DNA of 45,962 nt. Source: an uncultured Alphaproteobacteria bacterium (GTDB lineage: Bacteria; Pseudomonadota; Alphaproteobacteria; HIMB59). The notes below the pieces were generated by a model, which was given only the letters and a program-made list of their open reading frames with translations, had not been told where the DNA came from and did not search any database. How positions within the stretch are numbered: the stretch's first letter is position 1; each line of letters begins with the position of its first letter. The stretch spans positions 1 to 45,962 of the forward strand of contig CABXST010000005.1 of NCBI GenBank assembly GCA_902514885.1. The letters run 5' to 3'. Below are positions 1 to 45,962 of the stretch, one piece after another. Made by a program: the position numbers and the translations under genes.

Positions 1-476
1 TCTATTATACCAGAGGCATAATAAAAACTTTTAGGTAACTCATTATTTAATTTAGAGCTTTCAGGAATTTTATCTAATTGAGTTTGTAGAGCCGCCTTGG
101 CAAGAAAGGTTGTACCTGTGCCTATGTATAAAAAAAGTAAAATCATTGAAATAATTGTGTAACTATCATTACTCAGTCCAAAAGCTAAAACAAATCCAGA
201 ATAGATAGTAAAATCAAAGACAATATCTAGGTAACCTCCCAAAGGTGTAGGAATACTCAGTCTAGCCATTGTTCCATCTAAGCCATCACACAATCTATTT
301 AGCATTAAGAGTATTAGAGCACTAAGGTAGAATTGAAAAAAAACCAAAATGCACATAAATAGTCCAAATATGAAACCTAATATTGTCATATGATTGGGTT
401 TTATTAATTTTAAAAAAATTTTTGCTATAACAACAAGTGGTTTTTGAGTGAATTTTTGAATTTGGCGATCAAACAT
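1..476 (-). CDS. CDP-alcohol phosphatidyltransferase family protein (partial, runs off left edge)
   Basis: Reverse-strand translation from ATG at 476: MFDRQIQKFTQKPLVVIAKIFLKLIKPNHMTILGF...CDGLDGTMARLSIPTPLGGYLDIVFD; contains the DGxxAR...G...D...D CDP-alcohol transferase motif. Confidence 0.85.
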   Translation of the reverse strand, partial: MFDRQIQKFTQKPLVVIAKIFLKLIKPNHMTILGFIFGLFMCILVFFQFYLSALILLMLNRLCDGLDGTMARLSIPTPLGGYLDIVFDFTIYSGFVLAFGLSNDSYTIISMILLFLYIGTGTTFLAKAALQTQLDKIPESSKLNNELPKSFYYASGII

Positions 477-516
477 CTGTGTTATTGTGAGATAAGTATA
501 ATGTTACTATAATTTC

Positions 517-1245
517 ATGGTTCAAGATATCCCCCTAACTATTGCTTTTTTAGCTGGTATTTTAAGTTTTCTATCTCCTTGTGTCTTACCTATTGTTCCA
601 GGATTTATATCATATATTGTTGGTAAATCTTTTGCTGATTTGGAAAATTCATCACGAGTAAATACCCTTAAGTTATTTCCATATGTCTTATTATTCACAT
701 TAGGTTTTTCCTTTGTATTTATAATAATGGGAGCGTCGATCGATTTTTTAAGTGATATTTTTTTTGATTTTAAAAGGCAGTTAAATTTTATATCAGGAAT
801 ATTAATTATTACTTTAGGACTTTACTTTATTGGAATTATTAAAATTCCTTTCTTAGATTTTGAACGTAAATTTAAGTTACAAGGTTTTCAAAACAACCAT
901 TTTTTTCCTTTTTTAATAGGAGTTGCATTCGCTTTTGGTTGGAGCCCGTGCATAGGGCCAATTTTAGGATCTGTATTGGCTGTTGCTATTAAAGATAGTG
1001 TAAATGGAGTTATATTATTGTCCTTTTATTCAATGGGTTTAGCAGTCCCTTTTATAATGGTTGGTCTTATGATGAGTAAACTATTAATCATGACAAGTTT
1101 TTTAAATAGATACATCCGTTATTTTCAATTTATAACTGGTATAATTCTCCTTATCACGGGTGTATTAATTTTTAATGGATCAATTCAATCTTTGGGTTTT
1201 CAACTTAATTCAATTTTACCTTCTTTAGAAATGCTTTTAATTTAG
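517..1245 (+). CDS. ccdA: CcdA/DsbD-like cytochrome c biogenesis transmembrane protein
   Basis: FLAGILSFLSPCVLPIVPGFISYI and GWSPCIGPILGSVL; six-TM CcdA pattern with paired Cys-Pro motifs. Confidence 0.85.
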   Translation: MVQDIPLTIAFLAGILSFLSPCVLPIVPGFISYIVGKSFADLENSSRVNTLKLFPYVLLFTLGFSFVFIIMGASIDFLSDIFFDFKRQLNFISGILIITLGLYFIGIIKIPFLDFERKFKLQGFQNNHFFPFLIGVAFAFGWSPCIGPILGSVLAVAIKDSVNGVILLSFYSMGLAVPFIMVGLMMSKLLIMTSFLNRYIRYFQFITGIILLITGVLIFNGSIQSLGFQLNSILPSLEMLLI

Positions 1246-1940
1246 TGAACTTATCAAAAAAATTATTAATTTTTTTTTTATTAACAGTAATTGTAATTTT
1301 ATGGACTATATATTTTTTAAATAAAGATTTTTTTCAACTTCAAACCTTTTTTTCTAATTTAGAGATCATACAAAACTTTATTTTACAGAATTTTTTTATA
1401 TCAATACTTATATTTATTATATCGTACAGTTTTTTAATTATGTGTAATTTCCCTTTTGCATCATTGCTATCTATGATTAATGGTTTTCTATTTGGAACAT
1501 GGATAGGTGGTATTATATCTATAGTTGGTGGTACGATAGGTGCTTTTAGTATTTTTTTAATTTCTAAATTCTTTTTTTTAGATTTTATAAAAAGAAAATT
1601 CTTAAATAAATATTCATATATAGAAAATTACTTTAACAAAAATGATTTAGAGTTAATGATATTAATTCGTATTATCCCTTTAGTTCCTTTTTTTATACAA
1701 AATTTAATTTTAGCAGGTCTTGGAGCTAAGAATAAAAAATTCTTTTTTACTACTTTAATTGGGCTAGCACCATGGTCTTTTATTTTTGGAAGCATAGGAC
1801 AAGGATTAGAGGATATTTTTATCAATAAAACTCAACTGACTTTTTCTCTTATAACTCAACCAGAGTATATGGTCCCATTATCAATAATAGTGGTATTGAT
1901 AATATTTATTTTAATTTTTAAAAAAAAATTTAAGGAATAG
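1245..1940 (+). CDS. TVP38/TMEM64 (VTT domain) family membrane protein
   Basis: Multi-TM protein with GFLFGTWIGGIISIVGGTIGAFSIFLISKFF and LILAGLGAKNKKFFFTTLIGLAPWSFIFGSIGQGL; GTG start overlaps preceding stop. Confidence 0.75.
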   Translation: MNLSKKLLIFFLLTVIVILWTIYFLNKDFFQLQTFFSNLEIIQNFILQNFFISILIFIISYSFLIMCNFPFASLLSMINGFLFGTWIGGIISIVGGTIGAFSIFLISKFFFLDFIKRKFLNKYSYIENYFNKNDLELMILIRIIPLVPFFIQNLILAGLGAKNKKFFFTTLIGLAPWSFIFGSIGQGLEDIFINKTQLTFSLITQPEYMVPLSIIVVLIIFILIFKKKFKE

Positions 1941-2982
1941 ACTTAATCTTATTTATTGATTTATTTAAAAATAAATAGCTCAATGAATAAAGAATAAAAT
2001 AAATTATAAATTTTAAGAAATTATCATCCAAATTATAGTTAACTGAAAAGTATGTTAATACAAAAGGTATAATACAAAAGGGCAACATAATTATACTTGC
2101 TATATTATTTCTTGTTTTCAAATTTCCTTGTAGTTTTTTAAAAACTAGGTGATGTAAATGATTTACGTCTGGACTAAGAGGTGAATATTTTAGGTATAAT
2201 TTCCTGAATATTGAAAAAAGCATCTCAGTAATTGGATAAGATAATATAACCATCGCCAATAAAGTAGGTAATTGACTATGCCTTTCAAATAAATAAATGA
2301 TTAACGCACCTGCAAAAAGTGCATAAACATATGACCCACTATCTCCTAAAAATATCTTTCCAAAAGGAAAATTTAAAAGAAAAATAAAAATAGCAATTAC
2401 AATTATAAGTGTTGATAGCTTAACAATAAAATCATCATTATAAGAATATCCTATATAAAGAATACTAGACATTATAGATATAAAATTAAATGAACTTAAC
2501 CCATTAAGACCATCTATAAAATTAAAACCATTCATTAAGAGCATTAAGCTGAGAATAAATAATAATATTTTAATTATCTGATAATCTTTTATTAATAGAA
2601 GTATTGAAATATTTATGTCAGGAAGTTTAGAAAAAAATACAAATACAAATGACCCTACAAATAAAATTGATAATCGAAAATAAGGACTCAAAGATTGTTT
2701 AAGATCCTCATAGAATGAAAATAAGAAGATTATCAAACTACCAATTAACAAAGGTAATATTAATGATAAATAACTTATTTTTATAAATATAAAAGTAACA
2801 AAAAAAGACGATAAAAATAATAGTCCCCCAACTCTAGGAATCTCTCCTTCATGAATTTTTTGTTTTGCAAAATAATTGGCTTTAATACCTTTATTGCCTA
2901 AAAATTTTACTAAAAAATATAGAGTTATTTGAACAATAAAAGATATTAGTACAAAAAAAAGTAATTCATCATGGTTAATCAT
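1930..2982 (-). CDS. MraY/WecA/TagO-like polyprenyl-phosphate sugar-1-phosphate transferase (glycosyltransferase family 4 membrane type)
   Basis: Multi-TM with GFNFIDGLNGLSS, FLGDSGSYVYA and SPDVNHLHHLVFKK (HxHH-type) motifs. Confidence 0.85.
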   Translation of the reverse strand: MINHDELLFFVLISFIVQITLYFLVKFLGNKGIKANYFAKQKIHEGEIPRVGGLLFLSSFFVTFIFIKISYLSLILPLLIGSLIIFLFSFYEDLKQSLSPYFRLSILFVGSFVFVFFSKLPDINISILLLIKDYQIIKILLFILSLMLLMNGFNFIDGLNGLSSFNFISIMSSILYIGYSYNDDFIVKLSTLIIVIAIFIFLLNFPFGKIFLGDSGSYVYALFAGALIIYLFERHSQLPTLLAMVILSYPITEMLFSIFRKLYLKYSPLSPDVNHLHHLVFKKLQGNLKTRNNIASIIMLPFCIIPFVLTYFSVNYNLDDNFLKFIIYFILYSLSYLFLNKSINKIKSIP

Positions 2983-3001
2983 TTTAAAATTTTAATTAAA
3001 T

Positions 3002-5158
3002 TTATTCATCAACATATATAATCTTTTTTGATTTATTTACAAATTTACCAATTAAGATTGGTTTATTATCTAATTTATTTGAAAAAAAATTTTCAAATTT
3101 TTCTTTATTGTTCTTTTCAATAGCCATTAGTATTGGACCATTTGTTTGTGGATCGTAAAGTATATTTTTCAGAGGATGGTTTTCTGAAATTTCGATGAAT
3201 TCATTTGTAGATTTATAATTATTTTCAAACCCTGTGCTTTGAAATATCTTTAATAGGTCGAGATTAGAATTTATCAAAATATTTTTATTTATTATTAATT
3301 CACTCGACAAATCAGATGAAGAGCATATGTCAATAAGATGAGATGATAATCCATAACCACTGATATCAGTCATAGTTTGACATCCAGAACTTCTTGCAGA
3401 ATTTACAGCAAATAGATTTCCCATCTTAAGATTTTTGATTATCTTTTCAAAATCATTACTTGAAAGCATTTCAGAGTTTTTAAAGTATGCAGCTAGCAAG
3501 TAACCAGTTCCAAGGGGCTTAGACAAATATATAAGATCACCCTCTCTGGCAGAATTTTTTGCAGCAATACTCTCTATTTCACCATTCAAAGTGAGAGTTA
3601 TACCTGACTCTCTAGATTGATAGCTATGGCCAGATGAAATAAGACATTTATCTTTGTCCGCTTCAGATCTAATTCCTTCCATAAAATATTCTAAATAAAA
3701 CTTTTCAATAAAATTTTCAGAGAAGGGAACACCTATTGAAACACTAAGTGATTTAACAATTCCACCTGCTGATAAGATATCGTTTTGGGAGTGTAAATAA
3801 CTAATTTTTCCAAAATCAAAAGGATTAAGAGATGAAAAAAGTTTTATGTGATCTATAGTTTGCAATATCTTGGATGAATTATTATTAATAATAGCAGAGT
3901 CTGTTAAATCAACATTATCATTAATTTTTCTTATATAGTCAACTAAGGTGCCTTTTGAAACTTTAGAGCCACAACCTTGACAATACATTTTAATATCCTT
4001 TGAATTTTCTAACTCAAAATTTTTTTTAGTCATGTTTTGATTTTCAGCAAATTTAAATTTATTAATAAAATTTTTGTCAATCCATACTTTAAGTTTCCAA
4101 CACCATCGGGCATGAAAAGATAAGAAAAAATAATTTAATAATGCATAGTTTTCATACGTACCAATCAAGTATAGCCAGTTTCTTTGCGGCCTAAATTTAA
4201 TTAGCTTCTTACCAGTCAATTTAAGAAAAATATTTTCTTTTAATATTTCGCCTTGGCGTACAGCCATCACTCCTGATTTTGCTCTGGTATTATTTTCAAT
4301 GCTGCATGCATCTCCTGTAACAAAAATATTTTTTTTATTAATAGATAAAAGATTATAATCTACAGTGATAAATCCATTTTCATCTTTACCTAGATCACTA
4401 TCTAACAACCACATTTCAATATTTGCACCTGTAGAAAGTAAACTTAAATTACAATTTATCTTTTTACCGTTGTTTAAAGTTAAATTTGTTTCTGATATCG
4501 AAACAACTTCTCCTGAATATTCTTTAATATTCAAATTTTTAGCTATTGCTCTTAGTTTATTTTTTGTTTTTTGATTTAAATTTTTTTCCCCTAATATTTT
4601 TTTTCCTAAAATTGTGATCTCTAAAGGTTCCTCATATCTTTTTACAAGACTAAAGGCTAATTCATAAGATGCTACTCCTCCTCCAATAATAACAATCTTA
4701 TTTTTTTTATTTTTTATAATTTGATCAATTTTTTTTAGGTTTTTGACTAGCGAACTTATTGGCTTCACAAAAAAATATTTTGATGAATTTTCTATATTAA
4801 TTTTTTTTGAATTCGAAATTGAACCGGTGTTAATTGATAGTAAATCATAATTAATTGAGTGAAAATTCTGTAATTCTAGTTTTTGATTTTTAGTTTCTAT
4901 CTTAATTACCTTATCCTTAATAAAAGTGGCTCCGGCATTAAAACACAATCTTTGAAGATCTATACTTATTTCCTTTTTACTAAAATCCTTATGAATATAT
5001 CCAGGAGTCATGCCCGAATAAGTAGCCTCATAACGCTCACTAATTAGAACTGTATGAAGCCCTTTAATTCTATTCATACATAACTTTTTAAGAACTTGCA
5101 CATTTGCATGGCCTCCACCTATCAATACTAATTGTTTAGTGAAATTATTTTCAATCAA
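3002..5158 (-). CDS. selD: Fused NAD(P)/FAD-dependent oxidoreductase - selenide,water dikinase (SelD-like)
   Basis: N-terminal GGGHANVQVLKKL and IVIIGGGVASYELAFSLV dinucleotide-binding motifs, VTGDACS; C-terminal half from CQGCGSKVSKGTLVDYI with TIDHIKLFS and QNDILSAGG, AIR-synthase/SelD-like. Confidence 0.8.
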   Translation of the reverse strand: MIENNFTKQLVLIGGGHANVQVLKKLCMNRIKGLHTVLISERYEATYSGMTPGYIHKDFSKKEISIDLQRLCFNAGATFIKDKVIKIETKNQKLELQNFHSINYDLLSINTGSISNSKKINIENSSKYFFVKPISSLVKNLKKIDQIIKNKKNKIVIIGGGVASYELAFSLVKRYEEPLEITILGKKILGEKNLNQKTKNKLRAIAKNLNIKEYSGEVVSISETNLTLNNGKKINCNLSLLSTGANIEMWLLDSDLGKDENGFITVDYNLLSINKKNIFVTGDACSIENNTRAKSGVMAVRQGEILKENIFLKLTGKKLIKFRPQRNWLYLIGTYENYALLNYFFLSFHARWCWKLKVWIDKNFINKFKFAENQNMTKKNFELENSKDIKMYCQGCGSKVSKGTLVDYIRKINDNVDLTDSAIINNNSSKILQTIDHIKLFSSLNPFDFGKISYLHSQNDILSAGGIVKSLSVSIGVPFSENFIEKFYLEYFMEGIRSEADKDKCLISSGHSYQSRESGITLTLNGEIESIAAKNSAREGDLIYLSKPLGTGYLLAAYFKNSEMLSSNDFEKIIKNLKMGNLFAVNSARSSGCQTMTDISGYGLSSHLIDICSSSDLSSELIINKNILINSNLDLLKIFQSTGFENNYKSTNEFIEISENHPLKNILYDPQTNGPILMAIEKNNKEKFENFFSNKLDNKPILIGKFVNKSKKIIYVDE

Positions 5159-5299
5159 TTGTCATATCCGATCTTAAGAAAGCCTATAAATTAACATAAA
5201 TATAATAGATATTTTATAATCCGAGCACTTTTGCATATAGGGATAATCATTTAATTAAGGGTAAATTTCAATATTTTTCATTGTTTTTAGAAATTTCAG

Positions 5300-5327
5300 C
5301 TTGAAACTAGAAATATATTTACCATTT
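5300..5327 (+). promoter_or_regulatory. Candidate sigma32 (RpoH)-type heat-shock promoter upstream of groES
   Basis: CTTGAAA (5300-5306), spacer, then CCATTT (5322-5327); resembles the CTTGAAA-N13-15-CCCCATnT consensus. Confidence 0.45.
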
Positions 5328-5338
5328 ACTAATTAGAA

Positions 5339-5365
5339 TTAGCACTCTATAAAAGTGAGTGCTAA
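5339..5365 (+). promoter_or_regulatory. CIRCE element (HrcA operator)
   Basis: TTAGCACTC-TATAAAAGT-GAGTGCTAA, perfect 9-9-9 inverted repeat immediately upstream of groES. Confidence 0.95.
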
Positions 5366-5395
5366 AAACTAAATTTTAGATATAGAGGTAAAAAT

Positions 5396-5686
5396 ATGAA
5401 TTTAAAACCCTTACACGATAGAGTCTTGGTCGAAAGAGTTGAACAAGAAGATCGTACAAAAGGCGGTATCATTATTCCTGATACTGCTCAAGAAAAGCCT
5501 ATGGAAGGAAAAGTAATATCTGTGGGTGGTGGAGCTAGAAACGAAAACGGACAAGTAGTCGCCTTAGACGTCAAAAAAGGTGATCGAATTTTGTTTGGTA
5601 AGTGGTCTGGTACAGAAGTTAAAATTGATGGTAAAGAGCTTCTAATTATGAAGGAGTCAGACATCATGGGAATTATCGAGAAGTAA
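5396..5686 (+). CDS. groES: Co-chaperonin GroES
   Basis: [44 protein letters not shown]. Confidence 0.98.
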
Positions 5687-5703
5687 TTGAAAGGAATTTA
5701 TAA

Positions 5704-7362
<1,659 letters not shown>

Positions 7363-7385
7363 TTTTACTGAAACTATTATATCTT

Positions 7386-7421
7386 AAAAGCGTTGGTGTA
7401 AACAACCAGCGCTTTTTTTTT
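7386..7421 (+). terminator. Rho-independent terminator after groEL
   Basis: AGCGTTGGT-loop-ACCAGCGCT stem (one G-U) followed by a T run. Confidence 0.85.
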
Positions 7422-7480
7422 GACCATTTCCAAAAACACTTTATTAATAATTAATATTAAATAAATATTAAATTATAACT

Positions 7481-8725
7481 TTGCACCTAAAATCTCACTT
7501 AACATATTTTTCAATTTTTTTCTGTTTAATTCCAATTACTTTGATGACTGGTAGGGGGGCTATTCCAGATATACTTCTCACTTCAATATCTCTATATTAT
7601 ATTTTCATATTATTTAGAGACAGAAACTTTTCATACTTAACCAACTACTTTTCTCTGTTTTTTATATTTTTTTGTATCTACGGCATAGCGCGTTCACTAT
7701 TTTCTGATTTTATATGGTACTCACTAAGCGAAGAGGGTGCAATGTTTTATATTCGTTATTTATTTTTTATTCTTGGTAGCACTTTCTTGATACACCAAAA
7801 CCCAAAATTATTAAAATTATTTTTTTATTCATTAATTTTTTCTATCTGTTTTTTATTTGTAGATAGTTTCATACAGTTACTTTTAGAAAAAAATATTTTT
7901 TTTATTAAAGCATATTCAGAGGAAAGAATTTCAAGTGTGATGGGAGATGAGGCCATTTTGGGGAGATACTTAGCCCCTATAAGTGCAATAACACTTACTT
8001 TGTATATATATAAATTTCAAATTAGAGTTTTTTATATTTTTTTTATAATTATTATTAGTTTATTAGTTATTGTGATATCAGGTGATAGAGCTCCATTTCT
8101 TAGATATGTTTTATTTTTAATAGGCTTAATATTAATTATACCGAAAGATAAAAAAAAATATTTTTTTAGCCTTACAGTAATTTTTTCAATAGCATTCACA
8201 TTTATCATATCAATTCCACAAGTAAAATTTAGAATAATTAGTGATACTTATGATCAAATAACACAAACAACTCCAAAATTTATGCCTTACTCGAAACACT
8301 ATGAAGAACACTTTCTTAGCGCCTATAAAATGGGAATGGATAATTTTATTTTTGGTCAAGGACCAAATACATTTGAAAAAAAATGTGGTTATGAAAAATT
8401 TATTGTTACCTTTAGGTCATGTACTCAACACCCGCATAATTTTTATTGGCAATTATTTGCTGAAAATGGTGTTATAGGTTTATCATTTATCTTGATATTT
8501 TATTTATATGTTATGTTTAGGTTTTTTAATCTAATTATATTTTCCTCAAAGGAAATTAAAAAAGAAAAAAGTTATTTCTTTAAATGCTCGACAGCACTTA
8601 TGATTTTATGTTTTCTATTTCCAATTATTCCAAATATGAGTTTTTATAACAATTGGAATAATATATTTCTGTATATAATGATAAGTATGTTATTATTTGC
8701 TTGGAAATTTTTCAAATACAAATGA
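7481..8725 (+). CDS. O-antigen ligase/polymerase (WaaL/Wzy)-like membrane protein
   Basis: Multi-TM; GDRAPFLRYVLF, NFIFGQGPNTFEKKCG, HPHNFYWQLFAENGVIGL typical of the Wzy_C/O-antigen ligase family; TTG start, start uncertain. Confidence 0.8.
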   Translation: MHLKSHLTYFSIFFCLIPITLMTGRGAIPDILLTSISLYYIFILFRDRNFSYLTNYFSLFFIFFCIYGIARSLFSDFIWYSLSEEGAMFYIRYLFFILGSTFLIHQNPKLLKLFFYSLIFSICFLFVDSFIQLLLEKNIFFIKAYSEERISSVMGDEAILGRYLAPISAITLTLYIYKFQIRVFYIFFIIIISLLVIVISGDRAPFLRYVLFLIGLILIIPKDKKKYFFSLTVIFSIAFTFIISIPQVKFRIISDTYDQITQTTPKFMPYSKHYEEHFLSAYKMGMDNFIFGQGPNTFEKKCGYEKFIVTFRSCTQHPHNFYWQLFAENGVIGLSFILIFYLYVMFRFFNLIIFSSKEIKKEKSYFFKCSTALMILCFLFPIIPNMSFYNNWNNIFLYIMISMLLFAWKFFKYK

Positions 8726-8779
8726 AAAAAAAATTTTTTAATATATTTATATTTTATTATCAAAGATTAATCTAAATTA

Positions 8780-9871
8780 ATGAATTTTTTAGATAACTTA
8801 AAATTATATTTTTATTCATTTTCAGATAACTTTTTACTTGGCCTCTCTTTATTCAATTTTTTGATAATAATTTTAATACTAATATTCTCCGTTATTGTCA
8901 GAAGTTTGTTTGCTAAAATTATTGTCAATAAAATTAAATCTTTTGTATTAAAGACTGGCAATAAAATAGATGATCAATTATTTAATTCGTTAAATTCACC
9001 ACTAAAACTACTTCCAATTATTTTTGCTTTTTTGCTAATTGGAATTTATGTTGAATTTGATACTCAGTTCGGATTATACCTTGAGAAGATTACAAGTACA
9101 TTATTCACTATTTTTATTTTTTGGTTTATTCATCAATTATTAGATTTAATATTAAACACATCAAAAAAATTTGATAAGTTATTTTCTAAAGCCTTAACTG
9201 TTTGGGTCTCTAGATCTCTAAAGTATTTAATATTAATTCTTGGAGCTGTTGCTGTATTAGAAACTTGGGGCATTAAGATTGGACCTGTCATTGCAGGATT
9301 AGGTTTATTTGGGGTCGCAGTGGCTCTTGGAGCACAAGACTTATTTAAAAATTTAATTTCTGGCATTTTGATAATAACCGAGAACAGATTTAATATTAAT
9401 GACGTAATTGAAGTCCCCGATGTTGCACTTGGTTCAGTAGAGCATATAGGATTTCGCTCAACATTAATTAGAAAATTTGACTCGACTCCAATTTCTGTTC
9501 CAAATTATGTATTTTCAGACTCTTCTGTTATTAATTATTCTAACAGACCCCATCGAAGAATAAGGTGGATTGTTGGACTTACTTATGAAGCTAAAGTAAA
9601 TCAATTAAAAAGTATATGTACAGAAATTGAGGGTTTTATTAGAAAAAATGATGATTTTATAGTTAACGAAAATTATAACGTATTTGTAAGAGTAGAAAAA
9701 TTTAACGACAGTAGCATAGATATATTAGTACAAACATTTACAAAAACAAATGATTGGTCAAAGTATCTTAGGGCAAAAGAAAACTTACTTTTTGAAATAA
9801 AAACTATAGTTGAAAAACATAATAGTTCTTTTGCATTCCCTTCACAGTCAATCTATATAGAAAAAAACTAA
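8780..9871 (+). CDS. Mechanosensitive ion channel (MscS) family protein
   Basis: VIAGLGLFGVAVALGAQDLFKNLISGILIITENRFNINDVIEV and SVEHIGFRSTLIRKFDSTPISVPN are MscS hallmark motifs. Confidence 0.92.
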   Translation: MNFLDNLKLYFYSFSDNFLLGLSLFNFLIIILILIFSVIVRSLFAKIIVNKIKSFVLKTGNKIDDQLFNSLNSPLKLLPIIFAFLLIGIYVEFDTQFGLYLEKITSTLFTIFIFWFIHQLLDLILNTSKKFDKLFSKALTVWVSRSLKYLILILGAVAVLETWGIKIGPVIAGLGLFGVAVALGAQDLFKNLISGILIITENRFNINDVIEVPDVALGSVEHIGFRSTLIRKFDSTPISVPNYVFSDSSVINYSNRPHRRIRWIVGLTYEAKVNQLKSICTEIEGFIRKNDDFIVNENYNVFVRVEKFNDSSIDILVQTFTKTNDWSKYLRAKENLLFEIKTIVEKHNSSFAFPSQSIYIEKN

Positions 9872-9878
9872 ATTTTTT

Positions 9879-10892
9879 ATGAGTAATTCCAACTTTAATA
9901 GTATTGTTACTGGGTCTGCTGGATTTATTGGTTTTCATTTATGCCAAAGACTTTTAAATGAAGGCTTCAATGTTATAGGAATAGACTCACTTTCTGATTA
10001 CTATGATGTAAAACTAAAAATTGACCGTAATAGTATCTTAAAAAAAAATATCAAATATAAATTTTATAATTTTGATATAACAGACCATAGTAAGTTAAAG
10101 AAAATCTTTTTAAATCATTCTCCAAAATACGTATTTCATCTTGCCGCTCAAGCTGGTGTTAGGTACTCATTAAAACATCCACGTTCTTATATTGACTCTA
10201 ATATTATTGGCTCTTTCAATATCTTAGAGTTATGTAAAGAGACGGATATTAAACATTTGATTATGGCCTCTACATCATCAGTATATGGCATGAATGATTC
10301 TACTCCGTTTTCAGAGAGTGATAAAGCTGACACACAATTGACAACATACTCTGCATCAAAAAAGGCAATGGAGTCTTTAAGTCATTCATATTCGTATTTA
10401 TGGAAAATACCCATTACAATTTTAAGATTTTTCACTGTTTATGGTCCATGGGGAAGACCAGACCTTGCTCTATTTAAATTTGTTAAAGCTATTAAGGATG
10501 ATAGTCCCATAGAAATTTATAATAAAGGAAAGATGAGCAGAGATTTTACTTATATAGATGATTTAGTTGAGTCTATATACAGACTAATACCTTTTGAACC
10601 AAACATCTCTGCAAAAAACCATGTTCCGTACCAGTTACTAAATATCGGCAACTCTAAGAGAGTAAATTTAATGGATTTCATATCTGCAATTGAAAACAAC
10701 CTTGGCATTACTGCAAAAAAAAAATTTCTTGAAATGCAAATTGGCGATGTGAGAGAAACTTGGGCAGACTGCAAGAAATTAGAAGAAATAATTAATTTTA
10801 AACCTAATACTGAAGTCACTGATGGAATTAAAAAATTTATAGAGTGGTACAACAATTATTACGAAAATTTTGATAATACAAATGCTAAGTAA
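9879..10892 (+). CDS. NAD-dependent epimerase, probable UDP-glucuronate 4-epimerase
   Basis: VTGSAGFIGFHLCQRLL, IDSLSDYYDVKLK, YSASKKAMESLSHSYSYLWKIPITILRFFTVYGPWGRPDLALFKF. Confidence 0.88.
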   Translation: MSNSNFNSIVTGSAGFIGFHLCQRLLNEGFNVIGIDSLSDYYDVKLKIDRNSILKKNIKYKFYNFDITDHSKLKKIFLNHSPKYVFHLAAQAGVRYSLKHPRSYIDSNIIGSFNILELCKETDIKHLIMASTSSVYGMNDSTPFSESDKADTQLTTYSASKKAMESLSHSYSYLWKIPITILRFFTVYGPWGRPDLALFKFVKAIKDDSPIEIYNKGKMSRDFTYIDDLVESIYRLIPFEPNISAKNHVPYQLLNIGNSKRVNLMDFISAIENNLGITAKKKFLEMQIGDVRETWADCKKLEEIINFKPNTEVTDGIKKFIEWYNNYYENFDNTNAK

Positions 10893-12174
10893 ATCTAAAT
10901 TTTGTGTTATTGGATTGGGTTATGTAGGATTGCCAATAGCTGTTGCTCTTGCCAAAAAAAATAATGTAATTGGTTTTGATTTAAATAAAACTAGAGTTAA
11001 TGAATTAAATAGAGGTTATGATAGGACAAATGAAATTTCTAATAAGATACTTAGTAAAATATCAAATTTATTTTTTACAAATGATGATAAGTATTTAAAT
11101 ATTCCCGAAACATACATAATTACTGTACCCACACCTATAAATGCAAATAAATTACCTAATTTAAATTTTATAAAAAATGCTTGTAAAATAGTTGGAAAAT
11201 TTTTATCAAAAGGAAATATTGTTATATTTGAGTCTACTGTTTATCCTGGTTGTACTAGAGAGGTCTGTATACCTATACTAGAGAAGAATTCTAATTTAAA
11301 ATTTAATAAAGATTTTTTTGTGGGTTATAGCCCAGAGAGAATTAATCCGGGAGATAATAAACATACTTTGAAAAATATTTCTAAAATTATTTCTGGATCT
11401 AACTTGTATGCTATAAAAAAAATAAATAATATTTATAAAAAAATTATTAATGCAGATATCTATATTGCTCCATCAATTGAGGTAGCCGAAGCTGCAAAAG
11501 TAATTGAAAACGTCCAAAGGGATATCAATATAGCTCTGATGAATGAGCTTTCAATGATTTTTGAAAAGATGAACTTGGATACTAAGGAAGTTATAAATGC
11601 TGCAAAAACTAAATGGAATTTTGCAGAGTATTATCCTGGGTTAGTAGGAGGACACTGCATAGGTGTTGATCCCTACTATCTTACTTTTAAATCAAGAAAA
11701 TTAGGATTAGATCCAAAAATTATACTTGCGGGAAGAGATATTAATGAAAGTATGGTCAAATTCGTCATAAAGAAAATCAAACTCTCTCTTAAAAAAGAGT
11801 CCATATTAATTAATCGCTCTAGAATAGGAATATTTGGCTGCACCTTTAAAGAAAATGTTCCTGATATTAGAAATTCAAAAGTTTTTGACTTAATAAAAAA
11901 TTTAAAAAATTTAGGATCAGATATTCTAGTTTATGACCCTTTTGCAGATAAAGACTTAGTTTATGAAGAAATTAATATCAAACTTTGTTCAATGAATTCT
12001 ATGAAAAATAAGCTTGACGTGTTAATCATTGCTGTACCTCATTCAATTTTTATTAAAACAAATATACTTAAATATAATAAACTTTTTAAAGGACCAAGAA
12101 TTGTTTTTGATATTAGAGGTGTGTTGAAACCAGAACTAGCGAGGAAATATAATTATCAATTGTCACGATTATAA
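10882..12174 (+). CDS. Nucleotide-sugar dehydrogenase, TviB/WbpO-like (UDP-HexNAc 6-dehydrogenase type)
   Basis: FCVIGLGYVGLPIAVALAKKNNVIGFD, VGYSPERINPGDNKHTL, GLVGGHCIGVDPYYLT; ATG at 10882 preferred over the listed 10870 start. Confidence 0.88.
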   Translation: MLSKSKFCVIGLGYVGLPIAVALAKKNNVIGFDLNKTRVNELNRGYDRTNEISNKILSKISNLFFTNDDKYLNIPETYIITVPTPINANKLPNLNFIKNACKIVGKFLSKGNIVIFESTVYPGCTREVCIPILEKNSNLKFNKDFFVGYSPERINPGDNKHTLKNISKIISGSNLYAIKKINNIYKKIINADIYIAPSIEVAEAAKVIENVQRDINIALMNELSMIFEKMNLDTKEVINAAKTKWNFAEYYPGLVGGHCIGVDPYYLTFKSRKLGLDPKIILAGRDINESMVKFVIKKIKLSLKKESILINRSRIGIFGCTFKENVPDIRNSKVFDLIKNLKNLGSDILVYDPFADKDLVYEEINIKLCSMNSMKNKLDVLIIAVPHSIFIKTNILKYNKLFKGPRIVFDIRGVLKPELARKYNYQLSRL

Positions 12175-12203
12175 AAATTTATACCTATAGCCTAATTGTA
12201 AAA

Positions 12204-14021
12204 ATGAATAATATTATAAAATCATCAATAAAATATTGGTCAGTATTCTATAATATATTGGGCTATAAACTATATTTAGTATTTATTTGTTTAGCCATAT
12301 CTACATTTTTGGAAGGTATTGGTTTTATTTTAATAATCCCAATAATTATAAAGGTATTTGGTCAAAATGATTTTGATCTAAACACATATATTCCAGCTCA
12401 GATACCACTAAATAATGAAATAGTAAATTTCCTTAATAGTCTAGATATATTAAAATTTGTTTTATTAATTGTCTTTATTTTTTTATGTAAATCTTTTTTT
12501 TATTTTTTATCAATTTACATAAGAGTAAGTGTAAGAGCTAAATTATTTACAAATTTGAAAATTAAAATATTTAATTCAGTTTCAAATCTAGATTTCCAAT
12601 ATTGGGCTGGTAAATCATATGGCTATTACACAAATTTAATTAATGAGCAAGTTGAATTTAGCACAAAAGCATTCCAGAATTATGTTTTGTTTACTGGTGG
12701 TCTGATATCTTCCTTCATATTAATATTGTTTATAATCACCTTGTCACCAATATTTGGTATAAGTATGCTAGTTTTAGGCCTTATAGGTTTTTTATTTTTT
12801 CAATTTTTATCCAGAAAAACACTTAGTCTCTCAATTAATAGAGCTAAAAGGGGTGCAAATCTTGGATCCTTTCTTACAGAAATTTTCTCAGGTTTAGGAT
12901 ATTTGCAATCAACTGATAAAATAAATAAAACCGGAAATGATGTTTATAATCGAGTTACAAGACTAGCTAAAATTAACAGAATGATAGGCGTCATCAATGG
13001 ATTGATAACCTCTTTTCGTGAACCTTTAGTAATCATTATTTTATTTGGACTTATATTTTCAAATTACTTTATCTCAGGAGAATTTGATCAAATAATATTA
13101 GGCATGATGCTAATTGCATATAGGGCTACTAATTCACTTATTATTGTTCAAAATAGACTTCAATCTTTCTCAGCCACAGTAGGGTCATTAGATGTCATAT
13201 TAGATGAAGTTAGTCATTTTGATGCTAAATCTATAAAAAAAAATCAGCCTTATAAAAAAATTAATAATTGGCCTAGTGATAATAATCAAGCTCTTTATGA
13301 ATTTAATAATGTTTGGCTTTCACTAAAAAATAATGATGATTATCTTTTAAAAAATATAAATTTTTCTATATTTCCAAATAAACATACTGTAATCATTGGA
13401 AAATCTGGTGTTGGTAAATCCACTATTGTTAATTTACTTTTGGGTTTATATATACCATCAAAAGGTACGCTTACATTTGAGGGAAATAATTTAAATCATT
13501 TAGATATATCTAACTATAGAAACTTGATAGGATATGTATCTCAAAAACCATTTTTATTAGATAGCACTATTAAAAATAACCTTACCTTTGGTTTACAAGA
13601 AAAAAATATAGAAATAACTGATGAACAAATATGGAAGGTTTTAAGAATTGTTGACATGTACGATTTATGTAAAAACTTAGATAAAGGTCTTGATACTGAA
13701 ATTGGGTATGATGGAACATTGTTTTCCGGTGGTGAAAAACATCGGCTTGCATTAGCTAGAGAAATTTTAAAAAAACCTAAAATACTAATACTTGATGAAA
13801 TTAGTTCATCATTAAATATAGCAATTGAAAATAAAATAATAGATCACTTAAATATTATGAAAAAAAATAATACCTCAATAGTAAGTATTTCTCATTCTCA
13901 AAATTTTATTAGTAAGGCAGATAGTGCTATTTTATTAAATAACTCATCAGTTTTTGCTTGGGGGGATAGAAGAAATGTAATAAATTCTTCAAAAAATATA
14001 ATTGATGATTTATTTATGTAA
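12204..14021 (+). CDS. ABC transporter, fused TM/ATPase (PglK/MsbA-like lipid-linked glycan flippase)
   Basis: N-terminal TM domain; Walker A GKSGVGKST, signature FSGGEKHRLALARE, Walker B ILILDE. Confidence 0.88.
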   Translation: MNNIIKSSIKYWSVFYNILGYKLYLVFICLAISTFLEGIGFILIIPIIIKVFGQNDFDLNTYIPAQIPLNNEIVNFLNSLDILKFVLLIVFIFLCKSFFYFLSIYIRVSVRAKLFTNLKIKIFNSVSNLDFQYWAGKSYGYYTNLINEQVEFSTKAFQNYVLFTGGLISSFILILFIITLSPIFGISMLVLGLIGFLFFQFLSRKTLSLSINRAKRGANLGSFLTEIFSGLGYLQSTDKINKTGNDVYNRVTRLAKINRMIGVINGLITSFREPLVIIILFGLIFSNYFISGEFDQIILGMMLIAYRATNSLIIVQNRLQSFSATVGSLDVILDEVSHFDAKSIKKNQPYKKINNWPSDNNQALYEFNNVWLSLKNNDDYLLKNINFSIFPNKHTVIIGKSGVGKSTIVNLLLGLYIPSKGTLTFEGNNLNHLDISNYRNLIGYVSQKPFLLDSTIKNNLTFGLQEKNIEITDEQIWKVLRIVDMYDLCKNLDKGLDTEIGYDGTLFSGGEKHRLALAREILKKPKILILDEISSSLNIAIENKIIDHLNIMKKNNTSIVSISHSQNFISKADSAILLNNSSVFAWGDRRNVINSSKNIIDDLFM

Positions 14022-14049
14022 TAATGAAAAAGATTTTTTTTAATAACTA

Positions 14050-15126
14050 ATGAAAGTATTAATTTTAGGGTGTGGTTCAATTGGTAATCATTTGGCAAAT
14101 GCTTCACGTAGAATGGACTGGGAAGTTTCTATGTGTGATGTTGATCCTAATGCTATAAAACGAACAAAAGATTTAATTTATCCATCAAGATATGGTGGGT
14201 GGGATGATAAAATTAAATTTATAGAATTTCCAACAAGTGAGATATCAAAATTTGATATGGTTATTGTGGGTACCCCACCAGATACACATATAGATTTAGC
14301 ATTACAAGCCTTAAAAATTAAACCCAAATGTATTTTAATCGAGAAACCTCTATGTGGTTTAGACTTTTCAAATATCGATCAATTAATAAACTTAGCTGAT
14401 GAAGAAAATGTTAAACTTTTTATCGGATATGACCACTCTTTAAGTAAAGCTATTGCAGAGTTAAAAAGACTATTAGACAATAATAACTTTGGAAAAGTTG
14501 AAACAATTGATGTTGACTTCAGGGAAGAGTGGAGTGGTATTTTTGCTGCACATCCATGGCTGGATGGACCTTCGGATAGTTATCTCGGTTACTCAAAAAG
14601 AGGCGGTGGAGCCGCAGGAGAACATTCTCATGGAATACATTTATGGCAATATCTTTCAAAAATCTCTGGTCAAGGAACAGTCACCTCTGTTAATTGCACA
14701 ATGAAAAAATTCAAAGATTCATATGTCGATTATGATAAGCTCTCTATTATGAACTTTAAGACCGACAAAGGATTATTAGGAAAGTGTGTTCAAGATGTAA
14801 TAACTAAACCATCAAAAAAATCTGCTAGAGTCCAATTTGATAAAGGTTTTTTGAAGGTTAGTTTTGCACCAAAACTAGATATTATTTCCTACTCCATTGA
14901 AAACTCTAATGATATTAAAGAATTAAGATTTGAAAAAGACAGACCCTCTGACTTTATTTTAGAGTTGACTCATATTGACAAATGTATCAAAGGAGATTTT
15001 GATGTTGAAAATTCTCCAATTTCGATTAATCATGGTTTAGACGTTATGAAAATTATTAAAACTGCTCACATATCTAATGAATCAAATTCAATAGAATTTA
15101 TCAAACCTATTTCAGATTTAATTTAG
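14050..15126 (+). CDS. Gfo/Idh/MocA family oxidoreductase
   Basis: MKVLILGCGSIGNHL Rossmann motif, VGTPPDTHIDLA, ILIEKPL. Confidence 0.88.
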   Translation: MKVLILGCGSIGNHLANASRRMDWEVSMCDVDPNAIKRTKDLIYPSRYGGWDDKIKFIEFPTSEISKFDMVIVGTPPDTHIDLALQALKIKPKCILIEKPLCGLDFSNIDQLINLADEENVKLFIGYDHSLSKAIAELKRLLDNNNFGKVETIDVDFREEWSGIFAAHPWLDGPSDSYLGYSKRGGGAAGEHSHGIHLWQYLSKISGQGTVTSVNCTMKKFKDSYVDYDKLSIMNFKTDKGLLGKCVQDVITKPSKKSARVQFDKGFLKVSFAPKLDIISYSIENSNDIKELRFEKDRPSDFILELTHIDKCIKGDFDVENSPISINHGLDVMKIIKTAHISNESNSIEFIKPISDLI

Positions 15127-16692
15127 ATGAGTAGCTCAATTTTTGATGATTTAGTAATACTTGATATGGCAAATAACCATCAAGGAGATTTAACACATGG
15201 TTTAAAAATTATTCAGGATCACAGTAAAATTATAAAAAAAAATAATGTTAAAGCTGCACTAAAATTCCAATTTAGAGATTTACCTGATTTTGTTCATTCA
15301 TCTGCACGTAATAGCAAATCTAACAAACATATAAATCGTTTTTTATCCACTCAAATTTCGTGGGAGAATTTTTTATTAATGCAACAAGAGTGCGTAAAAT
15401 CTGGCTTACTTACAATATGCACACCATTTGATGAACCTTCAGTAGACAGAATAGTAGAAATGAAATTTGATTATATTAAAGTTGCAAGTTGTTCTGCTGG
15501 TGATTGGCCATTATTAGAGAAAATAGCTTTATCGGAATTACCAATCGTAATATCTACAGGTGGTTTAAGCCAGTCCGAAGTCGATGCTTTAGTAAGTTTT
15601 TTCTCTCATAAGGGTTGTTTATTTTCATTAATGCATTGTGTATCAATTTATCCAACGCCTGATCAAGAGTGTAACATATCTAATATATCAAAATTTTCTG
15701 AGAGATATCCTGCTCTAAACATAGGTTGGTCTACCCATGAATCGCCTCAAGATGAAATACATGTTGGCTTAGCCTTAGCTTCAGGAGCAACAATGTTTGA
15801 AAGACATGTTGGTATACCATTTAAAAATCAGCCCCTGAACGCATACTCCTCAACGCCCGATCAAATTGATAAATGGCTGCAATCATTGAAAAGATCAAAA
15901 GTTTTATTAGGAAGCAAAGACAGAAAATATGCAAGTAAGGAGGAGATAATAGCTATAAATGATTTAAAAAGAGGTGTTTACGCCATAAAAGATATAAATA
16001 AAAATGATTTATTAAATGATCAGAATGTAAAATATTTTTTTCCATGTATTGAAGGACAATTAAGTGCCGGAGAATTTTTAAGTAATTCAAAATGTAAAAT
16101 TTCTATCAAATCAGGCAATCCAATTATGATTGATTCAATTGATGTTAAAATAGATAAGGCAAAAGAACTTGAACTAAAGTTAAAGCATGCGATTCATGAA
16201 GTTAAAGCAATGTTAGCTGAGTCTAAAATTACTTTAGGAAGTCTTTTTCAAACAGAATATAGTCATCATTACGGTATAGATAATTTTAGAGAAATAGGGG
16301 CAGTATTAATTACTGTGGTTAACAGAAGTTATGCAAAGAAAATATTAATTCAATTACCAAATCAAAAACATCCACTTCACCTTCATAGATTAAAAGAAGA
16401 GACATTTATAGTTCTGAGTGGATCAATAGATTTTTGGTTAGAAGGTAAACATTATAATTTACAACCTGGTGAGCAATTAACCGTACCGCCAGGAACATGG
16501 CACGAATTTTATTCAGAGGAAGGCTGTATTGTTGAAGAAATCTCATCAACAGCCCATAAAGGGGATAGCGTATATAAAGATGATCAAATAAATAGCTTGT
16601 CATCTAATCAAAGAAAAACCAAGGTAGACAATTGGGGAAGATTTCAGATTATTGAGCAGCTCAAAAACAATCTGAATATTCCAATCGTTTAA
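15127..16692 (+). CDS. NeuB-like nonulosonate synthase fused to SAF-like and C-terminal cupin domain
   Basis: NeuB part: VILDMANNHQGDL, AALKFQFRDLP, YIKVASCSAGDWPL, PIVISTGG, HCVSIYPTP, GWSTHES, ERHVG; cupin part: HPLHLHRLKEETFIVLSGS...LTVPPGTWHEFYSEEG. Confidence 0.85.
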   Translation: MSSSIFDDLVILDMANNHQGDLTHGLKIIQDHSKIIKKNNVKAALKFQFRDLPDFVHSSARNSKSNKHINRFLSTQISWENFLLMQQECVKSGLLTICTPFDEPSVDRIVEMKFDYIKVASCSAGDWPLLEKIALSELPIVISTGGLSQSEVDALVSFFSHKGCLFSLMHCVSIYPTPDQECNISNISKFSERYPALNIGWSTHESPQDEIHVGLALASGATMFERHVGIPFKNQPLNAYSSTPDQIDKWLQSLKRSKVLLGSKDRKYASKEEIIAINDLKRGVYAIKDINKNDLLNDQNVKYFFPCIEGQLSAGEFLSNSKCKISIKSGNPIMIDSIDVKIDKAKELELKLKHAIHEVKAMLAESKITLGSLFQTEYSHHYGIDNFREIGAVLITVVNRSYAKKILIQLPNQKHPLHLHRLKEETFIVLSGSIDFWLEGKHYNLQPGEQLTVPPGTWHEFYSEEGCIVEEISSTAHKGDSVYKDDQINSLSSNQRKTKVDNWGRFQIIEQLKNNLNIPIV

Positions 16693-16707
16693 AAATTTTT
16701 AAAAATA

Positions 16708-17313
16708 ATGATTAGCAGTTGTTGTTTTGACTTTGATGGAACATTAATAGACTCCAATAATATAAAAAAAAACTTTTTTAGAAATCTTGCATTATCACAT
16801 AACACCTCATGTGATATAGAAAAAATTATTTCAAAAAATAATTATACAAGATATGATATTTTTTTTGAAATATTTAAATATACAAGCTCACATATAAAAT
16901 TAGATGATGATTATATGAATAAATTAAGTGTTCAATTAGATCAAGCTGTATTAAATGCTCCACTTTTAAAAGGCGTTTTGAAACTTTTAACATCTTTAAA
17001 AACTATGGGTATAAAGTTATTTTTAGTATCTGCTACACCAAAAGATAGTCTAATAAATATACTTAAGAAAAAAAAAATATACACTTTCTTTGATAAAGTT
17101 TTTGGTTATCCCGAAAATAAAATCTTTGCTTTACAATATATAAAAAGTATCAATGATAAAAACATTTTAATGATTGGTGACGGTTTGGACGATAGAGAAG
17201 CTGCTGATTATAACAAAATTCCATTCCTATCTGTAGGTGAGGGTAGAGGCGCACACCTTGGTGAAGAAATATTTTCAATAAATAATATTTTGGATTATGT
17301 AAAAAATGTCTGA
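16708..17313 (+). CDS. HAD-superfamily phosphatase
   Basis: CFDFDGTLIDS (motif I DxDGT), LVSATP, MIGDGLDDREAA. Confidence 0.88.
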   Translation: MISSCCFDFDGTLIDSNNIKKNFFRNLALSHNTSCDIEKIISKNNYTRYDIFFEIFKYTSSHIKLDDDYMNKLSVQLDQAVLNAPLLKGVLKLLTSLKTMGIKLFLVSATPKDSLINILKKKKIYTFFDKVFGYPENKIFALQYIKSINDKNILMIGDGLDDREAADYNKIPFLSVGEGRGAHLGEEIFSINNILDYVKNV

Positions 17314-18208
17314 TAATAAGTGTATTTTATGTAATAAACATGATCTCAATCTCATTTATGAAGGGGACATTAGGGACGGAATTTATCCAAAAACAAAAAA
17401 ATCAAAAATATTATATTGTTCAAACTGTAATGTTGAAACGCTAGACTCCTCGCAACATTTAACAATTGATAATTATTCATCAGATGAATACAGATCAAAT
17501 CTAGATCAGTTCGATCCATATAAACATGAGTCAGAACATTTTAATCAATATTTATTTGCTAATGACATTATATCATCAATGCCAATTAAATTTACTGGTG
17601 AAACAATTTTAGACTCAGGTTCAGCATCTGGTAAAATTTTAGATATGTTTGGTAAAAATTTTATTAATAAATTAGCAGTTGAGCCTAGTTTCAAATTTAA
17701 AGAGATATTACAAAAAAAGAAATACACTTGGTTTAAAACACAATCAGATGCTTTGAAAAATTATAAAAATAAAGTTGACTTGATAATATCTTCTAAAGTA
17801 ATCGAACATGTCAATAATCCACTGAATTATCTAAAAGAAATTTATGACTTATTAAAAGAAGGAGGCAGAGCCGTAATAACAACTCCTAATAGGCAAGACA
17901 TTCTGTTAAATTCGATTGGAGAAAAATATTTTAAATTTTTTTATAGAACTCAACACCTCTGGTATTTTGACTCAAAATCATTGACATATACAGCTAATAA
18001 GGCTGGTTTCGATGAACCTCATATAGAATATAAACACTTTTATAATATAGACAATTTTCTTGTTTGGTATAAAACTCAAAAACCGGCTGGGAAATCAAAT
18101 AATATAGGTATCTTTGATAAAAAAATAAACGATTATTGGAAATCTTGGTTAATTAATAATGGTACATCGGACACTATGGTATTATTTCTGAAAAAACCTT
18201 ATAATTAA
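17306..18208 (+). CDS. SAM-dependent methyltransferase with N-terminal Cys4 zinc-binding segment
   Basis: CILC...YCSNC N-terminus; ILDSGSASGKILDMF, IISSKVIEHVNNPLNYLKEIYDLLKEGGRAVITTPN. Confidence 0.85.
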   Translation: MSDNKCILCNKHDLNLIYEGDIRDGIYPKTKKSKILYCSNCNVETLDSSQHLTIDNYSSDEYRSNLDQFDPYKHESEHFNQYLFANDIISSMPIKFTGETILDSGSASGKILDMFGKNFINKLAVEPSFKFKEILQKKKYTWFKTQSDALKNYKNKVDLIISSKVIEHVNNPLNYLKEIYDLLKEGGRAVITTPNRQDILLNSIGEKYFKFFYRTQHLWYFDSKSLTYTANKAGFDEPHIEYKHFYNIDNFLVWYKTQKPAGKSNNIGIFDKKINDYWKSWLINNGTSDTMVLFLKKPYN

Positions 18209-18215
18209 ATTAATC

Positions 18216-18926
18216 ATGAATATTCTTGCTGTTATACCTGCTAGAGGTGGATCAAAAGGTATAAAATTAAAAAATCTTCGTAAAATTAATGGAAAAACAT
18301 TAGTCGGTCTCACAATTGACTGTGCAAAAAAAGTTAAAGAAATCTCAAATATAGTAGTATCTACTGACTCAGAATTAATTAAAGAAGAGGCAATAAGTAA
18401 TGGAATTGAAGTACCATTTTTAAGACCCAAAAGTATCTCTGGAGATAGAGTAGCTGATTTACCAGTGTTAAAACATGCTTTGATTGAGTCTGAGAAATAT
18501 TGGAAAAAAAAATTTCATTCTATTCTAATGCTTCAACCAACTTCTCCACTCAGAAACTCAAAGATTGTGTCTAAGGCGTGTCTTACTCTTAAAAATAAAA
18601 ATATTCAATCAGTTTGGAGCATATCTCAAAGTGACCCAAAATATCATCCTCTAAAACAATTAATAATTTCAGAAAAAGATTTTCTAGATTACTATGATAA
18701 AAACGGTTTTAAAATTATTGCAAGACAGCAATTAAGTAAACTTTATCACAGAAATGGTGCTGTTTATGGATTTCAAAGAGAAACAATTTTGAATCTCGAT
18801 AAAATAATGCCAAAAAAAACTAGCTATATTCTTTGTAGAAATCCTCAAATATCAATAGACAATGAAAATGATATAGAATTAGCTCACTTTTATTTAAATA
18901 AACATAATAATTTTAGTAAAGTCTGA
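18216..18926 (+). CDS. Acylneuraminate cytidylyltransferase family protein (CMP-sugar acid synthetase, NeuA-like)
   Basis: AVIPARGGSKGIKLKNLRKINGKTLVGLTID, VVSTDSELI, LMLQPTSPLRN. Confidence 0.9.
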   Translation: MNILAVIPARGGSKGIKLKNLRKINGKTLVGLTIDCAKKVKEISNIVVSTDSELIKEEAISNGIEVPFLRPKSISGDRVADLPVLKHALIESEKYWKKKFHSILMLQPTSPLRNSKIVSKACLTLKNKNIQSVWSISQSDPKYHPLKQLIISEKDFLDYYDKNGFKIIARQQLSKLYHRNGAVYGFQRETILNLDKIMPKKTSYILCRNPQISIDNENDIELAHFYLNKHNNFSKV

Positions 18927-18943
18927 TTTGATGAAAGGTGATT

Positions 18944-19951
18944 ATGTCTAAAAAATTGATAAATGGAAAATCTATTTTAGTAACTGGAGGCACGGGATCA
19001 TTTGGAACTAAATTTTGTGAGACTGTATTAAAAAATTATAACCCCGCTCGTTTAATTATTTTTTCTCGAGATGAAATGAAACAGTGGGAAATGCAAGCTA
19101 ATTTTGAAAACGATGATAGAGTCCGTTTTTTTATTGGTGATGTTAGAGATAGCGATCGTTTAGGTATAGCGCTTAGAGGTGTTGATTATGTAATACATGC
19201 TGCTGCCCAAAAAATTTTACCTATAGCTGAATATAATCCTTTTGAATGTGTAAAGACAAATATTAATGGTGCAAGTAACATTATAGATCAATGTATAAGA
19301 CAAGGTGTAAAAAAAGTTGTGGCATTGTCAACAGATAAGGCTAGTAGCCCATGCAATCTTTATGGAGCAACAAAACTAGTTTCAGATAGACTTTTCATTG
19401 CTGGTAACTCCTATTCAGGAAAATCTGGAACTATTTTTTCAGTTGTCAGATATGGCAATGTAATGGGTTCACGAGGGTCTGTAATTCCTTTCTTTTATAA
19501 ATTAGGACAAGAGGGAAAAGATATCCCAATAACTGATCCAGAGATGACTAGATTTATGATTTCTTTAGAGCAGGGTATAGATTTAGTTATTAAATCATTA
19601 AACGAGTCCAAAGGAGGTGAAATATTTGTAAAAAAAATTCCATCAATGAATATAGTTGATATAGCAAATACTGTAGCGCCTGATGCTAAGCATAAAATAA
19701 TTGGAATTCGGCCTGGAGAAAAACTTCATGAAGAAATGATAGCTAAAACCGACTCAGCACAAACCTTTGAGTATAATGATTATTATAAAATATTACCTTC
19801 AATATATAATTGGAGATCTGATCCAAAAAGACTAAAAGGCGGAAAAAAAGTCAAAAATAACTTCCAATACGCCTCAAATACAAATTCAAAATGGATGACC
19901 TCGAGAATATTAACAAAATGGCTTAATAATAACATAGGAAAAATTCAATGA
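18944..19951 (+). CDS. pseB: UDP-GlcNAc 4,6-dehydratase (inverting), PseB
   Basis: SILVTGGTGSFGTKFCETVL, FSRDEMKQWEM, VIHAAAQKILPIAEYNPFECVKTNINGA, STDKASSPCNLYGATK; ATG at 18944 with upstream AAAGGTG. Confidence 0.92.
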   Translation: MSKKLINGKSILVTGGTGSFGTKFCETVLKNYNPARLIIFSRDEMKQWEMQANFENDDRVRFFIGDVRDSDRLGIALRGVDYVIHAAAQKILPIAEYNPFECVKTNINGASNIIDQCIRQGVKKVVALSTDKASSPCNLYGATKLVSDRLFIAGNSYSGKSGTIFSVVRYGNVMGSRGSVIPFFYKLGQEGKDIPITDPEMTRFMISLEQGIDLVIKSLNESKGGEIFVKKIPSMNIVDIANTVAPDAKHKIIGIRPGEKLHEEMIAKTDSAQTFEYNDYYKILPSIYNWRSDPKRLKGGKKVKNNFQYASNTNSKWMTSRILTKWLNNNIGKIQ

Positions 19952-21105
19952 TTCCTTATAGCACTCAAGAGATAGATCAAGATGATATTGATGCCGTAAC
20001 TGATACTTTAAAATCAAATTGGCTTACACAAGGCCCTAAAGTTAGTCAATTTGAAAAAATTTTATCAAAAAATTGCGAGTCCAAATATTGTATCACATTT
20101 AACAGTGCTACAAGTGCCTTACATGCAGCATGCTCTTCATTTGACCTTGGCCCAGGAGATAATGTTTGGACATCTGCAAATACATTTGCTGCTACTGCAA
20201 ATGTAGTACTACTATGCGGAGCAAAAATTGATTTTCTAGACATAGACCCAGAAACATTAAATATTGATGTTAATATTTTAGAAGATAAATTAAAGAACGC
20301 ATCAATCTCAGGAACTTTACCAAAATTATTAATAACTGTTCATTTTTCAGGTGAATCTTGTGATATGAAATCAATACATGACCTTAGTTTGAAGTATGGC
20401 TTTAAAATTTTGGAAGACGCATCTCATGCGTTGGGTGCTACATATAATTCAAAACCTATAGGATCATGTGAGTTTTCATCAATGACAGTCTTTAGTTTTC
20501 ATCCAGTTAAGATGATCACAACAGGAGAAGGTGGGTGTGTCACAACAAACTCAAAAATTATTGAGGAAAAAGTTAGAGATTTTGGAAGACATGGAATTAC
20601 AAAAGAAAAAGAGAGGTTTAGTGTAATTCAAAATTTAGATTGGTATTATGAGCAACAATCTTTGGGATATAACTATAGAATGAATGAGCTTTCTGCATCT
20701 TTAGGAATAAGCCAGTTATCAAAATTAAATTATTTTGTAAAGACAAGAAATGATCTTGCAGAAAATTACAATAAAATTTTACCTAAACAGATTATTATTC
20801 CAAAAAGAAATAATTTTAATACATGCAGTTACCATCTATATCCAATTTTACTTCCTGATAAGCCTAACCTAAAAAGAGATAACCTATTTTTACATTTAAG
20901 AAAATTAAATTTTGGTGTTCAGGTTCATTATATTCCAGTTTATCATCACCCGTATTATAGAAATAATGGTTTTAAAGATTATTTTTTAAATAACGCTGAA
21001 AGTTATTTTAAAAGGTGTTTAAGTTTACCTTTATTCCCATCTTTAAAAAAGGGAGATCAAAAACAAGTTTCTTCGGCAATTGAAAGTTTTTTAAAGACAT
21101 ATTAA
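19948..21105 (+). CDS. pseC: UDP-4-keto-6-deoxy-HexNAc 4-aminotransferase (DegT/DnrJ/EryC1 family), PseC
   Basis: IPYSTQEIDQDDIDAVTDTLKSNWLTQGPKVSQFE, ILEDASHALGATY, FSFHPVKMITTGEGGCVTT (PLP Lys), GYNYRMNELSASLG. Confidence 0.92.
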   Translation: MIPYSTQEIDQDDIDAVTDTLKSNWLTQGPKVSQFEKILSKNCESKYCITFNSATSALHAACSSFDLGPGDNVWTSANTFAATANVVLLCGAKIDFLDIDPETLNIDVNILEDKLKNASISGTLPKLLITVHFSGESCDMKSIHDLSLKYGFKILEDASHALGATYNSKPIGSCEFSSMTVFSFHPVKMITTGEGGCVTTNSKIIEEKVRDFGRHGITKEKERFSVIQNLDWYYEQQSLGYNYRMNELSASLGISQLSKLNYFVKTRNDLAENYNKILPKQIIIPKRNNFNTCSYHLYPILLPDKPNLKRDNLFLHLRKLNFGVQVHYIPVYHHPYYRNNGFKDYFLNNAESYFKRCLSLPLFPSLKKGDQKQVSSAIESFLKTY

Positions 21106-21117
21106 CTAGGAAATAAT

Positions 21118-22200
21118 TTGAAAAATTCAAAAATCTTTTCAATTAATGGTAGAAAAATTGGACCAGATTTTCCACCTTACATTGTCGCTGAAATGTCAGG
21201 CAATCATAACCAAAGTATAGAAAAAGCTTTTAAACTTATTAATAAAGCGAAAGAGTCAGGTGCTGATGCTATTAAAATTCAAACATTCACTCCAGATACA
21301 ATTACAATTAATCATAATTCCCCAGAATTTTTCGTAAAAGGTGGTATTTGGGATGGAAGAAAACTTTATGACTTATATGAGGAAGCTCATACCCCATGGG
21401 ATTGGCATAAAAAATTATTTGAATATGCTAGAAATGTTGGGATTACCATTTTTTCATCTCCGTTTGATAATACTGCAATTGACCTTCTAGAGTCACTTGA
21501 TTGCCCAGCATATAAAATAGCTTCTCCAGAAATTGTGGACCATGAGCTTATTAAATATGCAGCAAAAACACAAAAACCAATTATCATATCAACTGGTATG
21601 GCATCAAAAAAAGAAATACACGACTCAATTAAAATTGCTAGAAAATATGGTTCAAACGAAATAATAGTTCTTCACTGTACCTCATCTTATCCGACTCCAT
21701 TTAATGAGTCAAATCTATCAACTATGAATGAAATAAAGAATTCTTTTGATATAATGGTAGGACTTTCAGATCATACTGAGGGAACATTGGTCTCATCAAT
21801 TTCAGTTTCGATGGGGGCTGTTTTAGTAGAAAAACACTTCACAATTGATCGCAAAGAGGGAGGCATAGATAGTAAATTCTCTTTAGAACCCCAAGAGCTT
21901 AAAGAACTTGTGTTACATGCAAATATAGCTACTAAAATTAATGGAAAACCATCATTTATGCCTACACATAGTGAAAAGTCCGTATTTGATAACAGAAGAT
22001 CTATATATGTGGTAAATAATATTCTTAAAGGTGAAATATTTAGCAATAAAAATATAAAATCTATCCGTCCAGGTTTGGGGTTAAGCCCAAAATATATGTC
22101 AAATGTTTTAGGTCTTTCCGCTTCGAGAGATTTAAAATTTGGTGAACCTTTAGAACTATCTATGATAAGTGAAAAATTTCAAACAAATCTTGATGACTAA
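21118..22200 (+). CDS. pseI: Pseudaminic acid synthase PseI (NeuB family)
   Basis: GPDFPPYIVAEMSGNHNQSIEKAF, DAIKIQTFTPDTIT, YKIASPEIVDHELI, VGLSDHTEGT, EKHFTIDRKEGGIDSKFSLEP; SAF domain; TTG start. Confidence 0.92.
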   Translation: MKNSKIFSINGRKIGPDFPPYIVAEMSGNHNQSIEKAFKLINKAKESGADAIKIQTFTPDTITINHNSPEFFVKGGIWDGRKLYDLYEEAHTPWDWHKKLFEYARNVGITIFSSPFDNTAIDLLESLDCPAYKIASPEIVDHELIKYAAKTQKPIIISTGMASKKEIHDSIKIARKYGSNEIIVLHCTSSYPTPFNESNLSTMNEIKNSFDIMVGLSDHTEGTLVSSISVSMGAVLVEKHFTIDRKEGGIDSKFSLEPQELKELVLHANIATKINGKPSFMPTHSEKSVFDNRRSIYVVNNILKGEIFSNKNIKSIRPGLGLSPKYMSNVLGLSASRDLKFGEPLELSMISEKFQTNLDD

Positions 22201-22885
22201 ATCAATTTGTATAATACCCGCTAGAGGGGGAAGTAAAAGAATTCCGAGAAAAAATATGAAATTATTTAGAAAAAAACCAATTATTTTATGGTCTATCAAT
22301 GCAGCCAAATTATCAAAATCATTTGATGAAATTATGGTTTCTACTGATGATAAAAATATTGCTGAATATGCAAGAAATAATGGAGTGAACGTGCCATTTA
22401 TGCGTTCAAAGTTAAATTCAGATGATAAGTCAACCACTTCTGATGTAATATTTGAAGTACTTAAGAATTACAATAATAAGGGAAAAAAATTTGATTTAGC
22501 TTGTTGTTTATATCCCACTGCTCCATTAATTACGTCAAAAAGTATCAATAATGGTAAGTTAGAACTTACAAGAAGTAAGTTTAATGTGATTATGCCTGTA
22601 ACTAAATTGAATCCTTCAATTTGGAGATCATTCAATAGAAAAAAAAATGGTTTAATAGAATTAAATTTTCCCAAAAATATTTCTACCAGAAGTCAAGATC
22701 TACCTATTACATATTTAGATGCTGGTCAATGGTATTGGTTTTGGGTTAAGCCTTTTTTAAAAAGTAAAAGCTTAATTGGAAATAAAACTGGTTCAATTGT
22801 TTTATCCAACGATGTTGCTCAGGATATTGACACTGAGGAAGATTGGAAAGAGGCTGAAAGAAAACATAAAATTTTATTTAAATGA
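22193..22885 (+). CDS. pseF: Pseudaminic acid cytidylyltransferase PseF
   Basis: MTKSICIIPARGGSKRIPRKNMKLFRKKPIILWSINAA, MVSTDDKNIAEYA, CLYPTAPLIT; ATG at 22193 overlaps pseI stop. Confidence 0.9.
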   Translation: MTKSICIIPARGGSKRIPRKNMKLFRKKPIILWSINAAKLSKSFDEIMVSTDDKNIAEYARNNGVNVPFMRSKLNSDDKSTTSDVIFEVLKNYNNKGKKFDLACCLYPTAPLITSKSINNGKLELTRSKFNVIMPVTKLNPSIWRSFNRKKNGLIELNFPKNISTRSQDLPITYLDAGQWYWFWVKPFLKSKSLIGNKTGSIVLSNDVAQDIDTEEDWKEAERKHKILFK

Positions 22886-23763
22886 AAGAACCAAGAATAA
22901 AAAAAAATAAATTAGGATATTTTGAATTAGTTAACAAACCTACTCGTCAAAAATTATCCTCTTATTATGAAAGACAATATTATCAAAAAGAAAAAAGCAC
23001 TTATAGGCATGAATATACAAAAGATGAGTTAAAACTTATTGATCATAGAATTCAAATAAAATATTCAAAGCTTTTAAAATTATATAGTTTTAAAAAACAA
23101 AGCAAAATTCTTGATGTTGGCTGTGGTGAGGGATATGTGATGAAATATTTTTTAAATAAAGGATGGGATGTATCCGGTATCGATTTTAGTTTATCTGCAA
23201 TAAAAATTAATAATCCTCAATTAATTAAACTTATTAACATAGGAGATATATTTGATTTAATAGACAGAGAAATAATATCTAAGAAAAAATATGATGTTTT
23301 GTGGCTTGGTAATGTTCTTGAGCATGTACTCTCTCCTGAAAGCTTATTAATTAAATTAAAAAAAATCATTAAAAAAAAAGGTTTTTTGGTAGTTACCGTT
23401 CCTAATGATATTTCTTTTTATCACGACTCTTTATTGAAGGACAAATTAATTAGCAAAAGATTTTGGATTGCAGCACCTGACCACATATCATATTTTTCGA
23501 AAACGAGTTTAGAAAATATTGCTAAATTTACAGGTTGGAATTCAGAGGGTATGATGTCTGATTTTCCTGTTAATTTTTTCTTATCAAATTCAGAGTCAAA
23601 TTATATAAATAAAAATCGAAAAGGAAAAAATGTTCATTTAGCAAGAATATATTTAGAAAAAATTATTTCAAACTCCAATATTGATAATGTCATTAATTTT
23701 TATTCATCATTAGCAAATCTTGAATTAGGAAGAAATTTAACTGCTTACCTAAGACCTATTTAA
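22882..23763 (+). CDS. Class I SAM-dependent methyltransferase
   Basis: KILDVGCGEGYVMKYFLNKGWDVSGIDFS, VLWLGNVLEHVLSPESLLIKLKKIIKKKGFLVVTVPND. Confidence 0.88.
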   Translation: MKEPRIKKNKLGYFELVNKPTRQKLSSYYERQYYQKEKSTYRHEYTKDELKLIDHRIQIKYSKLLKLYSFKKQSKILDVGCGEGYVMKYFLNKGWDVSGIDFSLSAIKINNPQLIKLINIGDIFDLIDREIISKKKYDVLWLGNVLEHVLSPESLLIKLKKIIKKKGFLVVTVPNDISFYHDSLLKDKLISKRFWIAAPDHISYFSKTSLENIAKFTGWNSEGMMSDFPVNFFLSNSESNYINKNRKGKNVHLARIYLEKIISNSNIDNVINFYSSLANLELGRNLTAYLRPI

Positions 23764-23827
23764 AGTATATCATATTAATGTTTTTTTAACTCTTGTTTTA
23801 TGAATTAAATTATTATTTTGAATTGAA

Positions 23828-24442
23828 TTGATTAATAAAAAAAATAAAAATTTTTTTGGCCAAGGTCCTTACAAAGTTATGACTAAAAGTGAATTAAAAT
23901 TATCAAATTTTTATAAAGTTAGAGCCGTTCAACCCGAAGAAATTGAAATGATTAGAAAAATGCGAAATAGTCAAATTGATGTATTAAGGCAATCAAAAAT
24001 TATTAATTTCCAAAATCAAATTAATTATTTTAAAGAGAATATTTGGCCAGATAAAAAATTAAAAAAGCCTAAAAATATTTTGTTATCTATTTTTTTTAAT
24101 GATTCTTTTATAGGTTATGGTGGACTTGTTCATATTAACTGGATTGATTTAATAGCTGAGATATCTTTTTTATTAGATCCCTCTATTCAAAAAAAAAATT
24201 CAACTTTCGTATATATATTTGAAAAATGGCTAGATTTAGTAAAAAGATTTGCATTTGACGATTTAGGTCTGAAAAAACTTACTACAGAAACATATAGTAT
24301 TAGAAAGAGTCATATTTCTGTTCTTGAAAAATCCAACTTTCAATGTGAAGGTATTTTGAAAGACCATATAATAATAAGAGGTAAAAAAATGGACTCTGTT
24401 CTGCACAGCTATTCTTTAACAGAGTGGAGGAAAAATGGTTAA
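23828..24442 (+). CDS. pseH: GNAT-family acetyltransferase, PseH-like
   Basis: YKVRAVQPEEIEMIRKMRNSQIDVLRQSKIINFQNQINYF...FIGYGGLVHINWI...LDPS...SVLEKSNFQCEGILKDHIIIRGKKMDSVLHSYSLTEW; position in Pse gene set; start codon uncertain. Confidence 0.7.
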   Translation: MINKKNKNFFGQGPYKVMTKSELKLSNFYKVRAVQPEEIEMIRKMRNSQIDVLRQSKIINFQNQINYFKENIWPDKKLKKPKNILLSIFFNDSFIGYGGLVHINWIDLIAEISFLLDPSIQKKNSTFVYIFEKWLDLVKRFAFDDLGLKKLTTETYSIRKSHISVLEKSNFQCEGILKDHIIIRGKKMDSVLHSYSLTEWRKNG

Positions 24443-25397
24443 CGAATCTATTTTAGTTACAAGCTCATCAATCAAATTTTCTCTCATAGAATGTATTAAA
24501 AATGCAGCGAGTAGAATAAACCCAAAAATTTCAATTATCGCAGGAGATAGTGATAAAAGTGTTCCATCAAGATATTTAGTTGATAATTTTTGGCACATGC
24601 CAATCTTAGATAAACTCAGTATTAAAGATATTATTTCTGAGTGTGAAAATAAAAATATTAAAACTATTTTGCCAAGTAGGGATGAAGAATTAGTATATTG
24701 GGCTAAAATTAAAGAAGAACTAGAATTTAAAAATATCTTTACAATCATCTCTCCACTAAGAGCTATCGAAATTTGTTTTGATAAATTAAAATTTTCATTT
24801 TTTTGCCAGAAATTAAATATGCCCTGTATACAAACATCTATTGATATAAATAATTTGAATACAGATCTTTACGTAGTGAAAGAGCGTTACGGATCTGGAT
24901 CAAAAAAAATTATATTAAAAGCTACAAAAAAGATAGCAATTAAAGAGTCATTAAATTTTATCGAACCTATATTTCAGCCATACATTGAAGGCAGTGAAAT
25001 TAGTGTAGATATTTGGTTGACTAATAAATCAAAAGTTTATGGATTGGTTTTAAGAAAAAGAAATAAAGTTGTAAACGGAGAAAGCCAAATTACCTCTACT
25101 TTTAGAAATTTAAAATTAGAAAAGTTTTTTATTAAGTTTATAGAATCATTTGGACTAACTGGGCCAGTCGTTCTACAAGCAATTTTGGATGACAATGATA
25201 TTCATATAATCGAGGTAAATGCTCGATTTGGTGGAGCTTCATCAGCTTCAATATCAATGGGTTTGGATATGTTATATTGGTCTTTATTTGAGAGATACCA
25301 TCCTTATAAAAATTTACCTAAATTTAAAAGAAATAAAAAAAATATTACACAAATCCGAATAACTAAGGATATTTTGGTTGATGATCTTAATCTTTGA
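24435..25397 (+). CDS. ATP-grasp domain protein (carbamoyl-phosphate-synthase-like ligase)
   Basis: VVKERYGSGSKKI, FQPYIEGSEISVDIWL, IHIIEVNARFGGASSASISMGLDML. Confidence 0.82.
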   Translation: MVNESILVTSSSIKFSLIECIKNAASRINPKISIIAGDSDKSVPSRYLVDNFWHMPILDKLSIKDIISECENKNIKTILPSRDEELVYWAKIKEELEFKNIFTIISPLRAIEICFDKLKFSFFCQKLNMPCIQTSIDINNLNTDLYVVKERYGSGSKKIILKATKKIAIKESLNFIEPIFQPYIEGSEISVDIWLTNKSKVYGLVLRKRNKVVNGESQITSTFRNLKLEKFFIKFIESFGLTGPVVLQAILDDNDIHIIEVNARFGGASSASISMGLDMLYWSLFERYHPYKNLPKFKRNKKNITQIRITKDILVDDLNL

Positions 25398-26067
25398 TCT
25401 CGATGACACACTTTATAGTGAAACAGAATTTGTTAAGGGAGGATTTAGAGCAGTTGCAAGATATGCAAACATTAAATGGGGGTGGAATTACCAAAAATCT
25501 ATCTCAACTTTAAACAAAATATTTACAAATAATGGTAGAAATAAGGTTTTTGATCACTGGCTTATCATCAATGATAATTGGTCTAAAAAAAATATCGACA
25601 AATTAATACAAGTTTATAGGTACCATAATCCAAAAATAAATTTATTTAATTCAGCAAAAAAAATTTTAAAGAAGTATAAAAATGTTACACCTTTGTATTT
25701 AGTTACAGATGGTAATAAAAATGTTCAATCTCATAAAATCAATTCCTTAAATTTATGGACAATATTTAATAGGATTTTTATAACTCACAGATACGGCTAT
25801 GAAGCTGCAAAACCATCTATTCATTGTTTTAAAATAATAAAGAGAAAGACTGGTGTAAAGTGGTCTGAGATGATTTACATAGGTGATAATCCAAAAAAAG
25901 ATTTTATTAATTTGAATAAAATTGGTGTATTTACAATAAGGGTTTTGACTGGGTCTTATAAAAATTTAAAAGTTAGTAAAAATTATGAAGCTAATGTCAG
26001 AATAATGAGTCTTGACGATCTTCCAAGTGTTCTTAATAATAGATATCAAAATCACATTAAAAAATGA
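25381..26067 (+). CDS. HAD-superfamily hydrolase
   Basis: MILIFDLDDTLYSE motif I, LVTDG, YIGDNPKKDFINLNKIG; ATG at 25381 preferred; overlaps ATP-grasp 3' end. Confidence 0.85.
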   Translation: MILIFDLDDTLYSETEFVKGGFRAVARYANIKWGWNYQKSISTLNKIFTNNGRNKVFDHWLIINDNWSKKNIDKLIQVYRYHNPKINLFNSAKKILKKYKNVTPLYLVTDGNKNVQSHKINSLNLWTIFNRIFITHRYGYEAAKPSIHCFKIIKRKTGVKWSEMIYIGDNPKKDFINLNKIGVFTIRVLTGSYKNLKVSKNYEANVRIMSLDDLPSVLNNRYQNHIKK

Positions 26068-27113
26068 AAAAAAAAAAATTTGTGTTGCACGTAATTGATA
26101 GTATTAGTGGGGGAGGTGCAGAAAAAATAGTGAGAGATTTAGTAAAAAAAAATAATTCAAAAATAAATTTTTTACAAGATTATTATGAACTATCTCCCCA
26201 TAAATTTTCTATAATTAAATTTATTATTAGAACATTTTACTTATTTAAGCGCATAAAATTTTTAAAAAAAAAAGGTTATCAAATTATTTTTCACGCACAT
26301 TTAACTAAAGCCATATATCTATCCGCTTTTGCAAGGATATATAAATGTAAAATAGTTATTACGGAACATAATACTTGGAATAAGAGAAGAAAATTTAAAT
26401 TCTTAATACCATTTGAGTATTATATTTATCACAACGCTGAATTTGTAGTTTCTATTTCTAATGCAGTAAAAGATAATTTATTAAAATGGTTAAGAAACGA
26501 AAATACAAATAATACTAAGTTCAAAGTCATTTATAATGGCATTTCAGATAATTATATTAAGAGCAAAAAAAAAATATTAGAAAATAAAAAGGTAGTAAAA
26601 CTCTTAATAGTAGGTTCTTTAACACATCAAAAAGGGATAGATTTATCATTAAATTTATTAAGAAATTTGAAATTCGAAAACTGGACATGTAACATTGTCG
26701 GTGATGGTCCAGAAAAACAAAACCTCATAAAATTAACAAAAAAGTTTAATCTAGAAAATAGAGTTCAATATAAAGGTTATATAGAAAACATTAACGATAT
26801 ATATTCAGATTCAGATATTTTGCTTATTACATCTCGTTGGGAGGGTTTTGGTTTAGTTGCTGTAGAGGCTTTATTATCTGGTTTAGTAATATTATGGTCA
26901 AAAGTGCCAGGTTTAAGCGAGGTTCTTGAAAGTTGTGACACAGCTATTAAATTTGATCTATTGGATCAAACTGACTTTGAGAAGTCATTAAAATTGGCAA
27001 TAAATAAATTAAAAAATCAACCTCTTACATCAGAAAAATCTTACAAACATGGGTTACTGTTTTCAACAGATAGAATGGCAAAAGGATACAATACTATTTA
27101 TCAAGGAATTTAA
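26064..27113 (+). CDS. Glycosyltransferase (GT-B, family 4 type)
   Basis: HVIDSISGGGAEKIVRDL, LLIVGSLTHQKGIDLSL, SDILLITSRWEGFGLVAVEALLSG. Confidence 0.9.
   Translation: MKKKKFVLHVIDSISGGGAEKIVRDLVKKNNSKINFLQDYYELSPHKFSIIKFIIRTFYLFKRIKFLKKKGYQIIFHAHLTKAIYLSAFARIYKCKIVITEHNTWNKRRKFKFLIPFEYYIYHNAEFVVSISNAVKDNLLKWLRNENTNNTKFKVIYNGISDNYIKSKKKILENKKVVKLLIVGSLTHQKGIDLSLNLLRNLKFENWTCNIVGDGPEKQNLIKLTKKFNLENRVQYKGYIENINDIYSDSDILLITSRWEGFGLVAVEALLSGLVILWSKVPGLSEVLESCDTAIKFDLLDQTDFEKSLKLAINKLKNQPLTSEKSYKHGLLFSTDRMAKGYNTIYQGI
26067..26078 (+). repeat. A12 homopolymer directly after the start codon of a glycosyltransferase gene
   Basis: ATG followed by 12 consecutive A. Confidence 0.9.
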
Positions 27114-27115
27114 AA

Positions 27116-28426
27116 TTGAAACAAATTAATTTATTATTATTTAATCGAATTTTGTTTAAAGTTCTGCCCTATATTTCAAAATTGCTATCAATTGATTTAT
27201 TATCACGTTTATTGATTATTACTGCTCATAGAGAAAAATATCATCATCCTACAAACAAAAATAAATTCAATATTCTTGTTATAAATGTTCCAGGAGGAGA
27301 TTTAGATATTTATGAGTCAATGAAGTTTTCAAATACAAGTTATGAATTCATTTTTTTACCTAAAAGTATTTTTGATATCATTTACAAATCTTTTAATGGA
27401 TACATAAAGCCCGATTGGGCCGGTGTTGAAGATATCAATAGATATAAAAAATACAATATCTTTATAGAAAAATTATTCAATTTATTAAATAAAAAATTTA
27501 ATTTAACAGCTATAGTCACATTTAATTTTATTTATCAATCTATTCATCCTTTAAATAACTATTTAATTGATAAGAACGTCCCAGTAATTTTATACTACAA
27601 AGAATGTTTTAGAACACCTAAAACATTTAAATTGATTGAACAAAAAATTAATCAAATCAATATTAATTATTTATCAAAAATTACTTTATGTGTACAAAAC
27701 AGAGATATGTATGATGTATTGGGTAATATATTTAAAAAAAAAAAGATAATTAATTTGGTTGGGCAAGCAAGATCAACAAGTTCTATTAACTATTTTAATA
27801 TCAATAATGAAAAACCAAAAAAAATTAATAATATTATATTTTTTTCTATCTCTCCAAAGGCTGGTTTTCCAAATTTTCAAACTGAGGGTCTTACTGGCAT
27901 AACTGATAGTTGTAGAAATTATATACAAAATATCGATCTATCGATTTATAATAGAGAAATATACAAAATATTATTTAATTTTTTTGAAGAAAACTCTGAG
28001 CTAAATTCATTCATAATAAAATCAAAAAAAAATTTAGTAACATTTCCAGTTGATAAAAAAGTTAAAATATTAAGCGGTGGACCCAGATTAGATCTAGTTA
28101 GTAATAATTCATTAGTGATAGCTTGTAATTCAACTGCAATAATTGAAAGTTTAATTCGTGGAGCGACTTGTATACACTTTGCCCCATATGATACAAATAT
28201 TGCAGAGTCTAGGGACTTTTTTCATAAATTTAATGACACAGATATTATTGAATGCAACTCTCTTTCTGAGCTTAATGTTAAATTAAATTATTTATTTGAA
28301 AATAAAGATTTAAAGTTAAAAAAAATTGATAGATCAAAATTAATTGATAGGTATTTATTTAATTCTGATGGTAAAGCTGGTCAAAGATTTTGGAAAGTTT
28401 TGAGTGATACGTGCAAAATAAATTGA
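27116..28426 (+). CDS. Surface carbohydrate biosynthesis protein, GT-B-like (KpsC/S or glycerophosphotransferase-like C-terminus)
   Basis: KVKILSGGPRLDLVSNNSLVIACNSTAIIESLIRGATCIHF resembles C-terminal donor-side motif of capsule/polyol-P transferases. Confidence 0.55.
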   Translation: MKQINLLLFNRILFKVLPYISKLLSIDLLSRLLIITAHREKYHHPTNKNKFNILVINVPGGDLDIYESMKFSNTSYEFIFLPKSIFDIIYKSFNGYIKPDWAGVEDINRYKKYNIFIEKLFNLLNKKFNLTAIVTFNFIYQSIHPLNNYLIDKNVPVILYYKECFRTPKTFKLIEQKINQININYLSKITLCVQNRDMYDVLGNIFKKKKIINLVGQARSTSSINYFNINNEKPKKINNIIFFSISPKAGFPNFQTEGLTGITDSCRNYIQNIDLSIYNREIYKILFNFFEENSELNSFIIKSKKNLVTFPVDKKVKILSGGPRLDLVSNNSLVIACNSTAIIESLIRGATCIHFAPYDTNIAESRDFFHKFNDTDIIECNSLSELNVKLNYLFENKDLKLKKIDRSKLIDRYLFNSDGKAGQRFWKVLSDTCKIN

Positions 28427-29541
28427 ATTTAGTTTATTTTGGACACGTAGATATACCCTCAAAAAGAGCTTATGCAGTAAATATGATGCATATGTGTGAC
28501 TCCTTAAGTAAATATTTTAATGTCAAACTTTTAGCTTTATTTGCGCAAACAAATATTTCAATCAACCAAATTAGAGATAAATATAATGTCTCATCTGACT
28601 TTAAAATCTCCTTACTAAAAGTACCAAGAATTTATTTTTTTGAGTCTTTAATTTTTGTTTTTAAAGGATTTTCTAAAATAATATTTAAAAGCAAGATAGA
28701 TATAATTTACTCAAGAGATTTATTAGCTGCATTTATAGGTATTATGTTTGGATTTAATGTTCTGTTTGAAGCTCATATGCCTTTAAAAAAAAAAAGACAT
28801 ATATTTTTATTTAAATTAATTTCAGGATTTAAAAAATTTAAATTAATATGTATCTCAAATAGTTTATCCAAAAAGTATAAATTAGACTTTTTGAATTTAG
28901 ACAGCAAAAAGATTATAATTTTACCCGATGGGGCAAAAATATCTAATAAACCACAAAAAAATATTTTAGATAAAAATAATAATTATGAAAATATATCTTA
29001 CGGATATGTTGGAAATTTATTTAAAGGTAAAGGTATGGAAATTATAGCACCTTTAAGTTGGATTATGAAAGATAGAACATTTCATATAATAGGAGGCAAT
29101 CAAAGAGACATAACTTATTGGAAAAAAAAATGCAATTTTAATGTTATCTTTTATGGTTTTGTTGATCAAAAACAACTGAATAATCTCTACAACAACTTTG
29201 ATGTTGCTTTGTTACCTTTACAACCATTAATATCTCCTGATGGAGGTGACTCTAATATAGCTAAGTACACTTCGCCAATGAAAATGTTTGAATACATTTC
29301 TCATCAGAAACTGATAGTTTCCTCTAATTTACCTGTTTTGTTAGAAGTTCTTAAAAATGATTTTAATTCAATTATTATCCAAGAAAATATACCAGAAGCT
29401 TGGTATGAAAAATTAATAGAAATTGAAAATGATAAAGATAGACTAATAAAAATAACTAGTAATGCTTATGAGGAGCTTATTAATTTGTATTCTTGGGATG
29501 TAAGAGCTTCAAGGTTAGTTAATTTCATATCAAATGAATAA
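28411..29541 (+). CDS. Glycosyltransferase (GT-B)
   Basis: IIYSRDLLAAFIGIMFGFNVLFEAHMPL, SYGYVGNLFKGKGMEII, SPMKMFEYISHQKLIVSSNLPVLLEVL. Confidence 0.85.
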   Translation: MQNKLNLVYFGHVDIPSKRAYAVNMMHMCDSLSKYFNVKLLALFAQTNISINQIRDKYNVSSDFKISLLKVPRIYFFESLIFVFKGFSKIIFKSKIDIIYSRDLLAAFIGIMFGFNVLFEAHMPLKKKRHIFLFKLISGFKKFKLICISNSLSKKYKLDFLNLDSKKIIILPDGAKISNKPQKNILDKNNNYENISYGYVGNLFKGKGMEIIAPLSWIMKDRTFHIIGGNQRDITYWKKKCNFNVIFYGFVDQKQLNNLYNNFDVALLPLQPLISPDGGDSNIAKYTSPMKMFEYISHQKLIVSSNLPVLLEVLKNDFNSIIIQENIPEAWYEKLIEIENDKDRLIKITSNAYEELINLYSWDVRASRLVNFISNE

Positions 29542-30604
29542 AATGTGGTTCATTGCATCAAAAGTACCACATCAAGAATTTGGAGCTAGCGGTGGTGATA
29601 TTTCAAATTACTTAGAGTTAAAACGTCTGTCAGAAAATTACGATATATCTATTTTTTCAATCTTTTCATTTAGGCAAATAAATAATTTAAGAGAAATAAT
29701 TTTAAAAAAAAAAAAATTAAGTAGCTTGAATAACCTACCAATATTTTTTGCAATTTTAAATAAATTCTTAATATTACCAATAAAAATTGTTTTTAATTAC
29801 TCTTCATATCCAGATACAGTTTTCTTAACACGAGGTGGCATTGCATACGGTAGGCTGATTAGATTTTTATTTGGTAATCGATGTAAAATTTATATTATAG
29901 TAAGAGCATATGAAGATTTAAATTTTTCTAATAATACTACTATACTTCCTAAAAAATCTTTATGGAGAATGCTAGATTATAAATTTTCTTTCTTTTTTGT
30001 AAAATTAGGCTTTAAGGTATCAAACAAAATTATTGTTAATAGTAATTTTATGAAAAGTAAAATGATTAATTTATTAGATAATTCCATCAATCAAATTAAA
30101 GTTGTATATCCTAAAACTTATATGAAAAAAAAAATTCCCTATTTCAAAAATATAAAAAGTATAGGCTTTATAAATAGAGGTGAACACAAAGGCACAACTT
30201 TTATTAATGAATTAGCAACTCAATTAAATCAATATAATTTCTATATTTTTGGAGATAAATTAGAGACAAACTTAACTAACGTTATTCAATTTGGATATCA
30301 AACCAATAGAGAGTTTATTTATGATAAAATTCAGCTAATATTGGTTCCCTCAATCTGGCCAGAGCCTTATGGTAGAGTGGCAAGTGAGGCTATTATATCT
30401 GGTGTTCCCTGTTTAGTTCATAATATTGGTGGATTAGCTGAAGCAGTAAATTCTGATATATTTAAATTAGATAATCTTGATACATATTTATGGGCAGAAA
30501 AAATTAATTGGATAAATAAAAATATAACTAAAGTTATTACTGAGTTAAAAAAATCGCAATTAACTCTTTTGGAGCGTGAAAAAAAAAACCTAGGATGGAT
30601 ATAA
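29534..30604 (+). CDS. Glycosyltransferase (GT-B, family 4 type)
   Basis: KSIGFINRGEHKGTTFINELA, LVPSIWPEPYGRVASEAIISGVPCLVHNIGGLAEAV. Confidence 0.85.
   Translation: MNKMWFIASKVPHQEFGASGGDISNYLELKRLSENYDISIFSIFSFRQINNLREIILKKKKLSSLNNLPIFFAILNKFLILPIKIVFNYSSYPDTVFLTRGGIAYGRLIRFLFGNRCKIYIIVRAYEDLNFSNNTTILPKKSLWRMLDYKFSFFFVKLGFKVSNKIIVNSNFMKSKMINLLDNSINQIKVVYPKTYMKKKIPYFKNIKSIGFINRGEHKGTTFINELATQLNQYNFYIFGDKLETNLTNVIQFGYQTNREFIYDKIQLILVPSIWPEPYGRVASEAIISGVPCLVHNIGGLAEAVNSDIFKLDNLDTYLWAEKINWINKNITKVITELKKSQLTLLEREKKNLGWI
29704..29716 (+). repeat. A13 homopolymer inside a glycosyltransferase CDS
   Basis: ATT TTA (AAA)4 TTA: 13 consecutive A in coding sequence. Confidence 0.9.
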
Positions 30605-32058
30605 ATAGTAATTATTCAGTAAATGTTTTTGGAACATATGATTTCATAAATGAATTAGCAAAGAATGGTTTCTCAATAAATCTTTGCGTTTCAAATAAAA
30701 TAACTACTTTACCAGAAAACATTAATACGAAGTTATTATGGAATGATGCAAAATCAGGTGATTATTCATCCATAATAAATTCTGGTAATAATCGTAAATA
30801 CCCATTTCCATTATCAGAGGAGGAACTTCAAAATTTTGCTGAAGTAGAGAGAATCTTTTTGAAACTTGCTGATAGGTTAGGTTTTATTGAGTCTTATCAA
30901 TGGAGAAAAGATTTATACTTAAAACTACTATCAACTTGGATTTATATAATAAAAAATTCTAAAGTTAAATTTGCTATTTTTGAAAATCTACCACACGAAG
31001 GATTTGATTTCATAGCGTATAATGTCTACAAGTATTTTAATATTAAATGTTTTTGTTTTTATCAAATGCCAATAAGGCCAAAAAAGACCTATCTTCTTCA
31101 ATTAATTACAAATATTTATAATCATGGTGAATTAATTAACTTTAATAAAGAAAATAACATCAAAAGTAATGACTATAAAAGTAAATTTGCTGGATATTTA
31201 GAAATTAGTAAAAATAAATCGTCAAATTTAATATCATTCACTCGTAAAAAAAACATTGATATCTTAAACATAAAATTCATATACAGTAAATATTTACATC
31301 CATTAAAAAAAATATACGCGGAGGGTGGAAAAAGAAAAATTTTACAACTTTTTATTATGAAAATGGGTCTTGGAGACCCATACATAACATCAATAAAAAA
31401 ACTTAATAATATTTCAAATCAAATTTCAATTAAACCAGATTTAACAAAATTATTTATTTATTTACCATTACATTATCAACCAGAACTGTCTACTTCACCC
31501 CTAGCAAAAGGGTTTGTTGATCAAATTGTCTTTATAAATTTAATTGCTCATTGCGCTCAGAAATTTAATATTCATGTTTATGTAAAAGAACATCCAAGAG
31601 GTGGTAAAGCTCTAGGATCTAGAACTATTGAATTTTATAAAAATATTAATCAGATAGATAACGTATCCTTGATTGATAAAAATTCAAATTCTTATGAGTT
31701 AATAGACAAATGTGTCTGTTTAGCCTCCATTAGTGGAACCGCAGGATGGGAGGCAGTCTTAAGAAATAAGCCAGTATTAATGGTTGGGCCAAGATTTTAT
31801 TCTGAAGCACCAGGTGTTTTTAAAATTCATAATGCGGACTCTTGTGAACACGCCCTTAATTCAATTGTCAATAATGAAGTGAATATAAATAGCACAGAAA
31901 CTCAATTAAATGAGTTTCTCTCTTTTTTATCACCTTGTTCGATTGAGGGTTTTATCGACAGAAAAGATAATAAAATTGCTACTGTTTCAAGGCTGAATTC
32001 CATTAAAAACCAGGTAAATCTGATATCAAATTATATAAATTTATTAAAAAATGTTTGA
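30595..32058 (+). CDS. Capsular-polysaccharide-type GT-B protein (KpsC/KpsS-like)
   Basis: FIYLPLHYQPELSTSPLAKGFVDQI, HVYVKEHPRGGKALGSRTIEFYKNI, VSLIDKNSNSYELI, ASISGTAGWEAVLRNKPVLM. Confidence 0.72.
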   Translation: MDINSNYSVNVFGTYDFINELAKNGFSINLCVSNKITTLPENINTKLLWNDAKSGDYSSIINSGNNRKYPFPLSEEELQNFAEVERIFLKLADRLGFIESYQWRKDLYLKLLSTWIYIIKNSKVKFAIFENLPHEGFDFIAYNVYKYFNIKCFCFYQMPIRPKKTYLLQLITNIYNHGELINFNKENNIKSNDYKSKFAGYLEISKNKSSNLISFTRKKNIDILNIKFIYSKYLHPLKKIYAEGGKRKILQLFIMKMGLGDPYITSIKKLNNISNQISIKPDLTKLFIYLPLHYQPELSTSPLAKGFVDQIVFINLIAHCAQKFNIHVYVKEHPRGGKALGSRTIEFYKNINQIDNVSLIDKNSNSYELIDKCVCLASISGTAGWEAVLRNKPVLMVGPRFYSEAPGVFKIHNADSCEHALNSIVNNEVNINSTETQLNEFLSFLSPCSIEGFIDRKDNKIATVSRLNSIKNQVNLISNYINLLKNV

Positions 32059-33295
32059 TGAATTCAACTTATATGAAAAAAAATATGAAATTCATACCAA
32101 AAAAATTTCGTCAAACTACAAATTAACACATGAAATTTATGGTGGATCTTTCAGGAATATTTATACATCAGGTAAACAATATACAGTAAGAAAACAATCA
32201 ATATTCAAAGATATTAAAGATACAATCTTAAGTTTAGTATATTTAGGCTTTATTATTTCTAGTTTTTTTAAAAATAAAAAAATTTGTATGCACACTTTGG
32301 AACCTGACTCTATTCAAGTAAAAAAATTGGATGAGTATTTTAAAACAAATAAATACAAAAAAGATATATCGACTAAAAAAATATCAGCATCTCTTTTAAC
32401 TTCTTTTTTAATACCGAGTTTTTATATGAGATTAGTATTTGTAATATTTCCAAAAGAAAAGATTTTTAACTATACATGGTTATTTATGTATGTAAATTTT
32501 CGATTAAGAGTAGCAAAACTTATTTTAAAATTTTATTTAAAACACTTAAATATAAAATATTTAATTACAAATGGATATACATCACCTAATTCATCTTTGT
32601 TAATGAAAGCATGTAAAGAACTAAATATAATATCTATATCTGTTTCTCATGGTTATATACAGAACCCTATTTTAAGAACAGTTTATCCTATTAATGTTGA
32701 TATGTTTTTAGTCTGGTCAACAAAACAAAAAAGTGATATCCAAAACGTTCTACCTCTCAAAGACAAAAAGAAAATTTTCTATTATGGATTTCCACGAAAA
32801 AAATTAATTAATAAATTTAAAATAAGTACTGAATATAGATACGTTTTTATTCTTCCCCCAATAGAAAAAATAATTGAAGATGAAAAGATAACTAGTATTT
32901 TTAAATTATTCATAAACAATCTATTACAAGATAATAAAATTTTATTTAGATGTCATCCTAGAGATGAAATAAGTTACTGTAAAAAAAAACTGAGCTTATT
33001 AATAAAATTAAATCATAAGAAAATATTTCTCGTTGATGAAAAAAGTGAATATTTTTCTAAAGATGTTTTTATAGGACTAGGATCGAGTTTGTTATTTGAA
33101 TTATCACATTATAACAATCTAGTTTTTCAATTAGAAAATTCATTTTGGCCAAATGGTGAAAATGTATCTTTAATTTCAAATTATAAAAAATTTAAATATA
33201 AGATTAACGAAATTAAAGAGTACAATACACGATCCAATTCATTAAATTTTTTGGATCAAAATTGGGATAAAGTTTTTGAATACATTAAAAATTGA
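32051..33295 (+). CDS. GT-B-like surface polysaccharide protein (divergent, glycerophospho-/glycosyltransferase type)
   Basis: ISVSHGYIQNPILR, FRCHPRDEISYCKKKL, VFIGLGSSLLFELSHYNNLVFQL. Confidence 0.5.
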   Translation: MFDEFNLYEKKYEIHTKKISSNYKLTHEIYGGSFRNIYTSGKQYTVRKQSIFKDIKDTILSLVYLGFIISSFFKNKKICMHTLEPDSIQVKKLDEYFKTNKYKKDISTKKISASLLTSFLIPSFYMRLVFVIFPKEKIFNYTWLFMYVNFRLRVAKLILKFYLKHLNIKYLITNGYTSPNSSLLMKACKELNIISISVSHGYIQNPILRTVYPINVDMFLVWSTKQKSDIQNVLPLKDKKKIFYYGFPRKKLINKFKISTEYRYVFILPPIEKIIEDEKITSIFKLFINNLLQDNKILFRCHPRDEISYCKKKLSLLIKLNHKKIFLVDEKSEYFSKDVFIGLGSSLLFELSHYNNLVFQLENSFWPNGENVSLISNYKKFKYKINEIKEYNTRSNSLNFLDQNWDKVFEYIKN

Positions 33296-33298
33296 TTA

Positions 33299-34201
33299 AT
33301 GAGGCCTGTGTTAAAAAAATCATATCTACTATTGCACGTTGGGCTACCAAAAACATTTTCATCAAGTTTACAGAATAGTTTTTTCCCTAAAATTTTTGAT
33401 TTAAAAAAATTTAATAAAACAACTGGTATTAAGTCTAATTTTGATCTTAAAAGTTTAAATTTTACTCAAAACCAAAAAATACTTACTAACGAAAATTTCT
33501 TTATTAATTTTAGACCTCAAGTTATAAGCAAAAATTTAAATTTTGAAAAAAAAATTTTACGTATATCAAGGTTAAATAATATTAAACCAATTATGATCAT
33601 TCTATATTTAAATAAACCATCCAGTATTTTAAAAAGTGGTTATCTTCATATTACCTCAAAAAGTTCTATTTTTTCTAAAACACTTAGTTTTAAAGATTAT
33701 TTAAATTGTTTCAGCACATTTCATTTTCCATTAGACATTATCATTAAAAAAATCTTTGATGAAAAAATTTCTTTAATAGTAGTTGATACTAAAGACGAAA
33801 AGTTCAATATAGATAGGTCTTTAATTGATATATCAGATTATTTATACAATAAAAATATTTTAAAGCACAAATGGAGTTCTAAAAAAGATACTTTAAGCTT
33901 TTCAAATATTAGTCCAAAAAATTATATTAGCTATAATGCTTTAAGGTTAGAAAAATCAATTCGTAAATATTTAATCTTTTTAAATTTAATAGTTTGTAAA
34001 ATTTCCGGAAAAAATTTTATTTACGACAAGCTAGTAGTCAGAGATTTTATTTCATTAACTTTTAATCAATTAAATTTTTTTGCTATTAAATTTAATGATG
34101 AAAATAATATTTTAAATGAATTTGACAAAAGTTATGAAAGAACTAAGACTTTTCTCTCAAATTTTGAAAAAAAAGGATCTATATATTATTCTGATTTTTA
34201 G
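33299..34201 (+). CDS. Sulfotransferase-like (P-loop) protein, divergent
   Basis: YLLLHVGLPKTFSSSLQNSFF at N-terminus resembles the LHIGxPKTGTTSLQ 5'-PSB motif of bacterial sulfotransferases; rest weakly conserved. Confidence 0.5.
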   Translation: MRPVLKKSYLLLHVGLPKTFSSSLQNSFFPKIFDLKKFNKTTGIKSNFDLKSLNFTQNQKILTNENFFINFRPQVISKNLNFEKKILRISRLNNIKPIMIILYLNKPSSILKSGYLHITSKSSIFSKTLSFKDYLNCFSTFHFPLDIIIKKIFDEKISLIVVDTKDEKFNIDRSLIDISDYLYNKNILKHKWSSKKDTLSFSNISPKNYISYNALRLEKSIRKYLIFLNLIVCKISGKNFIYDKLVVRDFISLTFNQLNFFAIKFNDENNILNEFDKSYERTKTFLSNFEKKGSIYYSDF

Positions 34202-34305
34202 TTTAATTTAAATTTTCAAGTGTTATTTATCACAATAAAATTATATTTTACTATGAAATCTTTTTTAGTTATGAATATTAAAAAATTTATATTTAGAGTT
34301 ATTTA

Positions 34306-35598
34306 GTGAATATCTTTCTTGGTATTAATGGCATCTTTTTTAACTTATTATTTTTATTAATAATTTTTCATTATTTTCCTAAAACCATAGGTTTTTTATT
34401 AACTGGCTTTTTAATAAGAGTCTTTTTTCTTATTTCCTCAAATCTTGGTCTGACTCTGCCTGATAGTACCAATGATATGGTATATTATGAAAGCACGGCA
34501 TGGATTTTAGCACAAAATGGTTTTAATCAAATTCTTAATAATTTTCCTGGTTTTAACAAAGATTTTCTTAGTTGGATATTATCGATCTTATATTCAATAA
34601 CTGACAGAAGTATCATGCTGGCCCAATCAGCCAGTTTATTTTTTGGTATGGGTATTATTTTCTTATCTTATTTGGCAACAACTAAATTGTGGTCAGATCA
34701 TGCTGGAGTAAAAGTTGCTTGGATTGTTTCATTATTTCCAACACAAATTTTGTATTCTATTCTAATATTAAGAGAGCCATATATATGTTTTTTTTTAATT
34801 TTAGGAGTTTATTTTTTTATAATATTCTTAAAAGAAGGAAAAAATATTTTTTTAATTTTTTTTCTAATAAGTATTTCTATAACAGCAATTTTTCATGGTG
34901 CAATGATATTCGGCGCATTCGCTATAATGATATTTGTTATCTTTAAATCTTTAAATTATTTTTCAAATTTGTTATTAAGAAAAAAATTTAATTACGTATC
35001 ATTATTTTATATCTTATTTGGAACTCTACTTATTGTTCTATTTTTTAATAGTGGAGAGCAGGAACCGATTGATGGATTATATGTATTTGATACAAATCAA
35101 TTTAGTTTTGAAAAAATAAAAAGTCCAATTAAGCTTTTAGATTTTAACTATATTGTAAAAATTATAACTGGATATGGATCAGAAACTGCATTTCATGCTG
35201 CAAGCTATCCTCAATGGATGATAGCAGACGATCTAACCTCTATAATATATTTGCAACCTATTAGAATTATTTATTTTTTAATTGGTCCAATGATTTGGGA
35301 CATTAGTAAGGTGTCACATTTATTTGGAGTTATAGATGGTGCAATGTATTTATTATTTTTATATTTCTTAATTAAATACCGCTCAGGCATTTTTTTAAAT
35401 CGAGACATTTTATTTATATTTATAATTTTTTTAACTTATATTTTAATTTTTTCCGCAGTAATAAGTAATTTTGGAACTTCAGTAAGACATAGATATAAAT
35501 TTTTAATACTATTACTTATAATAATTGCACCTTATATTCCTGAAATAAAATTTTCTGGAAAGTATGAAAAAAAGAAAATTAATACAGGTAATTATTGA
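34306..35598 (+). CDS. Polytopic membrane protein, Wzy/O-antigen polymerase-like
   Basis: About 10 hydrophobic segments; LPDSTNDMVYYESTAWILAQNG, SLFPTQILYSILILREPYICFF, GTSVRHRYKFLILLLI near C-terminus. Confidence 0.6.
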   Translation: MNIFLGINGIFFNLLFLLIIFHYFPKTIGFLLTGFLIRVFFLISSNLGLTLPDSTNDMVYYESTAWILAQNGFNQILNNFPGFNKDFLSWILSILYSITDRSIMLAQSASLFFGMGIIFLSYLATTKLWSDHAGVKVAWIVSLFPTQILYSILILREPYICFFLILGVYFFIIFLKEGKNIFLIFFLISISITAIFHGAMIFGAFAIMIFVIFKSLNYFSNLLLRKKFNYVSLFYILFGTLLIVLFFNSGEQEPIDGLYVFDTNQFSFEKIKSPIKLLDFNYIVKIITGYGSETAFHAASYPQWMIADDLTSIIYLQPIRIIYFLIGPMIWDISKVSHLFGVIDGAMYLLFLYFLIKYRSGIFLNRDILFIFIIFLTYILIFSAVISNFGTSVRHRYKFLILLLIIIAPYIPEIKFSGKYEKKKINTGNY

Positions 35599-36716
35599 AA
35601 AAAAAACTTTTACTCTTAGTAAATTCTGATGATTTTTTTATATCTCACAGACTAGAAATTGGTTTAAGTGCTTTAAAAGAGGGTTTTGATGTCTACATTG
35701 CATCTTCAATAAATAAAGAAAATAATATCTTAAAAAAATATGGATTTAAAACACAACATATTGATCTAGACCGGAGTAGTACAAGTTTATTTTCAAATAC
35801 TATGTATTTTATAAAAGTTTTTAAAATATTTTTGAAAATACAGCCTGATATAATTCATTTAATAACAATTAAGCCAGTAATATTTGGAGGATTTGCAGCA
35901 AGATTATTAGGTATAAAATCTGTTATCGTAGCTATTTCTGGACTCGGCTATATTTTTATTTCAAAAGGGTTTATTTCAAAATTAAGGCTTTATTTCATAA
36001 AGTTTTTATATCGCTTGGCACTAAATAATAAAAATGTGCAATTAATATTTCAAAATAATAGTGATAAAGAAATAATCCTAGATATTTGTAGTATAGATAA
36101 ATCAAGAATTCATTTAATCAAAGGCTCTGGTGTAGACTTAAATAAATTTAAATACACACCTCTTCCCAAAGGTGTGCCGTCAATATTATTTGCTTCAAGA
36201 TTACTTTATGATAAAGGGCTAAAAGAGTTTATAAGAGCTGCTGAATTAATTAAAAAAGATGGATACAAAGCGAATTTTATTTTAGTAGGAAAGCCTGATC
36301 TTCAAAATCCTGCATCTATTTCTTTTGATCAATTAGAAAACTATATATCAAAAGGCAATATTGATTGGCATGGTTATAAAGAGGATATATATCCAGTATT
36401 AATAGGGTCCTATGTAATTGTTCTTCCATCCTATAGGGAAGGCCTTCCTAAAATATTAATAGAGGCAGCAGCCTGTGGAAGACCAGTAGTAACTACTGAT
36501 GTACCTGGTTGCAGAGATGCAATAATTAATGGAAAAACAGGGTTACTAGTGCCTTCAAAAAATCATACTGCATTAGCTGAAGCTATAAAAGATTTAATTA
36601 CAAACTACTCTAAATCAGAAACATTAGGTCTTGAGGCTAGAAAATTTGCAGAAAAAAACTTTGACATTAAAAATGTAGTCTCAAAACATCTAGAAATTTA
36701 TAGATCAATTTTTTAA
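35595..36716 (+). CDS. Glycosyltransferase family 4 protein
   Basis: PDIIHLITIKPVIFGGFAARLLG, ILFASRLLYDKGLKEFIRAAELI, VLPSYREGLPKILIEAAACGRPVVTTDVPGCRDAI. Confidence 0.93.
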   Translation: MKKKLLLLVNSDDFFISHRLEIGLSALKEGFDVYIASSINKENNILKKYGFKTQHIDLDRSSTSLFSNTMYFIKVFKIFLKIQPDIIHLITIKPVIFGGFAARLLGIKSVIVAISGLGYIFISKGFISKLRLYFIKFLYRLALNNKNVQLIFQNNSDKEIILDICSIDKSRIHLIKGSGVDLNKFKYTPLPKGVPSILFASRLLYDKGLKEFIRAAELIKKDGYKANFILVGKPDLQNPASISFDQLENYISKGNIDWHGYKEDIYPVLIGSYVIVLPSYREGLPKILIEAAACGRPVVTTDVPGCRDAIINGKTGLLVPSKNHTALAEAIKDLITNYSKSETLGLEARKFAEKNFDIKNVVSKHLEIYRSIF

Positions 36717-36826
36717 TAAGAAATATCTTAATGATTTAAATTTTATTATTTTAATATTAACAATGTTATTGAAATGAAATATTTTTAATAATGTAAATTT
36801 TATAAATATCTTTATTATTTAGCAAA

Positions 36827-37693
36827 ATGGTTAAAAATTTTTTTCAAATATCAGATCTTACTAGAGACCAGTTATTAAGTATAATTTTACCAAAAGAAAA
36901 TAAACCTCTACTTAAAGAAAAAAATATTGGACTAATTTTTGAAAAAAATTCTACAAGAACAAGATTGTCTTTTACAGTAGGTATATCTCAATTAGGCGGT
37001 AATCCGATTGAAATAAAATTTGAAGATCTTAATTTTAATAGAAAAGAGAGCTTTGAGGATACTTTTAAGGCATTAAATTGTTATCTTGATGGATTGATTT
37101 ATAGAACTACTGAACATAATAGGTTACTTGAGTCTTCAAAATATTTCAATAAACCAATTATAAATGCATTAAGTGATATATCTCATCCATGTCAAATAAT
37201 TTCAGACCTTTATACTCTTTATGAGAGATTTAAGACTCTTAAATTAAATATTTTATGGATGGGGGATATGAATAATGTTTGTTTTAGTTTGGTTGAAGCA
37301 GTGAATATAATCCAAGATATAAATCTAACAATTTGCACACCGAGAAGAATAAGTGACAAAATTAAATGGCAAATGAACAAAAATATAGTAATTGAAAATA
37401 ATCCCTCTAATTTATATTTAAATAAAGTAAACTGTGTTATGACAGATGTTTTTATCTCAATGAATGATAAAGAGAGCATAGAAAAGATAGAATTATTAAA
37501 AAAATATTCTGTAAAAGAAGACCTAATGTCAAAAACTTTACAAGACTCTATTTTCATGCATTGTCTTCCAGCTAAGGTAGGACTTGAAGTCTCAGAAGAT
37601 GTTTTTAGAAGTACAAAATCTATCGTTTGGAGGCAAGCTTATAATCGTCTAGTTGCTCAGAATAATTTAATGCAATTAATTAATTGGGATTAA
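36827..37693 (+). CDS. argF: Ornithine carbamoyltransferase
   Basis: NIGLIFEKNSTRTRLSFTVGISQLGG, ALSDISHPCQIISDLYTL, ILWMGDMNNVCFS, TDVFISM, FMHCLPAKVG. Confidence 0.9.
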   Translation: MVKNFFQISDLTRDQLLSIILPKENKPLLKEKNIGLIFEKNSTRTRLSFTVGISQLGGNPIEIKFEDLNFNRKESFEDTFKALNCYLDGLIYRTTEHNRLLESSKYFNKPIINALSDISHPCQIISDLYTLYERFKTLKLNILWMGDMNNVCFSLVEAVNIIQDINLTICTPRRISDKIKWQMNKNIVIENNPSNLYLNKVNCVMTDVFISMNDKESIEKIELLKKYSVKEDLMSKTLQDSIFMHCLPAKVGLEVSEDVFRSTKSIVWRQAYNRLVAQNNLMQLINWD

Positions 37694-37731
37694 CAATTTA
37701 ATTTATTTATTTTATTGATATGTTAGTATCT

Positions 37732-38205
37732 ATGAATAAATTTTTTTTATTCTTTTTATCATTTGCGCTTATCATCAGTTGCTCAAAAACCAACGCTATA
37801 GTTGAAAAAAAAAATCCAACTTTTCAAAAAATGACATTTGATGTTGTTACAAAAGATTTAATATTCGAAGGCTCATTTCCTGATAGAGTAACCTTATTGT
37901 CAGAACAATGGTTTAATTCAAAAATTAAAGTTAATGGTCTGGAGGGCAATATGGTTTTTACACTAAAAAATTATTCAGAAGAAATTAGTGTTATACAAGA
38001 TGGGAAGAGAATTGATATTTCCTTAGGATTTATAGTAATCTTAACAAAATCTTCTTTGTCACAAAGAAAAATTATTAAAGGACATGTAAGCTCTTTCAGC
38101 ACCTTAAAAGGCTCTTTCAGCTTGGCTGAGTTTGATCAATTAATAGAAAACACTCAAAATGATCTCATAGTTCGTTTGAGTAGTGATTTGAAATCAAAAA
38201 TTTAA
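37732..38205 (+). CDS. Small putative lipoprotein of unknown function
   Basis: MNKFFLFFLSFALIISCSKTNA: signal peptide with lipobox-like IISC; ATG at 37732. Confidence 0.6.
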   Translation: MNKFFLFFLSFALIISCSKTNAIVEKKNPTFQKMTFDVVTKDLIFEGSFPDRVTLLSEQWFNSKIKVNGLEGNMVFTLKNYSEEISVIQDGKRIDISLGFIVILTKSSLSQRKIIKGHVSSFSTLKGSFSLAEFDQLIENTQNDLIVRLSSDLKSKI

Positions 38206-39650
38206 TTTTTCCAGAAAGAAGGTAGTATCAGAACAAATATAGTTAGCATTTCTAACCTTCCTAGAAACATAGTGGATGTTAGTACTAACTTTGAGTAACT
38301 TGATAAACTGCTAAAATTGCCTTCAGGTCCAATAATATCTCCAAGTCCTGGACCTACATTAGATATTGCAGATGCAGATGCTGAGATACAAGTTAAAAAA
38401 TCTAGCCCACTAAATGAAAGAAAAAGAGCAGATGCAGAAAATGTCATTATGTAAGCGAAAAAGAAAATCATTACAGACTCAAAAGTTGTTTCATTTATTT
38501 TTTTTCCATTAAACCGACCAGCAATTATTGAGTGAGGTTTTAGCATTTTCCTTAAATGTAAATTTATATATTTAAATAGAATCTGAAATCTAAAAACTTT
38601 TAATCCACCAGTTGTAGATCCAGCACAACCACCAATAAACATTAATAAAAGAAATAAAACAGATGCATAATTCCCCCAATTCTCAAAATTTTCACTGATA
38701 TAACCAGTACCTGAAATAATAGAAATTGTATTGAATGATACAGCTACAATTTTATTTAAATAATTCCCATCTATATAATTATTTGCAAAATAAAAAATTA
38801 GAATAATAGCTATTGATAAAATAAATATAAAAACTCTAACTTGATGGTCTTTAAATATAGCAAACAAATTTTTATTTGAAGTTTGCACAAGCACCAAAAA
38901 CGGTAAACTGCCTATAATCATAAAAATTATTGCTACTAAAAGAATTTTGTCATTATTAAAAAAAGCAAAAGAATTATCATGTGTGGAAAAACCACCTGTA
39001 GAAATAGTTGTAAAACTATGAGATATAGCATCAAATAATACCATTCCAAATATGTAGTAAAGAAAAATTAGAGTAATTGTCATTGTTAAATAGATAATAA
39101 ATATTTTTTTTATAACTGAAGATATTTTTGGTAGAGATTTATCATAAGGATCATCTCCCTCTAAATGAAATAGTTGCATTCCTCCAATTCGAAGAAAAGG
39201 TAATATGAACAAAGCTATTACCACTATACCAATACCGCCTAGCCACTGTAAAAAAGCTCTCCATATTAAAATACCTTTAGGTAGTGACTCTAAGTTATTA
39301 AGTGTTGTAGCGCCAGTTGTTGTCACCCCGCTCATAGACTCAAACAAGGCATCCACTATTCCTAAACTTACTTTGGTATATAAAAACGGCACTGCGCATA
39401 AAAAAGTCAGTAAAAGCCATGATAGTACAGTAATTATAAATGCCTCTTTTAGAGATATTTTTAAATCAATATTTCTATTTGTAATTACTAGTGAGCCTCC
39501 AACGATCAAATAAAGGAGTATTGGAACTGCATATGACTGCCATGACTCAGTTTTATAAATAATTTCAGTTATTAAAGGTATAAATAAAAAGAAACCAACA
39601 GCACATATAACAGTTCCGCTTACCAGTGCTATAGGTTTAAGATTAAACAT
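38202..39650 (-). CDS. trkH: Trk-type potassium uptake membrane protein TrkH
   Basis: SMSGVTTTGATTL, TTISTGGFSTHDNS, ISGTGYIS, GGCAGSTTGGLKVFRF, ASAISNVGPGLG selectivity-filter repeats. Confidence 0.95.
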   Translation of the reverse strand: MFNLKPIALVSGTVICAVGFFLFIPLITEIIYKTESWQSYAVPILLYLIVGGSLVITNRNIDLKISLKEAFIITVLSWLLLTFLCAVPFLYTKVSLGIVDALFESMSGVTTTGATTLNNLESLPKGILIWRAFLQWLGGIGIVVIALFILPFLRIGGMQLFHLEGDDPYDKSLPKISSVIKKIFIIYLTMTITLIFLYYIFGMVLFDAISHSFTTISTGGFSTHDNSFAFFNNDKILLVAIIFMIIGSLPFLVLVQTSNKNLFAIFKDHQVRVFIFILSIAIILIFYFANNYIDGNYLNKIVAVSFNTISIISGTGYISENFENWGNYASVLFLLLMFIGGCAGSTTGGLKVFRFQILFKYINLHLRKMLKPHSIIAGRFNGKKINETTFESVMIFFFAYIMTFSASALFLSFSGLDFLTCISASASAISNVGPGLGDIIGPEGNFSSLSSYSKLVLTSTMFLGRLEMLTIFVLILPSFWKN

Positions 39651-39662
39651 TTTAAAGTTTTT

Positions 39663-40055
39663 TTAGTGAACGTTTTTTTTATTATAAGGGCTATCTAGAG
39701 AAAAAGCAGGAATATCTATTTTGAGTTTTTCACCATTATCTTGAGAGACTAAATAAAAACCTTGCATAATACCATTATCTGTCTTTAGTGGAGTACCGCT
39801 TGTATATTCAAATGACTCTCCAGGCTCAATAGTAGGAAATTCTCCCACAACTCCTTCACCTTGCACATTCATCACCTTACCGTTTGCATCAATGATAAGC
39901 CAATTTCTGTGATTTAACCTAATAGAGGAGTGCCCAGAATTTTTAATGTTAACTTGATATGCCCAAACGAAGTGACTTTCTTGTGGGGATGACTGATCAT
40001 CTAAAAAATAAGGTGTTACAGTTACTGTGACACCATTAGTTGTTTTAGAGTACAT
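39663..40055 (-). CDS. apaG: ApaG domain protein
   Basis: VTVTPYFLDDQSSPQESHFVWAYQVNIKN, VVGEFPTIEPGESFEYTSGTPLKTDNGIMQGFY. Confidence 0.95.
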   Translation of the reverse strand: MYSKTTNGVTVTVTPYFLDDQSSPQESHFVWAYQVNIKNSGHSSIRLNHRNWLIIDANGKVMNVQGEGVVGEFPTIEPGESFEYTSGTPLKTDNGIMQGFYLVSQDNGEKLKIDIPAFSLDSPYNKKNVH

Positions 40056-40103
40056 TTAAATAATATACCCCAAAAATAGGACATAGAGAATTAAATTGAT
40101 TAA

Positions 40104-41774
40104 TTAAAATAATCCTTGAATTAATCCTTTTTTATCTAGCATTATAGAATTAGCGCTTGGAACTTTAGGTAAACCAGGCATTGTCATGATCTGACCAGTT
40201 ACGACCACTATGAAGCCTGCACCTGCCGATAACCTTACTTCTCTAACTGGCACGGTAAATCCATTTGGAGCACCTCTTAAAGACGGATTTGTTGAAAAGC
40301 TGTACTGTGTTTTAGCGATACAAATAGGTAGTTTTCCATATCCACTCTCTTCAAACCCTTTAAGTTGATCACTGACAGACTTATCAATCACTATATCATC
40401 AGCTCTATATATTTTTTGAGCAACAGAACGAATTTTTTCTTCTAATGATACATTATCTTCATACATATATTTAAAATTAGATGGTTTACTTGACTCACTA
40501 ATCTTTACAACCTCTTCAGCTAAATCTAAGGTGCCGTTACCTCCATTCGCCCAGTGAGAGCAAAGGATTGCTTTAACACCCAACTTTTCACAGCCATCAG
40601 AGATAACCTTACCCTCTGCTTCAGTATCAAGAGTAAAACTATTAATAGCCACAATTGGTTGAAGTCCAAAAGATTGAATGTTTTCAATATGTCTTTGTAA
40701 ATTCTCAAAACCCTTTTCAACTGCAGAAACATTTTCGCTATTTAGATCACCTTTTTCAACACCACCATGAGATTTTAACGCTCTTACTGTAGCAACAATA
40801 ACTACAACACTTGGAGTTAATCCAGCTTTACGACATTTAATGTCTAAAAATTTTTCAGCTCCTAGATCTGCTCCAAATCCAGCTTCAGTCACGACATAAT
40901 CAGCAAGTTTTAAGCCAGCTTTAGTTGCTATAACTGTGTTACATCCATGTGCAATATTTGCAAAAGGACCACCGTGAATTATGGCAGGATTATTTTCTAA
41001 TGTTTGAACTAAGTTAGGCATTAATGCATTTTTTAATAAAACTGTCATTGGCCCATCAGCTTTTACATCTCTTGCATATATAGGAGATTTATCTCTCTTA
41101 TAAGCTATGATTATGTCACCAATTCTTTTTTGAAGATCATTAATATCATTTGCTAAACAAAAAATTGCCATAATCTCACTCGCAACTGTGATATCAAACT
41201 TATCCTCACGAGGAAATCCGTTTGATATACCTCCAAGATTAACATTTACTTTTCTTAATGACCTATCACCTAAATCAACAACTCGACCCCATGTAATTCT
41301 TCTTTGATCAATTTGTAATTCATTTCCCCAATAAATATGATTGTCAATTAATGAAGACAATAAATTATGTGCAGAAGTTATTGCATGAAAGTCACCAGTG
41401 AAATGAAGATTTATTTCTTCCATAGGTACTACTTGAGCGTAACCTCCACCTGCGGCTCCACCTTTCATTCCAAAACAAGGTCCAAGACTAGGCTCTCTAA
41501 GACAAACTATAGATTTTTTACCAATTTTATTTAGTCCATCATTTAAGCCAACAGAAGTAGTAGTTTTGCCCTCTCCGGCTGGAGTCGGATTAATAGCAGT
41601 AACTAGTATTAATTTTCCATCAGGGTTAGATTTACTTTTTTCAATAAAATCAAAATTTATTTTTGCTGCATCGTGACCATAAGGAATTAAATTTTCCTCT
41701 GGAATATTTACTTTAGCGGCAACATCTCTTATGTGAATTTTCTTAGCAGCTCTTGCAATCTCTATATCTGACAT
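40104..41774 (-). CDS. fhs: Formate-tetrahydrofolate ligase
   Basis: [104 protein letters not shown]. Confidence 0.98.
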
Positions 41775-41802
41775 CGAACTTTGGATCCTTTCCCAAAAAA
41801 TG

Positions 41803-41819
41803 TGGTATACAATATACCA
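41803..41819. promoter_or_regulatory. Perfect palindromic candidate operator upstream of fhs
   Basis: TGGTATA-CAA-TATACCA inverted repeat about 30 nt upstream of the fhs ATG (minus strand). Confidence 0.55.
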
Positions 41820-41956
41820 ATAACTTCATAAATATTTAAGCTATTTAAGTTAAAAAAAATCAAAATTCTCCATTATTTTTTAGCCTATGTGTCGCATGAA
41901 AAATTTAATTACATAAAAAAGTCATTGTTACATATTATATTTATAATAGTTTGAAA

Positions 41957-43126
41957 ATGTTGAAAATATTAGTATTAGGTCTGGGTTATGTAGGAACAGC
42001 AAACGCTGTACTTCTGTCTCAAGAAAATGAAGTAACCTGCTTTGATTTAGATATTTCAAAATTAAAGAACCTTATTAATGGAATTTCACCTATAGAAGAT
42101 AAGGAAGTATCAGAATATTTATCATCAAAGAAATTAAATTTAAAAACAGTTAATAATTTTCCCACTGAAATTGATAATTTTGACATTGCTATTATAGCTA
42201 CTCCTACTAACTATGATGTTGAGACAAATAAATTTGATACTTCGTCAATCGAACAATCATTAGAAAATATTCAAAGATCTAATTCTAATCCAACTGTGGT
42301 TATCCGATCAACTGTACCAGTTGGATATGTAAAAAAAATACAAAAGAAATACCCTAATTTTGAAATTATTTTTGTACCTGAATTTTTAAGAGAGGGCAGG
42401 GCTTTAAAGGATAGTCTTTACCCTTCAAGAATAGTAATAGGCTCTCATTCAAAAAAAGGCAAAGAGTTTGCAAAATTATTAATGGATGCTTCATTAGATA
42501 AAAATGTTCAAACTATTTATACAAATTCTACAGAGGCTGAGTCATCAAAATTATTTTCTAATGCATACTTAGCAATGAGAGTTACATTTTTTAATGAATT
42601 AGATTCATTTGCAATGTCTAGAGGTTTAAACACAAAAGAGATTATAAAATCAGTTAGTCTTGATCCAAGGATCGGAGATTTTTATAATAATCCCTCTTTT
42701 GGATACGGAGGATATTGTCTACCTAAAGATACAAAACAATTATTAGCAAATTTTGATAAAGTTCCTCAAAAAATTATGGAGGCAATCATAGAGTCAAATG
42801 TAATGAGAAAAGATTTTATAGGTTTAGAAATTGCAAAATTAAAACCCAGAACTGTTGGTGTTTATAAACTAATTATGAAAGAAGGTTCCGATAATATAAG
42901 GGAGTCTAGTATCCAAGGTATAATGAAAAGAGTTAAAGCAAAGGGTATTAAAGTAATTGTGTACGAACCTCTTATAAAAGAAAAACAATTTTTTAATTCT
43001 GAAGTATACAAAGATCTAGATTTATTTAAAAAAGATGCTGATCTAATTCTTTGTAATAGAAGTCATTCAGACTTAAAAGATGTACAAGATAAGATCTTTA
43101 CTAGAGACTTATTCAATCAAGATTAA
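41957..43126 (+). CDS. UDP-glucose 6-dehydrogenase-like nucleotide-sugar dehydrogenase
   Basis: ILVLGLGYVGTANAVLLSQENEVTCFDLD, VPEFLREGRALKDSLYPSRIVIG, FGYGGYCLPKDTKQL; ATG at 41957. Confidence 0.88.
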   Translation: MLKILVLGLGYVGTANAVLLSQENEVTCFDLDISKLKNLINGISPIEDKEVSEYLSSKKLNLKTVNNFPTEIDNFDIAIIATPTNYDVETNKFDTSSIEQSLENIQRSNSNPTVVIRSTVPVGYVKKIQKKYPNFEIIFVPEFLREGRALKDSLYPSRIVIGSHSKKGKEFAKLLMDASLDKNVQTIYTNSTEAESSKLFSNAYLAMRVTFFNELDSFAMSRGLNTKEIIKSVSLDPRIGDFYNNPSFGYGGYCLPKDTKQLLANFDKVPQKIMEAIIESNVMRKDFIGLEIAKLKPRTVGVYKLIMKEGSDNIRESSIQGIMKRVKAKGIKVIVYEPLIKEKQFFNSEVYKDLDLFKKDADLILCNRSHSDLKDVQDKIFTRDLFNQD

Positions 43127-43250
43127 GACAAAGATAATTAATTTTCATTTATTTATGCAAAAAATACAGGAATTACATAGCATTTTTGTATTTTAGTTTC
43201 AGATCAGATAGGTCTATACTGCGCGGACTTATATATATAAGGAGGAAACG

Positions 43251-44267
43251 ATGACAATAATTAAAACATTATTTGCTTCTCTTGTATTAACATTTGGTTT
43301 AGCGACAGCAAACGCAGGAACTCTAGATGTTGTAAAAGATAGAGGCAATTTAATATGTGGTTCTAACACAGGACTTGCAGGCTTTGGTAATCCAAATGAT
43401 GCAGGTGTTTGGGAAGGTATTGACGTAGATGTGTGCCGTGCAGTTGCTGCTGCAGTTTTTGGTGACGCATCAAAAGTTGAGTACGTTCCTTTAACTTCAA
43501 AAGTTAGATTTACTTCTTTACAATCTGGTGAAGTTGATATGCTTTCCAGAAATACAACCTGGACCTTACAAAGAGATGTTGAACTAGGACTAGAATTTGT
43601 TGGTGTCAATTATTATGACGGCCAAGGATTTATGGTTAGAAAAGATCTCGGCGTTTCAAGTGCTACTGAGCTAGATGGAGCTTCTGTTTGTATTCAAGTT
43701 GGAACAACAACTGAAATGAACTTAGCTGACTACTTTGGTGCAAACGGAATGTCTTACGAGTCTATTCCTGTTGAAACTAATTCTGAAGCTGATGCTGCAT
43801 ACCTTGCAGGTAGATGTGATATCTACACAACTGATGCATCAGGTTTATATGCTAGTAGAGCTGGATATCCAGACCCATCCGCACACGTTGTTTTACCAGA
43901 GATCGTATCTAAAGAGCCTTTAGGTCCATCTGTAAGAGGAAATGACAGTGAGTGGGCTGACGTAGTAAGATGGTCTCTTAACGCAATGATCATTGCTGAG
44001 GAAAAAGGAATTACTTCAGGAAACGTTGATGATATGATAGCTAACTCTCCAGATCCAGAAACTCAAAGACTTCTTGGAGTTAAAGCTGGATATGGTGCTT
44101 GGTTAGGATTAGATGATGCTTGGGCTGCAAACATAATCAGACAAGTAGGTAACTACTCTGAGAGTTTTGAAAAGCACATTGGTGTTAACACTCCTATTAA
44201 TATCGAAAGAGGATTAAACGCTCTTTACAAAGATGGTGGTATTCTTTACGCACCTCCATTTAGATAA
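43251..44267 (+). CDS. aapJ: General L-amino acid ABC transporter substrate-binding protein
   Basis: Signal peptide; GTLDVVKDRGNLICGSNTGLAGF, EGIDVDVCRAVAAAVFGD, MLSRNTTWTLQRD; AGGAGG upstream. Confidence 0.93.
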   Translation: MTIIKTLFASLVLTFGLATANAGTLDVVKDRGNLICGSNTGLAGFGNPNDAGVWEGIDVDVCRAVAAAVFGDASKVEYVPLTSKVRFTSLQSGEVDMLSRNTTWTLQRDVELGLEFVGVNYYDGQGFMVRKDLGVSSATELDGASVCIQVGTTTEMNLADYFGANGMSYESIPVETNSEADAAYLAGRCDIYTTDASGLYASRAGYPDPSAHVVLPEIVSKEPLGPSVRGNDSEWADVVRWSLNAMIIAEEKGITSGNVDDMIANSPDPETQRLLGVKAGYGAWLGLDDAWAANIIRQVGNYSESFEKHIGVNTPINIERGLNALYKDGGILYAPPFR

Positions 44268-44277
44268 AAAAACCTTG

Positions 44278-44304
44278 CGTGGGCTATTACTAAAATAGCC
44301 CACG
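44278..44304 (+). terminator. Intercistronic hairpin (terminator/attenuator-like) between aapJ and aapQ
   Basis: CGTGGGCTATT-ACTAA-AATAGCCCACG perfect 11-bp stem followed by TACTTTTT. Confidence 0.75.
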
Positions 44305-44336
44305 TACTTTTTAATTAAGCCCATATACCAAAAGAG

Positions 44337-45506
44337 ATGCAACAAAACTTTCTTAGAAAGCTTATTTTTGATGAAAAAACAAGGGCTTTACTTATTCAGA
44401 CTTTAGTTATTGGTATATTTGCTGTTTTAATTTACCTAGTCACAAAACAAACAGCATATAACCTTGAAAAAAGAGGCATTGGCACAGGGTTTGAGTTCTT
44501 AAACATAGCTGCAGGATATGACATAAGTATAAGTCTTATACCTTACGATAGTAATGACACTCATTTAAGAGCATACTTTGTTGGTTTACTAAATACACTA
44601 ATGATTGCTGTATGTGGTTGTTTTCTAGCAACTATATTAGGTTTTTTGGTTGGTATTATAAGATTATCAAGCAACTGGCTTTTTAGAAATATAGCTTACG
44701 TTTATGTTGAATTTACAAGAAATGTACCTGTTCTTCTTCAAATAATTTTATATTACACAATACTTTTGCACCTTCCTAAAGTGAAACAGTCTTTAGTTAT
44801 TTTTGATAATTTTTATTTATCTAATAGAGGTCTTTTTTCACCAGCACCAATATTTAAAGATGGATTTTCATTAGTAATTGGAAGTTTAATAGTAATGATT
44901 ATTTTTACTTTTTTTCTAAAAAGATTTTTAAAAAAGAAGCAAGAGTTAACTGGAAAACAATATCCAATATTTTTAATTAATTCCGGTTTAATTATTTTTA
45001 CTCCAATTTTTGTTTATTATTTAATGGGTATGCCATTGGAATTTGATCACCCAGTTATGAAAGGATTTAATTTTAAAGGAGGAATGGTCATCAGACCTGA
45101 ATTTCTTGGAATGTTATTTGGATTATCTATATATACTGCTGCTTTTATATCAGAGACTGTGAGATCAGGTATTATTTCTGTCTCTAAAGGTCAAAGAGAA
45201 GCTTCGCAAGCACTTGGTCTTAAAAGTAACTTTATTATGAGATTAATTATCATTCCTCAAGCTTTAAGAGTGATAATACCTCCTCTTACCTCTCAATATC
45301 TAAATCTTACCAAAAATTCATCTTTGGGTATTGCAATTGGGTATGCAGATTTAGTTCACGGATTTGGAGGTATTTCCTTAAACCAAACAGGAAAAGCAAT
45401 TGAAATTATGCTGATAGTTATGTCAACATACTTAACTATAAGTTTAATAATTTCTTTTTTTATGAATCTCTACAATAAAGCAGTTCAGTTTAAAGGTAAC
45501 ATATGA
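44337..45506 (+). CDS. aapQ: General L-amino acid ABC transporter permease AapQ
   Basis: YFVGLLNTLMIAVCGCFLATILGFLVGIIRLS, EFTRNVPVLLQIILYY, AAFISETVRSGIISVSKGQREASQALGL. Confidence 0.93.
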   Translation: MQQNFLRKLIFDEKTRALLIQTLVIGIFAVLIYLVTKQTAYNLEKRGIGTGFEFLNIAAGYDISISLIPYDSNDTHLRAYFVGLLNTLMIAVCGCFLATILGFLVGIIRLSSNWLFRNIAYVYVEFTRNVPVLLQIILYYTILLHLPKVKQSLVIFDNFYLSNRGLFSPAPIFKDGFSLVIGSLIVMIIFTFFLKRFLKKKQELTGKQYPIFLINSGLIIFTPIFVYYLMGMPLEFDHPVMKGFNFKGGMVIRPEFLGMLFGLSIYTAAFISETVRSGIISVSKGQREASQALGLKSNFIMRLIIIPQALRVIIPPLTSQYLNLTKNSSLGIAIGYADLVHGFGGISLNQTGKAIEIMLIVMSTYLTISLIISFFMNLYNKAVQFKGNI

Positions 45507-45962
45507 TTTCTAACATTTCTCCTAACCTAAACTCTAACAAGATATTTAGCTGGTCTAAGAAAAATTTGTTCTCATCATGGGTTAACTCGATAATGACTAT
45601 TATAGCTTTGATTTTCATTTATAAAGTTGGTACTTTTTTTTTAAACTGGGCTATTTTTGAAGCTGACTTTATAACTAATTTTAGAGGAGAAATAATTACC
45701 GATAGAACCTTTTGCTCAAAAAATATTGAAATAGGACAACACGGGGCATGTTGGTCAATAATATTTGTAAGGTTCCATCAATTTATGTACGGTTTCTATC
45801 CTGTTGAAGAGGCGTGGAGAGTTAATGTAATTTATGCTTTACTCCCATTGGCACTGATCGGTATTTTGTTTGATAAATTACCTTTCAGAAAAATATTTAT
45901 TTACTTCACTTTTGCCTTCCCATTCATTGCGTATTTCATGTTGTATGGGGGACCAGGATTAA
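45503..45962 (+). CDS. aapM: General L-amino acid ABC transporter permease AapM (partial, runs off right edge)
   Basis: ATGA overlap with aapQ stop; translation MISNISPNLNSNKIFSWSKKNLFSSWVNSIMTIIALIFIYKVGTFFLNWAIFEADF...FPFIAYFMLYGGPGL. Confidence 0.85.
   Translation, partial: MISNISPNLNSNKIFSWSKKNLFSSWVNSIMTIIALIFIYKVGTFFLNWAIFEADFITNFRGEIITDRTFCSKNIEIGQHGACWSIIFVRFHQFMYGFYPVEEAWRVNVIYALLPLALIGILFDKLPFRKIFIYFTFAFPFIAYFMLYGGPGL

Follow-up and report, generated by a model that had tools for sequence, protein, structure and literature searches.

What would a cupin related to sugar isomerases contribute to a nonulosonate synthase when the two are made as one polypeptide? The question is raised by a gene at 15127-16692 (plus strand) of the window, a 45,962-nucleotide stretch of contig CABXST010000005.1 from an uncultured alphaproteobacterium of the HIMB59 lineage. 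The gene is one intact open reading frame of 521 residues with no internal stop codon or frameshift, and its ATG directly follows the stop codon of the upstream Gfo/Idh gene.

Three domains in one polypeptide

A sequence-only reading of this DNA had proposed a NeuB barrel, an SAF-like cap and a C-terminal cupin, and this three-part architecture is borne out by Pfam, a confident structural model and fold matches, together with the open reading frame call and an alignment of relatives. The motifs on which that reading drew (GWSTHES, ERHVG, RGVYAIKDINKNDLL, HPLHLHRLKEE and PPGTWHEF) are all present in the open reading frame. Pfam places NeuB at residues 44-264 (1e-36) and Cupin_2 at residues 411-464 (1e-12), and also reports Lyx_isomer (9e-12, above the cut-off). 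AlphaFold2, supplied with 42 aligned sequences, modelled the full fusion with a mean pLDDT of 91.0 and a pTM of 0.77, and the cupin alone at 88.7.

The NeuB-type (beta/alpha)8 barrel occupies residues 1-278 (15127-15960, plus strand), as indicated by Pfam, alignment columns and fold matches to 3G8R, 1XUU and 8H2C. Foldseek ranked 3G8R first for the N-terminal part (TM 0.95), ahead of Neisseria meningitidis NeuB and Campylobacter jejuni PseI. The SAF/antifreeze-like cap spans residues 279-341 approximately (15961-16149, plus strand); Pfam SAF (PF08666) has no match in the fusion protein at an E-value of 0.001, but barrel and cap together superimpose on 3G8R with a TM of 0.95 over 334 columns. 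The remainder, from about residue 344 to 521 (16156-16692, plus strand), is a cupin of the D-lyxose isomerase type according to Pfam, profile search, Foldseek and alignment columns.

A conserved fused family

About 50 full-length relatives of the NeuB-cupin fusion were found across many phyla, which rules out a chance fusion or an assembly error. A single scan of GTDB genome contigs yielded 43 loci, and hosts include Pseudomonadota, Thermodesulfobacteriota, Myxococcota, Nitrospirota, Verrucomicrobiota, Lentisphaerota, Acidobacteriota, Bacillota, Actinomycetota, Patescibacteria, Omnitrophota, Aminicenantes and one archaeal MAG. Our alignment (n=42) sets the fusion against 41 relatives of nearly full length, of which IMG/VR contigs supplied three, and these relatives share 38-53% identity with the fusion; 59 columns are invariant, 24 of them within the cupin. 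A cupin-only query matched 11 of 398 Pseudomonadota genomes, with all 11 matches inside open reading frames of 502-547 residues and no stand-alone copies of the cupin among the 398, consistent with a conserved fused architecture. The three IMG/VR 'viral' contigs (L067, L068 and L069) bear the full fusion gene; phage records held no relatives, and plasmid records only PseI-like barrels at 24-28% identity. A 373-residue barrel of the family without a cupin was also observed (L077/L100, G108:C2), beside a ThDP ligase; no cupin lies within roughly 9 kb of it.

Within the family of the HIMB59 contig, the fusion occurs in one of 52 genomes, that of the source, and is thus a patchy trait of this lineage, probably an acquired one. 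We found no published characterization of a NeuB-cupin fusion in the open-access literature, so this family is apparently uncharacterized, although a NeuB joined to an unrelated isomerase-type domain is already known from Serratia.

The barrel keeps the synthase residues and probably lacks N-acetyl recognition

The fusion is a clear member of the NeuB superfamily (PF03102; 127 bits against a cut-off of 22.1) and falls well below the NCBIfam equivalog cut-offs of N-acetylneuraminate synthase (125 versus 400 bits) and PseI (123 versus 340 bits). N. meningitidis NeuB and C. jejuni PseI share its barrel fold and PEP/metal residues at 22-24% identity, but neither carries a cupin. Residues K46, Q48, T99, K118, S121, Y175, S202, H204, E225 and H227, corresponding to PEP/metal residues, are invariant in the 42 sequences.

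The acceptor site differs. In N. meningitidis NeuB, the cap residue Arg314 positions the N-acetyl group of ManNAc, and the R314A variant is inactive (PMC6795526). The aligned position in the fusion family, residue 305, is M, I, F or W in 42/42 sequences and Arg in none, and the acceptor is therefore probably not recognized as an N-acetyl sugar. The earlier suggestion of a non-standard acceptor holds in this form, although one of its two arguments does not: ERH was taken as a departure from the EKH of canonical NeuB, but N. meningitidis NeuB itself carries ERH, and R and K alternate at this position within the fusion family (29 to 13). The other observation, absence of the PDH-type residue, is confirmed: at the PGPD Asp the alignment places Leu237, followed by an invariant Asn238. 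Invariant R50 and R71 in the barrel, along with H380, H381, K404 and R496-K497-T498 in the cupin, could be phosphate binders.

The cupin is kin to D-lyxose isomerases

Resemblance of the cupin to D-lyxose- and phosphomannose-type isomerases had been noted from its motifs, and profile, fold and column counts agree in assigning it to the D-lyxose/D-mannose isomerase kind with a full metal and acid-base set. The best PDB sequences for the cupin profile are the D-lyxose isomerases of Bacillus subtilis (2Y0O, 2e-16) and Thermofilum (7NZO, 5e-16), and the match covers the helix and strand preceding the cupin barrel in addition to the cupin motifs. Foldseek on the predicted cupin fold returned D-lyxose isomerases as all of its top 10 (including 2Y0O, 7NZO/P/Q and 3KMH/3MPB), with phosphomannose isomerases, KdgF and quercetinases ranked below. 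The fusion exceeds the cut-off of the D-lyxose isomerase family PF07385 (45 versus 20.8 bits), as do 29 of 30 members; it falls below those of the D-lyxose/D-mannose isomerase equivalog NF051472 (29 versus 350 bits) and type II phosphomannose isomerase PF01050 (22.0 versus 23.6 bits).

In the D-lyxose isomerase TsLI, mannose or fructose is held by K62, H75, H77, K86, E88, H143, E156 and D163; mutants at the K86, E156 and D163 positions are dead and those at E88 crippled (PMC8378251). Seven of these eight residues are retained in the cupin, where the first seven align, in order, with K405, H418, H420, K423, E425, H459 and E471. Five are invariant (H420, K423, E425, H459 and E471), with K405 kept in 40/42 and H418 in 37/42 sequences, and H418, H420, E425 and H459 form the predicted metal set. 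D163, essential in this enzyme family, is unmatched in the alignment, and its candidate equivalent, the invariant D480, fits only after a two-residue shift. The stand-alone enzymes 2Y0O, 7NZO and 3KMH share the fold, the metal set, the catalytic K/E positions and the pre-cupin homology but have DYG or DFG where the fusion has a conserved HHYG (380-383), and lack its invariant K404; the fusion cupin also carries an invariant RKT (496-498). In five relatives (L026, L037, L039, L068 and L069) H418 is replaced by Gln (HPEQYH). Taken together, the residue pattern makes it likely that the cupin is a catalytic isomerase.

This assignment bears on a different role, in which the cupin would serve as sensor or lid, binding a sugar or a metal to regulate the barrel but performing no chemistry of its own. 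Many cupins are non-enzymatic, and H418 is Gln in five relatives, but K423, E425, H459 and E471 are kept in every sequence and match residues vital to lyxose isomerase (PMC8378251), so we consider this role improbable. Least probable of all is a cupin acting after the barrel to isomerize or epimerize the ulosonic acid product: sugar-acid cupins such as KdgF do appear among the fold matches, but they rank under all lyxose isomerases, which work at C1-C2 of a free aldose or ketose, a group that a 2-ulosonic acid does not offer.

Two clades with different gene neighborhoods

A tree of 51 fusion sequences with a PseI outgroup, built by a quick method and with L052-L056 on long, unreliable branches, resolves two main clades (SH-aLRT 100 for the clade B branch and 92 for clade A). 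Neighboring genes were counted with HMMs built from the same loci and run on six-frame translations; some of the contigs counted are truncated and some of the MAGs are related, so the counts do not represent independent events. Of the 26 clade A loci, several of them truncated, 22 have Gfo/Idh, 19 a HAD enzyme and 17 a CMP transferase, while none has a ThDP enzyme or RfbH. Clade B (24 loci) has a ThDP ligase at 21, RfbH at 13, glucose-1-P cytidylyltransferase at 11, a HAD-type enzyme at 9, a CMP transferase at one and Gfo/Idh at none. The five relatives with Gln in place of H418 belong to clade B, as does the closest relative of 3G8R (59% identity to L026). This C. violaceum 'SpsE' structure from structural genomics represents the barrel and SAF domain of the fusion's own family; its 350-residue chain is without a cupin, which is true of the solved chain and may differ in the native protein, and we found no function for it.

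The source locus, part of a surface-sugar cluster in a marine bacterium, is typical of clade A. All on the plus strand, the Gfo/Idh/MocA oxidoreductase (14050-15126) and the fusion are followed by a HAD-type phosphatase (16708-17313) conserved downstream in clade A, a SAM methyltransferase (17306-18208) whose family is present in four other clade A loci, and a CMP-nonulosonate synthetase-like cytidylyltransferase (18216-18926). The closest solved relative of the last is N. meningitidis NeuA (1e-26, versus 1e-5 for KdsB), and since it lies near NeuA and far from KdsB, the product of the source locus is likelier to be a nonulosonate than an octulosonate, judged by sequence. PseB, PseC, PseI and PseF (18938-22885), all above NCBIfam cut-offs, directly follow this Kdn-like set, which may allow the strain to produce two distinct nonulosonates. 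A conserved family of approximately 455 residues lies upstream of the clade A cluster, ahead of Gfo/Idh, at nine loci (L003, L004, L006, L007, L009, L010, L014, L018 and L023); its typical start is IIMPVENQVREMDAKILLSC, and the two members scanned had no Pfam match.

A proposed bifunctional isomerase-synthase in clade A

The best explanation, to which we assign a probability of about 0.55, is that the fusion is a bifunctional isomerase-synthase, with a fructose-6-P/mannose-6-P/Kdn route favored. The Mn-type C-terminal cupin would interconvert the ketose and aldose forms of a sugar or sugar phosphate, and the SAF-capped barrel would join that aldose with PEP to give a 3-deoxy-2-ulosonic acid. 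In clade A, the adjoining HAD enzyme would then strip phosphate from the ulosonate and the adjoining cytidylyltransferase would form the CMP-sugar. The favored path would run from fructose-6-P through mannose-6-P, Kdn-9-P and Kdn to CMP-Kdn, or may end in a close Kdn relative modified by the Gfo/Idh enzyme and the methyltransferase, whose roles are putative, as are the direction of isomerization and any channelling to the barrel.

That isomerization feeds the barrel is, on balance, probable. The phosphatase adjoining the synthase, as in the Kdn route, suggests by analogy a phosphorylated ulosonate as the barrel product, and such a product, supported by conserved neighbors, fits isomerization coupled to PEP condensation. 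The identity of the sugar is more tentative, and a Kdn-type product made from mannose-6-P is one candidate; a mannose/fructose-type isomerase joined to a synthase without N-acetyl recognition fits the conversion of fructose-6-P to mannose-6-P and Kdn-9-P. The usual companions of a Kdn-9-P synthase, a phosphatase and a CMP-sugar synthetase, are those counted above at 19 and 17 of the 26 clade A loci. We know of no isomerase domain in the Kdn-9-P synthases of Bacteroides thetaiotaomicron and Prymnesium parvum, which are likened to the fusion by chemistry, not sequence: they use PEP and mannose-6-P and are followed by a phosphatase and a CMP-Kdn synthetase, as proposed here. Kdn-9-P synthesis from PEP and mannose-6-P is established for P. 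parvum (PMC6200933).

Several observations count against this model. The conserved Gfo/Idh step is unaccounted for, H418 is Gln in five relatives and the cupin-less barrel L077 exists. TsLI D163 has no counterpart in the alignment unless the two-residue shift to D480 is allowed, and D-lyxose isomerases act on free sugars and vary in specificity. A dedicated isomerase for mannose-6-P is also not obviously needed, because most genomes of the genus (34/52) possess a type II phosphomannose isomerase. None was found in the source genome (58% complete), but the idea that the host needs the fusion for want of this enzyme is unsupported given its presence in the genus.

The foremost alternative keeps the cupin catalytic but gives it another substrate, either a keto-sugar or keto-sugar phosphate supplied by the Gfo/Idh enzyme or a C4, C5 or C7 ketose, leading to an epimer or another chain length instead of Kdn. 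The frequent Gfo/Idh gene beside the clade A fusion (22/26) and the different end use of the clade B product are in its favor, as is the variation in substrate specificity among lyxose isomerases (PMC8378251). We nevertheless find it unlikely, as clade B has the same cupin with Gfo/Idh nearby at 0/24 loci, which argues that the cupin is independent of Gfo/Idh, and as the cytidylyltransferase is nearest to a nonulosonate enzyme, not to KdsB.

The isomerase-synthase model has a genetic precedent by analogy in the NeuB of Serratia marcescens KL1/KL2, likewise a synthase fused to an isomerase/epimerase-type domain (PMC9000132), which shows that the isomerase-type domains found fused to NeuB have unrelated folds: the Serratia domain is COG1082, a xylose-isomerase-like TIM barrel unlike the cupin, and the fusion protein has no Pfam match to AP_endonuc_2/COG1082. 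In strain UMH9, deletion of neuB abolished sialic acid (thiobarbituric assay) and capsule, the capsule contains Kdn over Neu5Ac at approximately 20:1, and Kdn was gone when the whole capsule region was deleted (PMC9000132). A 778-residue CBS-NeuB-SAF-AP_endonuc_2 protein adjoining a cytidylyltransferase-like open reading frame (L083, 505-2838, minus strand) is perhaps a second NeuB-isomerase architecture resembling the Serratia NeuB.

Clade B and a possible role in branched CDP-sugars

Clade B loci combine glucose-1-P cytidylyltransferase, CDP-glucose 4,6-dehydratase and RfbH with a ThDP enzyme that, among PDB entries, matches JanthE best (8RPH, 451 bits). In clade B (L026-L039 and L059-L066), the fusion adjoins this YerE/JanthE-like ligase at the 21 of 24 loci counted above, often in CDP-glucose/RfbH clusters. 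Ligases of the YerE type remove the carboxyl group of an alpha-keto acid and attach the remainder to a CDP-4-keto-deoxysugar (PMC12247030, PMC12188165); ErwE and MMAR_2332 favor donors that are hydroxylated and exceed C4 in length (PMC12247030). A 3-deoxy-2-ulosonic acid is a hydroxylated alpha-keto acid of just this kind, and the clade B fusion could thus be the source of the donor for the neighboring ligase, a proposal that we hold at somewhat under even odds. A link to mycobacterial caryophyllose is chemically attractive, because its hydroxylated C6 branch bears no substituent at the second carbon (PMC5706390), and decarboxylative addition of a 3,7-dideoxy-2-heptulosonate would leave such a branch; for M. 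marinum the link is unsupported, the fusion gene having been found in one of 301 Mycobacteriaceae genomes.

Joined together, the two contexts tentatively describe a widespread one-polypeptide family that would turn ketose phosphates into 3-deoxy-2-ulosonic acids, destined in clade A for CMP-activated Kdn-like sugars and in clade B for YerE/JanthE-like ligases as donors for branched CDP-sugars. The natural substrates of JanthE are still unidentified (PMC12188165), and the clade B context makes the question of its physiological substrate testable. If the isomerase-synthase model is right, the fusion would be a further joining of NeuB to an isomerase, alongside the Serratia NeuB, whose isomerase-type domain is unrelated, and one gene would mark the production of Kdn-type sugars in many uncultured bacteria.
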